Source of the DNA: Actinomycetes bacterium
GTDB taxonomy: Bacteria > Actinomycetota > Actinomycetes > Nanopelagicales > Nanopelagicaceae
Assembly (NCBI GenBank): GCA_947383695.1
Contig: OX376642.1
Coordinates: 186,001 to 250,000, forward strand
DNA: 64,000 nucleotides
Direction of reading: 5' to 3'
Shown: piece by piece, positions 1-64,000 of the stretch
How the letters are laid out: every line of letters begins with the position of its first letter
Numbering within the stretch: position 1 is the first letter of the stretch
Notes under the pieces: model-generated
Seen by the model: the letters and a program-made list of their open reading frames with translations, nothing else
Databases searched by the model: none
Told to the model about the DNA's origin: nothing
Translations under genes and position numbers: made by a program

Positions 1-1
1 G

Positions 2-307
2 TTCACGAAGGTACTTATGACCGCAATGATCGGTTATCTAGTACTTGCTGTTGTTTCACTAGTGTCCTCGATGATCACAGGAACTAGCGTTTACAGCATC
101 GGTGGATTTGGATTGATCATCGCAGCTGGCGGAATGGTTCTTGCAGCCTTCTTCTTAATTCTTGATTTTGATTCAATTCAAAAGGGAATTGCAGCAGGGG
201 CTCCAGAGTCAGAGTCATGGAGAGCAGCATTTGGTCTTATGGTCACAATCGTTTGGTTGTACCTAGAGGTGCTACGTCTGCTTTCAATCTTGCGTGGAAA
301 TGACTAA
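2..307 (+). CDS. Bax inhibitor-1/YccA family membrane protein, C-terminal part
   Basis: The reading frame is open from base 2, so the gene begins outside the window and only about the last 101 residues are present. It holds several hydrophobic segments. It ends in the family's characteristic tail, with a polar GAPESESW loop followed by a helix reading VWLYLEVLRLLSILR. BI-1/YccA proteins are multi-pass inner-membrane proteins of about 230-280 residues linked to ion leak or protease modulation; their bacterial role is poorly defined. It ends 14 bp before the stop of the convergent MFS gene, with no clear terminator between. The family call is firm from the C-terminal signature; the full length cannot be judged. 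Confidence 0.8.
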   Translation, partial: FTKVLMTAMIGYLVLAVVSLVSSMITGTSVYSIGGFGLIIAAGGMVLAAFFLILDFDSIQKGIAAGAPESESWRAAFGLMVTIVWLYLEVLRLLSILRGND

Positions 308-321
308 TTAGATCTAACCAA

Positions 322-1548
322 TTAGAGATCTTCATCGAGGGGCTTCAGGTTATTAACCTGGGGCCCTTCGACATTTCTAGTCTCAGGAATTCGATAGACC
401 AGTACTAGAACAACGGTGAAGATGACAGCGGAAGCGCCAAAAGCTGTTCTGTATGAGTACACATCTGAGATCCAACCAATAATGATTGGTCCAAAGATCA
501 TTCCCGCATCACCTGCCATCTGGAAGATAGCGATTACCTTGCCGCCCTTGCCCTTGATGATGTCTCCAACAATGCTGGCAGGAGTTGTAGAAAGGAATGC
601 GCCACCAAAGCCAAGAATGATCATTGAAAGAATGAACATCCAAGCATTGACTGCGAAGGTCAATACAAGAACGCCAACAAAAACAATATTGGAACCAATT
701 ATTGATGCTGCACGACGGCCCTTTGCATCTGAAAAGCGTCCAGCTCTCAGCAAGATTGCACCTTGAACAATGGCAGAGATTGCAAAGCCGTAACCAACAA
801 CAGCGGTAGTTGAATTCAACTCTTCTGTCACGAAGACCGGCAAGATGGATGCGCGCATTCCGAAGAAAACCCAGGTGCCAACAAATGCTAAGACAAGTGC
901 GATTCTGTAAGGCGGCATCGCTAACGCTTCGCGGATAGTTGTCGCAGGCTCTGCAGAGCTGTTCTTTACCTTTGCACCGATTGAATCTCCCTTAAGGAAG
1001 AAGAGCGCGACAATTCCTGAACATAGAAGAAGAATTGAGTAGACAAAAAACGGTGCACGCAAAGAGATAACTGACAGCAGGCCGCCAATCGCAGGCCCTG
1101 CCATTCCGCCAACGATAAATGACCCTTGGTACACAGATTGTGCTTGGCCCCGTTGATCATCACTGACAGATCTCAAAATTACCGAACTTGCTGCAACGGA
1201 AAACATTGAAGATCCCAAGCCTCCCGCTGCTCTAAAGAACAGTAGTTGTTCGTAGTTTTGAGCAACTCCGGCAAGAAAGGTGAAGAGCGAAACCATAAAT
1301 ACACCGGTTGAAAAGACTTTTCGTTCGCCAAACTTATCGACCAAAGTGCCTGAAATAAGCCCAGATGCAAAACGAGTAATCGCAAAGGCTGACACCATTA
1401 ATCCGATTGCGGCGTTATTTACTCCAAAGGATTTTGCAAAGACCGGAATCGCTGGCATGACAATGCCAAAGCCAACGGCGACAAAAAAGGATGCCGCAAC
1501 GAGGATTGAAACCTCGCGCGGCAGATCCCTAAATGGTGAACGAATCAA
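322..1548 (-). CDS. MFS transporter, DHA1-like, 12 TM
   Basis: A 408-residue hydrophobic protein with about 12 predicted membrane helices and the MFS motif between TM2 and TM3 ([12 protein letters not shown]). It is a proton-coupled exporter-type permease of the cytoplasmic membrane; the substrate cannot be read from sequence. The start codon is TTG, and TTGA overlaps the TGA stop of the upstream 14-TM MFS gene. The two are therefore co-transcribed and probably translationally coupled. The C-terminus is a short acidic cytosolic tail. Two consecutive MFS exporters beside an ABC exporter suggest a small efflux cluster, but no drug-binding regulator gene is present. Confidence 0.85.
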
Positions 1549-3161
1549 CCCAGCGACTCTCCAACCGCTTCATCACGAGCAGCTGCGTACTCCTTGTTTG
1601 TGCGAAGTGGAGTTTCGCGGAGTTTGAGCGCAAGTAAGAATCCAATAGCAGTAACAGGTGCTGCTGCAAAGAAAACAATATGGAATGAGTTCACAAAAGC
1701 GTTCAGTGCAGTTGCCTGAATCTCTGGTGGAAGGGTCTTCAGCACCGCTGTGTTGTTTTTGATGGTTTCTTCAAGCTTTAATTTATCAAAGCCGTTGAAA
1801 GCCGTTGGATTTCTTGTTTCCAAGTCAGCAAAATTGCTATGTAAGTAATATCCAACACGATTTGTCAAGATACTTCCGAAGATCGCTGTACCAAAGACAG
1901 ATCCCAGTGAGCGGAAGAATGTGTTTGAACTTGTTGCAACACCCATGTCCTTGAAATCAACTGAGTTTTGTAGGGCTATAACAATGGTCTGCATAGACAA
2001 ACCAAGGCCAGCGCCAACAAAGACCGCATAGATTGCGATTTGCCAGAACGGTGTATCGACCTGCAAACGGGTCATCATCAAGATACCAACGGTCATCAAC
2101 GCTGTTCCCATGATTGGGAAGCGCTTGTAGTGACCATGCTTTGAAATTAGTTTTCCTGAAATGATTGATGTAGAAACAATACCGAGCATTAATGGGATCA
2201 ACTTAAGACCAGCTGATGTAGCGGTATCGCCCTTTACTACCTGAAGGTAGAGCGGCAGCATAACAATTGCGCCAAACATTCCAGCACCGATAACCGCTCC
2301 TAGTAGAGAGGTAAGCGAGAAGGTATGGTTCTTAAATAAATGCAGCGGAAGGATTGGCTCCTTTGCACGCTTTTCCCACATGAGGAACAACACCGTCAGA
2401 ATAATTCCAACAATTAAGTATGTAATGGTTCGTGAATCTCCCCAACCATTTTGTGGGCCATATACAGCTAGTGAAAGCAGAACTAGAGTCACAGCAGAAA
2501 CCATCAAAATCGCACCAAGGTAATCAATGCTGTGCTCACGCTTTACCTTTGGAAGATGAAGTACCGCAGAAGTAATTACTAGGGCCGCAATTCCAAATGG
2601 AATATTGATATAGAAAATCCAACGCCAGCCAGTTACGCCAAGGATCTGCGCATTGTCTGAGAAAAAGCCACCTAGAAGTGGACCAGCAACTGAGGATAAG
2701 CCCCAGACCGCGCCGAAGTACCCCTGATAACGACCACGTTCACGTGGAGACACAATGTCACCGATGATCACAAAGGTAAGTGCCATTAATCCACCAGCAC
2801 CAAGACCCTGCAATGCACGAGTAGCAATCAACTGCTCCATGTTTTGTGAAGCACCTGCGAGGAATGAACCGATTAAGAAGGTAACAATCGCGAATTGAAA
2901 TACAACACGTCGCCCATAGATATCTGAAATCTTTCCGTACAACGGAGTAGATGCAGTTGAGGTTAATAGATAGGCGGTTACAACCCAGGTGTAGTGATTT
3001 AATCCATCAAACTCTTCAACGATGCTCTTGAGAGCTGTTGAGACGATGGTTTGGTCAAGGGCTGCAAGGAACATTCCCATCATCAAGCCACCTAGGATGA
3101 CCATGATTTCTTTGTGTGTTAGTTGATTTGTTGCTTCAGATACGGGCTTCTCATTAGACAT
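1545..3161 (-). CDS. MFS transporter, DHA2 (EmrB/QacA) family, 14 TM
   Basis: 538 residues, the usual size for 14-TM DHA2 drug:proton antiporters. Recognisable features are [10 protein letters not shown] in TM1 (motif D1, LDxTIVNVALP-like), motif [13 protein letters not shown] between TM2 and TM3, and [12 protein letters not shown] after TM5-6. It probably exports amphipathic compounds; specificity is unknown. It starts with ATG at 3161. Just upstream on the minus strand is a TAACCT box 7 nt from the ATG, with no Shine-Dalgarno, which suggests leaderless transcription. It is divergent from the ABC exporter genes, with only 17 bp between start codons, and heads a two-gene operon with the second MFS gene. 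Confidence 0.88.
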
Positions 3162-3166
3162 GAAGG

Positions 3167-3174
3167 TAAGGTTA
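3167..3174. promoter_or_regulatory. overlapping divergent -10 boxes in a 17-bp intergenic gap
   Basis: The gap 3162-3178 separates two divergent start codons. On the plus strand TAAGGT (3167-3172) lies 6 nt before the GTG at 3179. On the minus strand TAACCT (plus-strand AGGTTA, 3169-3174) lies 7 nt before the ATG at 3161. Both match the TAnnnT -10 form, share four bases, and would place transcription starts at or next to the start codons. The -35 region of each promoter would lie inside the opposite gene. This is a prediction from spacing and motif. Confidence 0.5.
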
Positions 3175-3178
3175 CTCC

Positions 3179-4162
3179 GTGAAGTCAGTAATAGCCGAAC
3201 ACTTAGTGAAGACCTATCGCAATGGCGAGGTCAAAGCGCTCAATGATTTGTCATTAGATGTCGAAGAAGGCACTGTTTTAGGCGTACTAGGGCCTAATGG
3301 TGCAGGTAAGACAACAACTGTGAGAATTCTCGCAACCTTGCTTAAGCCCGATTCTGGATCTGCAACAGTTGCAGGTATTGATGTCATTAAGCATCCTGAC
3401 AAGGTTCGCGAACAAATCGGTTTATCAGGTCAATACGCAGCAGTTGATGAGACATTAACCGGCTGGGATAACTTGGTGATGTTTGGACGTTTGTATCACT
3501 TAGGTCGACAAAGTTCGATTGATCGCGCCAATGAATTACTAGAACGTTTTGATTTAACAGAGGCTGCAAAGCGTCCTATTAAGACTTATTCAGGTGGAAT
3601 GCGCCGCCGCCTTGATTTAGCGGCATCTTTAATTGTTAAGCCAAAGATTCTCTTTTTAGATGAGCCAACAACTGGTTTAGATCCACGTGGTCGCCAAGAT
3701 ATGTGGCAGGTTATTCAGGAGCTTGTAAAGGGCGGAGTTACCTTGCTTTTAACAACTCAGTACTTGGAAGAAGCCGATCAATTAGCTGATGAAATCGCAG
3801 TAATTGATCGCGGCACCGTTATCGCTCGCGGAACATCGGATGCTTTGAAAAAGCAGGTCGGTGGAGAACGTCTAGAAATTACAGTTGAACCAGCAGATCT
3901 TGCAAAAGCAAATGAGATCGTTGCAAAGATCAGTGGTCATGCAACACATGTGGATCACCGCACTGTTAGCGCACCTGTACTTCATGGATCAAAGGATTTG
4001 ATGGATGCGTTACGTGCAATGGATGATGCAAAGATCCACCCACTAGATATTGGTTTAAAGCGCCCATCTTTGGATGATGTGTTCCTGTCACTAACGGGAC
4101 ATGTAGCGGAGGAAACGGTAGAAGAACCAGCGGCTAAAAAGAAGAGAGGCGGCAAGAAATGA
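3179..4162 (+). CDS. ABC transporter ATP-binding protein, DrrA family
   Basis: 327 residues. Walker [10 protein letters not shown] is near residue 40, the ABC signature [12 protein letters not shown] near 140, and Walker [17 protein letters not shown] near 160. These are followed by the C-terminal DUF4162-type extension of daunorubicin-resistance ATPases and a Lys-rich tail. It powers the permease encoded immediately downstream, with a 4-bp ATGA overlap. The GTG start is supported by a TAAGGT box 6 nt upstream and by the family's N-terminus, in which the ABC domain begins almost at once. The likely role is export of a lipid-like or drug-like compound; substrate unknown. Confidence 0.88.
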
Positions 4163-4953
4163 AACATGCAATCGGTGATGCAGTAGTAATTACTAAGCGC
4201 CAGCTGCTTCAACTTGCGCGCGTTCCAGAACTACTTGTTTTCTCAACAATTCAACCCGTCATGTTTGTACTTTTATTCCGCTATGTATTTGGCGGTTCTA
4301 TTGATTCAGGCCAACCTGGTGGATATGTACAGCTGCTAATGCCAGGAATCTTTGTGCAGACAGTTGCCTTTACCTTGGCTTCAACTGCAATTGGCTTAGC
4401 TGAGGATATGAAGAAAGGTTTAATCGATCGCTTTAGATCACTTCCAATCTCACGTGGTGCTGTGATCTTTGGCCGCACCTTTGGTGATGCGCTGCTTAAC
4501 ATCTTGGTTCTCGCTGTTATGGCAGGAGCAGGCTTTGCAGTGGGCTGGCGTCCAACCTCTGGTTTTGTGCAAATCTCACTTGGATTCTTATTCCTGTTTA
4601 TGTTTGGTTACGCACTTTCTTGGATTGGAATTTTGGTTGGTCTGTCAGTTAAAGAGGCTCGCACAGTACAAAGCGTTGGCTTCTTGGTTACCTTTCCATT
4701 GACCTTCTTATCCAACGCTTTTGCGCCAACAACTGGAATGCCAAAGGCGCTGCAGTACTTTGCTGAGTGGAACCCAGTTTCAACGATGGTTGCTGCATGC
4801 AGACAATTGTTTGGTCTGAAAAATGAGTTTGGTGCAACAGCTAATTCATGGCCAAGCCAGCACCCACTAGAGACATCACTGCTCTACATGGTTGTCTTGA
4901 TGGTTATCTTTATTCCGCTGAGTATTCGTAAGTATAAAAACTACTCAAACTAG
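4159..4953 (+). CDS. ABC-2 type exporter permease, DrrB family
   Basis: 264 residues with about six hydrophobic helices and the ABC-2 membrane domain hallmark (FVSNAF/NPVS-type segment, here LTFLSNAFAPTTGMP then WNPVSTMV). It pairs with the upstream ATPase through an ATGA overlap and forms the membrane channel of the exporter. Its TAG stop directly abuts the stop codon of convergent greA, leaving no intergenic base. Any terminator must therefore lie inside greA, or transcription runs into it antisense. Confidence 0.86.
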   Translation: MKHAIGDAVVITKRQLLQLARVPELLVFSTIQPVMFVLLFRYVFGGSIDSGQPGGYVQLLMPGIFVQTVAFTLASTAIGLAEDMKKGLIDRFRSLPISRGAVIFGRTFGDALLNILVLAVMAGAGFAVGWRPTSGFVQISLGFLFLFMFGYALSWIGILVGLSVKEARTVQSVGFLVTFPLTFLSNAFAPTTGMPKALQYFAEWNPVSTMVAACRQLFGLKNEFGATANSWPSQHPLETSLLYMVVLMVIFIPLSIRKYKNYSN

Positions 4954-5427
4954 TTAGGCGTAAAACTCGGCGGCAACAATCTCTACTGAGATTTCGCGAC
5001 CGTTAGGTGCTGTGTATGAAACCTTTGCACCGATATCTTGACCAAGCACCGCTGAACCTAGTGGTGACTTTTCGCTATAGACATCGAGGTCACCTGAAGA
5101 GATTTCACGGGAGCCAATTAAAAACTTCATCTCATCACCAGCAATAATCGCCGTGACAACCATTCCTGCACCAACCTTGCCATCTGCACTTGCTGGTGGG
5201 GTTCCGATGTGAGCGTTTTCCAGCATTTGCTTCAATTGGCGAATACGCGCTTCCATCTTTCCTTGCTCATCACGAGCTGCGTGGTAACCACCATTTTCCT
5301 TAAGGTCACCTTCGGCGCGTGCTGCTTCAATCTTTGCTGTGACATCTTTGCGACCTGGGCCTTCGAGCTGCGCCAATTCAGCGCGCAAACGATCTGCCGC
5401 TTCCTGGGTTAACCATGTCTGTGTCAT
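4954..5427 (-). CDS. greA: transcription elongation factor GreA
   Basis: 157 residues. The N-terminal antiparallel coiled coil carries the conserved acidic tip region (AEGDLKENGGYHAARDEQGKM), and the C-terminal FKBP-like domain follows. GreA enters the secondary channel of RNA polymerase and stimulates cleavage of backtracked transcripts. A plus-strand ACGGTA at 5436-5441 (minus-strand TACCGT) sits 8 nt before the ATG, matching the leaderless pattern of this genome. The neighbour DUF4307 gene is upstream on the same strand, as in M. tuberculosis (Rv1080c-Rv1081c). Confidence 0.96.
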   Translation of the reverse strand: MTQTWLTQEAADRLRAELAQLEGPGRKDVTAKIEAARAEGDLKENGGYHAARDEQGKMEARIRQLKQMLENAHIGTPPASADGKVGAGMVVTAIIAGDEMKFLIGSREISSGDLDVYSEKSPLGSAVLGQDIGAKVSYTAPNGREISVEIVAAEFYA

Positions 5428-5449
5428 AAGGCGTAACGGTACTGGCTAT

Positions 5450-5839
5450 TTAAGCAGCGCGACAACTGGATACATCAGCATTAACCGCTTCGCTACGCGT
5501 AGGAACGGCGGTGACCAGTTCAACCTTTGATTTACCCGCAGCGATCTCTTGATCAATCTGCCCAACAATATTTTTATCAAAGTCACGGGCGATCAGGGTA
5601 CAGATCACGACTTGCTGATTATCGCTTCTTTCAATGAAGTATCGAACTGAAGCTTCGCGATCGCTTTCAATAGTAAATGAGACCAACTGGGATCGAAGCG
5701 GTGGATTGGAGTGATACAACGCCGACCACATCAGCCAACCAATTCCCAGAATCGCAACAACAAGGGCTACCACAGGCCAGCGTGTGGCTTTGGCGGCACC
5801 GTAACGCGCTTCATAGTCGAACGGCTCTGGTGATTGCAT
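5450..5839 (-). CDS. DUF4307 domain membrane protein
   Basis: 129 residues: a short cytosolic N-terminus with YEARYGAAK, one membrane helix at about residues 22-42, and an extracytoplasmic beta-rich domain with two cysteines (VVICTLIARDFD and the terminal SSCRAA). These features fit DUF4307, an actinobacterial family of unknown function encoded next to greA. A CATAAT box lies 6 nt upstream of the ATG on the minus strand, giving a likely leaderless transcript. In mycobacteria the next gene is mca (mycothiol S-conjugate amidase); no mca is present here. Confidence 0.8.
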   Translation of the reverse strand: MQSPEPFDYEARYGAAKATRWPVVALVVAILGIGWLMWSALYHSNPPLRSQLVSFTIESDREASVRYFIERSDNQQVVICTLIARDFDKNIVGQIDQEIAAGKSKVELVTAVPTRSEAVNADVSSCRAA

Positions 5840-5853
5840 GACATGATTATGAC

Positions 5854-5991
5854 ATGGAAAAAGAAGAAATCTTCATGGGATCTGCCGGCTCATTAACGGT
5901 TGGCATCTTGCTAATTGCCGTTGTCTTTTTGATGCGCAGTTTTTACAAGCGTTTCATGGGCATAGATCGAAGCGATGACTCAACCGAATAA
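5854..5991 (+). CDS. small single-TM protein, 45 aa
   Basis: A 45-codon ORF: a charged start (MEKEEIF), one hydrophobic helix of about 20 residues (TVGILLIAVVFLMRS), a basic YKRF stretch, then an acidic tail (DRSDDSTE). It is divergent from DUF4307 by 14 bp and overlaps the start of the SURF1 gene by 17 bp in another frame, which argues for coupling. M. tuberculosis has a small conserved membrane ORF (Rv1083) at the equivalent place in the greA-uppS region. Topology is probably N-out with a positively charged inner end. Function is unknown. Confidence rests on position, overlap and clean membrane-protein composition. Confidence 0.6.
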   Translation: MEKEEIFMGSAGSLTVGILLIAVVFLMRSFYKRFMGIDRSDDSTE

Positions 5992-6685
5992 TCTTCTTAC
6001 CAAACTTTTCCAAGGCGTTGCGGTAGTTGCAATAGCAGCTCTGTTTGTTGGATTAGGTTTTTGGCAGCTAGAACGTGCTGCAGATTTGAAAGCAAGTTTA
6101 AAGGTCGCTCAAACTGTTGATACCAATGTTGTCCCGTTGCAATCAGTTGCACAACCTCGCGTGGCACTTGGTGCCGATGCATTTAACAAAACCGTCTCCT
6201 TAACAGGAAAGTACATTGCAAATTTCAAGGCACCCAATCAAGATGATGGAGCTGGTGTTGTTTCAGATTGGGAGGTTGCTCTAGCCCAAGTTGATGAACG
6301 ATCTGCAATCTTGGTTGTTCGAGGTTTGTGGTCTGAGCGCATGAATAACCCAGAGATTCAACAATCTATGAACATTGATATTCAAGGGGTCTTAGTCGCA
6401 AGCCAATCAACTGATCGCACCGACAATACCCCCGGTGTAATTTCACGATTAGATAGCGCAGTGATTGTGGGCTTAACCGATTTGGATTTATATGATGGCT
6501 ATATCTTGGCTCGTTCTGAAGCCAGCGATGGCCAGGAATTACAGCGCACCCGCGTGACCGAGGAAAAGATCAACCCGAAAATCCCTGGCTACTACTGGCA
6601 GCACATCTCTTATGTGGTCATTTGGTGGCTCATGGCAGCTGTGGTGCTGTACCTACCCTTCTATCGCCGTAGAGTTACCCCATGA
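5975..6685 (+). CDS. SURF1 family cytochrome oxidase assembly protein
   Basis: 236 residues with two membrane helices, near residues 12-28 and 213-229, around an extracytoplasmic domain. SURF1 signatures are present: GLGFWQLERA after TM1, GKYIANF-type strand, VVRGLW in the middle, and a C-terminal YYWQHISYVVIWWLMA helix. SURF1 proteins help insert heme a into the aa3-type terminal oxidase. It overlaps the upstream 45-aa ORF and is followed by a DUF3817 gene with an ATGA overlap, so the three form one operon continuing into uppS. Confidence 0.88.
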   Translation: MTQPNNLLTKLFQGVAVVAIAALFVGLGFWQLERAADLKASLKVAQTVDTNVVPLQSVAQPRVALGADAFNKTVSLTGKYIANFKAPNQDDGAGVVSDWEVALAQVDERSAILVVRGLWSERMNNPEIQQSMNIDIQGVLVASQSTDRTDNTPGVISRLDSAVIVGLTDLDLYDGYILARSEASDGQELQRTRVTEEKINPKIPGYYWQHISYVVIWWLMAAVVLYLPFYRRRVTP

Positions 6686-6981
6686 GCGGAGCAATCAAGC
6701 GGTACCGATTTATGGCGCTAGTAGCCGGAGTTATGTCACTTCTACTGTGGTTTGTTGATCTGCCGGTGGCATATCTATTCAATAATGAAGATTGGAAAGC
6801 GACCGTTGCCTGGATTCCCTTTGTCCATGGCTGGGTTTATTTGGTCTATGTACTTGTCGCGATTCAATTTTCAGTCAAAGCCCGTTGGTCGATGAAAAAG
6901 ATGATCTGGTTGATCTTGGCCGGAACCCTTCCGATTGCATCTATTGCTGCGGAGCGCAGAGTTGTTCGCCAATATTCGTAA
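6682..6981 (+). CDS. DUF3817 integral membrane protein
   Basis: 99 residues with three predicted helices and the family's HGWVYLVYVL motif in the middle helix. DUF3817 proteins are small actinobacterial/Bacillus membrane proteins often encoded near SURF1 or cytochrome-oxidase genes; the biochemical role is unknown. The ATG overlaps the SURF1 stop (ATGA). The 3' end overlaps the likely uppS start by 20 bp. Confidence 0.78.
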   Translation: MSGAIKRYRFMALVAGVMSLLLWFVDLPVAYLFNNEDWKATVAWIPFVHGWVYLVYVLVAIQFSVKARWSMKKMIWLILAGTLPIASIAAERRVVRQYS

Positions 6982-7738
6982 GCTGATCAAATCGCTGATC
7001 TACCCACTGTATGAGTGGCGATTAGTTCGAGCCTTAGATTTTTCAAAGACCCCACACCATGTTGGCGTCATCCTTGATGGCAACCGTCGCTGGGCAAAAT
7101 CCAATCCAACAAGCAATGATCCTCATGGCCACAAAGCAGGCGCCAACAAGATCATTGATTTCTTGGGATGGTGTGATGATGCCCAGGTCAAGGTTGTAAC
7201 TTTGTGGTTGCTATCAACCGATAACTTCAAGCGCTCGCAGGAAGAGATTGATGAGCTGCTAAAAATTATTGGAAACACCGTTGATGAGTTAGCTGCCACC
7301 GGTCGTTGGAATATCAAAGCGGTAGGTGCCCTCGATTTACTTCCACCATGGTTAGAGGAAAAGCTCAGCTCGCTCAAGCCGATTCGCAATGATGGGGTCG
7401 AAGTAAATGTCGCCATCAGTTATGGCGGTCGCCGCGAAATCGTTGATGCGGTCAAGAGTTATCTCAATGAGGAAGAGGCTGTTGGCCACTCCATCAAAGA
7501 GGCTAAAGAGAAGTTAACTACTGAAGATATTTCAAAGTTTTTATACACCGCAGGCCAACCAGATCCTGAGCTTTTGATCCGCACCTCTGGCGAGCAACGC
7601 CTTGGTGGCTTCTTGTTATGGCAAAGCGCACTTTCTGAGTTCTACTTCTGTGAAGCCTATTGGCCAGATTTCCGTCGCGTTGATTTCCTCCGCGCCCTTC
7701 GTTCTTACTCTGTGAGACAACGTCGCTTCGGTTCATAA
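6962..7738 (+). CDS. uppS: isoprenyl (polyprenyl) diphosphate synthase, cis-type, short-chain-like
   Basis: About 258 residues. The cis-prenyltransferase signature ILDGNRRWA near residue 37 contains the catalytic Asp and Arg residues. YGGRREIVDA and the C-terminal RTSGEQRLGGFLLWQSA complete the family motifs. It condenses isopentenyl diphosphate onto an allylic primer, supplying polyprenyl carriers for the cell wall. It resembles M. tuberculosis Rv1086 (Z-farnesyl diphosphate synthase), so the product may be a short-chain Z,E primer. The frame is open to a TTG at 6935. TTG at 6962 is preferred because GGAG at 6951-6954 sits 7 nt upstream. Both starts overlap the DUF3817 gene. Confidence 0.85.
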   Translation: MFANIRKLIKSLIYPLYEWRLVRALDFSKTPHHVGVILDGNRRWAKSNPTSNDPHGHKAGANKIIDFLGWCDDAQVKVVTLWLLSTDNFKRSQEEIDELLKIIGNTVDELAATGRWNIKAVGALDLLPPWLEEKLSSLKPIRNDGVEVNVAISYGGRREIVDAVKSYLNEEEAVGHSIKEAKEKLTTEDISKFLYTAGQPDPELLIRTSGEQRLGGFLLWQSALSEFYFCEAYWPDFRRVDFLRALRSYSVRQRRFGS

Positions 7739-7859
7739 ATCGATATCAAGAATTAACTTTTCAATCTCGCGTGTCTGCGCACTTTTCATCGCCAACAGTT
7801 CTACCTTTTTGCTATCCGAAGCACTTTCCGGCGAGAACAATTAAATCTAGGAGCAAGCA

Positions 7860-9176
7860 TTGGCTGCTAAGGGTCAAAAAGCTAAGAAAACCTTTGTTTT
7901 AGATACCAGTGTTTTGCTCGCAGACCCCGGGGCGCTCTACAGATTTGCCGAACATGAAGTCATCATTCCGATCGCAGTTATCGGAGAGCTAGAAACCAAG
8001 CGCGATCACCCTGAATTGGGCTACTTTGCCCGCGCCGCTTTGCGCGCTCTGGATGATCTGCGGGTCAGCCATGGCCGCCTCGATAAAGCTCTAACAATTA
8101 CCCCAGAAGGCGGAACCCTTTCCGTCGAACTCAATCACACCGATCTTTCAACACTGCCTCATGGCTTCCTTCGCGATGGCACCAATGATTCACGAATCCT
8201 GGCGATCTCAAAAAACTTAATGTCAGATGGCAAGGATGTTGTTCTTGTAACCAAGGATCTGCCACTTCGAGTAAAAGCCTCATCAGTTGGTGTCGAGGCG
8301 CAGGAGTATTTGGCAGAGCTTGTCTCCAATAGCGGCTGGACCGGAATTGAAGAGCTAGATGTCAGCCACAGTGTTATCGATGATTTGTACTCCGGAGAAT
8401 TTGCCGATCATGAAGCCGCCCACCAACTGCCGGTTCATACCGGGGTAGTGCTGCACTCTGAAAAAGGATCAGCCCTTGCCCGAGTCACCGCCGACAAACA
8501 GTTGAAGTTGGTCCGCGGAGATCGCCAAGCCTTTGGCCTTCATGGTCGAAGTGCAGAACAGCGAATCGCTCTCGATATTTTGCTCGATGAAAACATCGGC
8601 ATCGTCTCTTTGGGTGGCCGGGCTGGAACTGGAAAATCCGCACTTGCCCTTTGCGCCGGATTAGAAGCGGTCATGGAAAAACGACTTCACAAAAAGGTTG
8701 TCATCTTCCGTCCGCTCTATCCAGTTGGCGGCCAAGAGCTGGGATACCTACCCGGCTCCGAAGGCGAAAAGATGTCGCCCTGGGCCCAAGCGGTTTTTGA
8801 CACCTTGGGCGCTTTGGTCAGCCAGCCGGTGATCGACGAGATCATCGACCGCGGACTCATCGAGGTCCTACCCCTGACCCATATCCGTGGTCGCTCCCTT
8901 CACGACTCCTTTGTCATCGTCGATGAGGCCCAATCTCTGGAACGAGGCGTCCTGCTGACGGTGCTCTCCAGAATTGGAACCGCCTCTCGAGTCGTCCTGA
9001 CCCACGATGTTGCCCAGCGAGACAACCTCCGGGTTGGCCGCCACGATGGAGTTGTCGCCGTGGTCGAAACTTTGAAGGGCCACTCGCTCTTTGCCCATGT
9101 CACCCTGACCCGAAGCGAGCGCTCGCCGATCGCAGCGCTAGTGACTGAAATGTTGGAAGGCCCGGCGGCAAGCTAG
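7860..9176 (+). CDS. phoH: PhoH family ATPase with N-terminal PIN domain (PhoH2-like)
   Basis: 438 residues. The N-terminal PIN RNase domain starts [12 protein letters not shown] (catalytic Asp). The C-terminal P-loop domain has Walker [11 protein letters not shown] and Walker [11 protein letters not shown]. This PIN-PhoH fusion matches mycobacterial PhoH2, an ATP-dependent RNA helicase/RNase. It starts at TTG, with AGGAG at 7849-7853 spaced 6 nt away. The 3' half is noticeably richer in G/C-ending codons (GTC, CTC, CTG, GCC) than neighbouring genes. A weak AGGGG/CCCCT hairpin without a U-run follows at 9186-9204. Confidence 0.9.
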
Positions 9177-9470
9177 CCCTTCAACAGGGGAGCAAAACAC
9201 CCCTAAAACAATCTCACAGTCACATTTCGGACATATCGGACATCCCCCTTTCTGACCTGCGGTTTTACCTATCCACAGCTTTGTGATTTCCTGAGAATTT
9301 CCGACTCCCGCACACTTTGATTTGCCGATGCGCCTCATCTACCGCACCATAAAGGCATTCCCCTTAGGTTATTGAGCCTCATTTGAGGCTGATTGGCCAT
9401 GGGAAGACTACGGATATAAACCGGGCGGGTGAGTACCGGCGGGTGATCAGAGAAGGAAAGGAGCACAGGC
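9177..9470 (+). promoter_or_regulatory. long leader of the secreted transglycosylase-like gene
   Basis: 294 bp without a gene. It contains a weak hairpin (AGGGG 9186-9190 with CCCCT 9200-9204) that may end phoH transcription. A second hairpin (AGCCTC 9375-9380 with GAGGCT 9385-9390) follows. A G-rich segment near 9422-9447 comes before a good Shine-Dalgarno, AAGGAG at 9458-9463. Rpf and lytic transglycosylase genes in Actinobacteria often have c-di-AMP riboswitches in such leaders, but its conserved core was not recognised here. No confident RNA class is assigned. Confidence 0.3.
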
Positions 9471-10058
9471 ATGAAGGCAGTTTCGAAGAAAGCAAAGTCG
9501 ATCTCGATCCTTGGCGTCTCATCCTCCCTGCTTCTGATCGCGACCCTACTTCCAACAGCTAACGCCCTTGAGATGTCTCTGACCTCAACCGTTGAGGTTG
9601 AAGCGCCAAAGGCCGCCTCGATCGTTGAGCCAGAAACAGTTGCCGCTTTGTTTGGCGAGGATGACCTCACCGCCACAGCATCAGGTGCGATCTTCTCAAC
9701 TCAGCTGGCTCTGGTCTCTGCCGTTAGCCGCCAGGTCGAGTTAGCCCGAACACCTCTAGGTGCCAAGAAGGTTGCCAAGAGCATCCTGATGGATGAGTAC
9801 GGCTTTGCTGAAAAAGAGTACAAATGCTTGAACCAGTTGTGGACCAAGGAAAGTAATTGGAACTACAAGGCTCGCAATAAAAACTCTGGAGCACATGGAA
9901 TTCCTCAGGCGCTGCCTGCAACCAAGATGAATGTTGTCTCAACTGATTGGCGCACCAACCCTGTAACTCAGATTCGTTGGGGACTTCGCTACATCAGCAT
10001 TCGTTATGAGACCCCATGCAAAGCGCTCTCAAAGCACAAGCGCAGCAATTACTACTAA
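9471..10058 (+). CDS. secreted lytic transglycosylase-like protein
   Basis: 195 residues. A signal peptide is clear (basic KKAKS, hydrophobic ISILGVSSSLLLIATLL, cleavage near TANA at about residue 31). A low-complexity Ala/Glu/Thr linker follows. The C-terminal domain of about 90 residues has a lysozyme-fold pattern: LWTKESNWNYKARN with the likely catalytic Glu, SGAHGIPQALP, then TNPVTQIRWGLRYI and a final RYETPCKA. Two Cys (KCLNQLW and TPCKA) may form a disulfide. It probably cleaves peptidoglycan outside the cytoplasmic membrane. This ESxWxxxA/GIPQALP form is common in actinobacterial secreted transglycosylases and distinct from Rpf. Confidence 0.8.
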   Translation: MKAVSKKAKSISILGVSSSLLLIATLLPTANALEMSLTSTVEVEAPKAASIVEPETVAALFGEDDLTATASGAIFSTQLALVSAVSRQVELARTPLGAKKVAKSILMDEYGFAEKEYKCLNQLWTKESNWNYKARNKNSGAHGIPQALPATKMNVVSTDWRTNPVTQIRWGLRYISIRYETPCKALSKHKRSNYY

Positions 10059-10140
10059 GCCGCTTTTCCTGCTTTTCTAAAACCCAGTTTTAAACCCTCG
10101 CAACAAGTAGGTTTTTCAAACCGTCGCAACAATCACCGAA

Positions 10141-11796
10141 TTAAAGTTCTGGCTTTGTACCAATCTTGACCAATTTCGAAGACTCAGCAAAGAAATCATT
10201 GCCCTTGTCATCGACAACAATGAAAGCCGGGAAATCAACAACATCGATCTTCCAGACCGCTTCCATTCCAAGCTCTTCAAAATCCAAGACCTCAACCTTG
10301 GTAATGCAATCCAGCGCTAGACGAGCCGCCGGGCCTCCGATTGATCCCAGATAAAAACCACCATGTGATTTACACGCATCGGTAACAGCCTTAGATCGGT
10401 TGCCCTTTGCCAACATCACCATGGATCCGCCATTAGCCTGGAAGTAATCAACATAGGAATCCATGCGACCTGCAGTTGTTGGTCCAAAGGATCCTGATGC
10501 ATACCCTTCAGGGGTCTTGGCCGGACCTGCGTAATAAACAGCGTATTTCTTCATGTATTCAGGCATTGGCTTGCCCTCATCCATCATCGCTTTAATCTTG
10601 GCGTGGGCAAGGTCGCGGGCTACAACCAAAGTTCCGGTCAATGAAAGTCGGCTCTTAACTGGGTGCTTAGATAGCTCTGCCAAAACAGCTGTCATTGGCT
10701 GGTTCAAATCAATCGCAACAACATTGTCATTTAAATGTTCATCAGTTGTCTCTGGCAAGAAGTGTGCAGGATCGCGTTCTAGCTCTTCTAGGAAGATTCC
10801 ATCCTTGGTGATCTTCGCCTTTGCCTGACGGTCGGCGGAACAGGAAACTGCGATTGCAATGGGCAGAGATGCACCATGACGTGGAAGGCGAACAACGCGA
10901 ACATCGTGGCAGAAGTACTTGCCACCAAACTGTGCGCCAATTCCTAAGGTGCGGGTTAGTTCAAGCACCTTTTGTTCTAATTCAATATCGCGGAAGCCAT
11001 GGCCAGTTGCTGCATCTCCCGATGTTGGCAGTGAATCTAAGTACTTAGTACTTGCAAGCTTTGCAGTCTTTACGGTGTGCTCGGCACTTGTTCCACCGAT
11101 AACAATTGCAAGGTGGTACGGAGGACAGGCCGCAGTTCCAATGGAACGGAGCTTTTCATCCAACCAGTTCATAAATGAGGTTGGGTTCAAAACCGCCTTT
11201 GTCTCTTGGTACAAAAATGATTTGTTAGCGCTGCCGCCACCCTTGGCGATAAACAGAAAGTTGTACTCATCCTGATGATCGCTATCTGCATAGATCTCGA
11301 TCTGGGCTGGCAGGTTGTTGCCGGTGTTCTTTTCCTCCCAGGTTGTAACAGGGGCCATCTGGGAATAACGAAGATTTAAAGTTGTGTAGGCATCGTAAAT
11401 ACCTTGTGAAATAGCCACTTCATCCTTGCCAGTTGTTAAAACAAACTGGCCCTTTTTACCCATCACTAAAGCGGTTCCAGTGTCCTGGCACATTGGCAGA
11501 ACTCCGCCAGCTGCGATGTTGGCGTTTTTCAATAAATCAATCGCAACAAAGCGATCGTTAGGTGAGGCCTCTGGATCTTTAACAATATTTGTTAACTGCT
11601 GAAGATGTTCTGCGCGAAGGTAATGGTTGATGTCATGAATCGCCTCTGATGTCAGCTTTTCAAGGGCAGATGGTTCGACCTGCAAAAACTCTTTATCGCC
11701 AAGCTTTACAACCGATACGCCCTCGCGGCTGACAAGGCGGTACTTAGTTGTGTCCTCGCCAAGGGGCAGAAGATCTGAGTAGGAAAAGTTTGGCAT
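10141..11796 (-). CDS. fumA: fumarate hydratase, class I (Fe-S)
   Basis: 551 residues, full length for the two-domain class I enzyme. It catalyses reversible hydration of fumarate to malate in the TCA cycle. Three cysteines suitable for the [4Fe-4S] cluster are visible: [19 protein letters not shown] and AVSCSADRQ. The C-terminal domain carries [13 protein letters not shown] with the substrate-binding [10 protein letters not shown] segment. It is followed upstream by xseB and xseA on the same strand. Class I fumarases are oxygen-sensitive; the window also encodes Ni-SOD. The assignment is firm. Confidence 0.93.
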
Positions 11797-11804
11797 CGGT
11801 CTTC

Positions 11805-11999
11805 TTATTCAGGCTTTACCGCGTCAAGTTTTTTCTTAGCTCCGTCCAACCATTCCTGGCAGATCTTTGCTAACTCTTCGCCGCGCTCCCACAACTTCAA
11901 TGACTCTTCGAGGGTTGCGCTGCCAGCTTCAAGGGATTCAACAACTTCAGCGAGCTCATCACGGGCTGCTTCATAGGAGATCTTCTTTGCTTCGGCCAT
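11805..11999 (-). CDS. xseB: exodeoxyribonuclease VII small subunit
   Basis: 64 residues, typical for XseB, consisting of two amphipathic helices. Family features are [31 protein letters not shown] and a terminal Lys-rich end. It assembles with XseA to degrade single-stranded DNA into oligonucleotides. It lies 26 bp downstream of xseA on the same strand, and 8 bp before fumarase, so one operon is likely. Confidence 0.93.
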
Positions 12000-12025
12000 G
12001 GGTTAAATCTACTCTCTCTCGGCTA

Positions 12026-13222
12026 TTACTTGGCTGTGGCTTTGGTCTCGCCCTTTGCAAGACGAAGTCGTAATTCATCCCCCGCCTTTAACCTCTTTGG
12101 ATCTGTCACGATCTGGCCATCAGCTAACTGAACAACTGAGTACCCGCGATCCAATGTTGATTGCGGTGATAAAGCTCGCACACGTGCCTTGATCTGCTTG
12201 AGCTCCTCTTTGGCCAATTTCAAGGATGAGCCAAAGGAGCGGTTGGATCTATCGCGCAGCCCAGCAATCACTTCAGCCCTTGTCGTGATTAATACATGCG
12301 GGTCCTTCATAACAGGGCGGTTTTTAAAGTTAGTAATGCGGGTTAACTCAAGATCTAAGCGATTGACCAATGTGCGACGGGCACGATCTCGCATCGCCTC
12401 GATCATCGCGATCTCTTCAGAGATATCTGGAACAACTCTCTTTGCAGCATCTGTCGGAGTCGATGCTCGGTAATCAGCAACGAGATCCAACAACGGTGAA
12501 TCCTTTTCATGGCCGATCGCAGAAACAATGGGCGTTGTGCAGGATGCAGCCAATCGCACTAAACCTTCATCGCTAAATGGCAATAAATCTTCGAAGGATC
12601 CACCACCACGAGTAATGATGATGACCTCAACATCTTTATTGGCCTCTAGTTCGCGCAGCGCATCTGATACTTCGCTGACCGCAGCTGCGCCTTGAACAGT
12701 TACCTCGCGAATTTCAAATTGAACACTGGGCCAGCGACGCTTTGCATTTTCAACAACATCTTTTTCTGCATCGGTATTACGGCCACAGATCAAACCAATG
12801 ACCTTGGGCAGCAAAGGAAGTGCAACCTTGCGATCTGAGTTAAACAACCCCTCGCCAGCCAATAGATTTTTCAACGCCTCTAAACGTGCAAGAAGTTCGC
12901 CGACTCCGACTTGGCGGATTTCGCGAGCAGAAAAAGAGAGCGATCCATTTTTTGTATACCAAGAAGGCTTTGCATACATAACGATGCGAGCGTTGTCAGG
13001 TAAAGGTTTCACGGCAGCGATAACTGATTTATGACACATCACTGAGATAGACATATCAACGCTGGGATCGCGCAGCCGCATAAATGCCATCATTCCGCTG
13101 CGTTCATTCAATTCGCTGATTTCGCCCTCAATCCAAATAGGGCCTAAACGATCGACATACTCCTTGATCGCCTCAGAGACGGTCCGAACCGTCGCTGGCG
13201 CCTCACTTGAAGTTTCGAACAT
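12026..13222 (-). CDS. xseA: exodeoxyribonuclease VII large subunit
   Basis: 398 residues. The N-terminal OB-fold (WIEGEISELNERSG) is followed by the catalytic domain with GGGSFEDLLPF and SAIGHEKDSPLLDLVAD, then a C-terminal coiled-coil region and a short tail (RGYSVV). It forms ExoVII with XseB. It starts at ATG 13222, and a minus-strand TAGGCT box lies exactly 6 nt upstream. It is divergent from ispH across 25 bp. Confidence 0.94.
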   Translation of the reverse strand: MFETSSEAPATVRTVSEAIKEYVDRLGPIWIEGEISELNERSGMMAFMRLRDPSVDMSISVMCHKSVIAAVKPLPDNARIVMYAKPSWYTKNGSLSFSAREIRQVGVGELLARLEALKNLLAGEGLFNSDRKVALPLLPKVIGLICGRNTDAEKDVVENAKRRWPSVQFEIREVTVQGAAAVSEVSDALRELEANKDVEVIIITRGGGSFEDLLPFSDEGLVRLAASCTTPIVSAIGHEKDSPLLDLVADYRASTPTDAAKRVVPDISEEIAMIEAMRDRARRTLVNRLDLELTRITNFKNRPVMKDPHVLITTRAEVIAGLRDRSNRSFGSSLKLAKEELKQIKARVRALSPQSTLDRGYSVVQLADGQIVTDPKRLKAGDELRLRLAKGETKATAK

Positions 13223-13228
13223 GGGATG

Positions 13229-13241
13229 AGCCTAATAGACT
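13229..13241. promoter_or_regulatory. face-to-face leaderless promoters of xseA and ispH
   Basis: The 25-bp gap holds two -10 boxes. For xseA it is TAGGCT on the minus strand (plus AGCCTA, 13229-13234), 6 nt from the ATG. For ispH it is TAGACT (13236-13241), 6 nt from the ATG at 13248. Neither gene has a Shine-Dalgarno in the gap. The two open complexes would overlap, which predicts mutual exclusion or coordinated expression. Confidence 0.55.
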
Positions 13242-13247
13242 GCCCCC

Positions 13248-14204
13248 ATGGCTAAGAGAGTTCTGCTGGCAGCGCCTCGCGGATATTGCGCAGGGGTAGA
13301 TCGCGCTGTGATCACCGTTGAAAAAGCACTCGCTCTCTATGGCGCACCGGTCTATGTTCGCAAGCAGATCGTGCACAACGTTCACGTTGTTACCTCGCTC
13401 GAAGCAAAGGGCGCGATCTTTGTTGATGAGACCGATCAAATCCCTGAAGGTCAGACCGTAGTTTTCTCAGCCCACGGAGTTTCACCGATGGTGCATGAAG
13501 AAGCAGCTGCGCGAAACCTTAAGACAATTGATGCAACCTGCCCATTGGTAACCAAGGTTCACCACGAGGTTCGCCGTTTTGCGACAGAGGATGCAGAGAT
13601 TTTATTAATTGGTCACCATGGCCATGAAGAGGTTGAAGGAACTGCGGGAGAAGCACCAGACAAGGTCCGCATCGTCGATGGCCTAGAAGGTGCTCGCACC
13701 ATCGTGCCAACTCCAGGAAAGAATCTAATCTGGCTTTCTCAAACAACTTTATCTGTTGATGAAACGATGGAAACAGTTGCGATCTTGAAGGAACGATTCC
13801 CAGATATCCAAGCACCACCTAGTGATGACATTTGTTATGCAACACAAAATCGTCAAGAAGCGATCAAGGTGATTGCACCACAAGCGGATTTAGTAATTGT
13901 TGTCGGTTCGCAAAATTCATCTAACTCAGTGCGTCTTGCAGAGGTTGCCCTTGAGTACGGCGCCAAGGCTTCTCATCTGATTGATTACGCCGAAGAGATT
14001 CAAGATCACTGGTTTACAAATGTTGAAACTATTGGTGTGACAAGTGGTGCATCTGTTCCCGAGATTTTGGTGAAGGATGTTTTAGCAACCCTTGCAGAGC
14101 ATGGTTTCCGTGATGTTCAAGAGATCACCGCTGCTGAAGAGTCACTGCTTTTTGCTTTGCCACCTGAGCTTCGTAAGGATATGAAGGCGGCGGGCCAGGC
14201 TTAA
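13248..14204 (+). CDS. ispH: 4-hydroxy-3-methylbut-2-enyl diphosphate reductase
   Basis: 318 residues. The three cysteines binding the [4Fe-4S] cluster are visible in [21 protein letters not shown] and [10 protein letters not shown]. The conserved HGV/H-rich positions ([20 protein letters not shown]) and SSNSxRL ([10 protein letters not shown]) are also present. It makes isopentenyl and dimethylallyl diphosphate in the last step of the MEP pathway, upstream of the uppS product. Its start follows a TAGACT -10 box by 6 nt. The stop overlaps the convergent DUF6542 stop by 4 bp. Confidence 0.96.
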
Positions 14205-14623
14205 TCTGCTTGTTGCGTAGCTCTTTTCTTAGAAGGCTTTGCCTTCGCCTTTTCATTCAAATATACAAACCAGCCATAGAGCGCTGAAATAATTAAAAAT
14301 GGCGCCTCTGATGCAAGGGCTGCGATGAAATCAATACCAACGCGTGATGGTCTAAAACCATCGAGCAGCATCGTGAGCAGTAGCGCAGAGCCAGCAAAGG
14401 CGAGCGGGGGAGTTACCACTGAAACATAGGTTGTTCCGGGGCGGCCAAAGCGAATTGAGGCAAAGGTTGCCGCACAAATAGCGATACCAGTCAGGATTCC
14501 AACACCGGTACGGATCGTCATTTCAACTAAAACGAATAAGCCAATAAAGAGAAATTGCAAAACAACGATGCCCTGCTTCTTTAAACCAGGACCCTGGATC
14601 TGCAACTTTTGAACTGTGCTCAT
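14201..14623 (-). CDS. DUF6542-like membrane protein
   Basis: 140 residues with four predicted helices, the [10 protein letters not shown] segment before TM3, and a Lys-rich C-terminus. The position between ispH and ychF and the topology match M. tuberculosis Rv1111c. Function is unknown. Its ATG overlaps the rmuC stop (ATGA), so it is the second gene of an rmuC operon. Confidence 0.65.
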
Positions 14624-15768
14624 CGCTCATCTACCTCTTCTGCATCAATGTAATCATCGCCAGCTTCTAGCTCTGCGCTTTTCAGATCGCGAACCGCACC
14701 AGGGGCTTCAGGATACTCAATCGCCAACTTATCTTTATCCCCTGTGACACCTAAGTTATGAATTCTTCGAGCAGGTGCCAAAACAGTCTTTTCCGCTGTT
14801 GGTACAAGATCCTCATATGCCTTTGAAGTCTGAGAGATCGCCTTTCCAACTGCAACGATCTTTGTATGTAGCAAGGTGATGTTCTTTAAGAAGGTGCTTG
14901 CAACCTTTTGAATCTCATCAGCATTTTCTGCCAACTTATTGCGGGTAAAGATGTATCCAATAGTGCGCAGTAGCGCCATCATCGATGTTGGAGTTGCAAC
15001 GGTAACTCCAACTTTAAAAGCCTTTTCTAGGAACATTGGATCTAAGCGCAAAGCCTCAGATAACAAGGTTTCAAAGGGAACAAAGAGCACAACAAAATCA
15101 GGTGATCCTTGGGATTTGTGATATCCACGCTTTGCGAGCGCTTCAACATGCTTCATTAAATCCTTGGTGTGCAGCTGAAGATACTCATCACGTTGGGCCT
15201 GATCCTCAGTTCCAAAGGCTTCAAGAAAACGTTCAAAGGGAAACTTGGAATCGATAAACAAAAGCGATCCACCTGGCATGGAAACGGTGATATCTGGAAT
15301 TCCCGATGAATCAGAGTCTGTTGTAGAACGTTGCGCGGTGTACTCATGGCCTTCGCGTAGCCCTGCACCTTGAAGCAGCAGCTCTAGCTGTGCCTCGCCA
15401 AACTTTCCGCGGGTCTGTGAATTAGAAAGCGCACCAGCGATCTTCTTAGTTTCATCAAAGATGGACTCTGATGCACGGCGCATTTCCAGAATTGTTGTAT
15501 TGAGCTTTGCCTCAGCCTCGGTGCGGATGCGGTTTGCCTCATTAGATTGCGTACTTAACTTTGCAACCGATTCCTTCACCGCCATTAGCTCTGCATTTAA
15601 CTTAATTGCAGATTCGGTCTTTCCACGTTCAGCATCGAGTTGAGCCTTGTAATCATCGAGCAGGGCTTGATTGCCCGCTGAATCCTTGGATTTCAGGGCT
15701 GACAACAGGTATCCGATCGCTGATCCTGCGATTAGTCCTATTAATAGGGTCACTACGTATGCGGGCAT
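14620..15768 (-). CDS. rmuC: DNA recombination protein RmuC
   Basis: 382 residues from the ATG at 15768. An N-terminal membrane anchor (VVTLLIGLIAGSAIGYLLSAL) is followed by a long coiled coil at about residues 30-115. The RmuC nuclease-like domain carries RGKFGEAQLELLL, PGGSLLFIDSKFPFERF and FVPFETLLSEAL. RmuC limits DNA inversions at short repeats. The frame extends to 15894 but that would run into ychF. The internal ATG is preferred because it directly precedes the membrane anchor. Confidence 0.9.
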   Translation of the reverse strand: MPAYVVTLLIGLIAGSAIGYLLSALKSKDSAGNQALLDDYKAQLDAERGKTESAIKLNAELMAVKESVAKLSTQSNEANRIRTEAEAKLNTTILEMRRASESIFDETKKIAGALSNSQTRGKFGEAQLELLLQGAGLREGHEYTAQRSTTDSDSSGIPDITVSMPGGSLLFIDSKFPFERFLEAFGTEDQAQRDEYLQLHTKDLMKHVEALAKRGYHKSQGSPDFVVLFVPFETLLSEALRLDPMFLEKAFKVGVTVATPTSMMALLRTIGYIFTRNKLAENADEIQKVASTFLKNITLLHTKIVAVGKAISQTSKAYEDLVPTAEKTVLAPARRIHNLGVTGDKDKLAIEYPEAPGAVRDLKSAELEAGDDYIDAEEVDER

Positions 15769-15804
15769 GGGCCTATCGTGGCAGGGAGCACCGACAATCC
15801 CGCG

Positions 15805-15810
15805 TAGGCT
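15805..15810 (+). promoter_or_regulatory. -10 box of ychF
   Basis: TAGGCT ends 7 nt before the GTG at 15818 and no Shine-Dalgarno is visible. This places the likely transcription start at the start codon. It is also the main reason for choosing GTG 15818 over the upstream in-frame ATG at 15671, which lies inside divergent rmuC. Confidence 0.5.
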
Positions 15811-15817
15811 TACCCCA

Positions 15818-16891
15818 GTGAGCCTCTCTATCGGAATCGTCGGACTGCCCAATGTCGGAAAGTCGACCCTTTTTAATGCTCTGACCAAGAACAATGTTTT
15901 GGCCGCTAACTACCCCTTCGCCACAATCGAGCCCAATGTGGGAATCGTGGGAGTGCCAGATGAGCGTTTGGCCAAGCTCGCGACAATCTTTTCTTCAGAA
16001 AAACTTCTGCCAGCTGTGGTTTCCTTTGTAGATATCGCCGGAATCGTAAAGGGCGCATCAGAAGGTGCCGGGCTTGGCAACAAGTTCCTGACAAATATTC
16101 GTGACACCGATGCAATCTGTCAGGTCATCCGTGTTTTCACTGATGGCGATGTTGTTCACGTCGATGGTCGAGTCGATCCAGCATCGGATATGGAAACGAT
16201 CAATACTGAATTAGCGCTCGCAGATTTACAGACAATTGAAAAGGCGATTCCGCGTCTTGAAAAAGAAGCCCGCGTTGCAAAAGAAAAGGCGCCGGTCCTT
16301 GAAGCGGTAAAGGCTGCCAATGATTGGTTGCAATCAGGAAAGCCGTTGTCACAGAGTTCAATCGATCGCGAACTTTTGGCCGAACTTCATTTGCTCACTG
16401 CAAAACCATTTTTGTATGTTTTTAATGTTGATGCTGCCGAATTAAATGATCCAGAACTGAAGGCAAAGTTGCAGGCGTTGGTATCTCCAGCAGAAGCAAT
16501 TTTCTTGGATGCAAAAACAGAAGCAGAACTTGCAGAACTCAGCGATGAGGATGCATTGGAATTGTTGCAATCAATTGGTTTGAAAGAACCAGGTCTTGCA
16601 ACCTTGGCACGTGTTGGTTTCGATACTTTGGGATTGCAGACATATTTAACTGCAGGTCCAAAGGAAGCTCGCGCGTGGACGATTCACAAAGGTGACACCG
16701 CACCCATGGCCGCTGGTGTTATTCATACAGATTTCCAAAAGGGATTTATTAAGGCTGAAATCGTCAGCTTTGAAGATCTCATTGCCGCAGGATCTATGGC
16801 TGAAGCGAAAGCTAAGGGCAAGGTTCGTATGGAAGGCAAGGAATATGTAATGGCCGATGGAGATGTAGTGGAGTTCAGATTCAATGTCTAA
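15818..16891 (+). CDS. ychF: redox-regulated ATPase YchF (Obg family)
   Basis: 357 residues. G1 GLPNVGKST begins at residue 8, with NYPFATIEPN (switch I) and DIAGIVKGASEG (G3) following. The G4 motif is FNVDAAE in place of NKxD, as expected for this ATP-preferring subgroup. The middle holds a helical coiled-coil domain, and the C-terminus is a TGS domain ending KEYVMADGDVVEFRFNV. YchF binds ribosomes and affects stress responses. It overlaps typA by 8 bp, so the two genes are co-transcribed. Confidence 0.95.
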   Translation: MSLSIGIVGLPNVGKSTLFNALTKNNVLAANYPFATIEPNVGIVGVPDERLAKLATIFSSEKLLPAVVSFVDIAGIVKGASEGAGLGNKFLTNIRDTDAICQVIRVFTDGDVVHVDGRVDPASDMETINTELALADLQTIEKAIPRLEKEARVAKEKAPVLEAVKAANDWLQSGKPLSQSSIDRELLAELHLLTAKPFLYVFNVDAAELNDPELKAKLQALVSPAEAIFLDAKTEAELAELSDEDALELLQSIGLKEPGLATLARVGFDTLGLQTYLTAGPKEARAWTIHKGDTAPMAAGVIHTDFQKGFIKAEIVSFEDLIAAGSMAEAKAKGKVRMEGKEYVMADGDVVEFRFNV

Positions 16892-18782
16892 GAAGCAAGC
16901 ACACCTAGCAGGACTACCTGAAAAGAAGCGCGAAAATCTGCGTAACGTAGCGATCATTGCCCACGTTGACCACGGAAAGACAACACTGGTTGATGCCATG
17001 TTGTGGCAATCCGGCGCATTCGCAGCACACAAGGTTCAGGGCGAAGGCCAAGACCGCATGATGGATTCAATGGATCTTGAACGCGAAAAGGGAATTACGA
17101 TCCTTGCCAAGAACACCGCTGTTAAGCGCGGCGACACCATCGTTAACATCATTGATACTCCGGGCCACGCCGACTTCGGTGGCGAGGTAGAGCGCGGACT
17201 AGAAATGGTTGATGGCGTTATTTTGTTGGTAGATGCTTCAGAAGGTCCACTGCCTCAGACACGTTTCGTTTTGCGTAAAGCACTTGAGAAGAATCTTCCA
17301 GTAATTTTGTTGATCAACAAGGTTGATCGTCCCGATTCACGTATCGCTGAAGTTGTTGATGAGGCGTACGAACTCTTCCTTGATCTTGGAGCAAATGAAG
17401 AGCAGATTGAATTCCCAGTTGTCTACGCATCAGCTAAAGCTGGTCGTGCATCACTGAAGCGTCCTTCAGATGGTGGAATGCCAGAAGAAGAAAACCTCGA
17501 TGTTTTGTTTGACACTATCTTCTCTGCAATTCCTGCACCTGTGTATCACGAAGGCGCACCATTGCAAGCACACGTTACAAACCTTGACTCATCTCCATTC
17601 TTGGGTCGTCTTGCACTATGTCGCGTACGCGAAGGTGTTATTAAAAAGGGTCAGAACGTCACATGGATTAAGACAGATGGAACAACAGAGCGTGTAAAGA
17701 TTTCAGAGCTATTGATTACGGAAGCGCTAGAGCGTGTTCCAGCATTGGAAGCACACCCTGGAGACATCATTGCGGTAGCTGGTATCGACACAATCACATT
17801 GGGCGAAACCCTTGCTGATAATGAAAATCCACACGCACTTCCATTGATCATCGTTGATGAACCATCAATTTCTATGACAATCGGTATCAATACATCTCCA
17901 CTAGCGGGCAAGAGCGGAAAACTGCTTACTGCACGCCAGGTTAAGGGCCGTCTTGATGCAGAGCTCGTCGGTAACGTTTCATTGCGTGTTCTTAATACTG
18001 ATCGCCCAGATACATGGGAAGTTCAGGGACGTGGAGAGTTACAGCTTGCTGTTCTCGTTGAAATCATGAAGCGCGAAGGTTTCGAACTCACTGTTGGTAA
18101 GCCACAGGTAGTTATTAAGAAGATTGATGGCAAGGTTCACGAGCCAATGGAGCGTTTAACAATTGATGCACCTGAAGAGTACTTAGGTGTTCTTACTCAG
18201 TTGATGGCGCTTCGTAAGGGTCGCATGGAACAAATGGTTAATCACGGAACCGGTTGGATTCGTCTTGATTACAAGGTTCCATCACGTGGACTTATTGGTT
18301 TCCGTACCGAGTTCTTAACTGAAACTCGCGGAACTGGTTTACTACACCACGTCTTTGATGGTTACGAGCCTTGGTTCGGAGATATTCGTACACGTGCAAC
18401 TGGATCACTTGTTTCAGACCGCATGGGAACAGTTACATCGTATGCACTGTATGGAACACAAGATCGCGGAACTATTTTCGTAGAGCCAGGCGATGAGGTT
18501 TATGAAGGTATGGTTATTGGCGAGAACTCTCGTAACGATGACATGGATGTTAACTGTGTTCGCGAAAAGAAGCTTACAAACATGCGTGCTTCAGGTACTG
18601 ATGAATCAGAGCGTTTGATTCCGCCTAAGAAGCTCAACATGGAAGGTGCACTTGAGTTCTGTCGCGAAGATGAGTGCGTCGAGGTAACACCTGCGGTTGT
18701 TCGTATCCGCAAGGTTGTTCTTGATCAGAATGAGCGCGCACGTGCGACTTCTCGTCAGAAGAAGGCAAACCTCAACGCATAG
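16884..18782 (+). CDS. typA: translational GTPase TypA/BipA
   Basis: 632 residues. The GTPase domain has AHVDHGKTTLVDAML, EREKGITI, DTPGHADFGGEVER and NKVDRPDSR. EF-G-like domains III and V and the BipA-specific C-terminal domain follow (GTMTSYALYG-like segment, here GTVTSYALYGTQDRG). It assists 50S ribosome assembly and stress adaptation. It starts inside the end of ychF. The transcript ends at the strong stem-loop at 18800-18848. Confidence 0.95.
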   Translation: MSKKQAHLAGLPEKKRENLRNVAIIAHVDHGKTTLVDAMLWQSGAFAAHKVQGEGQDRMMDSMDLEREKGITILAKNTAVKRGDTIVNIIDTPGHADFGGEVERGLEMVDGVILLVDASEGPLPQTRFVLRKALEKNLPVILLINKVDRPDSRIAEVVDEAYELFLDLGANEEQIEFPVVYASAKAGRASLKRPSDGGMPEEENLDVLFDTIFSAIPAPVYHEGAPLQAHVTNLDSSPFLGRLALCRVREGVIKKGQNVTWIKTDGTTERVKISELLITEALERVPALEAHPGDIIAVAGIDTITLGETLADNENPHALPLIIVDEPSISMTIGINTSPLAGKSGKLLTARQVKGRLDAELVGNVSLRVLNTDRPDTWEVQGRGELQLAVLVEIMKREGFELTVGKPQVVIKKIDGKVHEPMERLTIDAPEEYLGVLTQLMALRKGRMEQMVNHGTGWIRLDYKVPSRGLIGFRTEFLTETRGTGLLHHVFDGYEPWFGDIRTRATGSLVSDRMGTVTSYALYGTQDRGTIFVEPGDEVYEGMVIGENSRNDDMDVNCVREKKLTNMRASGTDESERLIPPKKLNMEGALEFCREDECVEVTPAVVRIRKVVLDQNERARATSRQKKANLNA

Positions 18783-18799
18783 TTCTTGAATCTTCAATT

Positions 18800-18848
18800 A
18801 AAAAGTCCCGCTTCGAAAGCCGCTTCAACCTTTCTACGCGGGCTTTTT
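18800..18848 (+). terminator. typA terminator with CCGCTTCAAC loop (element A)
   Basis: The outer stem pairs AAAAAG plus CCCGC (18800-18811) with GCGGG and CTTTTT (18838-18848). It ends in five T, so it can act as a Rho-independent terminator. The inner stem is GAAAG (18815-18819) with CTTTC (18830-18834), closing a 10-nt loop CCGCTTCAAC (18820-18829). The same loop on different stems occurs at 18878-18940 (minus) and 56028-56101. The element may therefore be more than a plain terminator. Confidence 0.75.
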
Positions 18849-18877
18849 AATTTCAGAAAAGAGCTATGCGCCGAGGA

Positions 18878-18940
18878 AGAATCAAATGGGTGATGCGGAG
18901 AAAAGTTGAAGCGGTTTTCGCAGCAAGACCATTTGATTCT
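18878..18940 (-). ncRNA. structured element B, CCGCTTCAAC stem-loop on the minus strand
   Basis: The outer stem is a perfect 12-bp inverted repeat (18878-18889 with 18929-18940, AGAATCAAATGG and its complement). An asymmetric internal loop follows. The inner 5-bp stem is GAAAA/TTTTC in minus-strand sense (18919-18915 with 18904-18900), capped by CCGCTTCAAC (18914-18905). It lies between the typA terminator and adnA and points opposite to both. There is no U-run, so it is not a classical terminator. It could be a separate small RNA, part of an antisense read-through transcript, or a DNA-level cruciform. No known class was recognised. Confidence 0.5.
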
Positions 18941-18970
18941 GAGCGCGATATCCCTGATTCGTCAGTCCGT

Positions 18971-18976
18971 TACGGT
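18971..18976 (+). promoter_or_regulatory. -10 box of the adnAB operon
   Basis: TACGGT ends 6 nt before the GTG at 18983, and no Shine-Dalgarno is visible in the gap. This predicts leaderless transcription of adnA and supports GTG 18983 as its start. Confidence 0.45.
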
Positions 18977-18982
18977 TGAATT

Positions 18983-21900
18983 GTGACTGTGAGTAAGCAG
19001 CCATTCAGCCTTGTACGACAAGTACTTCAGGCTTCCCCGCTTACCTTGGATGCGGATCAGCAAGCTGTTGTTGCACACAGAGGTTCACCGATTGTTGTTC
19101 AAGGTGGACCAGGCACAGGAAAGACAACTGTTTTAGTTGAAGCAGCATTAGCGCGCATTCAAGAAGGTCAAAATCCAGATTCAATTTTGCTATTGACTTA
19201 CGGTCGAGAGCGAGCATCAGAGTTACGTGATGCAATCGCGCTTCGCACAACCAAGACGATGTTTGAACCATTGGCGCGAACTTTCCATTCGCTAGCGTTT
19301 TCAATCTTGAAGATGAAGGCAAAGGGCGATCCTGATCCGATTTTGCTCAGCGGGCCAGAACAAGAAAGTTACATTCGGGAATTGCTTAAGGGCGATATCG
19401 AAGATGGCTTTAAGGAGTGGCCAGAGGATTTACACAAAGCGCTAACTACAAATGGTTTTGCCCGCGAACTTCGCGATTTGATTTTGCGTGCATCAGAACG
19501 TGGCATCGATGCAGATGAGTTAGCGGTTCTTGGTAAGCAAGAGGGTGAAAAGTATTGGCAGGCAGCGGCAGCGTTCTGGAAGCGGTATGTGAATTCCATG
19601 GTGATGCGCGAGTTCAGCGCACAAGATGCAAAGTTGCGTATCGATCCATCTGAACTAGTTTCCCGTGCATCCATTCATCTGCGCAATAACCCTGATTTGT
19701 TGGATCAATTGCGTAATCGCTTCACAACAATCATGGTGGATGAGTTTCAGGAAAGTGATCCAGCACAACGCGAACTATTGGCCTTGCTGGCTGGTAACGA
19801 TGTAATCATCTGTGCTGATGCAGATAGCGCAGTTGGTCGTTTCCGCGGTGCAGACCCAGATGGATTAGCAGCAGCGTTAGATCCATACCGTGCAATTGAA
19901 GTTGTACTTTCTAGTGTGTATCGCAGCGCACCAGAGATCTTTGAGGTTGGGCATGAGTATGTCCAAGGATTCCGCGGATCGCCAGTAACCCGCAAGCGCT
20001 CATGTGCCTCAGAAAAGGGCGGTTTTGTTGGGATTCATCGCTTTAGGAGCGGGGCAGAGGAAGCAGCATTTATCGCTCATCAATTCCGCAGTGCCCATCT
20101 TCGTCAAGGAGTTTCTTATAGCGATATGGCGGTGATCCTGCGCTCCCCAGGAGTTCAAGCAGCTGCGTTACGTCGTGCATTTTCACAAGTTGGAATCCCA
20201 GTTGCATCTGAGCTTCAAGCGCTAGCTGGCAATCCTGCAATTGCTCCATTTTTGTTGCTCGCACGTGTTGCAATCGGTGCTCAACCGTTGAACTTAGATA
20301 CCGCAGAGCGTTTGTTAATGAGCGAATTCGGTGGCGCAGATTCAATCTCGTTGCGTCGTATTCGCCGAGCGATGATTACCGCTCGTCCGGATGGTGATGA
20401 GCGTTCAGGCACTCAGCTGTTGTTGGATGCAATCAATGATGGCGAATTATTTATTGAAGGTGCCGACAGTGTTCTTCGTGTTCATGCATTACTAAAAGGC
20501 GCGAAGGCGATTGCACGTAACAAGACAGCCTTAGCCGATGACCTGTTGTGGTTTATTTGGGATAACGCAGTAACAAGTGATGGTCAGAAGTTGTCCGTGG
20601 CTTGGCGCAATCAAGCGCTGCGACCAGGAGTTCGTGGAGCTGCTGCAGATCGTGACTTGGATGCGATGATGCAGTTGTTTGAATCAGCACAACGTTTCTC
20701 TGAGCGCTTTCCTTTGTCAGGACCAGCTGCCTTTATTAACGAGATCGCAACTGAAGATATTGCAGGCGATGTGATTACCGCCAAAGGTGTTCGTCCAGAT
20801 TTCGTAGAGATCCTTACTGTGCACAGTGCAAAAGGTCGTCAGTGGCAGGTTGTTGCAATCGCTGGGTTACAAGAGGGCACCTGGCCTAACTTGAAGCAAC
20901 GTTCATCCTTGTTAGGTGCAGAGCGTTTAGTAGAACGAAAGCGCAACCCAGATATTCCACGTGATCAACTAGATGTCATCGCTGCCAATGGGCTGATGCA
21001 AGATGAACAACGTTTGTTCCATGTGGCGCTAACCCGCGCCCAGCAATCACTTTTCGTGACCGCGGTTCAGCGTGAGGATGAAGAGCCATCACAGTTCTTT
21101 GAGGCTGTTGAAGTTATGGTTAACAAAAGCGATGAGGATGAACATGTATTAACCGATGTTCCTCGTCCAATTACAGCGCCTGCTTTAGTTGCTGAACTTC
21201 GTGCCCAACTTGCTGGACCCAAGGCAAAAGAGGCCGCTGCGTTGTTGAAGGCGATGAGCACCGAGGGAATTTATCTTGCAAACCCTGACAGCTGGATTGG
21301 TTCTGTTCCATTGAGCACTGATGCACCTGTAATTGATCCTGACAAAGAAGTAATTGTTTCGCCATCAGGTGCTGAAAGCTTTGTGGAATGTGGAGTCAAG
21401 TGGTTCCTGCAAAACAATGGTGGCTCAGATGGCGATAGCACCGCACAGGTTTTGGGTTCTGCGATTCATGCCTTTGCTGCAAAGATGGTGCAAGAGCCAG
21501 GCACAACTCGCGAACAGTTAATTGAGAATCTACAAAGCTCATGGAAGTTGATAGATCCTGATAGTGGTTGGGTCAGCGCATCACATCTTGAATCCGCGGT
21601 CACCATGCTTGAAAAGTTTGTTGAGTACCACAAAGAGACAACACGCGAAGTTAAGGGAGCCGAACTTCGCTTTGATGTAAAGCTCGGACGTGCTCGCATT
21701 ATTGGAACAGTAGATCGCCTTGAGGTTGAAGCTGATGGTTCACTATTCATCATTGACTTCAAAACAGGTAACACCGCAATTAGCAAAGAGGATGCCAAGA
21801 AGAATCTGCAACTTGCTAGCTATCAATTGGGTGTTCATGAAGGTGGATTTACCGATGGCGACAAGAGTGCTGGTGCCGAGCTTGTGTACCTCGGAACAAG

Positions 21901-22090
21901 TAGCGCAGGTGCATCAATCCGCCAGCAGTATGCGATTGATCTGGAAGAGACCAAGCAAACTATTGAAACCATTGGCGAGGGCATGGGAGCTGCAACCTTC
22001 TTTGCCACCGTTAATAAGCGCTGTAAAGGCTGCCCAGTAAGGAAATCCTGCCCTGTTCAAAGCGATGGTCGGGCGGTGATTGAGCAATGA
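18983..22090 (+). CDS. adnA: helicase-nuclease subunit AdnA
   Basis: 1035 residues. The UvrD-type motor has Walker A GGPGTGKTT at 41-49, DEFQ in motif II, and TVHSAKGRQWQ in the C-terminal motor half. The RecB-family nuclease domain at about 790-1030 carries GTVDRLE and IIDFKTG metal-binding motifs. Cys803 with Cys1014, Cys1017 and Cys1023 form the C-n-CxxCx5C arrangement of Fe-S nucleases of the AddB/Cas4 type. AdnAB resects DNA double-strand breaks in Actinobacteria. It is followed by adnB with an ATGA overlap, the same order as Rv3202c-Rv3201c. Confidence 0.9.
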   Translation: MTVSKQPFSLVRQVLQASPLTLDADQQAVVAHRGSPIVVQGGPGTGKTTVLVEAALARIQEGQNPDSILLLTYGRERASELRDAIALRTTKTMFEPLARTFHSLAFSILKMKAKGDPDPILLSGPEQESYIRELLKGDIEDGFKEWPEDLHKALTTNGFARELRDLILRASERGIDADELAVLGKQEGEKYWQAAAAFWKRYVNSMVMREFSAQDAKLRIDPSELVSRASIHLRNNPDLLDQLRNRFTTIMVDEFQESDPAQRELLALLAGNDVIICADADSAVGRFRGADPDGLAAALDPYRAIEVVLSSVYRSAPEIFEVGHEYVQGFRGSPVTRKRSCASEKGGFVGIHRFRSGAEEAAFIAHQFRSAHLRQGVSYSDMAVILRSPGVQAAALRRAFSQVGIPVASELQALAGNPAIAPFLLLARVAIGAQPLNLDTAERLLMSEFGGADSISLRRIRRAMITARPDGDERSGTQLLLDAINDGELFIEGADSVLRVHALLKGAKAIARNKTALADDLLWFIWDNAVTSDGQKLSVAWRNQALRPGVRGAAADRDLDAMMQLFESAQRFSERFPLSGPAAFINEIATEDIAGDVITAKGVRPDFVEILTVHSAKGRQWQVVAIAGLQEGTWPNLKQRSSLLGAERLVERKRNPDIPRDQLDVIAANGLMQDEQRLFHVALTRAQQSLFVTAVQREDEEPSQFFEAVEVMVNKSDEDEHVLTDVPRPITAPALVAELRAQLAGPKAKEAAALLKAMSTEGIYLANPDSWIGSVPLSTDAPVIDPDKEVIVSPSGAESFVECGVKWFLQNNGGSDGDSTAQVLGSAIHAFAAKMVQEPGTTREQLIENLQSSWKLIDPDSGWVSASHLESAVTMLEKFVEYHKETTREVKGAELRFDVKLGRARIIGTVDRLEVEADGSLFIIDFKTGNTAISKEDAKKNLQLASYQLGVHEGGFTDGDKSAGAELVYLGTSSAGASIRQQYAIDLEETKQTIETIGEGMGAATFFATVNKRCKGCPVRKSCPVQSDGRAVIEQ

Positions 22091-25000
22091 CGCAAGCTAA
22101 GTACACACCTGAGCAAATTATTGCAAAGCTTCAGGCGCATCCAAAGTTTGGTTCTCAGATCAAACCGATTACTAAGCATCAATCAGCGATCATCAGCAGC
22201 GGTTTAGAACCTGCCGTTGTTATTGCAGGTGCTGGCTCTGGCAAGACAGAAACAATGAGCAACCGTGTTCTGTATTTAGTTGCCAACGGCTTTGCCACAC
22301 CTGATCAAATCTTGGGCCTTACCTTTACCCGTAAAGCAGCTGGTGAACTATCTGTTCGTATCCGTAAGCGTTTGCGTCAATTGTCGCAATTACCAGAGTT
22401 TAAGCACATCACATCAACCAGCACGGCGGTCACTACTTATCATTCTTATGCCGGCAAGTTATTAAGCGAACATGCAATCCGTTACGGAATCGATGCAGAT
22501 GCTGAACCGTTAGGTGAGGCGGCTATTTGGCAGATTGCATCTGATGTGGTGCGCAACTGGTCCGATGATTCTTATCGCAATGACAGCGCGGTCAGTACCG
22601 TAATCAAGGATTTGCTGGGTCTTTCAAAGTTGATGCTTGAACATCAGGTTAAAGCTGCTGACATCGAAGCGATCGGCAACGAGATGCTTGAGAAGTTGCA
22701 GCTGCTTGCTGGAAGCACCAATGAAGATACCCGCGCAGTAGCCCGTGCGATGCGTCAACGCAATTCATTACTGCCGATGGTTGAAGCCTTTATGGAACGT
22801 CGCAAAGCAGCAGGTGAACTGTCCTTTGATGATCAGATGTCACTTGCGGCAGATATTGCGCAGAACTTTGAAGATGTGGGCACATTAGAGCGCGGTAAGT
22901 ACAAGGTCGTATTGCTGGATGAGTATCAAGATACTTCGCAGTCGCAGGTACGCATGTTGTCTGCCTTGTATGGCAGCTTTGTCTCTGAGACCGGCCATCC
23001 AGTTATGGCTGTAGGAGACCCGTCGCAGGCTATTTATACCTGGCGCGGAGCATCTGCCGGCACGATGGCCTCTTTCCATAAGTACTTTCCAAAGGCGGCA
23101 GGACAAACCGGAATCGATCAGTTCTCGCTACCAACAACTTTCCGTAATGACAAGATCATCTTGGCCGCAGCAAACACCATTAGCGCCGAGATTAAAGCTG
23201 CAGGTGGTCAGCAGGTTGTAGAACTTGAAGCACGAAATGGTGCAGGTGACGGTGAACTTGCATACGGAATCTACGAAACCGTTGAAACAGAGTCACAAGC
23301 GATCGCTGAGTACTTCAAGGCTTTGTGGAATCCTGACAGCAATAAATCATTTGCTGTTTTGGTTCGCAAGCGCAGTCAGATCGCCTCCATTGAAAACGCT
23401 TTACGCGAGCAAGGTTTGCCAGTTGAAGTAATCGGTATCGGCGGTTTGATTCATATCCCAGAGGTTGCAGATGTTGTTACCTTGATGAAGATCATCACCG
23501 ATCCAGATGCTGGTTCATCTTTGATGCGTCACTTAACTGGACCTCGAATTAATCTAGGTCCACGTGACATCGCAGCACTTGGTGCATTTAGTCGTGAACG
23601 CGCCAAAGCGATGCATGCAGATTCCAAGAGCTTTATTAAGAAGATCGCTGCAGGTAACCCTGATCAATTAGAAGCAGATGATCAATTTGCAGGGTCCATC
23701 ATCGATGCATTGGATGAGATTGCATCGGCCAAGAAGAGTGGATTTAGTGATCTTGGGTATCAACGCTTGGTCACCTTTGCGCAAGATCTTCGCCGTCTGC
23801 GTTCTCGCGCAGGTGGACAGATCACCGATTTGGTGTCTGAGATTGAAAATTATTTAACCCTGGAATCTGAAATTACTTTGCGCGAAGGAACTCAGACAGG
23901 TCGTCGTCACTTAGATAGATTCTTAGATGAGGCATCAAAGTTTGAACGCAGCGGTGGATCAGTGTCAGCATTCTTAGATTGGCTGGATGTCGCTTCTGAT
24001 GAAGAGGGCGGCCTGAAGGTTGGAGCCCCTGAAGTACGCACAGATGTGGTCCAAATCCTTACAGTTCACATGGCAAAGGGCGCTGAATGGGATGTTGTTG
24101 CAGTGCCAGGTTTATCTGAAGGCACCTTCCCTGGTGTTAACCGCTCTGACCCGGATAACTGGTTAAAGAATGAAAAGCATGTGCCATTTGCACTTCGCGG
24201 AGATGCGCATGAGCTTCCGTACTTTTCGCTGGATGGAATCACTAAAAACAGTGAAGCATCAAAGGCGATCAAGGCTTTTGCAAGCCAATGTGTTGATCAG
24301 ATCAAGATGCGGGAAGAGATGCGTCTTGCCTATGTTGCAGTCACTCGTGCTCGCACACATTTAATCTGCACGACATCCTGGTGGCGCGATGGTGCAAACT
24401 CTGTTTCACCGTCGCAGATCTTCAACTTGATCGCATCTGCGGCATCGACACATGGTGGACGTTTGATTTCAGATGTTGCAGCACCTGATGATGATTCCGA
24501 GAATCCAACTCTTGAAAATCCACTGACTGCGGTGTGGCCACGAGATTACCTAGGCGACAAACGCGCACAGTTTGATGCTGCAATTGAATTAGTCAATGCA
24601 TCTGATGTTCACCCACTTATTGATTCACAAGATCCCGAAGTTAACTCCTGGATCATGGATGCTCATAGCTTGATTACCGAACAACGCAATCGTGCATCAG
24701 ATGTAATTGAAGTTCCACTTCCTTCACGCATGTCCACATCAACCTTGGTTGCTCTCCATGAAAACCCACAAGAGCTTGCACTAAACATTCGTCGCCCAAT
24801 GCCACGTGGCCAAGATCAGTACTCACGTCGTGGAACTGCTTTTCACTTATGGGTTGAACGTCAATTTACCGATGCGGCAACACTGTTTGGTGATGAGTAC
24901 TTGGATTACTTAGATCCACTCGATGATGATTCCAAGTTAGAAGATCTCAAAGCTGCGTGGCTTAAGAGCGAGTTTGCTCATCGCACACCGGCGCGGGTTG

Positions 25001-25302
25001 AAGTTCCCTTTGAAACAACTATTGGTGGGGTGCTTATTCGAGGCCGAATCGACGCTATTTACAGTGATGGAGATGGCTTCCGGGTAGTGGATTGGAAGAC
25101 CGGTTCTAAGCAGTTAGGTAAGTCGGCTCAAGTTCAGTTAGCGATGTATCGCTTGGCGTGGGCAAAACTGTCTGGCTGCGATATCTCCAAGATTTCCGCG
25201 GCATTCCATTATGTTCCAACGGGAGTTACAGATTCACCTGCTGACCTATTAGATGAAGCAGCGCTAATCGCACTCATTACCTCTGTCGAGAACAAGCAGT
25301 AA
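22087..25302 (+). CDS. adnB: helicase-nuclease subunit AdnB
   Basis: 1071 residues. The UvrD-like motor has Walker A AGAGSGKT at 48-55, LTFTRKAAGEL in motif Ia, LLDEYQDTSQSQ in motif II and TVHMAKGAEWDVV. The C-terminal RecB-like nuclease has RGRIDAIY and VVDWKTGSKQ (catalytic Asp and Lys). There is no C-terminal CxxC cluster, unlike its partner. In mycobacteria AdnB is the lead translocating motor. The start overlaps adnA by 4 bp. The convergent phosphatase-family gene ends 7 bp downstream. Confidence 0.9.
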   Translation: MTQAKYTPEQIIAKLQAHPKFGSQIKPITKHQSAIISSGLEPAVVIAGAGSGKTETMSNRVLYLVANGFATPDQILGLTFTRKAAGELSVRIRKRLRQLSQLPEFKHITSTSTAVTTYHSYAGKLLSEHAIRYGIDADAEPLGEAAIWQIASDVVRNWSDDSYRNDSAVSTVIKDLLGLSKLMLEHQVKAADIEAIGNEMLEKLQLLAGSTNEDTRAVARAMRQRNSLLPMVEAFMERRKAAGELSFDDQMSLAADIAQNFEDVGTLERGKYKVVLLDEYQDTSQSQVRMLSALYGSFVSETGHPVMAVGDPSQAIYTWRGASAGTMASFHKYFPKAAGQTGIDQFSLPTTFRNDKIILAAANTISAEIKAAGGQQVVELEARNGAGDGELAYGIYETVETESQAIAEYFKALWNPDSNKSFAVLVRKRSQIASIENALREQGLPVEVIGIGGLIHIPEVADVVTLMKIITDPDAGSSLMRHLTGPRINLGPRDIAALGAFSRERAKAMHADSKSFIKKIAAGNPDQLEADDQFAGSIIDALDEIASAKKSGFSDLGYQRLVTFAQDLRRLRSRAGGQITDLVSEIENYLTLESEITLREGTQTGRRHLDRFLDEASKFERSGGSVSAFLDWLDVASDEEGGLKVGAPEVRTDVVQILTVHMAKGAEWDVVAVPGLSEGTFPGVNRSDPDNWLKNEKHVPFALRGDAHELPYFSLDGITKNSEASKAIKAFASQCVDQIKMREEMRLAYVAVTRARTHLICTTSWWRDGANSVSPSQIFNLIASAASTHGGRLISDVAAPDDDSENPTLENPLTAVWPRDYLGDKRAQFDAAIELVNASDVHPLIDSQDPEVNSWIMDAHSLITEQRNRASDVIEVPLPSRMSTSTLVALHENPQELALNIRRPMPRGQDQYSRRGTAFHLWVERQFTDAATLFGDEYLDYLDPLDDDSKLEDLKAAWLKSEFAHRTPARVEVPFETTIGGVLIRGRIDAIYSDGDGFRVVDWKTGSKQLGKSAQVQLAMYRLAWAKLSGCDISKISAAFHYVPTGVTDSPADLLDEAALIALITSVENKQ

Positions 25303-25309
25303 ACAAGCT

Positions 25310-26149
25310 TTAGAGAATATTGACTCGTACCGGTAGGTGATCGCTAACGCCCGTGACAACAGTTGGCAGAGATTCATATTGATCAGGTTTTAGCGAGTTG
25401 CTGAGAATGTAATCAAATTGAATCTTTGCTCCCCATGAAGGGTAAGAGTTTTGTTCCACCAAAGAATTCCAGTCAGATCGAAAAGCCGGTAAACCTTTTG
25501 GAAGGTTCATATCTCCAATAATTAAAACTTGGGTTCCGTACTGCGCAGATAGTTCAGCAGCCCACTTCTTAATCTTTCGTAGCTGTCGATAATTTACAAA
25601 GGGAACAAATGACAAGTGGGTATTAATCACTGTCCAGCCATTGTCTAAAGTTGCCGCTAGTGCGACGCGTGGTTCATCTGCAACATAGATCATGCGAACT
25701 GATTGCTTACCTTTTTTGTTTTCAGCAGGAATAACCAAAGGCATTCCAACAACAGAGTTTCCTAACTCCAATCGGTCCCAGTGCACAACAGGAATCTTTG
25801 AAACAATTCCAATTCCATAGTTCCCATCTACATTTGATTCGCGGTTGCTTGCACAATTTTCAGCGGTAATTACACGAGGATCTAGTGAATTTAATTTTCT
25901 CCACTTTTCTCCGGGTGCACCAACCATGACGGGTGCAAAACCCCAATGCTGCGTTCTCATCGCATCAGCGACAACGGCGGTTTGAGAAGCTCCACCTGAC
26001 CGCGCTAATTGCTCATCAACCTCTTGAATTCCAATGACATCAGCGCCGATGGCTTCTATCGCCTCACCTAGCTTTTGCTGGTCTGCGGCAAGGTCGTTGG
26101 TAGGGGGAATAGCCATTCCATGCAGGAGATTCCACGAGGTTACGCGCAT
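25310..26149 (-). CDS. endonuclease/exonuclease/phosphatase family protein
   Basis: 279 residues with the EEP fold: SWNLLHG at the start, IGIQEVDEQLARSGG with the metal-binding Glu, VINTHLSFV, IIGDMNLP (the NxD/DxN active site), and a terminal VSDHLPV with the catalytic His. It probably hydrolyses a phosphodiester or phosphomonoester in DNA, lipid or nucleotide; the substrate is not readable. No signal peptide or TM is seen, so it is cytoplasmic. A minus-strand TAGCCT box lies 6 nt before its ATG. It is divergent from nudC by 27 bp. Confidence 0.85.
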   Translation of the reverse strand: MRVTSWNLLHGMAIPPTNDLAADQQKLGEAIEAIGADVIGIQEVDEQLARSGGASQTAVVADAMRTQHWGFAPVMVGAPGEKWRKLNSLDPRVITAENCASNRESNVDGNYGIGIVSKIPVVHWDRLELGNSVVGMPLVIPAENKKGKQSVRMIYVADEPRVALAATLDNGWTVINTHLSFVPFVNYRQLRKIKKWAAELSAQYGTQVLIIGDMNLPKGLPAFRSDWNSLVEQNSYPSWGAKIQFDYILSNSLKPDQYESLPTVVTGVSDHLPVRVNIL

Positions 26150-26155
26150 TGGCTA

Positions 26156-26168
26156 AGGCTAGTAGCGT
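26156..26168. promoter_or_regulatory. divergent -10 boxes between the EEP gene and nudC
   Basis: The 27-bp gap contains TAGCCT on the minus strand (plus AGGCTA 26156-26161), 6 nt from the EEP start. It also contains TAGCGT (26163-26168) on the plus strand, 8 nt from the nudC ATG at 26177. This is another instance of compact facing promoters with no room for leaders. Confidence 0.5.
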
Positions 26169-26176
26169 TCACCCTT

Positions 26177-27160
26177 ATGAGCGCGCGCAATCCAGATTCC
26201 AGTCCCGCCTCGCTCTCGCCTATCAACCGCGAAAGCGAGTTTCGAACAGATGCGGCGAAGTTAGCCTCGCTCTGGACAACCGCTCAGATCATTCACATGG
26301 TCGACAATCGTTTAAGCGCAGCTGATGACTCTTTAACATTTATTGATGCTGCCTCGGTTACCGCCCTTTTAGATGTTTTTGTCGAAGGAGATCGCTTCTT
26401 CTTAGGAATCGGCCGCGATGACAATCAGCCGTACTTTGCGTGGCACACAACATGGATCAATCCACCAGAAGATGATGGAACTGAAGAGTTTGAAAAGCGT
26501 AAGTATGAAGGTTTTAAATCGTTGCGCGAACTTGGTGGCACTTTAGATGCTGACGAGTTAGCCCTTGCGATGCACGCAGTTGGTTTAGCTAACTGGCATA
26601 CAACCCACACACACTGTGCACGATGTGGAGCCCCAACAGTCAGCGATCTTGGTGGCAGCGTTCGTGTGTGTCCAGTTGATGCAACACAACACCATCCACG
26701 TACCGATCCAGCGGTTATTGTTTTAGTTAAAGACAAAGATGATCGAATTCTCTTAGGACATCAACCAATTTGGCCCGACAAGCGTTTCTCGACCTTTGCA
26801 GGATTTGTTGAAACCGGTGAATCATTTGAAGAGTGTGTATCGCGCGAAGTCTTTGAAGAGGCAGGCGTTTATGCATCTGAGATCAAATATCTAACTTCAC
26901 AACCATGGCCATTTCCGGCTTCGATCATGATCGCATTTGAAGCGATTACTCATCGCCCAGAAGAAGCCCGCCCTGATGGAACTGAAATCACTGAAGTACG
27001 CTGGTTTTCTAGGGATGAGATGAAAAAAGCTGTAGCTGCTGAAGATATTTTGTTGCCACCAACAATGTCTGTTGCACGACGCATGATTCAAGCTTGGTAC
27101 ACAGCTGTTGATGGATACACCCGTGATCAACTACGCGGTGGTGAGTCATGGAGACCGTAG
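26177..27160 (+). CDS. nudC: NAD+ diphosphatase NudC
   Basis: 327 residues. A zinc-ribbon segment CARCGAPT...VCPVD has only three of the four usual Cys, as in other actinobacterial NudCs. The Nudix box GFVETGESFEECV...REVFEEAGV follows, then the diagnostic SQPWPFPAS. It hydrolyses NAD(H) to NMN(H) and AMP and can remove NAD caps from RNA. ATG 26177 was chosen over an in-frame start at 26075 because that one lies inside the divergent gene. It overlaps uvrD2 by 13 bp, and the adjacency mirrors Rv3199c-Rv3198c. Confidence 0.93.
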   Translation: MSARNPDSSPASLSPINRESEFRTDAAKLASLWTTAQIIHMVDNRLSAADDSLTFIDAASVTALLDVFVEGDRFFLGIGRDDNQPYFAWHTTWINPPEDDGTEEFEKRKYEGFKSLRELGGTLDADELALAMHAVGLANWHTTHTHCARCGAPTVSDLGGSVRVCPVDATQHHPRTDPAVIVLVKDKDDRILLGHQPIWPDKRFSTFAGFVETGESFEECVSREVFEEAGVYASEIKYLTSQPWPFPASIMIAFEAITHRPEEARPDGTEITEVRWFSRDEMKKAVAAEDILLPPTMSVARRMIQAWYTAVDGYTRDQLRGGESWRP

Positions 27161-28827
27161 GAAACTTACGCGCAGAAGAGATTCTGGAAGCTTTAGATAA
27201 TGAACAACGCGCAGTAGCACTTGCTACTCGTGGTCCCGTTTGTGTAATTGCAGGAGCGGGTACCGGTAAGACCCGCGCAATTACCCACCGCATCGCTTAT
27301 GCAGCAGCGATCGGCACCATGGATCCGCACAAGGTATTAGCGCTGACATTTACCGCGCGTGCTGCTGGAGAAATGCGCACACGTCTTCGCTCTCTGGGCG
27401 TTCCATCAGTTGCCGCCCGCACCATTCACGCAGCAGCGCTGAAGCAGTTGACCTTCTTTTGGCCACAGGTATTTGGTGGTCGCACACCAGATCTGCTGAC
27501 AACCAAGAGTGGATTCCTGACTGAAGCGATCAAACGCGCTCAGTTGCAGGGCGAGCTTTCCATTACCTCACGCGATTTACTGCGCGATATCGCAACTGAG
27601 ATCGAATGGGCCAAGGTTTCACAGATTGCACCATCTGATTACTTAAGTGAATCCCTCAAGCGCACAGTTAAGCCCCGCATTAATCCAGAACAGTTAGCCA
27701 AGGTTTACACCGCATATGAAAGTGTGAAGCACCAAGAACGCGCCATCGATTTTGAAGATGTTTTGTTACTAACGACAGCAATGATTGAAGAAGAGCGCGA
27801 AGTTCGCGAAAGAGTTCAAGATCAATACCGATTCTTCACAGTTGATGAGTACCAGGATATTTCTCCGCTGCAGCAGCGATTAATCAACGCCTGGCTAGGT
27901 TCTAGACAAGAGCTCTGCGTTGTTGGCGATCCAGCACAAACGATTTACTCTTTTGCTGGTGCAACTCCAGTCTTTCTTAACTCCTTCACCCAGCGTTTTC
28001 CAGAGGCAGAGGTTGTCCGCTTAACAACTGGTTACCGCTCAACCCCAGAAATCATCTTTACGGCTAACAGCATTTTGCGAAAAGGTGCGATGGGCAATGA
28101 ACTTGTTGCAATCAACGAACATGGCAGCAAGCCAACAATTACCGCTTACAACGATGAGCAGGCAGAGATCGCCGGAATTGTTCGGGATATTTCACAATTG
28201 ATTTCAGAGGGAACTCCAGCACAAGAGATCGCGGTTTTGGCCCGAACCAATAATCAACTTAATGGTTTAGAGAAAGCGCTTAACTCTGCCGGCCTTCCAT
28301 ACCAAGTTCGAAACACAGAACGTTTCTTTGAACGCAAAGAGGTTCGCGATTTCTTAAAGCAGGTTCGCACCGCATCTGTAATTCCAACTGAAGGTGTTTC
28401 CTGGCTGGATGAACTGCGCACACTTGCTCAACCATTTTTATCTGGGGGAGCGATCGATGGAATCGCAGCGTTACTTCACCTTGCACGTGAATTAGATGCT
28501 GACAGCGGATTTACGCCAAAGAACTTGCGCGCTTACTTACGCGAAGTTGAAGATCGTGTTCAGCAGAACAATCCGCCAACAATGCCTGTAACAACCCTTG
28601 CCACTTTGCACGCAGCAAAGGGTCTTGAGTGGGAACGCGTATTTTTGATGGGCGTAAGTGATGGTGTTCTACCTCTTGAAAACAACAGCACCACAGGTGA
28701 TCAAGCATCTATCGATGAAGAACGACGTTTGTTCTATGTTGGTATCACTCGCGCAAAATCAGATCTTCGCCTGAGCTACCGGGGAAAAGCCTCTCGATTC
28801 CTCGCTGAGGCAGGCCTGGCTAACTAG
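27148..28827 (+). CDS. uvrD2: UvrD2-like superfamily I helicase, short form
   Basis: 559 residues. Walker A IAGAGTGKT is at about 34-42, with LTFTARAAGEM, FTVDEYQDISPLQ, GYRSTPEI, TLHAAKGLEWE and VGITRAKSDL following, so all seven helicase motifs are present. It is a 3'-5' DNA helicase of the UvrD2 type, supported by position between nudC and the whiB7-like gene. Mycobacterial UvrD2 is about 700 residues with an HRDC domain and a tetracysteine motif. This protein ends just after the last motor motif and lacks both. The upstream nudC overlap suggests coupled translation. Confidence 0.88.
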   Translation: METVGNLRAEEILEALDNEQRAVALATRGPVCVIAGAGTGKTRAITHRIAYAAAIGTMDPHKVLALTFTARAAGEMRTRLRSLGVPSVAARTIHAAALKQLTFFWPQVFGGRTPDLLTTKSGFLTEAIKRAQLQGELSITSRDLLRDIATEIEWAKVSQIAPSDYLSESLKRTVKPRINPEQLAKVYTAYESVKHQERAIDFEDVLLLTTAMIEEEREVRERVQDQYRFFTVDEYQDISPLQQRLINAWLGSRQELCVVGDPAQTIYSFAGATPVFLNSFTQRFPEAEVVRLTTGYRSTPEIIFTANSILRKGAMGNELVAINEHGSKPTITAYNDEQAEIAGIVRDISQLISEGTPAQEIAVLARTNNQLNGLEKALNSAGLPYQVRNTERFFERKEVRDFLKQVRTASVIPTEGVSWLDELRTLAQPFLSGGAIDGIAALLHLARELDADSGFTPKNLRAYLREVEDRVQQNNPPTMPVTTLATLHAAKGLEWERVFLMGVSDGVLPLENNSTTGDQASIDEERRLFYVGITRAKSDLRLSYRGKASRFLAEAGLAN

Positions 28828-28881
28828 CCTCACCCCTTACATCAGCGCTGATATAGCTGATTTGCCCTCATTTACGCGGGG

Positions 28882-28922
28882 AATTAATTACCTTGCCAGT
28901 ACCTCAACCCATGCTTTATCCT
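28882..28922 (+). promoter_or_regulatory. whiB7 promoter with AT-rich WhiB7-type box
   Basis: AATTAATTA (28882-28890) lies immediately upstream of a -35 TTGCCA (28893-28898). After an 18-bp spacer comes -10 TATCCT (28917-28922). In mycobacteria and Streptomyces, WhiB7/WblC binds an AT-rich stretch just upstream of the -35 through its AT-hook to activate its own promoter, and this layout is the same. An 8-bp hairpin (CTTCATCC 28928-28935 with GGATGAAG 28945-28952) starts the predicted transcript. Confidence 0.6.
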
Positions 28923-28972
28923 TAAGTCTTCATCCTCATGGCGGGGATGAAGTGAGTCGAAAGGAAACGAAT

Positions 28973-29131
28973 ATGTCTAACGCATCATTCGTATCAGCAA
29001 ACGCTTTGCGTTCTGCTGTGATTCCTTCTGCTCATACAACCAATAAGCCTTCTACTTGGCATGCGACAAAGCCAGCGTTTTACGCAGCTTTTTATGCCGG
29101 ATACGAGGCCAATGGTGGTTCAATCGAATAA
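28973..29131 (+). CDS. 52-aa leader ORF upstream of whiB7
   Basis: A 52-codon ORF with an AAGGA Shine-Dalgarno 7 nt before the ATG, encoding a protein rich in Ala, Ser, Tyr and Phe (PAFYAAFYAGYEANGG near the end). It resembles no known domain. It sits between the putative whiB7 promoter and a strong terminator, the place of the regulatory uORF described for whiB7/wblC leaders. Translation probably senses ribosome function rather than making a working protein, though a small protein cannot be excluded. Its last codons belong to a short inverted repeat (29123-29129 with 29131-29137) spanning the stop codon. Confidence 0.65.
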   Translation: MSNASFVSANALRSAVIPSAHTTNKPSTWHATKPAFYAAFYAGYEANGGSIE

Positions 29132-29151
29132 TTCGATTTAGAACTGAAGCC

Positions 29152-29195
29152 AAGGGCCTCGAATCCACAAGGATTCGGAGCCCTTTTTGTTTTTC
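29152..29195 (+). terminator. Rho-independent terminator/attenuator ahead of whiB7
   Basis: AAGGGC and CGAATCC (29152-29166) pair with GGATTCG and GCCCTT (29171-29185) around an ACAA loop, with a two-base internal mismatch. A T-rich run TTTTTGTTTTT follows. It ends the leader 137 bp before the whiB7 ATG. ATTCGA (29131-29136), just after the uORF stop, is complementary to TCGAAT (29159-29164) in the terminator's 5' arm, offering a competing antiterminator. It therefore looks like a regulated attenuator. Confidence 0.8.
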
Positions 29196-29332
29196 CCGAT
29201 GTTTATTACTAAAAAATAAATACAAAGGAAGGCAAAGAAGAACAGACGGATATCTCCCGATAACCACTGAAAACCGAAAGAGATAGCGCGACCCAACGAC
29301 AGTTGGCCAACACAGAAAGAAGAGGTGAGAAC

Positions 29333-29731
29333 ATGAGCGTTCTCTTCAGCGAACTACTAGTACCAGGCTGGGCAGATGAGAAGATCGGTTTGGATGCCGT
29401 AACGGGCACCTACAGCGATGGCTCATCATTTAATTTGCCATGCCACACAGCAGATCCTGAGCTCTACTTCTCTGAAGATGAGATGCAGGTTGCAGAGGCG
29501 AAGTCGCTCTGCGGTGGATGTCCCGTGCGTGCACAGTGCTTAGAGGGTGCGTTATCGCGCCAAGAGCCAGCAGGTGTGTGGGGCGGCGAACTATTTGAGG
29601 ATGGTCGCATCATCGCAAAGAAGCGCAAAGCTGGACGACCTTCTTTGAAAGAGGTTGCTGCACGCAATGCAGAAGGTGAATTGATTGAACTCAATGTTTC
29701 TAAGGATGAGCGCGAGGAGAGCGCTGCTTAA
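29333..29731 (+). CDS. whiB7: WhiB7-like transcriptional regulator
   Basis: 132 residues. Four Fe-S cysteines, C37, C60, C63 and C69, are in the WhiB arrangement, followed by the GVWGG turn at 81-85 and an AT-hook-like basic motif RKAGRPSLK at about 98-106, the mark of the WhiB7 subclass. WhiB7 binds SigA on RNA polymerase and induces ribosome-antibiotic resistance genes. The ATG at 29333 is preferred over an upstream TTG because AGAGGTGAG lies just before it. Position after uvrD2 equals Rv3197A. The acidic C-terminal tail of about 25 residues extends beyond the mycobacterial protein. The stop overlaps convergent tadC by 4 bp. Confidence 0.85.
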   Translation: MSVLFSELLVPGWADEKIGLDAVTGTYSDGSSFNLPCHTADPELYFSEDEMQVAEAKSLCGGCPVRAQCLEGALSRQEPAGVWGGELFEDGRIIAKKRKAGRPSLKEVAARNAEGELIELNVSKDEREESAA

Positions 29732-30540
29732 GATGCAAAGAGATTCAAATTTGCAAGTGAAGGCCACAGTGCAAAGAGGATGGAGATCGGCAGGATAAGG
29801 AATACAACTGGAATCATCATTGATATTTCAGCCTTTCCCGCCGCTCCCATTACTCGATTTCTCTGATTACCACGGGCTTCAACTGCGTGACGAGAAAGCA
29901 CCTCTACAAGCGGTGCACCACGCAGAGTTGCAGTTACCAGCGCGTCAACAAATCTCCTAATCATTACTGATTTCACACGACGTCCCATTGCATCCAAGGA
30001 TTCATGGAGAGGTGCACCAGAACGCACGCCAGCAACAACTATTTGAAACTCCCTAGAGATTGCCCCGTCAGCGCTATTAGCAATACGAAGCATCGCGCTC
30101 ATCGGAGTTTCACCAGCAGCAATCGCAAGGGTTAACATCTCAACTACCGCAGGAAACTCCGCTTCAATCAACTCTCGACGCTTCTTAACATCTTGCGTTA
30201 GCTGACGATCTATCAGTAAGTAAATAGTTGCTGATGCGGTGGCTGAGCCAATCACAGCAAGAATGAATAATCCAGATAGTGCCAGCAAAAAAGCCAAAGT
30301 AATAGCGGCAGCACCTGCGCAGTATCCATACTGTCTAATTCGGAACTCTTCATAATCCTTGTCGCTGGCCTTACCTAACTCTTCTAGCCGAATTCGCAAT
30401 TGGGTTCTGTCATCACTGGCTCGAGCAGTCTTGCGAGAGATTCTTTTGGCCTCTGACAATGGATCAACCTGATCTCCGACAAGGATCAATATTGCTGCAG
30501 GGACAATGAGCAAGGCGGTAATTGCAAATGTCATGATCAT
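29728..30540 (-). CDS. tadC: TadC-like type II/IV secretion F-domain membrane protein
   Basis: 270 residues. One N-terminal helix is followed by a cytosolic segment, paired helices near residues 75-110, and the GspF/T2SF domain (EFPAVVEMLTLAIAAGETPMSAML and RGAPLVEVLSRHAVEARGNQR). A final helix ILPISILFALWPSL follows. It is an inner-membrane platform of the Flp/Tad pilus. It overlaps tadB by 4 bp (ATGA). No pilin, TadE or prepilin peptidase gene follows. Confidence 0.82.
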   Translation of the reverse strand: MIMTFAITALLIVPAAILILVGDQVDPLSEAKRISRKTARASDDRTQLRIRLEELGKASDKDYEEFRIRQYGYCAGAAAITLAFLLALSGLFILAVIGSATASATIYLLIDRQLTQDVKKRRELIEAEFPAVVEMLTLAIAAGETPMSAMLRIANSADGAISREFQIVVAGVRSGAPLHESLDAMGRRVKSVMIRRFVDALVTATLRGAPLVEVLSRHAVEARGNQRNRVMGAAGKAEISMMIPVVFLILPISILFALWPSLANLNLFAS

Positions 30541-31283
30541 GGCAAATTCCCCCGAACTGAATGAATTGAATCATTGCCATTTATGAAAACTCGTGGGGTC
30601 TGCGGCAAACGTCCAAGTCGATTCATCCAGATATATGCGATCGCTGTCATGAACAATCCAGCAATTAAGATCATCGCACCGGTCGGAGTTGAGTATGCAA
30701 TCGCGGTACTTGGTTGTGTTGAGAGAAGAAGTAGGAGAATCCAGGGAGCAGCTGCTGAAATGTGCGCGGAGTTTTTAATCCATCCATGCTTCACATCAAT
30801 CTCACGACGAAGTGCTAAATCCTGGCGCAGAAAATCGCCAAGGGTGCGCAGAATCTGTAAAAGCTCACTTCCGCCCAAAGACTTAGCAATTAATAGCGCC
30901 TCGAAGATTTGATCACTTCCATGGTGGGCAAAGCTGGCCTTTAACTCTTCGATCGCTTCTGTTAAATCACCGCTGCTAAACAATGTTGCCTTAAACCGAA
31001 CAAATGCGGGTCTTAACACTTCGGGTCCTCGTGTTGCTAGCCCCGCAAGGGATTCCGATAAAGACAACCCTGATTGAATTCCTGACATTAAGTGATCAAT
31101 TACTTCAGGCCAGGCGGCAACGAGCGCTGCTTCATTCAGGGATGATTTAGCTTTCACCGTTACAAATGAAATCCCTGCTGCCAAAGTTCCAAAGGCGGCT
31201 GCAATTATTAAAGAACGGGTCATGAGCAGGACCACAGCGGTAGCCACTAGTGCTGAAACAGTTATGCGAATCGACAGTTTCAC
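30537..31283 (-). CDS. tadB: TadB-like secretion platform protein
   Basis: 248 residues with two N-terminal helices, a T2SF domain (WPEVIDHLMSGIQSGLSLSESL, SLGGSELLQILRTLGDFL) and two C-terminal helices. It begins with GTG overlapping the tadA stop (GTGA). With TadC it should form the membrane platform that the TadA ATPase drives. Confidence 0.82.
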   Translation of the reverse strand: MKLSIRITVSALVATAVVLLMTRSLIIAAAFGTLAAGISFVTVKAKSSLNEAALVAAWPEVIDHLMSGIQSGLSLSESLAGLATRGPEVLRPAFVRFKATLFSSGDLTEAIEELKASFAHHGSDQIFEALLIAKSLGGSELLQILRTLGDFLRQDLALRREIDVKHGWIKNSAHISAAAPWILLLLLSTQPSTAIAYSTPTGAMILIAGLFMTAIAYIWMNRLGRLPQTPRVFINGNDSIHSVRGNLP

Positions 31284-32320
31284 TTATGCCACCATGAACC
31301 CAAAGGCGCACCAATGTTTGCGAATCTTTCAGGATGCGGCAAGGCTCCAACGCCACGGCTGTATTGAGCACCATCCCACTTCCACAGCATTTCGATTTCT
31401 GCCCGATCATTTTCATAGCGGCCAGTAACCGCTGCAACCTCATTAATTCGGCGAATTCCTGTTGAATCCAAGGTTGAATGAACTATCAAATCGATAGCAG
31501 AGGCAACTGTTGGGGCGATGAATTTATGTGAAATATTCTCACCAGCGAGCAAAGGCAGTGTTTGTAACTTAACAATCGCATCTCGTGGTGAATTAGCGTG
31601 AAGCGTGCCCATTCCCGGCAACCCTGAATTTAATGCGATCAAAAGATCTAACGCTTCAGCCTCACGTACCTCTCCAACGATAATTCTGGAAGGTCGCATA
31701 CGAAGGGATTCCTTGATTAATCTGCGAAGTGGAATCGCACCTTCTCCTTGTAAGTTGGCACTTCTCGTTTGCATCTGGACTACATCTGGAAGTTGTGGAG
31801 TAAGTTCAAAGACCTCTTCAATGGTGATCACTCTTTCACTACGAGGCACAGCTCCAGCTAAGGCGTTAAGAACAGTTGTTTTTCCAGCCTGGGTACCGCC
31901 ACACACCAATATGTTGAGCCCTGCTTGCACGCTGTGAACGAGCGCGGTTCCTATTTCTTGGCTCATGACAGAACGATTGACTAAGTCATTAACGGATAAG
32001 CTTTTTAGCAAGTGTTTACGAATATTGACCGCCCAATGTGCCGCGGTGATTTCAGGAATTGCAACATGCAAGCGGCTGCCATCCGGTAAACGTGCATCCA
32101 CAAATGGATTGGATAAATCCAGCCTTCTTCCGCTCCACATCAAGGAGCGTTCCACAATATTGCGAACCTCTTCTTGAGTCAGCAAGAGGTTTGTTAACTC
32201 GCTGCGTCCATTACGTGCGATGAAAACTCTTTCAGGTGAGTTAATCCAAATCTCTTCAACAGTTGCATCATTCATAAATGGGGCGATCGGGCCAAAGGTC
32301 ACATTTACATCTAGTTCCAT
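31280..32320 (-). CDS. tadA: TadA/CpaF-type secretion ATPase
   Basis: 346 residues from ATG 32320. Features are FVDARLPDGSRLHVAIP, Walker A GGTQAGKTT at 141-149, an Asp-box-like ITIEEVFEL with EE where CpaF has ED, and MRPSRIIVGEVREAEA as the Walker B region. It powers assembly of a Flp/Tad pilus. The frame extends to a TTG at 32341. ATG 32320 is preferred because TACCTT (minus; plus AAGGTA 32327-32332) lies exactly 6 nt upstream. CpaF proteins usually have a longer N-terminal domain (about 400-480 residues), so this is a short form. Confidence 0.85.
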   Translation of the reverse strand: MELDVNVTFGPIAPFMNDATVEEIWINSPERVFIARNGRSELTNLLLTQEEVRNIVERSLMWSGRRLDLSNPFVDARLPDGSRLHVAIPEITAAHWAVNIRKHLLKSLSVNDLVNRSVMSQEIGTALVHSVQAGLNILVCGGTQAGKTTVLNALAGAVPRSERVITIEEVFELTPQLPDVVQMQTRSANLQGEGAIPLRRLIKESLRMRPSRIIVGEVREAEALDLLIALNSGLPGMGTLHANSPRDAIVKLQTLPLLAGENISHKFIAPTVASAIDLIVHSTLDSTGIRRINEVAAVTGRYENDRAEIEMLWKWDGAQYSRGVGALPHPERFANIGAPLGSWWHK

Positions 32321-32374
32321 GCGGGAAAGGTAGATTGGCAACTGACAAAAACAATTGCCCTGTGGATAGAACCC

Positions 32375-32809
32375 TTATCGAGAGATTAACTCAGCTCGAT
32401 CAAGCCTGCTTAGCAGGTGCAAAGAATCCTCATTCTCTTCGCCATACACCTGTGAAACCTTAATCTGTAATGAGTGATCAACTGTCAGTGATGTTGAATG
32501 CAGAAGCCGTTGAACAAACTTCTCGGCGTTGCTGTGGCCATCTCGAAGGATTATGACAACCTCGTTGACACCTAATCGACCAACGCACTCTTCCTTACGA
32601 GTTAATTGAGTGAGCTCATAGGAGAAGTGCAAGATGTCATGTGCTCGTACCTGATCTGTTTCAGGGTTATCAAAAAGAATTTTTACTAATGCAACGGGTT
32701 TATGGGTTCGTGCCGCTAAAGAGAGTTCACGTCGCAACTGCTCGTAGAAATATGAAGGTGAGGCCAAATGAGTTTGAGAGTCATGAATACCATCGTGCGA
32801 AAAGAGCAT
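32375..32809 (-). CDS. degenerate GGDEF-domain protein
   Basis: 144 residues with the fold pattern of a diguanylate cyclase domain: a starting DSQTHL, FYEQLRRELSLAARTHKPVALVKI, and then VGRLGVNEVVIIL, where the signature GGDEF reads GVNEV at 80-84. The second Gly, the Asp and the Phe are lost, so catalysis is unlikely. The domain is also shortened. It may bind nucleotide or act as a partner in pilus regulation, since it lies directly upstream of tadA on the same strand. The family call rests on the flanking pattern. AAGAAGG precedes the ATG. Confidence 0.6.
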   Translation of the reverse strand: MLFSHDGIHDSQTHLASPSYFYEQLRRELSLAARTHKPVALVKILFDNPETDQVRAHDILHFSYELTQLTRKEECVGRLGVNEVVIILRDGHSNAEKFVQRLLHSTSLTVDHSLQIKVSQVYGEENEDSLHLLSRLDRAELISR

Positions 32810-32839
32810 TGTGACCTTCTTTGAGTTAATCTTGTCTCT

Positions 32840-33217
32840 ATGAATCAGGATCCTGCCAAAGCGGCTAAAGCTCGTGCACTAGTGGCATCCCTACTCTTTA
32901 TTGAGACCGGGGTAATAGTCGTGTTAGCTCTCTGGTTAATCGGATTAACTTTTGCATCTGATTCCTTTGAGTTTCTGCCATTTCTAGGGGTGCTTCTATT
33001 TGCACTTCTTGGGGCAGGTGGCCTTGCAGCATCTGCAATTGGCTATCGCCGCGGCAAGTATTACGGTAGATCTCCTGCGGTTTTAGCTAACTTAATTGCG
33101 CTAGGTGTTGTCTCATATCAAGTAGAAGCACATTTGTGGTGGGTTGCTGGACCACTAGCAGCGTTAGCGGGTGCAACTCTAATCGCTGCACTGCGTGCTA
33201 TTCCGACCGATATTTAA
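32840..33217 (+). CDS. small integral membrane protein, 4 TM
   Basis: 125 residues with four strongly hydrophobic helices and a basic loop RRGKYYGRSPAVLANL between TM2 and TM3. It resembles uncharacterised actinobacterial membrane proteins, but no domain name can be given. Its ATG is 7 nt after a TAATCT box (32827-32832), so it is probably leaderless. It is divergent from the degenerate GGDEF gene by 30 bp and convergent with the ROK gene. Confidence 0.7.
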   Translation: MNQDPAKAAKARALVASLLFIETGVIVVLALWLIGLTFASDSFEFLPFLGVLLFALLGAGGLAASAIGYRRGKYYGRSPAVLANLIALGVVSYQVEAHLWWVAGPLAALAGATLIAALRAIPTDI

Positions 33218-33253
33218 TTAATTGTTGTAGCGAGAAAAAGTAATTATTTAGAT

Positions 33254-34525
33254 TTATTCATGAATAGAGCTTTGATTTGGACGGCCAACTGCAACCCACT
33301 TACGAAGATTTCTAGATGAAAACAACTCAGCAATTACCATTTCGACTGCACCAACAAGTCCAGAGTCAATCGGAAAATCAGTAATTCGAATCTGCAAATC
33401 CCTTGTTGCAAGTGGAAGTGAGCGACTCAGTACCGTCTCCCGAATCGAGGCGAGTAACTTATCTCCGGCAGCCGAAACGCTGCCTCCAAGGACAATTAGT
33501 GATGGATTATGAAAGTTAACAAGAGTTGCAAGAACACTTCCTAAGTCGGCACCTACCTTTACAACTCTCTCAACGCACCATCTATCACCATTATTTGAAC
33601 CTTCAATAACATCTTGTACTTCAAGGCGACGCTTCGCTTTTTTTCGAATTCCCAGGTGAGCACTTTGATTATTACTTGAAGCGACTTCAGCATCTCGAAT
33701 CAAAGCTAATCCACCTGATACGGCTTCTAAACAACCCAAATTTCCACATCGACATTGCACCTTGTCGTTGGAAGGAAGAGCGATATGACCTATATCCCCA
33801 GCACACCCTTGGGCGCCTCGATGCAGTTGGCCGTGAGTCAAGATTCCCGCTCCAATACCGCTACCGATCTTTACAAAGATAAGTTCATTTGTAATTGGAT
33901 CATTACGTAGAGCATGCTCACCTAGTGCCATCAAATTAACGTCGTTATCAACCCAAACAGGCACCTTATATTTTGTTGAAAAACGCTCGCGCAATGGGAA
34001 TTTGTCCCACCCGGGCATGATCGGTGGCGAGACTGGTAATCCAGTAGCAAATTCAACGGGACCAGGGACTCCAATACCGACCCCCCATAAATTCTTGATT
34101 TTTAGCCTATCCACTAGATCATCAAATGAACTTTCTACGAGAGCCAAGACCACATCGGGCCCATTGGAAATCTCGACACCTGTAAATGTAGTTCCCAGTA
34201 AATTCCCATTCAGATCAGAAGCCGCGACATTAAATCCGGTCGCCCCTAATTCGGCGACAAGAATTGTTCCCGCGCTGGAGTTGAAGTCAATGAGTCTTGG
34301 AGCTCTACCTCCAGTGGATTGACCTACTTCACCACTTTGAAGGAGATTTAACTCAAGTGCCACGTCGATGTACTTTGTTGCCAATGTTCGCGAAAGGCCG
34401 GTTGAAGTGGCTATCTCAGGGCGCGTCACAGATCGAGATTTACGCACAAAAGTGATTACTTCCGCCAAGCACTGAGCGGCATCAGCATCAAGATCGAAGG
34501 TCGTTGAGGTAACTTGACGTGCCAT
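33254..34525 (-). CDS. ROK family transcriptional regulator of the sugar operon
   Basis: 423 residues from ATG 34525. The N-terminal winged helix (SVTRPEIATSTGLSRTLATKYI, GQSTGGRAPR) precedes a ROK sugar-kinase-like domain with GVGIGVPGPV, VWVDNDVNLMALGEHAL, GSGIGAGI and the zinc motif CRCGNLGCLEA. It is most likely a repressor of the divergently encoded sugar operon, relieved by a pathway sugar. A TTG at 34576 is possible, but ATG 34525 has AGAGGTGG directly upstream. It lies 166 bp from the operon's first gene. Confidence 0.87.
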   Translation of the reverse strand: MARQVTSTTFDLDADAAQCLAEVITFVRKSRSVTRPEIATSTGLSRTLATKYIDVALELNLLQSGEVGQSTGGRAPRLIDFNSSAGTILVAELGATGFNVAASDLNGNLLGTTFTGVEISNGPDVVLALVESSFDDLVDRLKIKNLWGVGIGVPGPVEFATGLPVSPPIMPGWDKFPLRERFSTKYKVPVWVDNDVNLMALGEHALRNDPITNELIFVKIGSGIGAGILTHGQLHRGAQGCAGDIGHIALPSNDKVQCRCGNLGCLEAVSGGLALIRDAEVASSNNQSAHLGIRKKAKRRLEVQDVIEGSNNGDRWCVERVVKVGADLGSVLATLVNFHNPSLIVLGGSVSAAGDKLLASIRETVLSRSLPLATRDLQIRITDFPIDSGLVGAVEMVIAELFSSRNLRKWVAVGRPNQSSIHE

Positions 34526-34636
34526 AACCCCCCCACCTCTGCTGCGTTCGGAAAACAGTATCACCGGAGCGCTCAATCTTAAGTTAGGGAGTTTATAACA
34601 TTTGCATAAATTTTTACAACTTTGTCCAAAAAAGCA

Positions 34637-34664
34637 TTGACTTATGTTTTTTTAGGCATAAGTT
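34637..34664 (+). promoter_or_regulatory. sugar-operon promoter with overlapping inverted-repeat operator
   Basis: A -35 TTGACT (34637-34642) and -10 TAAGTT (34659-34664) are separated by 16 bp. A perfect 7-bp inverted repeat, ACTTATG (34640-34646) and CATAAGT (34657-34663), 10 bp apart, sits on top of both. Repressor binding would block RNA polymerase. The natural candidate is the adjacent ROK protein. A further CATAA occurs upstream near 34604 in the AT-rich region facing the ROK gene. Confidence 0.6.
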
Positions 34665-34691
34665 TGGCTCACGTTCACAGGAGGTACGAAT

Positions 34692-35510
34692 ATGAAACTT
34701 GGCTACCAAACGATTACTTGGGGTGGAGTTGTAGGTCAGGCACAAGGAGTGACAAGTATTAAGGATCTCTTTTACCAGACTTATGGATCCACCGCTAAAG
34801 CTTGTGAGGATATCGCGGCTGCAGGTTATTCGGGCATCGAAATCTTTGATGGCAATTTAGCGGAATATGCGAATGATCCGGACTCATTCAAGAGTCTTCT
34901 ATCAAAGCATAAACTCGAATTAGTCAGTGTTTACACAGGTGCCAATTTCATTTACAACGACATCCTTGTAGATGAATTCCATAAGATAAAGCAGGCAATT
35001 GCATTTGCTAAATCTATGGGTGCAATCAACTTAATTGTTGGTGGAGGTGCAAAACGTTCAACAGGCACTACGGAAGAAGATTTCCAGATGTTGGCAAAGG
35101 GTCTTGATCAAGTTACAGATCTTGCAGCAGCTGCAGGATTAACGGCTTGCTATCACCCGCACTTAACAACAATTGTTGAAACCACTACCGAACTGGACAA
35201 AATCATGAGTCTCTCAAAGATTCATTTCTGTCCAGACACCGCTCACTTAACTGCGGGCGGCGTAGACGCTGCAGCAGCAATCCGCAAGTATGGAAGACGT
35301 GTACGCCACGTTCATCTTAAGGATTACACCGCAAATCCATTTGCCTTCTTGCCACTTGGCAAAGGCGATATTGATTTTGCAGATATCTTCTCCGCACTTA
35401 AGGAAGTAAATTACGACGGTTGGCTTGTTGTAGAACTTGATGGGTATAACGGTGATCCTAAAGATGCCGCGAATATCAGTATGAAGTTCATTAAAGAAAA
35501 CCTAAAGTAA
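34692..35510 (+). CDS. sugar phosphate isomerase/epimerase (TIM barrel), first copy
   Basis: 272 residues of the xylose-isomerase-like TIM barrel family. Features are YQTITWGG at the start, GYSGIEIFDG, ACYHPHLTT, FCPDTAHLTAGG with Asp/His metal ligands, VRHVHLKDY and a terminal VVELDGYNGDP with the metal Glu. Relatives include inosose dehydratase (IolE) and 3-keto-sugar acting enzymes. It is the first gene of the operon and has an ideal AGGAGGT Shine-Dalgarno. Beside two Gfo/Idh/MocA dehydrogenases, action on a 3-keto-sugar is more likely than on a phosphosugar; this is inference. Confidence 0.82.
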   Translation: MKLGYQTITWGGVVGQAQGVTSIKDLFYQTYGSTAKACEDIAAAGYSGIEIFDGNLAEYANDPDSFKSLLSKHKLELVSVYTGANFIYNDILVDEFHKIKQAIAFAKSMGAINLIVGGGAKRSTGTTEEDFQMLAKGLDQVTDLAAAAGLTACYHPHLTTIVETTTELDKIMSLSKIHFCPDTAHLTAGGVDAAAAIRKYGRRVRHVHLKDYTANPFAFLPLGKGDIDFADIFSALKEVNYDGWLVVELDGYNGDPKDAANISMKFIKENLK

Positions 35511-35559
35511 GTTTCACTAAAACTCTCACAGCTCTTAACAAAAATTCCAAGGAGGAATT

Positions 35560-36702
35560 ATGAAAGCTAGCATCAAGTCAAAGGTTGTGTTGGCAGGTTT
35601 AACTGCAGCACTTCTCGGAGCATCAACATTATCGGCAGTAGGAGCAGAATCAGCTGCTTCTATTGCACAAAAGGGCTTAGCAGAACTTGCTAAGGGTGTT
35701 TACTCAACTGGACCTAACGGCGAGAAGGCAGCTGCTGCAAGTTCACTTAAATTCACAGCGGCTGAACTCAAGAAACTAAAGGGAATGAATGCGACAGCAG
35801 CAATCTCGTTCCATTTAACTTCTGACTGGACATCTGGCCAGCAAGCAGGTCTTACAAAGCGTTTTGGTGAACTTGGAATCAAAATTGTTGGCGTAACACA
35901 AGCAGACTTTAAGGCAGATGTACAAGTTTCACAGATTCAAACACTAATGGCCAAGAAGCCAAATATTTTGGTTTCAATTCCAGTAGATGGCCAAGCAACT
36001 GCAGGAGCATATAAGGCTGCTGCTGCAGCTGGTGCAAAAATTGTTTTCATGGATAACACAGCAGCTGGATTGACAGTTGGCAAAGACTATGTGTCAGTAG
36101 TTTCTGCGGATAACTATGCAAACGGAGCTGCATCTGCATATCTTTTGGGTCGTGAACTAAATGGCAAAGGAACCATCGCACTTATTTACCACGCTGCAGA
36201 TTTCTGGGTAACAAAGCAACGATGGAATGGGTTCAAAGAAACTATCACTAAGAAATTCCCTGGTATCAAAATTGTTGATGAACAAGGAATCTCTGGACCA
36301 GACTTTGCAGGGGATGCACAGAAGGCTGCAACAGCAATTCTTACTAAGAATCCAAAGATCAGTGCAATTTGGGCTGTTTGGGATACTCCAGCTGAAGGTG
36401 TTCTAGCCGCACTTCGCGATGCAGGAAACACAACAACAAAGATTGCAACACAGGATCTTGGAGCAAACGTTGCGATCAATCTTGCAAAGAAGGGGCCAGT
36501 TATCGGTCTTGGAGCACAGCGTCCATTCGATGCTGGTGTAACTGAGGCGAACCTTGCCGCATACGCACTTCTAGGCAAGAAGGCACCTGCGTACATTGCA
36601 ATGCCTGCGCTAGCAGTTGACCACGCTGGAGTGTTGAAGGCTTGGCAGACTGTTTATAGCGCTACAGCACCAGCTGATCTAAAGGCTTCTTTCAAGAAGT
36701 AA
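35560..36702 (+). CDS. sugar ABC transporter substrate-binding protein (RbsB type)
   Basis: 380 residues. The signal peptide has basic KASIKSK, hydrophobic VVLAGLTAALLGASTL and a likely cleavage after VGA near residue 30. No lipobox Cys is present, so it is secreted or anchored by an uncleaved helix. Peripla_BP_4 domain features are VSIPVDGQATAGAYKAA, IVFMDN, the hinge-region WAVWDTPAEGVLAALRDAG and TQDLGANVAI. It captures the sugar for the importer encoded downstream. AAGGAGG precedes the ATG. A 12-bp GC-rich hairpin follows the stop. Confidence 0.88.
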   Translation: MKASIKSKVVLAGLTAALLGASTLSAVGAESAASIAQKGLAELAKGVYSTGPNGEKAAAASSLKFTAAELKKLKGMNATAAISFHLTSDWTSGQQAGLTKRFGELGIKIVGVTQADFKADVQVSQIQTLMAKKPNILVSIPVDGQATAGAYKAAAAAGAKIVFMDNTAAGLTVGKDYVSVVSADNYANGAASAYLLGRELNGKGTIALIYHAADFWVTKQRWNGFKETITKKFPGIKIVDEQGISGPDFAGDAQKAATAILTKNPKISAIWAVWDTPAEGVLAALRDAGNTTTKIATQDLGANVAINLAKKGPVIGLGAQRPFDAGVTEANLAAYALLGKKAPAYIAMPALAVDHAGVLKAWQTVYSATAPADLKASFKK

Positions 36703-36737
36703 TTGAATAACGTCCCTAAGGGGGGCACATTAGGAAA

Positions 36738-36769
36738 TGCCACCTCGGGTTTAAAAGCCCGAGGTGGCA
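36738..36769 (+). terminator. intra-operon GC-rich stem-loop after the binding-protein gene
   Basis: TGCCACCTCGGG (36738-36749) pairs perfectly with CCCGAGGTGGCA (36758-36769) around an 8-nt AT-rich loop. No U-run follows. Its position between a binding-protein gene and the rest of its transport operon is typical of partial terminators or 3'-stabilising hairpins that raise the level of the binding protein. Confidence 0.65.
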
Positions 36770-36796
36770 CCAAAACTTAAATTTAAGGAAGCGAAA

Positions 36797-37969
36797 ATGA
36801 AAAAGTTAAATGTCGGTCTAATTGGCGCGGGCTTTATGGGCAAAGCGCACTCACTTGCATACGTGGCCATGCCGATGTTTTTTTGGCCGGCTCCAGCAAT
36901 TCCAGTTCGTAAAACTATTGTTGACGTTAACGATTCTATTGCTGCAGAGGCTGCACAACGATTTGGTTTTGAAAAGAGTACCTCCGACTGGCGATCAGTC
37001 GTTGAAGATCCAGAAATTGACATTATTGATATTGCAACACCAAATCACTTGCATGCTGAGATTGCGATTGCGGCCGCTGCAGCTGGAAAGCACATCATTA
37101 GCGAAAAGCCACTTGCGCGAAACGGTGATGAAGCTAAAACTATGTACGACGCGGTTAAGAATGCTGGAATTGTTCATATGGTTGCTTTCAACTATCGTCG
37201 AACTCCTGCAGTTGCACTGGCGAAAAAATATATTGATGAGGGTGCGATCGGAGATATCCTGAATTTTAGAGGGACATATCTTCAAGATTGGTCAGCTGAC
37301 CCAGATGGACCACTTTCATGGAGATTTCAAAAGAGTATTGCCGGTTCTGGTTCCTTAGGCGACATTGGAACTCACGTCGTAGATATGGCACGATTTCTTT
37401 GCGGTGAAATTATGCAAGTGAACACTCAGTTAAAAACATGGGTTAAGACTCGTCCTCTCCAAGCAGGAGGCGTCGATAAGCTAGGTGCAAGTACCAAAGA
37501 TTCAACTGCACCCCGTGGCGAAGTTGATGTTGATGATGAAGTGTTATCGCTCTTGGAATTCCAAAATGGAGCAATCGGTTCATTGGAAGCTACTCGAAAT
37601 GCCCATGGACGAAACAATTTCCTTACGTTTGAAATCCATGGAACTTTAGGATCTATCTATTTCAACTATGAGCGCCGAGATGAACTTCAAGTTGCATTTG
37701 CATCTGATCAAGCCGATCGAAAGGGCTTCCGAACTGTATATACAGGGCCAGCACATCCCTACGGCGAAGGCTTGTGGCCTATTCCAGCTCTCGGTATTGG
37801 CTATGGTGAAACGAAGATAATTGAAACCTATGATTTCGTTAAAGCAATTATGGAGGGCGGAGAAGTTAGTCCGAACTTTAAAGATGGCTATCAAATCAAT
37901 CTAATTGCTGATGCCATGGCAGCCTCTTCACAATCTCGATCTTGGACGCCAGTCCAACTAGTTAAGTAA
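36797..37969 (+). CDS. Gfo/Idh/MocA oxidoreductase, levoglucosan-dehydrogenase-like
   Basis: 390 residues. A Rossmann domain (GLIGAGFMGKAHSLAY), the EKPLA motif near 97 with the catalytic Lys, and a C-terminal alpha/beta domain with GDIGTHVVDMARFL (active-site Asp and His). The unusual early segment MPMFFWPAPAIPVRK, the YLQDWSADP and GLWPIPALGIGYGE stretches, and the length closely match, as I recall it, the NAD+-dependent levoglucosan dehydrogenase of Pseudarthrobacter. That enzyme oxidises C3 of levoglucosan. The recall is from memory, so substrate is tentative though the family is certain. ATG 36797 follows AAGGAAG. Confidence 0.75.
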   Translation: MKKLNVGLIGAGFMGKAHSLAYVAMPMFFWPAPAIPVRKTIVDVNDSIAAEAAQRFGFEKSTSDWRSVVEDPEIDIIDIATPNHLHAEIAIAAAAAGKHIISEKPLARNGDEAKTMYDAVKNAGIVHMVAFNYRRTPAVALAKKYIDEGAIGDILNFRGTYLQDWSADPDGPLSWRFQKSIAGSGSLGDIGTHVVDMARFLCGEIMQVNTQLKTWVKTRPLQAGGVDKLGASTKDSTAPRGEVDVDDEVLSLLEFQNGAIGSLEATRNAHGRNNFLTFEIHGTLGSIYFNYERRDELQVAFASDQADRKGFRTVYTGPAHPYGEGLWPIPALGIGYGETKIIETYDFVKAIMEGGEVSPNFKDGYQINLIADAMAASSQSRSWTPVQLVK

Positions 37970-37989
37970 TTAAGAAAAGGGGACTGACA

Positions 37990-39501
37990 ATGTCTAGCAA
38001 CTTTAATGTCGTGGAGATGAATGATATTTCTAAATCATTCTTCGGCGTTAAAGTGCTAGACAATGTCAGTTTTGCGGTAACTTCTGGAGAAATTCATGCC
38101 TTAGCAGGAGAAAATGGGGCAGGAAAGTCAACGTTGATGAAAATTCTTCAGGGTGTCTACACATTAGATTCTGGTGAAATTCAAGTTACTGGTGAAAAGG
38201 CCTCAATACATTCATTTCAAGATGCTCGTAAATATGGAATAGGCATGGTTTTCCAAGAGTTCTCGCTCGTCCCTGAACTGTCAGTTGCCCAAAATATTTT
38301 CTTGGATCGTGAACATAAAAATAGATTTCACCTCTTTGATGAGAAAGAAACAATCAGGCAGTCAAAACTTGTCATGGAAGAGCTAGGTCTAGATATAGAT
38401 GTAACTGCAAAAGTTTCATCTCTAGGCCGTGCACTTCAGCAGTTAACCGAAATTGCGAAAGCCATTGCCGGGGATGCAAAGATTCTAATCTTGGATGAAC
38501 CGACAGCATCGCTGGCGAAGGAAGAAGTGGATGCACTTTTTAAAGTTCTAAAACAGTTGACTGCGCGTGGAGTTTCGATTGTGTATATAAGCCACCGGAT
38601 GGATGAGATTTACAGAATATGCGATCGCATTACAATTTTGCGAGATGGAAAAAAGATTGCTGTTTCTTTACTTTCTGAGATTTCTCCACAAGAAATTATT
38701 GCTCATATCACTGGGCGTAAAGATGTTGAAATGTTAACTCATGAAGGCAAATCTATCGTTCGATCATCTACTCCAATATTCGAAGCAAGTGGAATTCAAG
38801 TAGGTAGTCGTGTGAATAATGTTTCTTTTAAGCTTTATCCAGGCGAAATTCTCGGCTTGGCTGGTCTCATGGGAAGTGGGCGTACAGAACTCGTTAGAGC
38901 AATATTTGGATTAGATAAAAAAGATGGTGGAGCACTGAAGATTGATGGACAGGATGTAGTAATTAAAAATCCACGCGAGGCAATCGCACACGGATTTGCC
39001 TTGATTCCAGAAGATCGTCGCCGTCAAGGCCTTGTGATGGAGCATTCTGTGAAACAAAACATTTTAGCCGCAAATTTGTCCTCACTTTCACATCTGAATT
39101 TCCTGAGTTTTTCTAAAATAAATAACGTAGTTCAAGATTCAATCGAGAGTTTTGAAGTTAGGCCATCTGATGCAAACAGAGAAGTTCGCCTTCTTTCCGG
39201 CGGCAATCAGCAAAAAGTAGTTATTGCTAAATGGATGGCCACTAATCCAAAGATCGTTCTTATGGATGAACCAACAGTTGGAGTTGATATTGGAACGAAA
39301 GTTGAAATCATGAAATTAGTTCGAGCTATTGCAGCGGAAGGGAAATCTGTGATTCTCATTTCATCAGAACTACCAGAGTTGCTTGGGGTATGTGATCGAA
39401 TCCTGGTGATAAGAAAAGGCGAGATTGCTGAAGAGTTAGACCGTAAAGATGTCAGAGATGAAGACCATCTACAAATGATCGTTCAAGGGATAAAAGTATG
39501 A
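37990..39501 (+). CDS. sugar ABC transporter ATP-binding protein (RbsA/MglA type)
   Basis: 503 residues with two tandem ABC domains, as in RbsA. The first has Walker A GENGAGKST and ILDEPTASL. The second has GLMGSGRTEL in place of a canonical Walker A, signature LLSGGNQQKV and Walker B VLMDEPTVGVD. It energises import through the permease encoded next, with an ATGA overlap. AAGGGGA is upstream of the ATG. Codon use from here to about 42.5 kb includes more ATA and AGA than in the housekeeping genes. Confidence 0.92.
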   Translation: MSSNFNVVEMNDISKSFFGVKVLDNVSFAVTSGEIHALAGENGAGKSTLMKILQGVYTLDSGEIQVTGEKASIHSFQDARKYGIGMVFQEFSLVPELSVAQNIFLDREHKNRFHLFDEKETIRQSKLVMEELGLDIDVTAKVSSLGRALQQLTEIAKAIAGDAKILILDEPTASLAKEEVDALFKVLKQLTARGVSIVYISHRMDEIYRICDRITILRDGKKIAVSLLSEISPQEIIAHITGRKDVEMLTHEGKSIVRSSTPIFEASGIQVGSRVNNVSFKLYPGEILGLAGLMGSGRTELVRAIFGLDKKDGGALKIDGQDVVIKNPREAIAHGFALIPEDRRRQGLVMEHSVKQNILAANLSSLSHLNFLSFSKINNVVQDSIESFEVRPSDANREVRLLSGGNQQKVVIAKWMATNPKIVLMDEPTVGVDIGTKVEIMKLVRAIAAEGKSVILISSELPELLGVCDRILVIRKGEIAEELDRKDVRDEDHLQMIVQGIKV

Positions 39502-40436
39502 TTCTAGCTAGTCTCAAGAAAATCGATATACGTGCGACACTGATTTATTGGATGTTTGCGGCAATTTTCTTACTCTTCGCTTTGCTACTACATGACGATG
39601 GATTTTTGCAATCGAATAACTTGCTCAATATTTTCCGCCAAACTGCGACAATCACCGTAATGGCAGTTGCTATGACTTTTGTTATCTCTGCCGCAGAGAT
39701 AGATCTATCTATCGGTGGCGTAGCTGGTCTGGCTAGCGTGGTTGGAGCAATTATGTTGCGTGACCACGGCTTAATTCAAGGAATTCTTGGGGGACTCGCT
39801 ATTGGGTTTGTAGTTGGGTCTCTTAATGGACTTTTAGTGGCACATGTTGGAATTCCTAGTTTCTTAGTCACTCTTGGTATGCAAGGTGTCGCTATTGGAT
39901 TTGCAGCTTTAGTCACAAATTATTATCCAATCCCAATCTTGAATGACACGTTCAATGCAATTTTTGGCTCAGGAACGTTTGGTTGGTTTCCAGGATTATT
40001 ACTCTGGAGCTTTACAGCAGTAATAATTGGCTGGATTACTCTTACAAAAACTACATTTGGTCGACGCGTTCTTGCCACAGGTGGAAATCGTGATGCCGCG
40101 GAGTTCAACGGCATAAGTACCAAGAATGTAAAGTTCAAAGTTATGTTGATTTCATCCGTTGTCGCCTCAATCGCTGGACTCTTGTACGCAGGACGTTTAC
40201 AAACAGGTCGATACGAATGGGGTGCAGGTGATGAACTCTCTGCCATCGCAGCTGTTATTTTGGGTGGCACAAGTTTGTTTGGTGGAAGTGGAAGAATAAT
40301 TGGAACTTTTTTTGGCGCATTATTAGTTGGGTTGATCAATAATGGGCTGATTCTTGCAGGCCTCCCAGTGAGCCAACAACAAATTGTTCGAGGATTAATA
40401 ATTATTCTTGCAGTTGCGTTAGCGAAAAAGAAATAG
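39498..40436 (+). CDS. sugar ABC transporter permease (RbsC type)
   Basis: 312 residues with about 8-10 helices and the BPD_transp_2 signature (AAEIDLSIGGVAGLASVVGA, GIPSFLVTLGMQG and AAVILGGTSLFGGSGRIIGT). It forms the membrane channel, probably as a homodimer. It overlaps the ATPase gene by 4 bp and is followed 1 bp later by the second dehydrogenase gene. Confidence 0.92.
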   Translation: MILASLKKIDIRATLIYWMFAAIFLLFALLLHDDGFLQSNNLLNIFRQTATITVMAVAMTFVISAAEIDLSIGGVAGLASVVGAIMLRDHGLIQGILGGLAIGFVVGSLNGLLVAHVGIPSFLVTLGMQGVAIGFAALVTNYYPIPILNDTFNAIFGSGTFGWFPGLLLWSFTAVIIGWITLTKTTFGRRVLATGGNRDAAEFNGISTKNVKFKVMLISSVVASIAGLLYAGRLQTGRYEWGAGDELSAIAAVILGGTSLFGGSGRIIGTFFGALLVGLINNGLILAGLPVSQQQIVRGLIIILAVALAKKK

Positions 40437-40437
40437 A

Positions 40438-41553
40438 ATGACGACTACATTTTCACGGGAAGAAGTTACATTTACTCCACAACTAGTGATAAATGCTGGC
40501 GTAATTGGCTTTGGATTCATTGGCGAAGTACACGTTCGCGCTATAAGGGCTGCTGGTGGTTTAGTAACTGCTATTGCGGCGAAAACCATAGAAGAAGCAA
40601 AAGCAGCAGCGTTAAAAATGGGAATAGCAAAGGCGCTTAGCATCGAAGAGATGTTAAATGATGACGAAATCGACGTGATCCACATATGTACTCCTAATAT
40701 TTTCCATGCTGAATTGGCCGAACAGGTAATCAAGGCGGGCAAACACGTTATTTGTGAAAAACCTTTGGCAACTTCTGTAATAGAAGCCCAGCACCTGAAT
40801 GATCTTGCACTATTGAATGATGTCGTAGCTGCAGTTCCATTTGTGTATCGTTATCACCCATCAGTCCGGGAAGCTCGCTCGAGAGTTTCGCATTTGAAGG
40901 AACCCTTGAATTTACTTCATGGTTATTATTTACAAGATTGGCTTTCCCGTGAAACAACTGTTAATTGGCGCCTAGATTCGAATATTGGTGGTCCTTCCCG
41001 TGCATTTGGCGATATCGGAGTTCACTGGTGTGATCTTCTTGAATTCGTGACGGGGCACCGGATCACGCATATCAACGCACAGTTAATTAAAGTATTTCAA
41101 AACCGTGGTGACAAAATTGAAATAGATACCGAAGACGGTGCAACGATGATTTTTAGAACTGATAAGGGGGCACAAGGATCATTAGTCCTGAGCCAAGTAT
41201 CTGCTGGCCGAAAGAACAAATTGTGGTTTTCTTTTGAAAGCCCAAGTGAGAGTTTTGTCTTCGATCAGGAAGCGCCAGATTCGTTGTGGATCGGGGGGCT
41301 TGCCTCCAATCAAATTGTTATGCGTGGAGTAGCCGAAGAGTCAGCAAGCGCCAAGTCATATTCAATTCTTCCAGCAGGGCACCCGCAGGGTTATCAGGAC
41401 TGCTTTAATTCCTTTGTGAGTGACACCTATCGGACTATTGGCGGAGCAGTTGTTGATGGCCTTCCGAATTTCAATGATGGCCTTAGGGCTGCGAAATTAA
41501 CTGAAGCAGTTTTAACTTCTGCACAATCTGGAAATTGGGTGGAAGTTAAATGA
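40438..41553 (+). CDS. Gfo/Idh/MocA oxidoreductase, second copy
   Basis: 371 residues with the Rossmann motif GVIGFGFIGEVHVRAI, CEKPLATS with the catalytic Lys, YYLQDWLSRETTVNWR and FGDIGVHWCDLLEF (active-site Asp and His). It is clearly diverged from the first dehydrogenase of the operon. In the levoglucosan pathway the second enzyme of this family (LgdC) oxidises or reduces a later intermediate, and this gene could fill that role. The N-terminus has about 17 residues before the Rossmann strand. It overlaps the next gene by 4 bp. Confidence 0.82.
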   Translation: MTTTFSREEVTFTPQLVINAGVIGFGFIGEVHVRAIRAAGGLVTAIAAKTIEEAKAAALKMGIAKALSIEEMLNDDEIDVIHICTPNIFHAELAEQVIKAGKHVICEKPLATSVIEAQHLNDLALLNDVVAAVPFVYRYHPSVREARSRVSHLKEPLNLLHGYYLQDWLSRETTVNWRLDSNIGGPSRAFGDIGVHWCDLLEFVTGHRITHINAQLIKVFQNRGDKIEIDTEDGATMIFRTDKGAQGSLVLSQVSAGRKNKLWFSFESPSESFVFDQEAPDSLWIGGLASNQIVMRGVAEESASAKSYSILPAGHPQGYQDCFNSFVSDTYRTIGGAVVDGLPNFNDGLRAAKLTEAVLTSAQSGNWVEVK

Positions 41554-42470
41554 AACTTGGCTTCCTAACAGCATGTTTACCAAAACTAAATCTAGAACAA
41601 ATTGCAGATTTTGCAGTTCAAGAAGGTTTTCAATCCTTAGAGGTTGCCGCTTGGCCAGATTTGGGCGAAAGACCCTTTATTGCGACCCACATTAATGCAG
41701 AGTCCACCGATGTGGATTATCTGACCTCGGTAAAGAGTATTTTTAAAAGCAGGAATCTAACTTTATCGTCACTAGCTTTCTATGATAATAATTTACACCC
41801 AGATCAAAACTCGCGCGATTCCATTAATTCGCACTTAATAAAGTGTATTGATACTGCAGCGGCTTTAGGGGTTGAAACAGTAGGCACATTTGTGGGGCGA
41901 GATTGGAATAAGCCAGTGCGTGAAAATCTGGCGATGGCCAAAGATGTTTTTGCACCACTGGTAAAGCACGCCGATTCTAAAGGTGTGAAGATAATAATTG
42001 AGAACTGCGTAATGGAGGGTTGGCATCCAGATGGCTATCCGGGCAACTTGGCGTACTCACCAGAACTTTGGGAATGGATGTTTAACCTTGGTTTGTATCT
42101 GAATTATGATCCGTCACACCTCGTGTGGATGGGCATCGATCCGATTGAAGCAGTTAAGCCGTATATAGATCGTATTCCTCATGCCCAAGCGAAGGACATT
42201 CAGGTAAATGCATCTCAAAGAAATTTCTATGGATACCCTGGTAAATCTGTAATACGAGAAAATCCTTGGGATGTTGGTTGGTGGCGTTACAGGGTCCCAG
42301 GCCTAGGCGATGTTGATTGGCGCAGATTAATTGATGTTATGTATGAAGGCGGCTTTAACGGAACATTATCAGTTGAACACGAAGACCCGTTATGGGGCGG
42401 AACTGAGGAAAAGATCAAAGTTGGTTTGCAAATAGCCTACAAAACACTACGCCCACATATTGTGAATTGA
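41550..42470 (+). CDS. sugar phosphate isomerase/epimerase (TIM barrel), second copy
   Basis: 306 residues: GFLTACLPKLNLEQIADFAV, FQSLEVAAWPDL, IIENCVMEGW with the metal-binding Glu, LNYDPSHLVWMGID, HAQAKDI and VPGLGDVDWRRL, ending SVEHEDPLW with a further Glu. The barrel and metal-ligand set are typical of 3-keto-sugar and C-glycoside-acting relatives. It is distant from the operon's first isomerase. ATG overlaps the preceding stop. In a levoglucosan-type route it could open or hydrate the 3-keto intermediate; this is inference. Confidence 0.82.
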   Translation: MKLGFLTACLPKLNLEQIADFAVQEGFQSLEVAAWPDLGERPFIATHINAESTDVDYLTSVKSIFKSRNLTLSSLAFYDNNLHPDQNSRDSINSHLIKCIDTAAALGVETVGTFVGRDWNKPVRENLAMAKDVFAPLVKHADSKGVKIIIENCVMEGWHPDGYPGNLAYSPELWEWMFNLGLYLNYDPSHLVWMGIDPIEAVKPYIDRIPHAQAKDIQVNASQRNFYGYPGKSVIRENPWDVGWWRYRVPGLGDVDWRRLIDVMYEGGFNGTLSVEHEDPLWGGTEEKIKVGLQIAYKTLRPHIVN

Positions 42471-42478
42471 GGCTATTA

Positions 42479-42778
42479 ATGTCTAACCAGGAAATAATCA
42501 TGTGCGCCCGCTTTCAGGCAAAAAAAGAAAAGCTAGAAGTGCTGAAGGAGCGTCTTCTGGAAATGGTTGAATTTACTTCAAAAGAAGAAGGAAATCTCTT
42601 TTATAACTTGCACGTAGATAGCAAAGATTCGACAATTTTCTATTTCTTAGAGGGCTGGAAAAACGCTGAAGCGCTTGCTTTTCACGATCAGACACCGTAC
42701 GTGAGAGCAATAATTGCAGATGCGCCAGAACTGACAGTAGACGGCATCAAGGTCAACTTTATGACAAAAATTTCCTAA
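42479..42778 (+). CDS. antibiotic biosynthesis monooxygenase (ABM) domain protein
   Basis: 99 residues forming one ferredoxin-like ABM/Dabb domain: IIMCARFQAKKEKLEVLKE, EEGNLFYNLHVD, FYFLEGWKNAEALAFHD and a terminal VNFMTKIS. Such proteins are small dimeric oxygenases or isomerases, often accessory in sugar and aromatic operons. It is the last gene of the sugar operon. ATG 42479 is used because TGAGG at the preceding stop codon is properly spaced. A TTG at 42467 is possible. Confidence 0.78.
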   Translation: MSNQEIIMCARFQAKKEKLEVLKERLLEMVEFTSKEEGNLFYNLHVDSKDSTIFYFLEGWKNAEALAFHDQTPYVRAIIADAPELTVDGIKVNFMTKIS

Positions 42779-42809
42779 TTCTAATTTAGAAATTCCATTT
42801 ATGGTCGAG

Positions 42810-43529
42810 TTACCACTCAACAATTTGATTGTCTTCCCACAAAACTCCAGTGGTATCACCGGCATTAAATTCACGGGTTGCTAACCACAATGCACATGCC
42901 GCACCTTCTTCAGCGGTGCGAGGCGCATCAGGACCACCCATATCTGTTTGTGAATGATTAGGACAGACCGCATCAACTAACAATCCGCGAGCACCTAAAC
43001 CTGTTTCATGGGCAAGGTTGCGAACCAGTGCATTTACTCCAGCTTTACTAATTCGATAGGGAGCAAGCCCTCCAGCATTTCCAGGTCCTGACATTCTTCC
43101 AAGACATGCTGAGTAAATAATGACGCGACCCTTACGTGCATCTGCCATCGATGGCACTAAACCATTAACAAGAATGAAAACAGAGTCAAGGTTGATCGCC
43201 ATAACTCTGCGCCACTCTTCATCTGTAGTGCGCAAAGTCTTTGACATCTTTTCGCTCATGACACCATGAGCAAGAATGAGAACATCAGGAGCAGAGTGCT
43301 CTGCTGCAATCTGGGCAACGGTTGCGCGGGTAGCAGTTAAATCTTCGAGGTCAACGGCATACGTTGAGAAGTGACCATCTGGGTTATCTCGCTGTAGTGA
43401 TTGCTGCGCCATCGATAGTCGGCTCTGATCCTTTGCCACCATGACGATGTCATATCCGAGAGCAGCTAACCCCTTGGCATTTTCAAATCCCAGGCCTCTA
43501 CTGGCCCCTGTAACTATCGCTGTTGGCAT
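42810..43529 (-). CDS. short-chain dehydrogenase/reductase (SDR)
   Basis: 239 residues. The cofactor motif TGASRGLG is near residue 7, ILAHGVM takes the NNAG position, and the catalytic Tyr and Lys are in YRISKAG. The substrate is unknown. The active-site Ser is probably in VIIYSACLG. The C-terminal FNAGDTTGVLWEDNQIVEW resembles carbonyl reductases. The gene is convergent with the sugar operon, 31 bp away, so it is probably not part of it. Confidence 0.85.
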   Translation of the reverse strand: MPTAIVTGASRGLGFENAKGLAALGYDIVMVAKDQSRLSMAQQSLQRDNPDGHFSTYAVDLEDLTATRATVAQIAAEHSAPDVLILAHGVMSEKMSKTLRTTDEEWRRVMAINLDSVFILVNGLVPSMADARKGRVIIYSACLGRMSGPGNAGGLAPYRISKAGVNALVRNLAHETGLGARGLLVDAVCPNHSQTDMGGPDAPRTAEEGAACALWLATREFNAGDTTGVLWEDNQIVEW

Positions 43530-43673
43530 GGGTTAAGGGTGGACTAAGTGCGATGGATTTGCAGGGCGAAACAGATGTGGCCAATCTCGCCCCATATGCG
43601 CCTAAACGGGTTTATTCATGCGGGCTTTGGCCGATAGGCTAGGCGATGTAACCAATGCAGAAGGAGTTTGCCA

Positions 43674-46600
43674 GTGTCGGCACAGGATTTTGGTGCAAAT
43701 GATTGGCTCGTCGATGAGATGTACGAGCATTATCTACAGGATCCTTCTTCCGTAGACCCTGCATGGGTTGAATATTTCAAAACTAATAAGCCAGGTTCTC
43801 CTGCATCTTCAAACTCTCCTGCTCCGCAATCTTCTGCAGCAAAGGGTGTTCCACCAATTCCTAAGGCGCAACAAAAAGCAGCAGCACCAGCACCGGCTCC
43901 AGTAGCACCAGTTGCCGCTCCTGTTACACCTGCACCTGTTGCAGCTCCAGTTGCTCAAGCAGCACCTGCAGCTCCAGTCTCACAACCAGTTGTTCGTGAA
44001 ACAACTGCAACACAACCAACTCCTGCAGATCCCGTTGTAAAGCCTGCTCCAGTTTTGATTACACCAGGTGCATCATCACTTGAACCAATCCGCGGAGTTA
44101 GCGCTCGCGTAGTTCAATCAATGGAAGCATCACTGTCAGTTCCAACTGCAACATCGGTTCGCGCAATTCCTGCGAAGTTGATGATTGATAATCGAATTGT
44201 TATTAACAACCACCTTGCACGTGGTCGCGGTGGAAAGGTTTCTTTCACCCACATCATCGCTTACGCAATGATCAAGGCAGTACGTGCAATGCCAGAGATG
44301 AACGCATTCTTTGGTGAACTCGATGGCAAGCCAGCAATTGGAAAGCCAGAGCACATCAACCTTGGTGTTGCGATCGACTTGGCAAAACCTGATGGTTCTC
44401 GTCAACTTCTTGTTCCATCTGTTAAGGGCTGCGAAGATTTAGACTTCGGTCAGTTCTGGGCAGCATATGAAGCCGTTATTAAGAAGGCTCGCTCTGGCGC
44501 ATTAACCGTTGAAGATTTTGCCGGCACAACTATGTCGATCACCAACCCAGGAACACTCGGAACTGTTCACTCAGTTCCGCGTCTTGTTCAGGGCCAGGGA
44601 TTGATTCTTGGTGTCGGAGCGATGGATTACCCAGCTGAGTTCCAGGGTGCAAGTGAAGAAACCCTAGTAAACATGGCTGTTAGCAAGGTAATTACCCTTA
44701 CAAGCACATACGACCACCGCATTATTCAAGGGGCGCAATCAGGAGATTTCCTACGTCGCATGCACGAGTACTTGTTAGGTGCTGAAGGTTTCTACGATGA
44801 AATTTTCTCAGCGCTTCGTATTCCATACGAGCCAATTCGTTGGGCGAGTGACTTTGCATTTACACGCGATGAAGAGATCAACAAGACTGCACGTGTTCAG
44901 CAGTTAATTCAGGCCTACCGCACATTTGGTCACTTGATGGCAGATGTTGATCCACTGGAATACATCCAGCGCTCACATCCAGATCTTGATGTTGTGACAC
45001 ATGGATTAACTCTGTGGGATCTCGATCGCGAGTTTGCAACTGGTGGTTTTGGTGGAAAGAAGTTCATGCCGCTTCGTAAGATCCTTGGAATTCTTCGTGA
45101 TTCATACTGCCGTTCAGTTGGTGTTGAGTACATGTATATTCAAGATCCAGTTGAACGTAAGTGGATTCAAGACAAGGTTGAAGTTGGTTACGCCAAACTT
45201 CCTCGAGAAGAGCAGTTGCGTGTTTTGCGCAAGCTCAACAGCGCCGAATCATTTGAATCATTCCTGCACACTAAGTTTGTTGGACAAAAGCGCTTCTCTC
45301 TTGAAGGTGGCGAATCTGTAATTCCACTTCTTGATGCTGTTGTATCTGCAGCTGCAGAAACCGGACTAGATGAGGTTTGCATCGGTATGCCTCACCGCGG
45401 ACGTTTGAATGTTCTTGCAAATGTTGCCGGAAAATCTGCGGGACAGATCTTCCAAGAGTTCCAAGGACATTACGCAGAGAACCAGGTTCAAGGTTCAGGC
45501 GATGTGAAGTACCACCTGGGAACTTCAGGTGTCTTTACCTCTGAGACCGGCGCACAAACAAAGATTTATCTAGCTGCAAACCCATCACACCTTGAGGCTG
45601 TTAACCCAGTTCTAGAAGGAATTGTGCGAGCAAAGCAGGATCGCCTGAACGTGAAAAATGCTTACTCTGTAATGCCTATTTTGCTTCACGGAGATGCATC
45701 TTTTGCAGGCCAGGGCGTAAACGCTGAAGTTCTACAGCTTTCACAATTAGCTGGATACCGCACAGGTGGAACTGTTCACATCGTTATTAACAATCAGGTT
45801 GGTTTCACAACTTCGCCTCATGCATCACGCACATCTCAGTACTCAACTGATTACGCGAAGATCATTCAGGCACCTGTATTCCATGTAAATGGTGATGATC
45901 CAGAAGCATGTGTTCGCGTTGCACGTTTGGCTTTTGAATACCGCCAGGAGTTCAACAAGGATGTTGTCATCGACATGATTTGTTACCGCCGTCGCGGACA
46001 CAACGAGGGTGATGAGCCAAGCTTCACCCAGCCATTGATGTACAAGTTAATTGATGCAAAGCGTTCAACACGTACTTTGTATACAGAAGCACTTGTTGGT
46101 CGTGGAGATATCACTCCTGAAGAGGCTGAGGGAATCGCACGCGATTACCAAGAGCAGCTTGAATCAATCTTTGCTGCAGTGAACAACATTGAGCCCGAGC
46201 ATGATGCAAACTTCAAGGCACCAGTTGCACCTGAAGCAGAAGAGATCAACACAGCAATCTCTGAAAACATCGCACGTGAGATCGCTGCAACTCAACTAGC
46301 TGTTCCAGAAGGATTTACTGTTCATCCTAAGTTGACTCCACAGCTAGCAAAGCGTGTTGAGTCGCTCAACGATGCAACAATCGATTGGTCAACAGGAGAA
46401 ATGTTGGCATTTGGATCATTGCTACAAGAAGGTCACCCAATCCGTCTTGCAGGTCAAGATGCACGCCGCGGAACTTTCTCAAACCGTCACGCGGTTATCG
46501 TTGATAAGGAAAATGGAAACGAGTGGACTCCACTTCGTGCACTTATCAAGGATGAGAACCAATTCTTCGTTATCGACTCATTGCTTAGCGAATATGCAGC

Positions 46601-47408
46601 GATGGGCTTTGAATACGGCTACAGCCTTGAGCGTGAAGAAGCGCTAGTTCTGTGGGAAGGTCAGTTCGGCGACTTTGCTAATGGTGCTCAAACTGTTGTC
46701 GATGAGTTCATCTCTTCTGCATTGCAGAAGTGGGGCGAGCGTTCTTCCGTTGTCCTCCTTCTTCCTCATGGATATGAAGGACAAGGACCGGATCACTCAT
46801 CAGCACGTATTGAGCGTTACTTGCAGCTATGTGCTGAGCAGAACATGACCGTTGCACAACCCGCCAGCCCTGCAAACTACTTCCACTTGCTACGTTGGCA
46901 CGCAAAGAACCCTGCGCGACGTCCACTGATTGTCTTTACACCTAAGTCAATGCTTCGCCTTAAGGCTGCAGCATCTGCACTGTCAGATTTCACTACTGGT
47001 CACTTCCGTCCAGTTATCGGTGATGATTCAGTTCAGAACGCATCACGTGTGATCTTCTGTTCAGGAAAGATTTATCACGACCTAGTTGCAGAGCGCACCA
47101 AGCTTGGTGAAACAGGAACTGCAATTGTTCGAGTTGAACTTTTATATCCACTTCCAATCGATGAAATGGTTGCAGAAGCAAACAAGCATCCAAATGCAAA
47201 CTTGCTCTGGGTTCAAGATGAACCTGCAAACCAAGGTCCTTGGTCACACATCGCTTTGCGCACATCTGATGCGCATGGTGGACATGGATTTGGTGCTCGC
47301 ACTTTGCGTCGAATTTCTCGTCGTGCGACCGCTTCTCCTGCAACTGGAAGTCATCATCTGCATGAGGATGAGCAAAAAGCTTTGTTGTTGGAAGCCTTTA
47401 CTCGCTAA
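43674..47408 (+). CDS. kgd: multifunctional 2-oxoglutarate decarboxylase/dehydrogenase E1-E2 (Kgd/OdhA)
   Basis: 1244 residues. An E1o N-terminal peptide (ANDWLVDEMYEHYLQDP) leads into a Pro/Ala-rich linker of about 80 residues, then an E2-like acyltransferase domain (STYDHRIIQG with the catalytic His) and the thiamine-diphosphate E1 domain (GMPHRGRLNVLANV, GHNEGDEPSFTQP). This fusion is specific to Actinobacteria, where it works with lipoamide dehydrogenase and a lipoyl E2 in the TCA cycle. GTG 43674 is chosen because AAGGAG at 43661-43666 is 7 nt upstream; an in-frame TTG at 43668 is too close. Terminator at 47421. Confidence 0.95.
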   Translation: MSAQDFGANDWLVDEMYEHYLQDPSSVDPAWVEYFKTNKPGSPASSNSPAPQSSAAKGVPPIPKAQQKAAAPAPAPVAPVAAPVTPAPVAAPVAQAAPAAPVSQPVVRETTATQPTPADPVVKPAPVLITPGASSLEPIRGVSARVVQSMEASLSVPTATSVRAIPAKLMIDNRIVINNHLARGRGGKVSFTHIIAYAMIKAVRAMPEMNAFFGELDGKPAIGKPEHINLGVAIDLAKPDGSRQLLVPSVKGCEDLDFGQFWAAYEAVIKKARSGALTVEDFAGTTMSITNPGTLGTVHSVPRLVQGQGLILGVGAMDYPAEFQGASEETLVNMAVSKVITLTSTYDHRIIQGAQSGDFLRRMHEYLLGAEGFYDEIFSALRIPYEPIRWASDFAFTRDEEINKTARVQQLIQAYRTFGHLMADVDPLEYIQRSHPDLDVVTHGLTLWDLDREFATGGFGGKKFMPLRKILGILRDSYCRSVGVEYMYIQDPVERKWIQDKVEVGYAKLPREEQLRVLRKLNSAESFESFLHTKFVGQKRFSLEGGESVIPLLDAVVSAAAETGLDEVCIGMPHRGRLNVLANVAGKSAGQIFQEFQGHYAENQVQGSGDVKYHLGTSGVFTSETGAQTKIYLAANPSHLEAVNPVLEGIVRAKQDRLNVKNAYSVMPILLHGDASFAGQGVNAEVLQLSQLAGYRTGGTVHIVINNQVGFTTSPHASRTSQYSTDYAKIIQAPVFHVNGDDPEACVRVARLAFEYRQEFNKDVVIDMICYRRRGHNEGDEPSFTQPLMYKLIDAKRSTRTLYTEALVGRGDITPEEAEGIARDYQEQLESIFAAVNNIEPEHDANFKAPVAPEAEEINTAISENIAREIAATQLAVPEGFTVHPKLTPQLAKRVESLNDATIDWSTGEMLAFGSLLQEGHPIRLAGQDARRGTFSNRHAVIVDKENGNEWTPLRALIKDENQFFVIDSLLSEYAAMGFEYGYSLEREEALVLWEGQFGDFANGAQTVVDEFISSALQKWGERSSVVLLLPHGYEGQGPDHSSARIERYLQLCAEQNMTVAQPASPANYFHLLRWHAKNPARRPLIVFTPKSMLRLKAAASALSDFTTGHFRPVIGDDSVQNASRVIFCSGKIYHDLVAERTKLGETGTAIVRVELLYPLPIDEMVAEANKHPNANLLWVQDEPANQGPWSHIALRTSDAHGGHGFGARTLRRISRRATASPATGSHHLHEDEQKALLLEAFTR

Positions 47409-47420
47409 AAACTTACTAAA

Positions 47421-47454
47421 GATGCCCTCGTAAATACGGGGGCATTTTTATTTT
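47421..47454 (+). terminator. Rho-independent terminator of kgd
   Basis: ATGCCCTCGT (47422-47431) pairs with ACGGGGGCAT (47436-47445) around a 4-nt loop, with one G-T wobble, and is followed by TTTTTATTTT. It overlaps the last codons of convergent sodX. Confidence 0.88.
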
Positions 47455-47774
47455 GCTTTTCGGTTTTTGCGATATCGGAAAAGAACTACGCCAACTACTT
47501 CATTACCTGGAATCCATCCCCAGGTGCGTGAATCAGTGCTTTCATCATTGTCGCCTTGAACCCAATAAATTCCGCCATGTGATTTCTGCAACCGCTTAAT
47601 TAAGAAGATTCCTGGTCGCTCTTCACGTTCTACAACGACAACCTTGCCCAGAATGCGATCTCCAACCAATGGAGCAAGCCCACCATCAAGCCAAGAAACC
47701 AGCAGCCAATCGCCATCCTCAAAGGTGGGGGCCATTGATGATCCTGAGACCCTGACTGTGCCAAATTTGCTCAC
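47448..47774 (-). CDS. sodX: nickel-type superoxide dismutase maturation protease
   Basis: 108 residues, a S24/S26 signal-peptidase-like fold: VSGSSMAPTFEDGDWLLV with the catalytic Ser, FLIKRLQKS with the catalytic Lys, and WVQGDNDESTDSRTWG. SodX removes the N-terminal propeptide of Ni-SOD to free the metal-binding His. It starts with GTG. It is divergent from sodN, 75 bp apart, the usual sodN-sodX neighbourhood. No membrane anchor is visible. Confidence 0.9.
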   Translation of the reverse strand: MSKFGTVRVSGSSMAPTFEDGDWLLVSWLDGGLAPLVGDRILGKVVVVEREERPGIFLIKRLQKSHGGIYWVQGDNDESTDSRTWGWIPGNEVVGVVLFRYRKNRKAK

Positions 47775-47849
47775 GGGCGGTAGTCTCGCACTACTAAGTC
47801 AGTAAAACTACAAGGCCCATTACTCGCCTTGAGTCGAGAAGGAGAGAAA

Positions 47850-48239
47850 ATGTTTGCACCAAAGACAACTGTCTACGCACACTGCGATCTTCCATGTGGT
47901 GTTTACGATCCAGCACAAGCAAAGATCGAAGCGCTTTCTGTAAAGGCATGCATGGAAAAGTACGCGGCTAACACAGATCCAGATTTCCGTTCACGTTCAG
48001 TGGCGATCAAGGAAGAGCGTTCACACCAGGTTAAGGAGCACCTATGGGTGCTATGGACCGACTACTTCAAGGCTCCACACTTCGAGGCGTACCCACAGCT
48101 GCACTCATTGTTCAATGAGGCAACAAAGCTTGCAGGCGCTGCAGGAACAAAGGGAACTCAGGATGTTGCGGTTGCAGATTCATTGATCAAGAAGATCGAT
48201 GAGATTGCAGAGATCTTCTGGGCAACAAAGAAGGCGTAG
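47850..48239 (+). CDS. sodN: nickel superoxide dismutase
   Basis: 129 residues. The nickel hook HCDLPCGVYDP has His11, Cys12 and Cys16, preceded by a 10-residue propeptide MFAPKTTVYA to be removed by SodX. The rest is the four-helix bundle of NiSOD (VKEHLWVLWTDYFKAPHF). It destroys superoxide in the cytoplasm. The ATG at 47850 is used because GAAGGAG lies just upstream; an in-frame TTG at 47829 would double the propeptide. Many freshwater and marine Actinobacteria use NiSOD as their sole SOD. Confidence 0.95.
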   Translation: MFAPKTTVYAHCDLPCGVYDPAQAKIEALSVKACMEKYAANTDPDFRSRSVAIKEERSHQVKEHLWVLWTDYFKAPHFEAYPQLHSLFNEATKLAGAAGTKGTQDVAVADSLIKKIDEIAEIFWATKKA

Positions 48240-48247
48240 TTAAAAAC

Positions 48248-48664
48248 TTAAGACTTATCGTTTTGAATTAAGTGAAGAGCAGCGGTGCGGGCGAGGAAAG
48301 ATACTCGCTCCACCGCTGATCTTTTTATTAAAGCCGCTGCTATCTGGCGCTCATTTTCATAGACCTCACATTCAAAGGTCAACTCTTTTCCTGATATCTC
48401 AATGACTCGTGAAGTTGCGCGCAAAGATGCACCAATTCCTGCGGGGGATAATGAAATAAACTCAACACTAATGGGAATAGTTGTCTCACCTGGTTCTAGG
48501 TAGAGATCTAAAGAAAGTATCGCTGCGTGTTCCATTAAATTAATAAGCAAAGATGGAGCGATGATCGGAAGATCACCAATTCCAATCGCAACAGATGTAT
48601 CTCCGGGGCGGACAACCATCTCTGTTAACCCAACAGCGCCGAGTACCTCATCATCAGGCAACAT
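48248..48664 (-). CDS. hotdog-fold thioesterase, FlK-like
   Basis: 138 residues. The pattern IIAPSLLINLMEHAAILSLDLYLEPGETTIPISVEF matches the fluoroacetyl-CoA thioesterase-like family (Thr/Glu/His catalytic layout), followed by the RATSRVIEISGKELTFECEVY strand pair. It probably cleaves an acyl-CoA; physiological substrate unknown. It starts 2 bp after the anti-sigma stop in the SigR-like operon, which links it to the thiol/oxidative response. It is convergent with sodN. Confidence 0.75.
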   Translation of the reverse strand: MLPDDEVLGAVGLTEMVVRPGDTSVAIGIGDLPIIAPSLLINLMEHAAILSLDLYLEPGETTIPISVEFISLSPAGIGASLRATSRVIEISGKELTFECEVYENERQIAAALIKRSAVERVSFLARTAALHLIQNDKS

Positions 48665-48666
48665 GA

Positions 48667-49119
48667 TTAACCCCGACCATTGCTTCCACCATTTAATGGA
48701 TCATTGGGATCTGAAGAATCATTAAGGAATCGAATCTCCTCTGTGTGCTCAATAGTGACCTCGCGGTGCTCTATCTGGCCAAACTCATCAATTTCAATTG
48801 AAATCTCAGTCATGCTGTACTGCGTAACTACTTCAGTAAATGTTCCAGCCATTTGTCCATGAATCTGTCGATAAATTGAATCATGCAGATCTTGCGGAGC
48901 TTTTTCATTGCAACTACGGCGCAATGTCTCTTGCATTAACAGACGGACCGCTTGTTCATGAGCAAGCTCTGCCTCACATGCAGGACAGGTAGAGATATGA
49001 ACTTCGATCAATCCAATTTGTGGTTGCTCGATGCTTCCTTCAATTAATAGAACAAAGGAGTTAAGAACCTCGTTACAAGCCAAGGTGCTCTTATCGTTGA
49101 AGAACTGATTGAAACTCAT
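48667..49119 (-). CDS. zinc anti-sigma factor, RsrA-like, with C-terminal extension
   Basis: 150 residues. The ZAS zinc-binding motif HISTCPAC has H41, C45 and C48. C15 (LACNEVL) and C70 (RRSCNE) occupy positions comparable to RsrA's other redox cysteines. It should hold the SigR-like sigma inactive until disulfide stress ejects zinc. RsrA/RshA are about 100 residues. This protein carries about 60 extra acidic residues with two similar strands ([11 protein letters not shown] and [11 protein letters not shown]). It overlaps the sigma gene by 4 bp. Confidence 0.8.
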
Positions 49120-49721
49120 GGTTTAGCCCCCGAACTCTTCTCGGTGGAGTAACCCAGTTCCTTTGCATACTCTGTTAACCGCTCTCGCAACTGTTTTCTT
49201 CCCCGGTGCAGACGTGACATCACAGTTCCCGCTGGAACGCCAACGATCTCAGCGATCTCTTTGTAGGAAAACCCTTCAACATCGGCCAAGTACACAGCGA
49301 TTCGAAACTCTTCAGGTATTTCCTGCAACGCCCGCTTGATATCGCTATCTGGCAAGTTCTCTAGCGCCTCAACTTCAGCGGATTTTCCTTGATCACTTGT
49401 GTGCGATGCAGCGTTTGCCAGCTGCCAATCCTCGATCTCGCCAGCGCTTAACTGCGGACGGCGTTGATCCTTGCGATAAGTATTAATAAAGGTTGTTGTT
49501 AAGACGCGATACAACCACGCACGCAGATTTGTTCCTGGTTCAAATTGATGAAAGGAAGCAAAGGCTTTCAAATATGTATCTTGAACTAAATCCTTTGCAT
49601 CATGTGGATTTTTTGTGTAACGCAGCGCAGCTGCGTACAACTGATCGGTGAAGGCAAGGGCATCTCGCTCGAAGCGGACAGCACGATCCGCCGAGCTCTC
49701 TTTAACTAGATCCGTTGACAT
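49116..49721 (-). CDS. sigR: ECF sigma factor, SigR/SigH-like
   Basis: 201 residues. Region 2 holds [35 protein letters not shown] and YRKDQRRP. Region 4 holds [36 protein letters not shown]. It is the oxidative/thiol-stress sigma of Actinobacteria, controlled by the adjacent zinc anti-sigma. A minus-strand TAGTGT (plus ACACTA 49730-49735) lies 8 nt before the ATG. A GGAAT-GTT autoregulatory promoter was not clearly visible, so self-activation is uncertain. Confidence 0.88.
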
Positions 49722-49738
49722 CGCCTAAAACACTATCG

Positions 49739-50482
49739 CTAAAAGAGGGTTTCTGGCTCTCCCAAAGGCAGTTCGACGATTAAACCTTTTCCATTATTTG
49801 CCACCGTATTGACCGCGCTGGAAACGGGATGGGCTTTCACAATTGATTCAGGATTCTCAACCACCATTAGGGATTTCAACTCATTCACATCGGTATTGCG
49901 GGGATTGAGCCAGGTATCCCAGCGATCCTGTGGCATAAAGACTGGCATGCGACTATGAATCGTTGCTAGCTCGCCTTGAGCTTCCTGGGTAATAATTGAT
50001 GCGGTTTCAATAACTTCACCATTAGGTGCTCGCCAACTGCTCCAGATTCCGGCGATCGGAAGTTGTTTCTCATCACGCGCAGAAATATAGAAAGGTTGTT
50101 TAGGGGAGTACTTGCCTAACGCGGTTGCCCATTCGTAGTAACCAGTTGCTGGAATCAAACACCGGGTTGCGCGAAATGCATTTCTAAAGGTCGGCTTTTC
50201 GTGAATTGATTCGCTGCGTGCATTGATTGCACGCGATTGCGAAGCACGTGCCTCTTGGAAATCTGTCAGCCAAGGACCGATTAATCCCCATGAAACTACC
50301 GCTAACGCTTTTTTCGCTTCCGCATCATTGCCCGATTGATCATTGGCTCTGACTATATAAATGGGATTAGTTGGTGCGATATTCCAATTCAGTGGCAGCG
50401 AACTTTCAGGAGAGGTGCCAGTTACTGAGAACTGCTCCATAAGCTCGCGCATATCCGCGGTCTGCGCATAACGTCCACACAT
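49739..50482 (-). CDS. yedK: SOS response-associated peptidase / abasic-site crosslinking protein (YedK/HMCES)
   Basis: 247 residues. The catalytic Cys2 is exposed after Met removal (MCGRYAQ). The conserved NARSESIHEKPTF, RCLIPATGYYEW (active-site Glu) and TIHSRMPVFM (active-site His) follow. It forms a thiazolidine crosslink with abasic sites in single-stranded DNA. A minus-strand TACCCT box is exactly 6 nt before the ATG, so the gene looks leaderless. It is divergent from aroA by 44 bp. Confidence 0.92.
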   Translation of the reverse strand: MCGRYAQTADMRELMEQFSVTGTSPESSLPLNWNIAPTNPIYIVRANDQSGNDAEAKKALAVVSWGLIGPWLTDFQEARASQSRAINARSESIHEKPTFRNAFRATRCLIPATGYYEWATALGKYSPKQPFYISARDEKQLPIAGIWSSWRAPNGEVIETASIITQEAQGELATIHSRMPVFMPQDRWDTWLNPRNTDVNELKSLMVVENPESIVKAHPVSSAVNTVANNGKGLIVELPLGEPETLF

Positions 50483-50488
50483 AATTCA

Positions 50489-50520
50489 AGGGTATCGCAG
50501 GTACCTTCAGCGGTTAGACT
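50489..50520. promoter_or_regulatory. divergent leaderless promoters of yedK and aroA
   Basis: In the 44-bp gap, TACCCT (minus; plus AGGGTA 50489-50494) is 6 nt from the yedK ATG. TAGACT (50515-50520) is 6 nt from the aroA ATG. Neither gene has a Shine-Dalgarno there. Confidence 0.55.
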
Positions 50521-50526
50521 TAGGCG

Positions 50527-51828
50527 ATGACAAACAACGCCCACTGGCCCGCGATTTACCGCGGCGCAACACCAGTTGATATCAGCGTTGTCATTCCCGG
50601 ATCAAAATCTGTCACCAACCGTGCCCTTATTTTGGCGGCTCAAGCAAAGAGCCCATCAGTATTGCGTCGCCCATTAGTTTCGCGAGATAGCGAATTAATG
50701 ATGGCTGGATTAAAAGCACTTGGAGTCGGGATTGAAGAAAAGACAGTAACTATCAATGCCCTAGAAGAGTTGCAATGGATTGTTACACCCGCTGCTTTGC
50801 GTGGTGGAGTAAAGATTGATGTTGGCAACGCCGGAACTGTTATGCGCTTTTTGCCACCACTTGCAGCCCTTGCAACTGGTGAGGTCGCATTTGATGGAGA
50901 TCCTCGTTCCTATGAAAGACCACTTGGCCCGGTTATTAAGGCGCTAGAAGAGCTAGGTGTCTCCGTTGATCACGATAATCGTTACAGCTTGCCGCTTAAG
51001 TTACATGGCACAGGTTCAATCCCTGGAGGAAATCTAACCATCGATGCAAGTGCATCAAGTCAGTTCTTATCTGCTTTACTATTGGTTGCGCCAAGTTTTG
51101 ATAATGGCATCGTTGCAAAGCATCAAGGTGGATCACTTCCATCAATGCCACATATTGAAATGACGGTAGATATGTTGCGTGATTTTGGTGCAACAGTTGA
51201 GATTCATTCAGCAAACCAAAGTTGGAGCGTAAAGCCTGGTGCGTTGCATGGAAAAGATTTAGTGATTGAGCCAGATTTATCAAACGCTGCACCATTCCTA
51301 TCACTGGCAATGGTGTGTGGCGGCAGCGTGACAATTGCAGATTGGCCAAAGCTAACAACACAACCTGGCGATCAACTCCGTTCAATCCTTACCGCTATGG
51401 GTGCAACAGTTTCAATGAGCGATGCTGGTTTAACACTCAAGGGCACCGGAACAATTCATGGCATCGACATCGATCTTCATGATGTTGGCGAATTAACCCC
51501 ATCTATTGCTGCCTTGGCCGCTTTGGCAGATTCTCCATCTCATTTACGCGGGATTAGTCACCTTCGTTTGCATGAAACAGATCGTCTTGCCGCGCTAACC
51601 CGCGAAATTAACGCACTCGGTGGCAATGTTGTTGAAGAAGAGAGCGCACTTCACATCACTCCAGCCCCATTACACGCAGGTGTTTTCCACACTTATGAGG
51701 ATCACCGCTTAGCAACAGCTGGCGCTGTTCTTGGGTTAGTTGTTAAGGGAATAGAAGTAGAAAACATCGCAACAACCCGTAAAACCCTTCCCGATTTTCC
51801 AGGGCTGTGGAGCTCGCTTTTAGTATGA
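50527..51828 (+). CDS. aroA: 3-phosphoshikimate 1-carboxyvinyltransferase (EPSP synthase)
   Basis: 433 residues. Two inverse alpha/beta domains carry GSKSVTNRALILAA, NAGTVMRFLPPLAA, SSQFLSALLL, and EDHRLATAGAV near the C-terminus. It joins shikimate 3-phosphate and PEP in aromatic amino-acid synthesis. It heads an operon aroA-rsgA-hisN-copA. The rsgA start overlaps its stop (ATGA). The start is set by the TAGACT box 6 nt upstream. Confidence 0.95.
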   Translation: MTNNAHWPAIYRGATPVDISVVIPGSKSVTNRALILAAQAKSPSVLRRPLVSRDSELMMAGLKALGVGIEEKTVTINALEELQWIVTPAALRGGVKIDVGNAGTVMRFLPPLAALATGEVAFDGDPRSYERPLGPVIKALEELGVSVDHDNRYSLPLKLHGTGSIPGGNLTIDASASSQFLSALLLVAPSFDNGIVAKHQGGSLPSMPHIEMTVDMLRDFGATVEIHSANQSWSVKPGALHGKDLVIEPDLSNAAPFLSLAMVCGGSVTIADWPKLTTQPGDQLRSILTAMGATVSMSDAGLTLKGTGTIHGIDIDLHDVGELTPSIAALAALADSPSHLRGISHLRLHETDRLAALTREINALGGNVVEEESALHITPAPLHAGVFHTYEDHRLATAGAVLGLVVKGIEVENIATTRKTLPDFPGLWSSLLV

Positions 51829-52844
51829 GTCCACGCGAATACGATGAATCAGATGTGCGCATTCGCCCATCTCGTAGCACCCGTCCGCGAAGCAAGGATC
51901 GTCCATCACACAACGATGCAATCTCAGCTCTTGTAACAACGGTAGATCGAGGACGTCAGACCTGCATTACCGAAGATGGAACCATCGTTACTGCGATGCG
52001 CGCCCGCGAATTAGGTCCAAAATCAGTTGTAACCGGTGACAATGTTTCTTTGGTCGGAGATGTTTCTGGAGTTGAAGGCACTCTTGCCCGAATTGTTGCG
52101 GTTCAAGAACGTCGCAACTCTTTAAGTAGAACCGTCGATGATGCAGCACAAGTAGAGCGCACCATCGTTGCCAACATCGATCAACTAGTAATTGTTGTAG
52201 CTGCCGCAAATCCAGAGCCTCGCCGCGGATTAATTGATCGCTTTTTAGTGTCAGCATTTACCGAAGGCATTGTTCCTAAAATTGTTGTGACAAAAACAGA
52301 CATCAGCCAGGTTCCACCATTTCTTGCTGAGTACGCCGAGCTAGATGTCGAAATAATTCATACCGCGATTAAGAGCCAATCTCGTGATATAGATTTAGAA
52401 AAACTGCATCAGGTACTAGAAGGCAAGATTTCGGTGTTGGTTGGCCATTCTGGTGTTGGAAAATCAACCTTGATTAACGCATTGATTCCTGAAAGCAATC
52501 GTGCAACTGGTGATGTAAACCTTGCAACCGGACGTGGACGCCACACCTCTTCGAGCGCTATTGCACTGCCTTTAATTGATAGTGATGGATGGATTATTGA
52601 TACTCCAGGTATTCGTGCCTTTGGTTTGTCTCACATCGATAATCAGCGAATAGTTGATGCATTCAGTGATCTATCTGAGGTTGCTGCTAATTGCCTATCT
52701 AATTGCTCACATAGTGAAAGCACCTGCAAATTAGATGCATGGGCGGCACCAGATGGTGTTCCAAATCCTCATAGAACAGCACGTTTGGCTAGCCTTCGCT
52801 CGTTGCTCGCCGTTAAGGACGCACCTGTAACTCCTGTGGAATAG
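51825..52844 (+). CDS. rsgA: ribosome small subunit-dependent GTPase A
   Basis: 339 residues. An N-terminal OB domain precedes the circularly permuted GTPase: TKTD (G4) first, then GHSGVGKSTLIN (G1) and DTPGIRAF (G3). The C-terminal zinc knuckle is CLSNCSHSESTCKL. It checks late 30S assembly. ATG 51825 overlaps the aroA stop. An earlier in-frame ATG at 51807 is less likely. A basic, Arg/Ser-rich N-terminal extension of about 30 residues is typical for actinobacterial RsgA. Confidence 0.94.
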   Translation: MSPREYDESDVRIRPSRSTRPRSKDRPSHNDAISALVTTVDRGRQTCITEDGTIVTAMRARELGPKSVVTGDNVSLVGDVSGVEGTLARIVAVQERRNSLSRTVDDAAQVERTIVANIDQLVIVVAAANPEPRRGLIDRFLVSAFTEGIVPKIVVTKTDISQVPPFLAEYAELDVEIIHTAIKSQSRDIDLEKLHQVLEGKISVLVGHSGVGKSTLINALIPESNRATGDVNLATGRGRHTSSSAIALPLIDSDGWIIDTPGIRAFGLSHIDNQRIVDAFSDLSEVAANCLSNCSHSESTCKLDAWAAPDGVPNPHRTARLASLRSLLAVKDAPVTPVE

Positions 52845-52856
52845 ACTCACACCATT

Positions 52857-53759
52857 ATGAGCACAGCTAATGGTTCAGCGCAGATTCTTGATGATCTCGC
52901 CCTTGCCCACGCATTAGCCGATCTTGCAGATGCAATTACCTTAGATCGCTACCAAGCTCAAGATTTAGTAATTGCGACCAAGCCGGACAACACCCCTGTC
53001 ACCGATGCAGATCGCGCAGTTGAAACCGCAATCCGTGAAGCGCTAGCAACTCATCGCACATCAGATGGTTTAGTGGGCGAAGAGTTTGGAAGCGATAAAG
53101 GAAGTTCTGGTCGTTACTGGGTTTTTGATCCAATTGATGGAACAAAAAACTTTATGCGCGGCGTTCCAACCTGGGCAACCTTAATTGCACTTGTTCAAGT
53201 CGATGCAGCAGGCAATGAAGAGGTTGTCGTTGGAATCGCAAGTGCACCTGCATTAGCTCGACGTTGGGCTGCAGCAAAGGGACACGGTGCAACGGTTCGC
53301 TTCAATGCTGGAAATGCTGAATATGAAATCGGAGATACATCTGGTGATGACTTTGCCTACTCCGATACAGACAGTAATTTTCAGACTCTCGCATTAGCAC
53401 CCAATGAGAAGAAGATTTCAGTGTCAAAGGTTTCAACTCTTGCTGATGCATCTATTTCATACTCAGATTTTGTTGGTTGGGGAGATCGCATAGAGCCATT
53501 CCAAAAGATGCTTGCAGGTGCGTGGAGAACCCGCGGTATCGGAGATTTCTGGTCACACATGTTGGTGGCAGAAGGTGCGGTTGATGTTGCGATTGAGCCA
53601 TCACTTGCGCTGTGGGATATGGCGGCGTTAGACATCATTGTTCGCGAAGCAGGTGGAAGTTTTTCAAATACAGCTGGCCAGAGTGGTCCATTTGGCGGAA
53701 GCGGAGTTTCAACCAATGGCGTACTTCATAACCAAGTTATAAAGGGGTTAAATCCATGA
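52857..53759 (+). CDS. hisN: histidinol-phosphatase, inositol monophosphatase family
   Basis: 300 residues. Metal-binding motifs are GEEFGSD (74-80), DPIDGTKNF (91-99) and a late LWDMAALDIIVREAGG. It dephosphorylates histidinol phosphate in histidine synthesis, the usual role of this actinobacterial form downstream of aroA and rsgA. It carries an acidic insertion of about 30 residues near 150-185 (EIGDTSGDDFAYSDTD) absent from typical 260-270-residue HisN. A TAGACT box overlapping the rsgA stop lies 9 nt before the ATG. It overlaps copA by 4 bp. Confidence 0.88.
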   Translation: MSTANGSAQILDDLALAHALADLADAITLDRYQAQDLVIATKPDNTPVTDADRAVETAIREALATHRTSDGLVGEEFGSDKGSSGRYWVFDPIDGTKNFMRGVPTWATLIALVQVDAAGNEEVVVGIASAPALARRWAAAKGHGATVRFNAGNAEYEIGDTSGDDFAYSDTDSNFQTLALAPNEKKISVSKVSTLADASISYSDFVGWGDRIEPFQKMLAGAWRTRGIGDFWSHMLVAEGAVDVAIEPSLALWDMAALDIIVREAGGSFSNTAGQSGPFGGSGVSTNGVLHNQVIKGLNP

Positions 53760-56029
53760 GCCAGCTACTGGAACCAACAACCCTTTCAGTTCAAGGAATG
53801 ACCTGTTCTTCGTGTGTGAACTCAGTTGAAAAAGCGCTCAATAGTGTTGATGGCGTAAGCGCAACAATTAACTTTGCAACAGAAACAGCACACATTTTGG
53901 CCCCAGCTGAAATGAGCGCAAAAGAGTTAATAAAGATTGTTGAAAAAGCAGGGTATTCAGCATCTGTTTTAGCAGATGGCCAATCAATTACCTTGCACAG
54001 CAAGAAGTCAGCCCGAGCACTGTTCTTTGCATTTATCTTTGCCGTGCCTGCAGTAACTATTTCTATGGTCATGAGCTGGCACCATCAAATCGATATGTGG
54101 GTTCATGATGCATTAGATGCAGCGGGTCTGCCTCATCCTTTGTACTCACCAACGGCATGGGTAGTTATTGCACTTAGTGCTCCAGTTGTCTTGTTAATCG
54201 CATATCCAATTCATAAAGCAGCGATTAGAAATCTTAAGCATCCGACAATGGATAACTTAATTTCTATGGGAACACTTGCCGCATTTGGCTGGTCTATCTA
54301 TGCCAACTCAACTGGTGCCGGCGATGTTTATACCGAAGTTGCAGCAGGTGTTGTCTTCTTTGTAATTTTGGGTCGCTACCTTGAAACCCGCGCAAAAGCT
54401 AAAGCCAGCAGCGCTCTTTCATCTTTGCTTGCCCTCGGTAGTAAAGAGGTAACAATCGTTCGTGGGGGATTCCCACTGATAGTTCCAATCGAACAACTAC
54501 AAATTGGTGATGAGTTTGAGGTACGCCCAGGAGATCGCATCGCAACTGATGGTATCGTTGTTAAGGGTGAAAGCGCCGTTGATAACTCGATGCTTACCGG
54601 TGAAACAAAGCCGGTAGATGTTCGTGCAGGATCATCTGTGATTGGTGCTGCTGTTAACCACAATGGCCGTTTAATTGTTCGAGCCACACGAGTTGGAAGT
54701 GACACAGAGCTTGCACGAATTACCGCAATGGTTATCAGCGCGCAAGGAACCAAAGCCCCAATTCAACGTCTTGCTGATCGAATTAGCGCAGTCTTTGTTC
54801 CGATTGTTACCGCAGGTGCGATCGCTACCTTTGCAGTTTGGTATGCAACTGGTTCAACTCTGACAGTTTCAATTTCGCATGCGATCGCAGTTCTTGTCAT
54901 CGCATGCCCATGTGCACTTGGTTTGGCTACTCCTGTTGCACTTTTGGTCGCATCAGGTCGTGGTGCTACCCGCGGAATTGTTTTGCGCGAGCCTCGAGTT
55001 CTAGAAGTAGCCCGCAATGTAGATGTTGTTGTATTTGATAAGACAGGCACCCTTACTGAAGGTGTGATGCTTGTTCAAGAGGCAACTGTTTCAACCGCAG
55101 CCGGTGCTGTTCTAGGCCGTTCATTTGCCGAGATTGTTACCGCAGAGAACATCATCGCATCGGCTCAAGCGATTGAATCCTTGAACAACCATCCTGTTGC
55201 GCAATCAATTACACGGCATGCACTAGCGCACAATGCCTCCGCACCATCTATTCCGAGCTCTTCACGTCCCACCTATGCAGTTTCTGATTTCTCGGTGACT
55301 CCAGGTTCAGGTGCTGCAGGTCGTGTATCAATTCTTTCTCAATCACCAGTTGTTCTGATTGGTTCACCTGCTGCAGTTGCGCATAGCTCAACGGAGTTTC
55401 ATCCAGAGATTAAATCAGCAGTTGATCGCGGACAAGCAGCAGGATTAACTCTGGCGGTTCTTGCCTGGGATGGCGTTGCATTGGCTGTCTTTGCAGTGGG
55501 AGATCAACTCAAGAGCGACGCAGCACAAACGGTTTCCGCTCTTGTTGATATGGGAATTACCCCATGGCTTGTCACCGGCGATAGCTCCGAGGTTGCAGCA
55601 ACAGTTGCACAAACTGTTGGGATTGATGCAGCTCATGTTATTTCTCATGCATTACCGGAAACCAAGTTAGAGATTGTTGAGCGGTTAAAGAGTGAGGGTC
55701 ACACAGTTTTAATGATTGGTGATGGCATTAATGATGCCGCTGCTCTAACCGCTGCAAATCTTTCAATGGCGATGGGAACAGGTACAGATACTGCTATCAA
55801 TAGCGCTGATATCACCTTGATGAATAGCGGTCTTGGAAGCGTAGTTTCTGCACTGAAACTTTCTACAAAGACCTTAAAGATCATCCGTATCAATATGGGA
55901 TGGGCTTTGATCTATAACGTAATCGGTATTCCAATTGCAGCGGCTGGGTTGTTGTCACCGTTGTATGCAGCAGCTGCCATGGCGGCAAGTAGTGTGCTGG
56001 TTGTTACTAACTCACTGCGTATTAAATAA
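53756..56029 (+). CDS. copA: copper-translocating P1B-type ATPase
   Basis: 757 residues. The N-terminal HMA domain has GMTCSSC (C17, C20). Eight helices follow, with the transport motif CPC (ACPCALGLATP), TGE (MLTGETKPVD), phosphorylation DKTGTLTEG, HP (NHPVAQ) and MIGDGINDAAAL. It exports Cu(I) and is the last gene of the aroA operon; no copper regulator or chaperone is next to it. Its stop codon lies inside the outer stem of structured element C. Confidence 0.94.
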   Translation: MSQLLEPTTLSVQGMTCSSCVNSVEKALNSVDGVSATINFATETAHILAPAEMSAKELIKIVEKAGYSASVLADGQSITLHSKKSARALFFAFIFAVPAVTISMVMSWHHQIDMWVHDALDAAGLPHPLYSPTAWVVIALSAPVVLLIAYPIHKAAIRNLKHPTMDNLISMGTLAAFGWSIYANSTGAGDVYTEVAAGVVFFVILGRYLETRAKAKASSALSSLLALGSKEVTIVRGGFPLIVPIEQLQIGDEFEVRPGDRIATDGIVVKGESAVDNSMLTGETKPVDVRAGSSVIGAAVNHNGRLIVRATRVGSDTELARITAMVISAQGTKAPIQRLADRISAVFVPIVTAGAIATFAVWYATGSTLTVSISHAIAVLVIACPCALGLATPVALLVASGRGATRGIVLREPRVLEVARNVDVVVFDKTGTLTEGVMLVQEATVSTAAGAVLGRSFAEIVTAENIIASAQAIESLNNHPVAQSITRHALAHNASAPSIPSSSRPTYAVSDFSVTPGSGAAGRVSILSQSPVVLIGSPAAVAHSSTEFHPEIKSAVDRGQAAGLTLAVLAWDGVALAVFAVGDQLKSDAAQTVSALVDMGITPWLVTGDSSEVAATVAQTVGIDAAHVISHALPETKLEIVERLKSEGHTVLMIGDGINDAAALTAANLSMAMGTGTDTAINSADITLMNSGLGSVVSALKLSTKTLKIIRINMGWALIYNVIGIPIAAAGLLSPLYAAAAMAASSVLVVTNSLRIK

Positions 56030-56101
56030 TTTAAATGGGTAAGGGCTCGCTAGAGAGCCGCTTCAACCTCTCTGCGCTTCGCCCTTTTACCCATTTAAAT
56101 T
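56028..56101 (+). ncRNA. structured element C, CCGCTTCAAC stem-loop downstream of copA
   Basis: A perfect 13-bp outer stem (56028-56040 with 56089-56101, AATTTAAATGGGT) overlaps the copA stop codon. It is followed by AAGGGC/GCCCTT with a TT bulge, a CGC/GCG pair, and the inner stem AGAGAG (56052-56057) with CTCTCT (56068-56073), closed by loop CCGCTTCAAC (56058-56067). The loop is identical to that of elements A and B, while the stems differ and keep pairing. There is no long U-run, so it is not a typical terminator. Confidence 0.65.
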
Positions 56102-56158
56102 CACACACCGCTTTGATTTGTTCAGTAACAACCAGTCCGCTGGGAGTATAGATAAAGC

Positions 56159-56186
56159 AAAAAGGCCCTCTGATGAGGACCTTTTT
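56159..56186 (-). terminator. terminator downstream of tRNA-fMet, bidirectional
   Basis: AAAAAGG and CCTC (56159-56170) pair with GAGG and CCTTTTT (56175-56186) around TGAT with one mismatch. Read on the minus strand it ends in a T-run and lies 4 bp past the tRNA 3' end. On the plus strand it also carries a T-run and could catch read-through from copA. Confidence 0.82.
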
Positions 56187-56190
56187 GTAT

Positions 56191-56267
<77 letters not shown>

Positions 56268-56279
56268 TCGGTAGACGTA

Positions 56280-56309
56280 ATCTTATGTCCACACATAGAT
56301 AAAGACCAA
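56280..56309 (-). promoter_or_regulatory. promoter of tRNA-fMet
   Basis: On the minus strand, TTGGTC (plus GACCAA 56304-56309) and TAAGAT (plus ATCTTA 56280-56285) are 18 bp apart. The -10 is 12 nt before the mature tRNA 5' end, leaving a short 5' leader for RNase P. Confidence 0.5.
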
Positions 56310-56371
56310 ATCCATGCAATTGCTCGCATGAATCTGGCCCTTATCCGTGCAGTTACTTTTTTGTTACTGCA

Positions 56372-59224
56372 TTACTTCTTACTTTGCGCATTGATCGCTG
56401 CATCAAGTGCAGACTTCAAACGCTTCTGTGCTTTGTCATACGCTGCAAAATCTCCCTTTGCAAGTGCGGCAAGACCATCTGCATACGCTTGCTTTGCACT
56501 TGCTAATGAGTTTGCAAGCGATGAGTTAGTGGTTGTGCCACCTGTTGTACCACCAGTAGTTCCACCTGCAGCAGTTCCGGAGTTTCCACCGAACACCTGA
56601 TCAAGTGCACCCTTTAATGTGTCGTCATAACCAATTTGATCTCCGAAGGAAACAAGAACCTTCTGAAGCAATGGATATGCAGCGGTGTTTGAAGTCGCCT
56701 TCACATATACAGGTTGTACATACAAGAGACCTCCACCAACTGGAAGTGTTAACAAGTTTCCAAGTACAACATCAGAGCCACCACGACGAAGTAGTGACAA
56801 TGAGTTTGCAACCTCAGGCTTTGCTTCGAAGTTAGAAGCAACCTGTGAAGGACCTGCAACGTTGGTGTTACGAGGTAGTTGAAGAACTGAGATCTTTCCG
56901 TAATCAGGACCTGGATCTGAGTTAACAACAGCAAATGCTGAAAGGTTTTCACGACCACCACGTGGAACAAATGGAGTAGTCAATGAGAAGGAAGGCTTCT
57001 TAGAACCTGGCATTTGAAGAGTTAAGTAGTAAGGAGGTTGCGCAGATGCGTTAGCGCCAAATGTTGAAGGATCACGAGGTACGCGCCAGAAGTCCTGACC
57101 ACCGTAGAAAGCTTCAGCTGTCTTCACATGGTACGAACTTAGGATTTCACGCTGTACACGGAAGAGATCTTCTGGGTAGCGAATGTGCTCCAAAAGCTCT
57201 GCAGAGATCGCACTCTTTGGCTTTACAGTATTTGGGAAAGCCTTTGACCATGTCTTGAGAACAGGATCCTTCTCATCCCACTCGTACAAAGTCACAGTTC
57301 CGTTGTATGCATCAACTGTGGCCTTCACTGAGTTACGGATGTAGTTAACGCTTTGATTTCCCTGCGCAGCAATTGATGCAGAGTTTGCTGTTAACGCATC
57401 TGCTGTTGCATTAGAAAGAGTTGTCTGACGTGCATATGGATATCCAGCACTTGTTGTGTAGCCATCAATGATCCACATGATCTTTCCATCAACCAACGCT
57501 GGGTATGGATCTCCATCAAGAGTTAACCAAGGAGCAACCTTTGATACACGTTCACGAGGGTTACGTTCAAAGAGAATCTTTGAATCCTTGTTGATCAAGT
57601 TAGAGAGAAGAATTCTCTGCTCCTGATACTTCAGGGCAAATACAACCTTATTCAGTAGTGAACCAACTGGAACTCCACCCGTACCGGTGTATGTGTAGTT
57701 GCGCTGACCATTTGCAGAGGTGTCATCTGGGTAGTCAAACTCAACTGGAGTATCTGTCTTTACACCACCAATGATTGAGTAATCAGGAACATTTTCACCA
57801 AAGTAAACACGTGGTTCAAACTTTCCAAGCGCTCCTGTTGGTGGAAGGTTTCCGACTGTAAAGGAAGGCTTTCCATCAGCATCGCGCTCATTTCCGTATG
57901 CTGCAACAAAACCAAAACCATGTGTGTACACAAGGTGGTCGTTAATCCAGTTACGTGAAGGGTTACCTTCAATATTCAACTCACGAACAGCCACAACAAC
58001 ATCACGTTTCACGCCATTTACTGTGTAGCGATCAATATCAAGTGACTCAGGGAAGCTGTAGTACGGGCGAATCTGCTGGAGTTGTCTAAATGTTGGTGAC
58101 AAAACATTCGGATCCATTAAACGAATATTGGCAATTGTTGCTGCATCATCTGCAAGCTGGCCAGTGTTTGTTGAATCAGTTGCCTGGTAATCGCTTACAG
58201 AGACATTATCCAAGCCGTATGCAGCTCGAGTTGCATCAATATTTCGCTGAATGAATGGTGCTTCCTTAGAAGATTCACTTGGCTTTACTTGGAACTGCTG
58301 AATAGCTCCTGGGTAAAGACCCGCGATCAATACTGATGAAACAACCAACAGCGCTGTACCTGCCGCTGGAAGTACCCATGAACGACGAACAATGTTTGCA
58401 AAGAACAAAAGCGCACAGATCAAAGCGATACCAGCAAGGATCGCCTTGGCTGGAAGAACAGCGTTGACATCTGTGTAGGTAAGACCGGTAATCAGCTTGC
58501 TCTCCTTAAGAGCAAGTGCGTAACGATCAAACCAGTAAGCAACAGCCTTTAACAGAACAACAAGACCAAGAAGAATGGAGAGCTGAACGCGGGCTGCAAC
58601 AGTTGTGCGATCTTCCTGAACTTGAAGGCGAATCCCTCCATATAAGTAGTGAACAGCTACAGATGCAAGAATCGCAAGAATTGCGGTGGAAATTCCCCAT
58701 GAAATAAGTGTCTGCCAGAAAGGCAAACGGAAAGCAAAGAATGAGATATCCATGTTGAACTGTGGATCTTTAACACCAAATGGAGTTGAGTTCTTAAACA
58801 ACAACCAGGTGCTCCACATTTGCGCACCAGCTGAACCGGCAAAGTAAAACAGTGCAGCTGATAGACCTAAAAATAGTGGGCGACGAATTGGTTCAACCTG
58901 TGAACGGTAACGCTCGAGATTGTCTGCCTCAATACTCATTGGTACATAGAGCGGACGACGCTTGTACGCCAATAAAACGTTAAACATCACAATCAGCGAT
59001 GTCACTAATCCTGCGACAACAAACATCGTTGCCTTAGTTGTCAGAATTGTTGACCAAGTGCTTGTGAAGTTAACTGATTTAAACCACAACCAATCAGCGT
59101 AGAAACCACTGAGTGCTGTGAAGATCGCACCTGTGATTACAAGAATTCCAATCGTTAATGCGAGAGGGCTCTTGCGGCCTTTGAGTTGGAAGGATGGGCG
59201 TTGAAACTGGGGGTTATTCGTCAT
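56372..59224 (-). CDS. UPF0182 family large membrane protein
   Basis: 950 residues. About seven N-terminal helices occupy residues 20-330. A large extracytoplasmic domain with many conserved aromatic segments (FPESLDIDRY, NWINDHLVYTHGFG, VYFGENVPDYSIIGG) follows, matching UPF0182 (Rv3193c). A Gly/Thr repeat linker (GGTTGGTTGGTTT) and a short helical Ala/Lys tail end the protein. Function is unknown; it is widespread in Actinobacteria and cyanobacteria. A TAACTT box (minus; plus AAGTTA 59231-59236) is 6 nt before the ATG. It is followed by the tRNA gene on the same strand. Confidence 0.92.
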   Translation of the reverse strand: MTNNPQFQRPSFQLKGRKSPLALTIGILVITGAIFTALSGFYADWLWFKSVNFTSTWSTILTTKATMFVVAGLVTSLIVMFNVLLAYKRRPLYVPMSIEADNLERYRSQVEPIRRPLFLGLSAALFYFAGSAGAQMWSTWLLFKNSTPFGVKDPQFNMDISFFAFRLPFWQTLISWGISTAILAILASVAVHYLYGGIRLQVQEDRTTVAARVQLSILLGLVVLLKAVAYWFDRYALALKESKLITGLTYTDVNAVLPAKAILAGIALICALLFFANIVRRSWVLPAAGTALLVVSSVLIAGLYPGAIQQFQVKPSESSKEAPFIQRNIDATRAAYGLDNVSVSDYQATDSTNTGQLADDAATIANIRLMDPNVLSPTFRQLQQIRPYYSFPESLDIDRYTVNGVKRDVVVAVRELNIEGNPSRNWINDHLVYTHGFGFVAAYGNERDADGKPSFTVGNLPPTGALGKFEPRVYFGENVPDYSIIGGVKTDTPVEFDYPDDTSANGQRNYTYTGTGGVPVGSLLNKVVFALKYQEQRILLSNLINKDSKILFERNPRERVSKVAPWLTLDGDPYPALVDGKIMWIIDGYTTSAGYPYARQTTLSNATADALTANSASIAAQGNQSVNYIRNSVKATVDAYNGTVTLYEWDEKDPVLKTWSKAFPNTVKPKSAISAELLEHIRYPEDLFRVQREILSSYHVKTAEAFYGGQDFWRVPRDPSTFGANASAQPPYYLTLQMPGSKKPSFSLTTPFVPRGGRENLSAFAVVNSDPGPDYGKISVLQLPRNTNVAGPSQVASNFEAKPEVANSLSLLRRGGSDVVLGNLLTLPVGGGLLYVQPVYVKATSNTAAYPLLQKVLVSFGDQIGYDDTLKGALDQVFGGNSGTAAGGTTGGTTGGTTTNSSLANSLASAKQAYADGLAALAKGDFAAYDKAQKRLKSALDAAINAQSKK

Positions 59225-59230
59225 GGGGCA

Positions 59231-59236
59231 AAGTTA
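59231..59236 (-). promoter_or_regulatory. -10 box of the UPF0182 gene
   Basis: TAACTT on the minus strand ends 6 nt before the ATG at 59224, which predicts a leaderless transcript separate from the upstream S16 gene. The inverted repeat 59250-59279 lies just upstream. Confidence 0.45.
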
Positions 59237-59249
59237 CTGCAAGGGCAAT

Positions 59250-59279
59250 TGCCTCACCAATCAGGAACCTTGTGAGGCA
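59250..59279. repeat. inverted repeat upstream of UPF0182
   Basis: TGCCTCAC (59250-59257) and GTGAGGCA (59272-59279) are perfect complements around 14 nt. It lies near the -35 region of the UPF0182 promoter and downstream of the S16 gene. It could be an operator or a weak terminator; no T-run follows on either strand. Confidence 0.4.
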
Positions 59280-59356
59280 GGCCAGAAAGGTGAATACCAC
59301 CTGAGAGTTAAACCCAAAGGGCTACCTCCTGCACACAAGTTGCAAAGGGTTGGCTT

Positions 59357-60151
59357 TTATCGCCCGCTTCGCTCCAAATAGTTAATAGCTTGTGCCAATG
59401 TCGCAACAGTGACCACTTTTATCCCATCTGGAACATTGCTGATCTCATCAGCGTTATCTACCGGTGCAAAGAAGAGTGTGGCTCCGACTTTTTTAGCCGA
59501 CATGATCTTTTCATTAATGCCGCCGATTGCACCGACTACACCGCGCTCTGTAATTGTTCCGGTTCCTGCAATATGACGACCATCCAATAAATCCTGCTCC
59601 GTCAATAACTCAACAAGGCCAATTGAAAAAACCAATCCACCACTAGGGCCACCGGTTTCGCCGACCTTGAACTTAATCTTTGTAGTATCCAATAATTGTG
59701 CGCGTTCCACTCCAGCAGCTTTTGTACTAGCCATAATCTCTGGATGGGCTTGCAGATAGTTAACGGCAGCAACAATTGCTTTATCTTGCGAATTCACCAT
59801 GTCTTCTTTAGCTTGCTTGCTTTCCTCTTCTGCGGTTACACCAGGTGGATAGATCGCAGATTTTGGATAAACGGCTCGATCCCCACTAATCCATGAGTAA
59901 ACAATCTCTGGACCAAAGATCCAGGTGTCAGGATTAGTAACTCTGATCGACATTAAATCAATGCGTCCAGTTGCTGGATAGTTTTTCAGATCCTTAAATG
60001 TGATTACACCCTTGAAAATATTTTGTGCTTCACCAGGAAGAACAATTGCAAATGGCAGTGGCGCAATTGTTGCAAGTGCAAAGAAGATTCCTAAAGTCCA
60101 GGTTACAAATCGAGGAAGGCGTGAGAATCTCATCATCCGAAAGTTAAACAT
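59357..60151 (-). CDS. S16 (Lon-type) serine protease, membrane-anchored, lacking PDZ
   Basis: 264 residues: one N-terminal helix (VTWTLGIFFALATIAPLPFAI), an extracytoplasmic region resembling the N-terminus of YlbL-type proteins (SIRVTNPDTW, AIYPPGVTAEE), and the Lon protease domain with Ser170 in GGPSGG and Lys215 in INEKIMSAK. YlbL-family proteins (Rv3194c) are about 340 residues with a PDZ domain between these parts. Here residues run straight from about 140 to 160 without it. A TAATCT box is 7 nt upstream of the ATG. Catalytic residues are intact, so it should be active. Confidence 0.85.
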   Translation of the reverse strand: MFNFRMMRFSRLPRFVTWTLGIFFALATIAPLPFAIVLPGEAQNIFKGVITFKDLKNYPATGRIDLMSIRVTNPDTWIFGPEIVYSWISGDRAVYPKSAIYPPGVTAEEESKQAKEDMVNSQDKAIVAAVNYLQAHPEIMASTKAAGVERAQLLDTTKIKFKVGETGGPSGGLVFSIGLVELLTEQDLLDGRHIAGTGTITERGVVGAIGGINEKIMSAKKVGATLFFAPVDNADEISNVPDGIKVVTVATLAQAINYLERSGR

Positions 60152-60174
60152 TGGCGCGAGATTAAATCGGCGAC

Positions 60175-60474
60175 CTAGTTAGATGACCCAGAGTCGATAG
60201 AACCACCATCAAAGAATCCATCATCTAATCCATCAGTATCGTCAGAGCCAGCCACCGCGGATGTAGTAATGATCGCCGCTCCGCCCGATGATGCATCACG
60301 TGCTTGGGAGTCTCGAAGTGAATCCTGAAAACGTTGGAACTGTCCAACAGATCGCTGAGTTTCTTGCTGAAACTTTCCTTGGAACTTTGTAACCCATACG
60401 ACATACACCAGAGCACCGATGAGTCCAACAGCGGGAACTACCCACCAGATTAATGCTGCGAAAGCGTTGGACAT
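60175..60474 (-). CDS. small membrane protein with acidic tail
   Basis: 99 residues: one N-terminal helix (LIWWVVPAVGLIGALVYVVWV), a basic/polar region (KFQGKFQQETQRSVGQFQRF) that may form a short coiled coil, and a Gly/Asp/Ser-rich disordered tail. Similar small proteins accompany the S16-DUF2342 locus in Actinobacteria. Function unknown. A TAGGCT box (minus; plus AGCCTA 60481-60486) is exactly 6 nt before the ATG. It precedes the S16 gene by 23 bp on the same strand. Confidence 0.72.
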   Translation of the reverse strand: MSNAFAALIWWVVPAVGLIGALVYVVWVTKFQGKFQQETQRSVGQFQRFQDSLRDSQARDASSGGAAIITTSAVAGSDDTDGLDDGFFDGGSIDSGSSN

Positions 60475-60480
60475 GGGCCC

Positions 60481-60486
60481 AGCCTA
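60481..60486 (-). promoter_or_regulatory. -10 box of the small membrane protein gene
   Basis: TAGGCT on the minus strand ends 6 nt before the ATG at 60474. The divergent DUF2342 gene starts at 60582 and instead has a Shine-Dalgarno, GGGAGGA. Confidence 0.45.
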
Positions 60487-60581
60487 CTAGTTAGTGCTGT
60501 GCAGCGCAGACCAGTGTCGGGAATGCAACTCTGGGAATGAAATGGCATGCGGAATTGTTCCAACACTGGGAGGATTGATCC

Positions 60582-61892
60582 ATGACACCTTTTGGCTTCA
60601 CACCAGGAAACTCAGATGACTCTAATGAGCCAGTTGATTTTGCTGCCATGATGCAACAGATGCAGCAACAGATTCAAGAGCAGTTCTCAAAGCTGGGAAT
60701 CAATGCAACAGGTTTTGGTGGTTCTACTGAAGCCCTTCCTAAAAACCTTGTTCGCGACACCGCTAAGAAGTTTGCGACCGCGCAAGGCTCTGCACCAATT
60801 GGCGCAAATGATGTTTCTGATGTGGAACAAGCATTTTCTATTGCAGAGCTATGGCTCAACGATGCAACTTTCTTCCCACAATCTCCCAATGTGGGAAATT
60901 CTGCGCTAGCTCGCACCGATTGGGTCGATACGACCTTGGCGGGATGGCAAACAACTGTTGAACCGCTAGCAATCGGTTTGTCCTCTGCAATTGGTGAACT
61001 ACTTAAGCAAGCCGGTACAGGTGATGGATCACCTCTTGGTGGAGATGATCCATCTCGTCAGGAGAACATGCAGCTTCCAATCGGAATGATCTCTGCACTT
61101 CTGAACTCTTTTATTGGTTCTTTGATTGCAACACAGCTTGGACAAGCAATTGGGGGGTTAGCTGGCAAGGTGACTGGTGCACATGATGTGGGCTTACCGC
61201 TGATTGATGCTGCTTATCCGACCCTTGTTCCTCAAAATATTAAGGAATGGGCTACTGATCTTGATATTCCAATGGATGAGGTTCGTATCTTCCATGCCTT
61301 GCGCGAAGCAGCGATTGCACGGTTGTTTGCTCATAACCCTTGGTTAGTGTCGTACATTCGCACAGCGATTACCGATTACGGCAAAGGCATCAACATTGAT
61401 ATGGATGCGATTCAAGAACAAGCACAACGCGCACTTGAATCAGGCAATGGTTTTGATCCATCTAACCCGGAAAGTTTCACAATCGCGCTCAATGATGGAA
61501 TTTTCACACCACAAGAATCGCCTGCACAGCGTGCTGCGTTAACTAAGTTAGAGACAGCTCTTGCATTAATTGATGGATGGAGCGAAGAGGTTGTTGCACT
61601 TGCTGCAGGTGATCGTCTTCCAAATATTGCAGCGCTTCAAGAAACATTGCGACGTCGTCGTGCAACATCTGCACCGGCGCAACAACTCTTCTCTTCGCTC
61701 TTAGGTTTACAGGTTTCACCACGACTTGCACGTGAAGCGACAGCTTTTTGGAAGCAGGTTCGCGAGTTAAAGGATGTTGAATCACGTGATCGTGTGTGGA
61801 GTGGAATTCTTCCAACTGCAGATGATCTATTAACACCCGAGAGTTTCATGAAGAGCCTTGAAGTGCCTGATGATCTCTCTGGATTGCTCTAG
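60582..61892 (+). CDS. DUF2342 / zinc-dependent metalloprotease-like protein
   Basis: 436 residues. The actinobacterial family TIGR03624/DUF2342 (Rv3195) is recognised by FGFTPG at the start, QMQQQIQEQ, LIATQLGQAIGGL and VRIFHALREAAIARLFAHNPWL, ending DDLLTPESF. It is annotated as putative hydrolase or zinc metalloprotease; the catalytic claim is weak because a canonical HExxH is not evident. It is divergent from the S16 operon and upstream of the M48 gene, as in M. tuberculosis. GGGAGGA precedes the ATG. Confidence 0.82.
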   Translation: MTPFGFTPGNSDDSNEPVDFAAMMQQMQQQIQEQFSKLGINATGFGGSTEALPKNLVRDTAKKFATAQGSAPIGANDVSDVEQAFSIAELWLNDATFFPQSPNVGNSALARTDWVDTTLAGWQTTVEPLAIGLSSAIGELLKQAGTGDGSPLGGDDPSRQENMQLPIGMISALLNSFIGSLIATQLGQAIGGLAGKVTGAHDVGLPLIDAAYPTLVPQNIKEWATDLDIPMDEVRIFHALREAAIARLFAHNPWLVSYIRTAITDYGKGINIDMDAIQEQAQRALESGNGFDPSNPESFTIALNDGIFTPQESPAQRAALTKLETALALIDGWSEEVVALAAGDRLPNIAALQETLRRRRATSAPAQQLFSSLLGLQVSPRLAREATAFWKQVRELKDVESRDRVWSGILPTADDLLTPESFMKSLEVPDDLSGLL

Positions 61893-61924
61893 AAATCCGT
61901 TGCGTTGCCCTAGAAATAGAAAAG

Positions 61925-61995
61925 CGAACTCCCCGGTCACTTGCTCTAAGTCAGCCTTCCCCTTGCTGACGTAGAACTGTTATCCGAGGAGTTCG
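61925..61995 (+). ncRNA. candidate structured RNA, resembling the actinobacterial 6C RNA
   Basis: The outer stem is CGAACTCC (61925-61932) with GGAGTTCG (61988-61995). An inner hairpin is GTCAGC (61950-61955) with GCTGAC (61965-61970) and loop CTTCCCCTT. A second C-rich single-stranded stretch (CTCCCC) opens the outer stem. Two C-rich segments in loops are the hallmark of 6C (B11) RNA, though here each run has four C rather than six. A U7 terminator ends the transcript at 62083. The intergenic region has no ORF. Class is tentative, structure is clear. Confidence 0.5.
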
Positions 61996-62060
61996 TAGTC
62001 GTAAAGTAAGTCTTTCGGGACGGTTTATCAAATGAGCGCGACGTTGACAGAAGGTGTTTT

Positions 62061-62083
62061 TCTCCGATAGTGGAGATTTTTTT
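62061..62083 (+). terminator. Rho-independent terminator after the candidate RNA
   Basis: TCTCC (62061-62065) pairs with GGAGA (62072-62076) around GATAGT, followed by seven T. It may end the candidate RNA (starting near 61920), the DUF2342 transcript, or both. Confidence 0.78.
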
Positions 62084-62213
62084 GGGTCCATATTTGGCCA
62101 AACATTTACCCGTAATTGTTGCCATTTCATCTGGCTACTATGTTTTCTTCTGCGAGAAAAAGAAATCGCGTCATCGATCCCTCAATCTCTCAAGGTTTGG
62201 TTGAGAGATGTCC

Positions 62214-62219
62214 TACTAT
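62214..62219 (+). promoter_or_regulatory. -10 box of the M48 peptidase gene
   Basis: TACTAT ends 6 nt before the ATG at 62226. This spacing matches other leaderless starts in the window and favours 62226 over the in-frame ATG at 62208. The stretch 62084-62213 otherwise shows no gene. Confidence 0.5.
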
Positions 62220-62225
62220 TTTTCA

Positions 62226-62858
62226 ATGACCATCCACCAGGAGAATTTTCCAGGACGGGAAAGCTCTCACGCTTTTATTGAGCCGACATTAGATGGCGAA
62301 ACTCTGCCTGGAATCTCAGAGGGCGAGATCATCGTCATCAGATCCACCCGCAGAAAGAAAAATATCTCCGCATATCGCCAAGGTGGACGAATCGTTGTCT
62401 CAATTCCCGCCCGTATGAGCAAGGCGGATGAGCGAGCGATGGTCCCCGAGATGGTTGCCAAGATCCGTGCCCAGGAGGCAGCGGCCACGATGAGCGAGGA
62501 ACGGCTTTCCAGCAGGGTTGATGAGCTGCTGACCGAGCTCGCCCCTGAAATCTCTCTGCGTCCTTCCTCTATTAATTGGAGAGGAATGCGCGAGCGCTGG
62601 GGCTCCTGCACCAGCACCGATCGAACAATCCGGATCTCAGACCGGCTGAAGGGGGCGCCCGACTATGTTCTGGATTATGTCCTCTTCCATGAGGCGATCC
62701 ACCTCCAATTCTTTGACCATGGAGCTGAGTTCAAGGCGCTCCTGTCCCGATTCCCTCTTGAAGCCCAGGCTGAGGCGTATTTGAGCGGATATGAGGCGGC
62801 CGAGAACGCTTTGACCGCCCCAGAAGCTCTTAAAAAACTTCTAAATAAAGGTGCGTAG
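62226..62858 (+). CDS. M48/YgjP-like zinc metallopeptidase
   Basis: 210 residues. A DUF45/YgjP pattern is visible: RRKKNISAYRQGGRIVVSIPARMS, INWRGMRERWGSCTS, then the zinc motif HEAIH with HGAEFKALL supplying the third ligand. It is an intracellular peptidase of unknown target, located like Rv3196 next to DUF2342. ATG 62226 is preferred to 62208 because of TACTAT 6 nt upstream. Codon use is markedly richer in GCC, CTG and GAG than in neighbours. Confidence 0.85.
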   Translation: MTIHQENFPGRESSHAFIEPTLDGETLPGISEGEIIVIRSTRRKKNISAYRQGGRIVVSIPARMSKADERAMVPEMVAKIRAQEAAATMSEERLSSRVDELLTELAPEISLRPSSINWRGMRERWGSCTSTDRTIRISDRLKGAPDYVLDYVLFHEAIHLQFFDHGAEFKALLSRFPLEAQAEAYLSGYEAAENALTAPEALKKLLNKGA

Positions 62859-62960
62859 TTAGGCTCATTTGAGCGTGTTGACGAGTAACCTCATACACGA
62901 ACGCCTGCCCCACACGGGGAGCATCCCGACGGGATCGCAAGCGTCGATAGGAGGAAAAGA

Positions 62961-63125
62961 ATGACTGCAGAGACATACAAAGGTGACGCTTACTGCGTTA
63001 AGTGCAAAGAGAAGCGTGAATTCGAAGGAACTGTAAAGGTTTCTGACTCTGGTCGTCGCATGGCACAAGGCATCTGCCCAGTGTGTGGCACCAAGGTCAA
63101 TCGCATCCTTGGCAAAGCACAGTAA
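62961..63125 (+). CDS. DUF5679 zinc-ribbon protein
   Basis: 54 residues with two CxxC knuckles: YCVKCKEKRE and ICPVCGTKVNRILGKA, plus SDSGRRMAQG between them. This matches DUF5679, a conserved small actinobacterial zinc-ribbon family of unknown function. AGGAGGAAAAG precedes the ATG. Its leader contains two short GC hairpins (CCCC/GGGG near 62909-62920 and ATCCCG/CGGGAT near 62924-62936). A terminator follows. Confidence 0.85.
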   Translation: MTAETYKGDAYCVKCKEKREFEGTVKVSDSGRRMAQGICPVCGTKVNRILGKAQ

Positions 63126-63181
63126 TTAAATTTCGTTCCGCGTAAGTGAGCTCTCGTTCACTTGCGAACGTCTAGCGTTAC

Positions 63182-63217
63182 AAAAGGCCCTCGCACTATC
63201 CGGTGCGGGGGTCTTTT
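63182..63217 (+). terminator. terminator of the DUF5679 gene
   Basis: AAAAG, CCC and CGCAC (63182-63196) pair with GTGCG, GGG and CTTTT (63203-63217) around TATCCG with single mismatches, ending in a short T-run. Confidence 0.78.
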
Positions 63218-63493
63218 GCTTTGCCATTTAATTGAAAACCGAGCTATCAGATTCAGCAGACAGGCAATTCCACACCGAATTACTCCCGCTTCTTCTTTTT
63301 ATCCATCCACTATCCCTGATGGTTTTAATCTTCTCACTGGCTTCGGCGACTTAAGAGCCAGGATTCAGTTAACACCAAGAAGAGCAATCCTTTGGGTGTT
63401 TGGAACAACTCTCTCGGTAACTAAACACTCAACCGCTCCACAGATTTGGACACCCATTATCTGAGCTGCACTCGCCAACTCCATTGTTCGGGG
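63218..63493 (+). other. 276-bp gap without a recognised gene
   Basis: A plus-strand frame is open from about 63162 to 63464, but it starts in the DUF5679 terminator, has no Shine-Dalgarno and matches no family. The minus-strand frame across it is a shadow of the following gene. No promoter with a good TAnnnT box directly precedes 63494. Possibly it holds a promoter for the next gene; nothing more can be said. Confidence 0.3.
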
Positions 63494-64000
63494 ATGAGCA
63501 CATATACCGAGAATAAAGATGAAACACCCTTAGCGGAAACAGAAAGAGAAACAGAAACACAATCTCAAAAAGCAAGACGTAAATATGTTCGAGGCTCTCG
63601 ACCAGCACGGGTAACACGAATCTCCATTGAACAATCACACCTTGAGTCAGCAGCGCCATTAAAGCCCCGGCTAAAAAACGGAGTTCACTTGAGTGCACCA
63701 ATTGCAGAGGTTGAACAATCACTCATAATCGCAACAGCACATCGTGCGATCACAATTCATCATCCCGGTGCACGAGCGATCATTGCAAAGTTTGATGGCG
63801 AGCATTGCGCAGATGAGATTAGTGATGAGATCAATGCACCAGTAGAAGTTGTTGAAAATGTCATTACTCAATTGTTGAATGCGCAGTTGCTTGATGTAAC
63901 TAAGTCAAAGGTTCGGTTACACAATCGCTTTCATTCACCGATTGCGGAAAGAGCTGCCCATACAGAGGATCAAAGTAATGATGCTTCATATCGCCAACTG
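63494..64000 (+). CDS. ThiF/TOMM-type protein, N-terminal part
   Basis: The frame is open from ATG 63494 to the window edge (169 codons seen). A low-complexity acidic start and a basic segment (ARRKYVRGSRPARVTR) precede a winged-helix-like domain (AIIAKFDGEHCADEISDEI, VVENVITQLLNAQLLDV). This wHTH form precedes the adenylation domain in actinobacterial ThiF/cyclodehydratase-like proteins, often encoded near this locus. The catalytic domain would lie outside the window, so the call is tentative. Confidence 0.45.
   Translation, partial: MSTYTENKDETPLAETERETETQSQKARRKYVRGSRPARVTRISIEQSHLESAAPLKPRLKNGVHLSAPIAEVEQSLIIATAHRAITIHHPGARAIIAKFDGEHCADEISDEINAPVEVVENVITQLLNAQLLDVTKSKVRLHNRFHSPIAERAAHTEDQSNDASYRQL

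What the first reader, a model, noticed from the sequence alone, without database searches (positions are those of the whole stretch)
18800..18940. Recurrent stem-loop with invariant CCGCTTCAAC loop on covarying stems (typA-adnA gap)
Two elements stand side by side on opposite strands after typA. A (18800-18848, plus) has inner stem GAAAG/CTTTC. B (18878-18940, minus) has GAAAA/TTTTC and a perfect 12-bp outer stem. Both are capped by exactly CCGCTTCAAC. A third copy (56028-56101) uses AGAGAG/CTCTCT. Stem bases change in compensation while the 10-nt loop is fixed, which indicates selection on an RNA structure and a loop-binding partner, or a DNA hairpin recognised by a protein. Only these three loop copies were found by eye in 64 kb, all intergenic and all near 3' ends of genes.
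Basis: seen in the sequence. Interest (0 to 1): 0.82.

Follow-up and report, generated by a model that had tools for sequence, protein, structure and literature searches.

The report
Terminator hairpins sharing a fixed cap
Three hairpins behind bacterial genes really do share one fixed tip on different stems, but the matching stem changes look mainly like a DNA-copying habit that mirrors gene ends, not proof of an RNA-binding partner; what remains puzzling is why the same short tip sits on unrelated gene ends.

Summary
In detail: CCGCTTCAAC occurs three times in the window, each time capping a hairpin; the 11 other copies in the genome lie in open frames. A is the typA terminator, whose stem and T-run exist in close relatives, with a new apex. 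C is an extra stretch behind copA, found in 3 of 135 genomes searched; the two relatives carry CCGCATCAAC. Outer arms of A and C mirror neighbouring host sequence, including coding 3' ends, as replication template switching would produce. Mismatches show no G-U excess on the gene-sense strand (11 G-U, 29 A-C in 13 hairpins). Two further cores in a sister clade (loop TAACRANC) show the same architecture at typA, an FeS/rhomboid gap and rpsA, in either orientation relative to the gene (4 against 5), which argues against a strand-specific RNA loop partner. Best reading: gene-end hairpins, some of them terminators, with a short shared apical core and arms grown and kept complementary by template switching. 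How one core reached unlinked sites is unexplained and is the interesting remainder. No Rfam match.

The parts
18800..18850 (+). Hairpin A: typA intrinsic terminator (A-run, CCCGC/GCGGG stem, T-run) with the core I apex
   Evidence: RNA fold -16.4 kcal/mol; same lower stem and T-run with another apex behind typA in G035 and G107
18810..18839 (+). Core I copy in A: GCTTCGAAAG CCGCTTCAAC CTTTCTACGC
18770..18876 (+). Extended inverted repeat around A; left arm includes the last 13 nt of typA (stop codon included), right arm is its imperfect inverted copy (39 Watson-Crick of 47 aligned pairs, 3 gaps)
   Evidence: highest inverted-repeat score of 464 kb scanned (26.5; three shuffled versions reach 20.0-22.5)
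18878..18940 (-). Hairpin B: core I in opposite orientation, perfect 12-bp outer stem; the adnA-side arm resembles host sequence that stands without a hairpin in G073 and G078
18895..18924 (-). Core I copy in B: GCTGCGAAAA CCGCTTCAAC TTTTCTCCGC
56028..56101 (+). Hairpin C behind copA: loop CCGCTTCAAC on AGAGAG/CTCTCT, outer stem AATTTAAATGGGTAA/TTACCCATTTAAATT
55997..56135 (+). Extended inverted repeat around C, including CTGGTTGTTACT of the copA coding 3' end and its inverted copy; the middle part is poorly matched
   Evidence: score 24.5, second of 464 kb
56158..56187 (-). Separate terminator-like hairpin between C and the tRNA gene; similar hairpins stand in several relatives that lack C
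16884..18782 (+). typA
18983..22090 (+). adnA-like helicase gene (GTG start)
53756..56029 (+). copA-like metal ATPase gene

Best explanation
These are gene-end hairpins, some of them intrinsic terminators, that carry a short shared apical core (about 20-32 nt including an 8-10 nt loop). SHOWN by sequence: the shared core, the sites without it, the terminator ancestry of A, the mirrored host arms of A and C, and, for the sister-clade cores, both orientations. INFERRED: the arms were made and are kept complementary by replication template switching (a nascent strand folds back or jumps, copies one arm into the other, and sometimes inverts what lies between); the coding arm survives selection and the non-coding arm is overwritten, so the coding side looks original. 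INFERRED and weakest: one core sits at unlinked sites because a short DNA stretch was copied from one site to another, not because several sites evolved the same RNA loop. Likely present function: A terminates typA transcription through its stem and T-run; B and C are at most bidirectional gene-end hairpins.
For: Terminator ancestry: G035 AAAAAAGCCCG...CGGGCTTTTTT and G107 AAAGGCCCG...CGGGCCTTT behind typA. Sites without C: the copA-to-tRNA gap is 164 bp with C in G000, G029, G148 and 31-70 bp without it in the other 10 of 13 loci that could be parsed, of 26 given. Mirrored arms: A 39 Watson-Crick of 47 aligned pairs, reaching into typA; C ends in a 12-of-12 match to copA coding sequence. typA ends CTCAACGCATAA in G011, G094, G135 and G149, so the coding arm of A is the old one. 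B: host CCGTTTGATTCAGAGCG stands without a hairpin in G073 and G078. Coupled arm change with fixed core: typA hairpin of G013 against G141, three double changes in the arms, one one-sided change to T-G, one change in an unpaired base, 21-nt core identical (read); C, one A-to-G/T-to-C double change in the outer stem. Orientation: gene-sense loop TAACRANC in 4 and its complement in 5 of 9 hairpins with a defined sense. No G-U excess: 11 G-U and 29 A-C in 13 hairpins read on the gene strand. Arm homogenisation and spacer inversion are documented outcomes of template switching (PMC8604942, abstract and passages; PMC8794818, abstract and passages). Core sharing at unlinked loci: I at typA and copA; II at typA (G013 twice, G141, G099) and FeS/rhomboid (G075, G074, G130, G022), 21 invariant columns in 8 sequences; III at typA (G031, G129, G074; G075 with one loop change) and behind rpsA in G031 with one loop change.
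Against: Template switching alone does not explain one core at unlinked loci. Core II is invariant over 21 columns while arms change, which suggests selection on the core (though PMC8604942, passage, notes that inverted-repeat regions can look conserved through repeated switching). The outer matches contain chance: shuffled sequence reaches scores of 20.0-22.5, A and C exceed that only moderately, and B (17.5) does not. A coding inverted repeat elsewhere scores 23.0. In the FeS/rhomboid gap both outer arms are coding, so complementarity there may be partly coincidental. A and C carry core I on the gene-sense strand; flipped orientation rests on cores II and III and on B. The A-C excess would be a G-U excess on the antisense strand, and it includes two near-identical relatives and weak outer parts. 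G099 has the core without mirrored arms (score 6.0).
Confidence: 0.58

Rival explanations
1. One reading: a structured RNA element whose fixed loop binds a protein or RNA, with stems held by selection on RNA pairing.
For: Loop recurs in hairpins beyond chance; 4 of 9 pairs change on both sides; core II invariant over 21 columns in 8 sequences.
Against: Core orientation relative to the gene varies in the sister clade; no G-U excess on the sense strand; loop changed behind copA in G029/G148; arms run into coding sequence; B is antisense to both neighbours; only 3 hairpin copies in the genome; no Rfam match.
Confidence: 0.12
2. A small mobile palindromic element (MITE-like or REP-like) that moves as DNA and settles in gene-end hairpins; A plus B would be its two ends and C a solo copy.
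For: A and B cores are 26 of 30 identical and inverted (read); the same paired arrangement with core II behind typA in G013; sites without C.
Against: One to three copies per genome found; no transposase was searched for; the sequence between A and B looks like inverted copies of the flanks rather than element sequence; no target-site duplication identified; no similar DNA in phage records and only a 30-base match inside a plasmid pdhA gene; viral-contig matches to cores II and III lie in open frames.
Confidence: 0.18
3. Ordinary intrinsic terminators whose loops resemble each other by shared ancestry or chance.
For: A is clearly the typA terminator; the rpsA core of G031 sits in a stem followed by TTTTTAAT; loops of orthologous typA terminators are similar among close relatives.
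Against: No other loop of 8 nt or more recurs among intergenic hairpins of 464 kb; B and C lack a T-run of five; a 21-nt block shared by unlinked loci is not chance.
Confidence: 0.12

Closest known systems
Template-switch (quasipalindrome) hairpins, PMC8794818 and PMC8604942 (abstracts and passages seen)
   Same: Arms are reverse-complement copies, multi-base compensation, inverted loop or spacer; bacterial examples are mentioned.
   Different: Nothing in the passages read describes one apical core shared by unlinked sites.
Intrinsic (Rho-independent) terminators
   Same: A and the rpsA hairpin of G031 have a stem and T-run behind a gene.
   Different: 8-10 nt loop on a long extra apex; B and C lack the T-run; shared core.
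REP / BIME palindromic elements (definition seen in passages of PMC12306157)
   Same: Extragenic palindromes near gene ends, here also in inverted pairs.
   Different: 1-3 copies per genome found; stems vary and the loop is fixed. That REP families usually keep the stem is recalled, not tested.

Membership tests
Template-switch hairpin | One arm is an inverted copy of pre-existing neighbouring sequence | tested here: met
   A and C arms mirror typA and copA ends; host flanks without the hairpin in relatives. For B only over a short stretch, and its score is within the shuffled range.
Template-switch hairpin | Arm homogenisation and inversion of the segment between arms | tested here: inconclusive
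   Consistent: coupled arm changes G013/G141; core orientation differs between typA loci of G031 and G129 and of G141 and G099. The events themselves were not traced on a tree.
Intrinsic terminator | GC stem followed directly by a T-run behind a gene | tested here: inconclusive
   A: GCGGGCTTTTT, also in relatives; B and C: no. The consensus scan reported none around A; it allows loops only up to 8.
Rfam RNA family | Match at a family's gathering score | tested here: not met
   Only the tRNA in the window; permissive searches gave only weak matches below gathering scores, e.g. plant microRNA models spanning A and B as one inverted repeat.
REP element | Many highly similar extragenic copies in one genome | tested here: not met
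   3 hairpin copies of core I in the genome.
Structured RNA with loop-binding partner | Loop kept in homologous sites on the transcribed strand | tested here: not met
   CCGCATCAAC in G029/G148; both orientations for cores II and III.
MITE | Terminal inverted repeats with target-site duplication and a related transposase | not tested
   Inverted core pairs seen (A/B; G013), but no duplication identified and no transposase search made.

The most novel reading that the evidence does not exclude
A family of tiny DNA cassettes (20-32 nt, orientation-independent) that moves between gene-end hairpins by a structure-directed, single-strand process and, once installed, lets template switching turn its flanks into long mirror-image arms; each lineage has its own cassette.
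Probability: 0.17. Interest if true: 0.75.

Novelty: new variant of a known kind. Interest (0 to 1): 0.48.

Why it matters
Compensatory stem changes are a standard sign of functional RNA. Here is a bacterial case where stems covary strikingly while the arms look copied at the DNA level, so covariation alone could mislead RNA discovery. The shared apical core at unlinked gene ends poses a sharp question: what copies or keeps a 20-30 nt hairpin tip?

Tried and rejected
Rfam: nothing relevant at the gathering threshold; permissive searches of 351 bases around A/B and of six loci gave only weak matches. Exact stem-loop scan of genome contigs: 28 stretches, 28 of 28 inside open frames of at least 131 codons, so coding matches; 12 of the 28 have a stem of 5 or more pairs by chance or code. 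Viral contigs: 0 for core I with stem; 3 for core II and 2 for core III, all in open frames. Phages: no match; plasmids: one 30-base match in a pdhA gene; only the A/B region was sent, not C. Core II with up to 2 mismatches matched 27 places in 25 of 135 genomes, but the reversed control also matched often; 7 places are exact, and all 7 are hairpins of this kind; the others I judged by their folds not to be. Core III with up to 3 mismatches: 16 places in 15 genomes; 4 are hairpins of this kind, 6 of the rest were folded and 6 others lie in open frames of at least 252 codons. Model R1 beyond the true hits: G129 at 30.4 bits and 9 of the 10 hits of 20-25.5 bits were folded and do not form the hairpin; of the three weak hits in the own genome two lie in open frames of 318 and 379 codons and one (position 50340) was not examined. 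Model R2 search scored at most 45 candidates per genome, so weak copies may be missed.

Literature: the loop as RNA letters in 0 papers; searches on palindromes with conserved loops, on terminators and palindromes, on spacer inversion in bacterial genomes and on the presumed group of bacteria listed nothing on shared apical cores; only listings were seen there apart from passages of PMC12306157. A-B pairing: the two cores could pair on the + strand (-44.7 kcal/mol for the duplex; -16.4 and -24.9 for the separate hairpins, stretches of different length); this follows from being inverted copies, so I do not lean on it. typA was not found in G029 and G148, so A/B orthologues there are untested. 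Integron attC and recombinase sites were considered from memory and dropped without a test. A first hairpin script returned nothing because it allowed no gaps and was replaced. The two matches outside the own genome: G052 was folded, G031 was not.

Full report
OBSERVATION. In the whole genome (1,431,431 bases) it occurs 14 times, against 22 for the pattern read backwards, so the bare 10-mer is ordinary; the other 11 lie in long open frames. In hairpin context it is special: among intergenic hairpins in 464 kb of this genome no other loop of 8 nt or more recurs. Four of nine pairs change on both sides across A, B and C.

WHERE IT OCCURS. A model of the three (R1) searched against 135 genomes of the genus, many of them incomplete drafts, found A, B, C, and C orthologues in G029 and G148 at 41.6 bits; the next hits (30.4 bits and lower) that I folded do not form the hairpin. 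In G029 and G148 the loop is CCGCATCAAC and one outer pair has changed on both sides. Behind copA, 13 of 26 loci given could be parsed: the gap is 164 bp in G000, G029 and G148 and 31-70 bp, without the hairpin, in the other 10; for two of the unparsed, G035 and G107, one search shows the same shortening. I read the typA gap in 92 loci of 86 genomes, own included (the genome count is mine from the call lists; two loci are cut short): apart from the own locus the 10-mer is in two, both inside the next gene.

WHAT A IS. Close relatives carry an ordinary terminator behind typA: G035 AAAAAAGCCCG...CGGGCTTTTTT, G107 AAAGGCCCG...CGGGCCTTT. A has the same lower stem and T-run with a different apex. 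A is therefore the typA terminator with a new cap. B stands where G073 and G078 have the plain host sequence CCGTTTGATTCAGAGCG; the window has CCATTTGATTCTGAGCG plus a mirrored copy of its first part on the other side.

THE ARMS. Allowing gaps, the inverted repeat of A runs over 18770-18876 and includes the last 13 nt of typA; that of C runs over 55997-56135 and ends in 12 matching bases of copA coding sequence. They are the two highest scores of 464 kb (26.5, 24.5), followed by a coding-start inverted repeat at 23.0; three shuffled versions reach 20.0-22.5. So the excess is real but moderate, the outermost bases are partly chance, and B (17.5) is within the shuffled range. typA ends of the form CTCAACGCATAA occur in four relatives, so the coding arm of A is the old one and the intergenic arm the copy.

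A SECOND AND THIRD CORE. Behind typA in G013 two opposed hairpins share GGCGC TAACAATC GCGCC. The same 21-nt block (CGGCGCTAACAATCGCGCCTA, 21 invariant columns in 8 sequences, one with an extra loop base) occurs behind typA in G141 and G099, and in the gap between an FeS oxidoreductase and a rhomboid gene in G075, G074, G130 and G022; a model search of 135 genomes, at most 45 candidates scored in each, found these 8 copies in 7 genomes plus three weak hits. A third core, loop GCTCGTTA (complement TAACGAGC), occurs behind typA in G031, G129 and G074, with one change in G075 (GCTCCTTA), and as GTTCGTTA behind rpsA in G031. Names of these neighbouring genes are by eye from the translations. Cores II and III share the loop TAACRANC, except G075. 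The seven carrier genomes that could be placed fall in a 27-tip clade (support 0.76) of a midpoint-rooted tree of 89 short typA fragments, which excludes G000 (G129 and G130 not placed).

ORIENTATION AND PAIRING. In nine such hairpins with a defined gene sense, TAACRANC is on the sense strand in four (G013 h1, G141, G129, rpsA of G031) and its complement in five (G013 h2, G099, G031 typA, G074, G075). G099 carries the core without mirrored arms (score 6.0). Mismatches in 13 hairpins read on the gene strand are 11 G-U and 29 A-C; in the four convergent FeS hairpins 6 and 4; in G099 5 and 0 (sums mine). Selection on a sense RNA would favour G-U; no such excess is seen. The counts include weak outer parts and two near-identical relatives.

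MECHANISM. Template switching during replication is reported to create reverse-complement stems, homogenise arms and invert the spacer (PMC8794818 and PMC8604942, abstracts and passages). That accounts for mirrored coding ends, coupled arm changes and flipped cores, and removes the need for an RNA partner as the cause of compensation. It does not account for one core at unlinked loci. Ectopic copying, a mobile hairpin, or selection on a DNA- or RNA-level core remain open. The invariance of core II against changing arms hints that the core is not neutral.

VERDICT. Real and unusual; not an established RNA motif. The outer part is a known mutational phenomenon on gene-end hairpins, at least one of them a terminator; the shared apical core is a new variant that needs strain-level data. 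I recall, from no call, that a small actinobacterial genome of this kind may belong to the freshwater acI group; the tools did not name it.

Noticed in passing
window 61886-62037: Strong hairpin with loop CTTCCCCTT at and behind the gene ending at 61892, also found in stretches of G148 (L213), G063 (L206) and G075 (L210); the only Rfam match of the window is the tRNA. Candidate structured RNA.
   Followed up: partly
window 37983-38070: Inverted repeat (score 23.0, third of 464 kb) overlapping the start of an ABC-type ATPase gene (name by eye).
   Followed up: partly
window 48262-48332: Hairpin with loop GAAAGATA inside the 3' end of a minus-strand ORF (48248-48664); a similar one with GGAAAGATAA is in G075 (L210:4538-4604).
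   Followed up: no
L034, typA gap of G013: Two opposed hairpins sharing core II in the same arrangement as A and B in the window.
   Followed up: yes
G117 contig C35, 1727-2004 and 6369-6519: A second partial typA 3'-end match about 4.6 kb (start to start) from the first, perhaps a partial duplication or an assembly effect.
   Followed up: no
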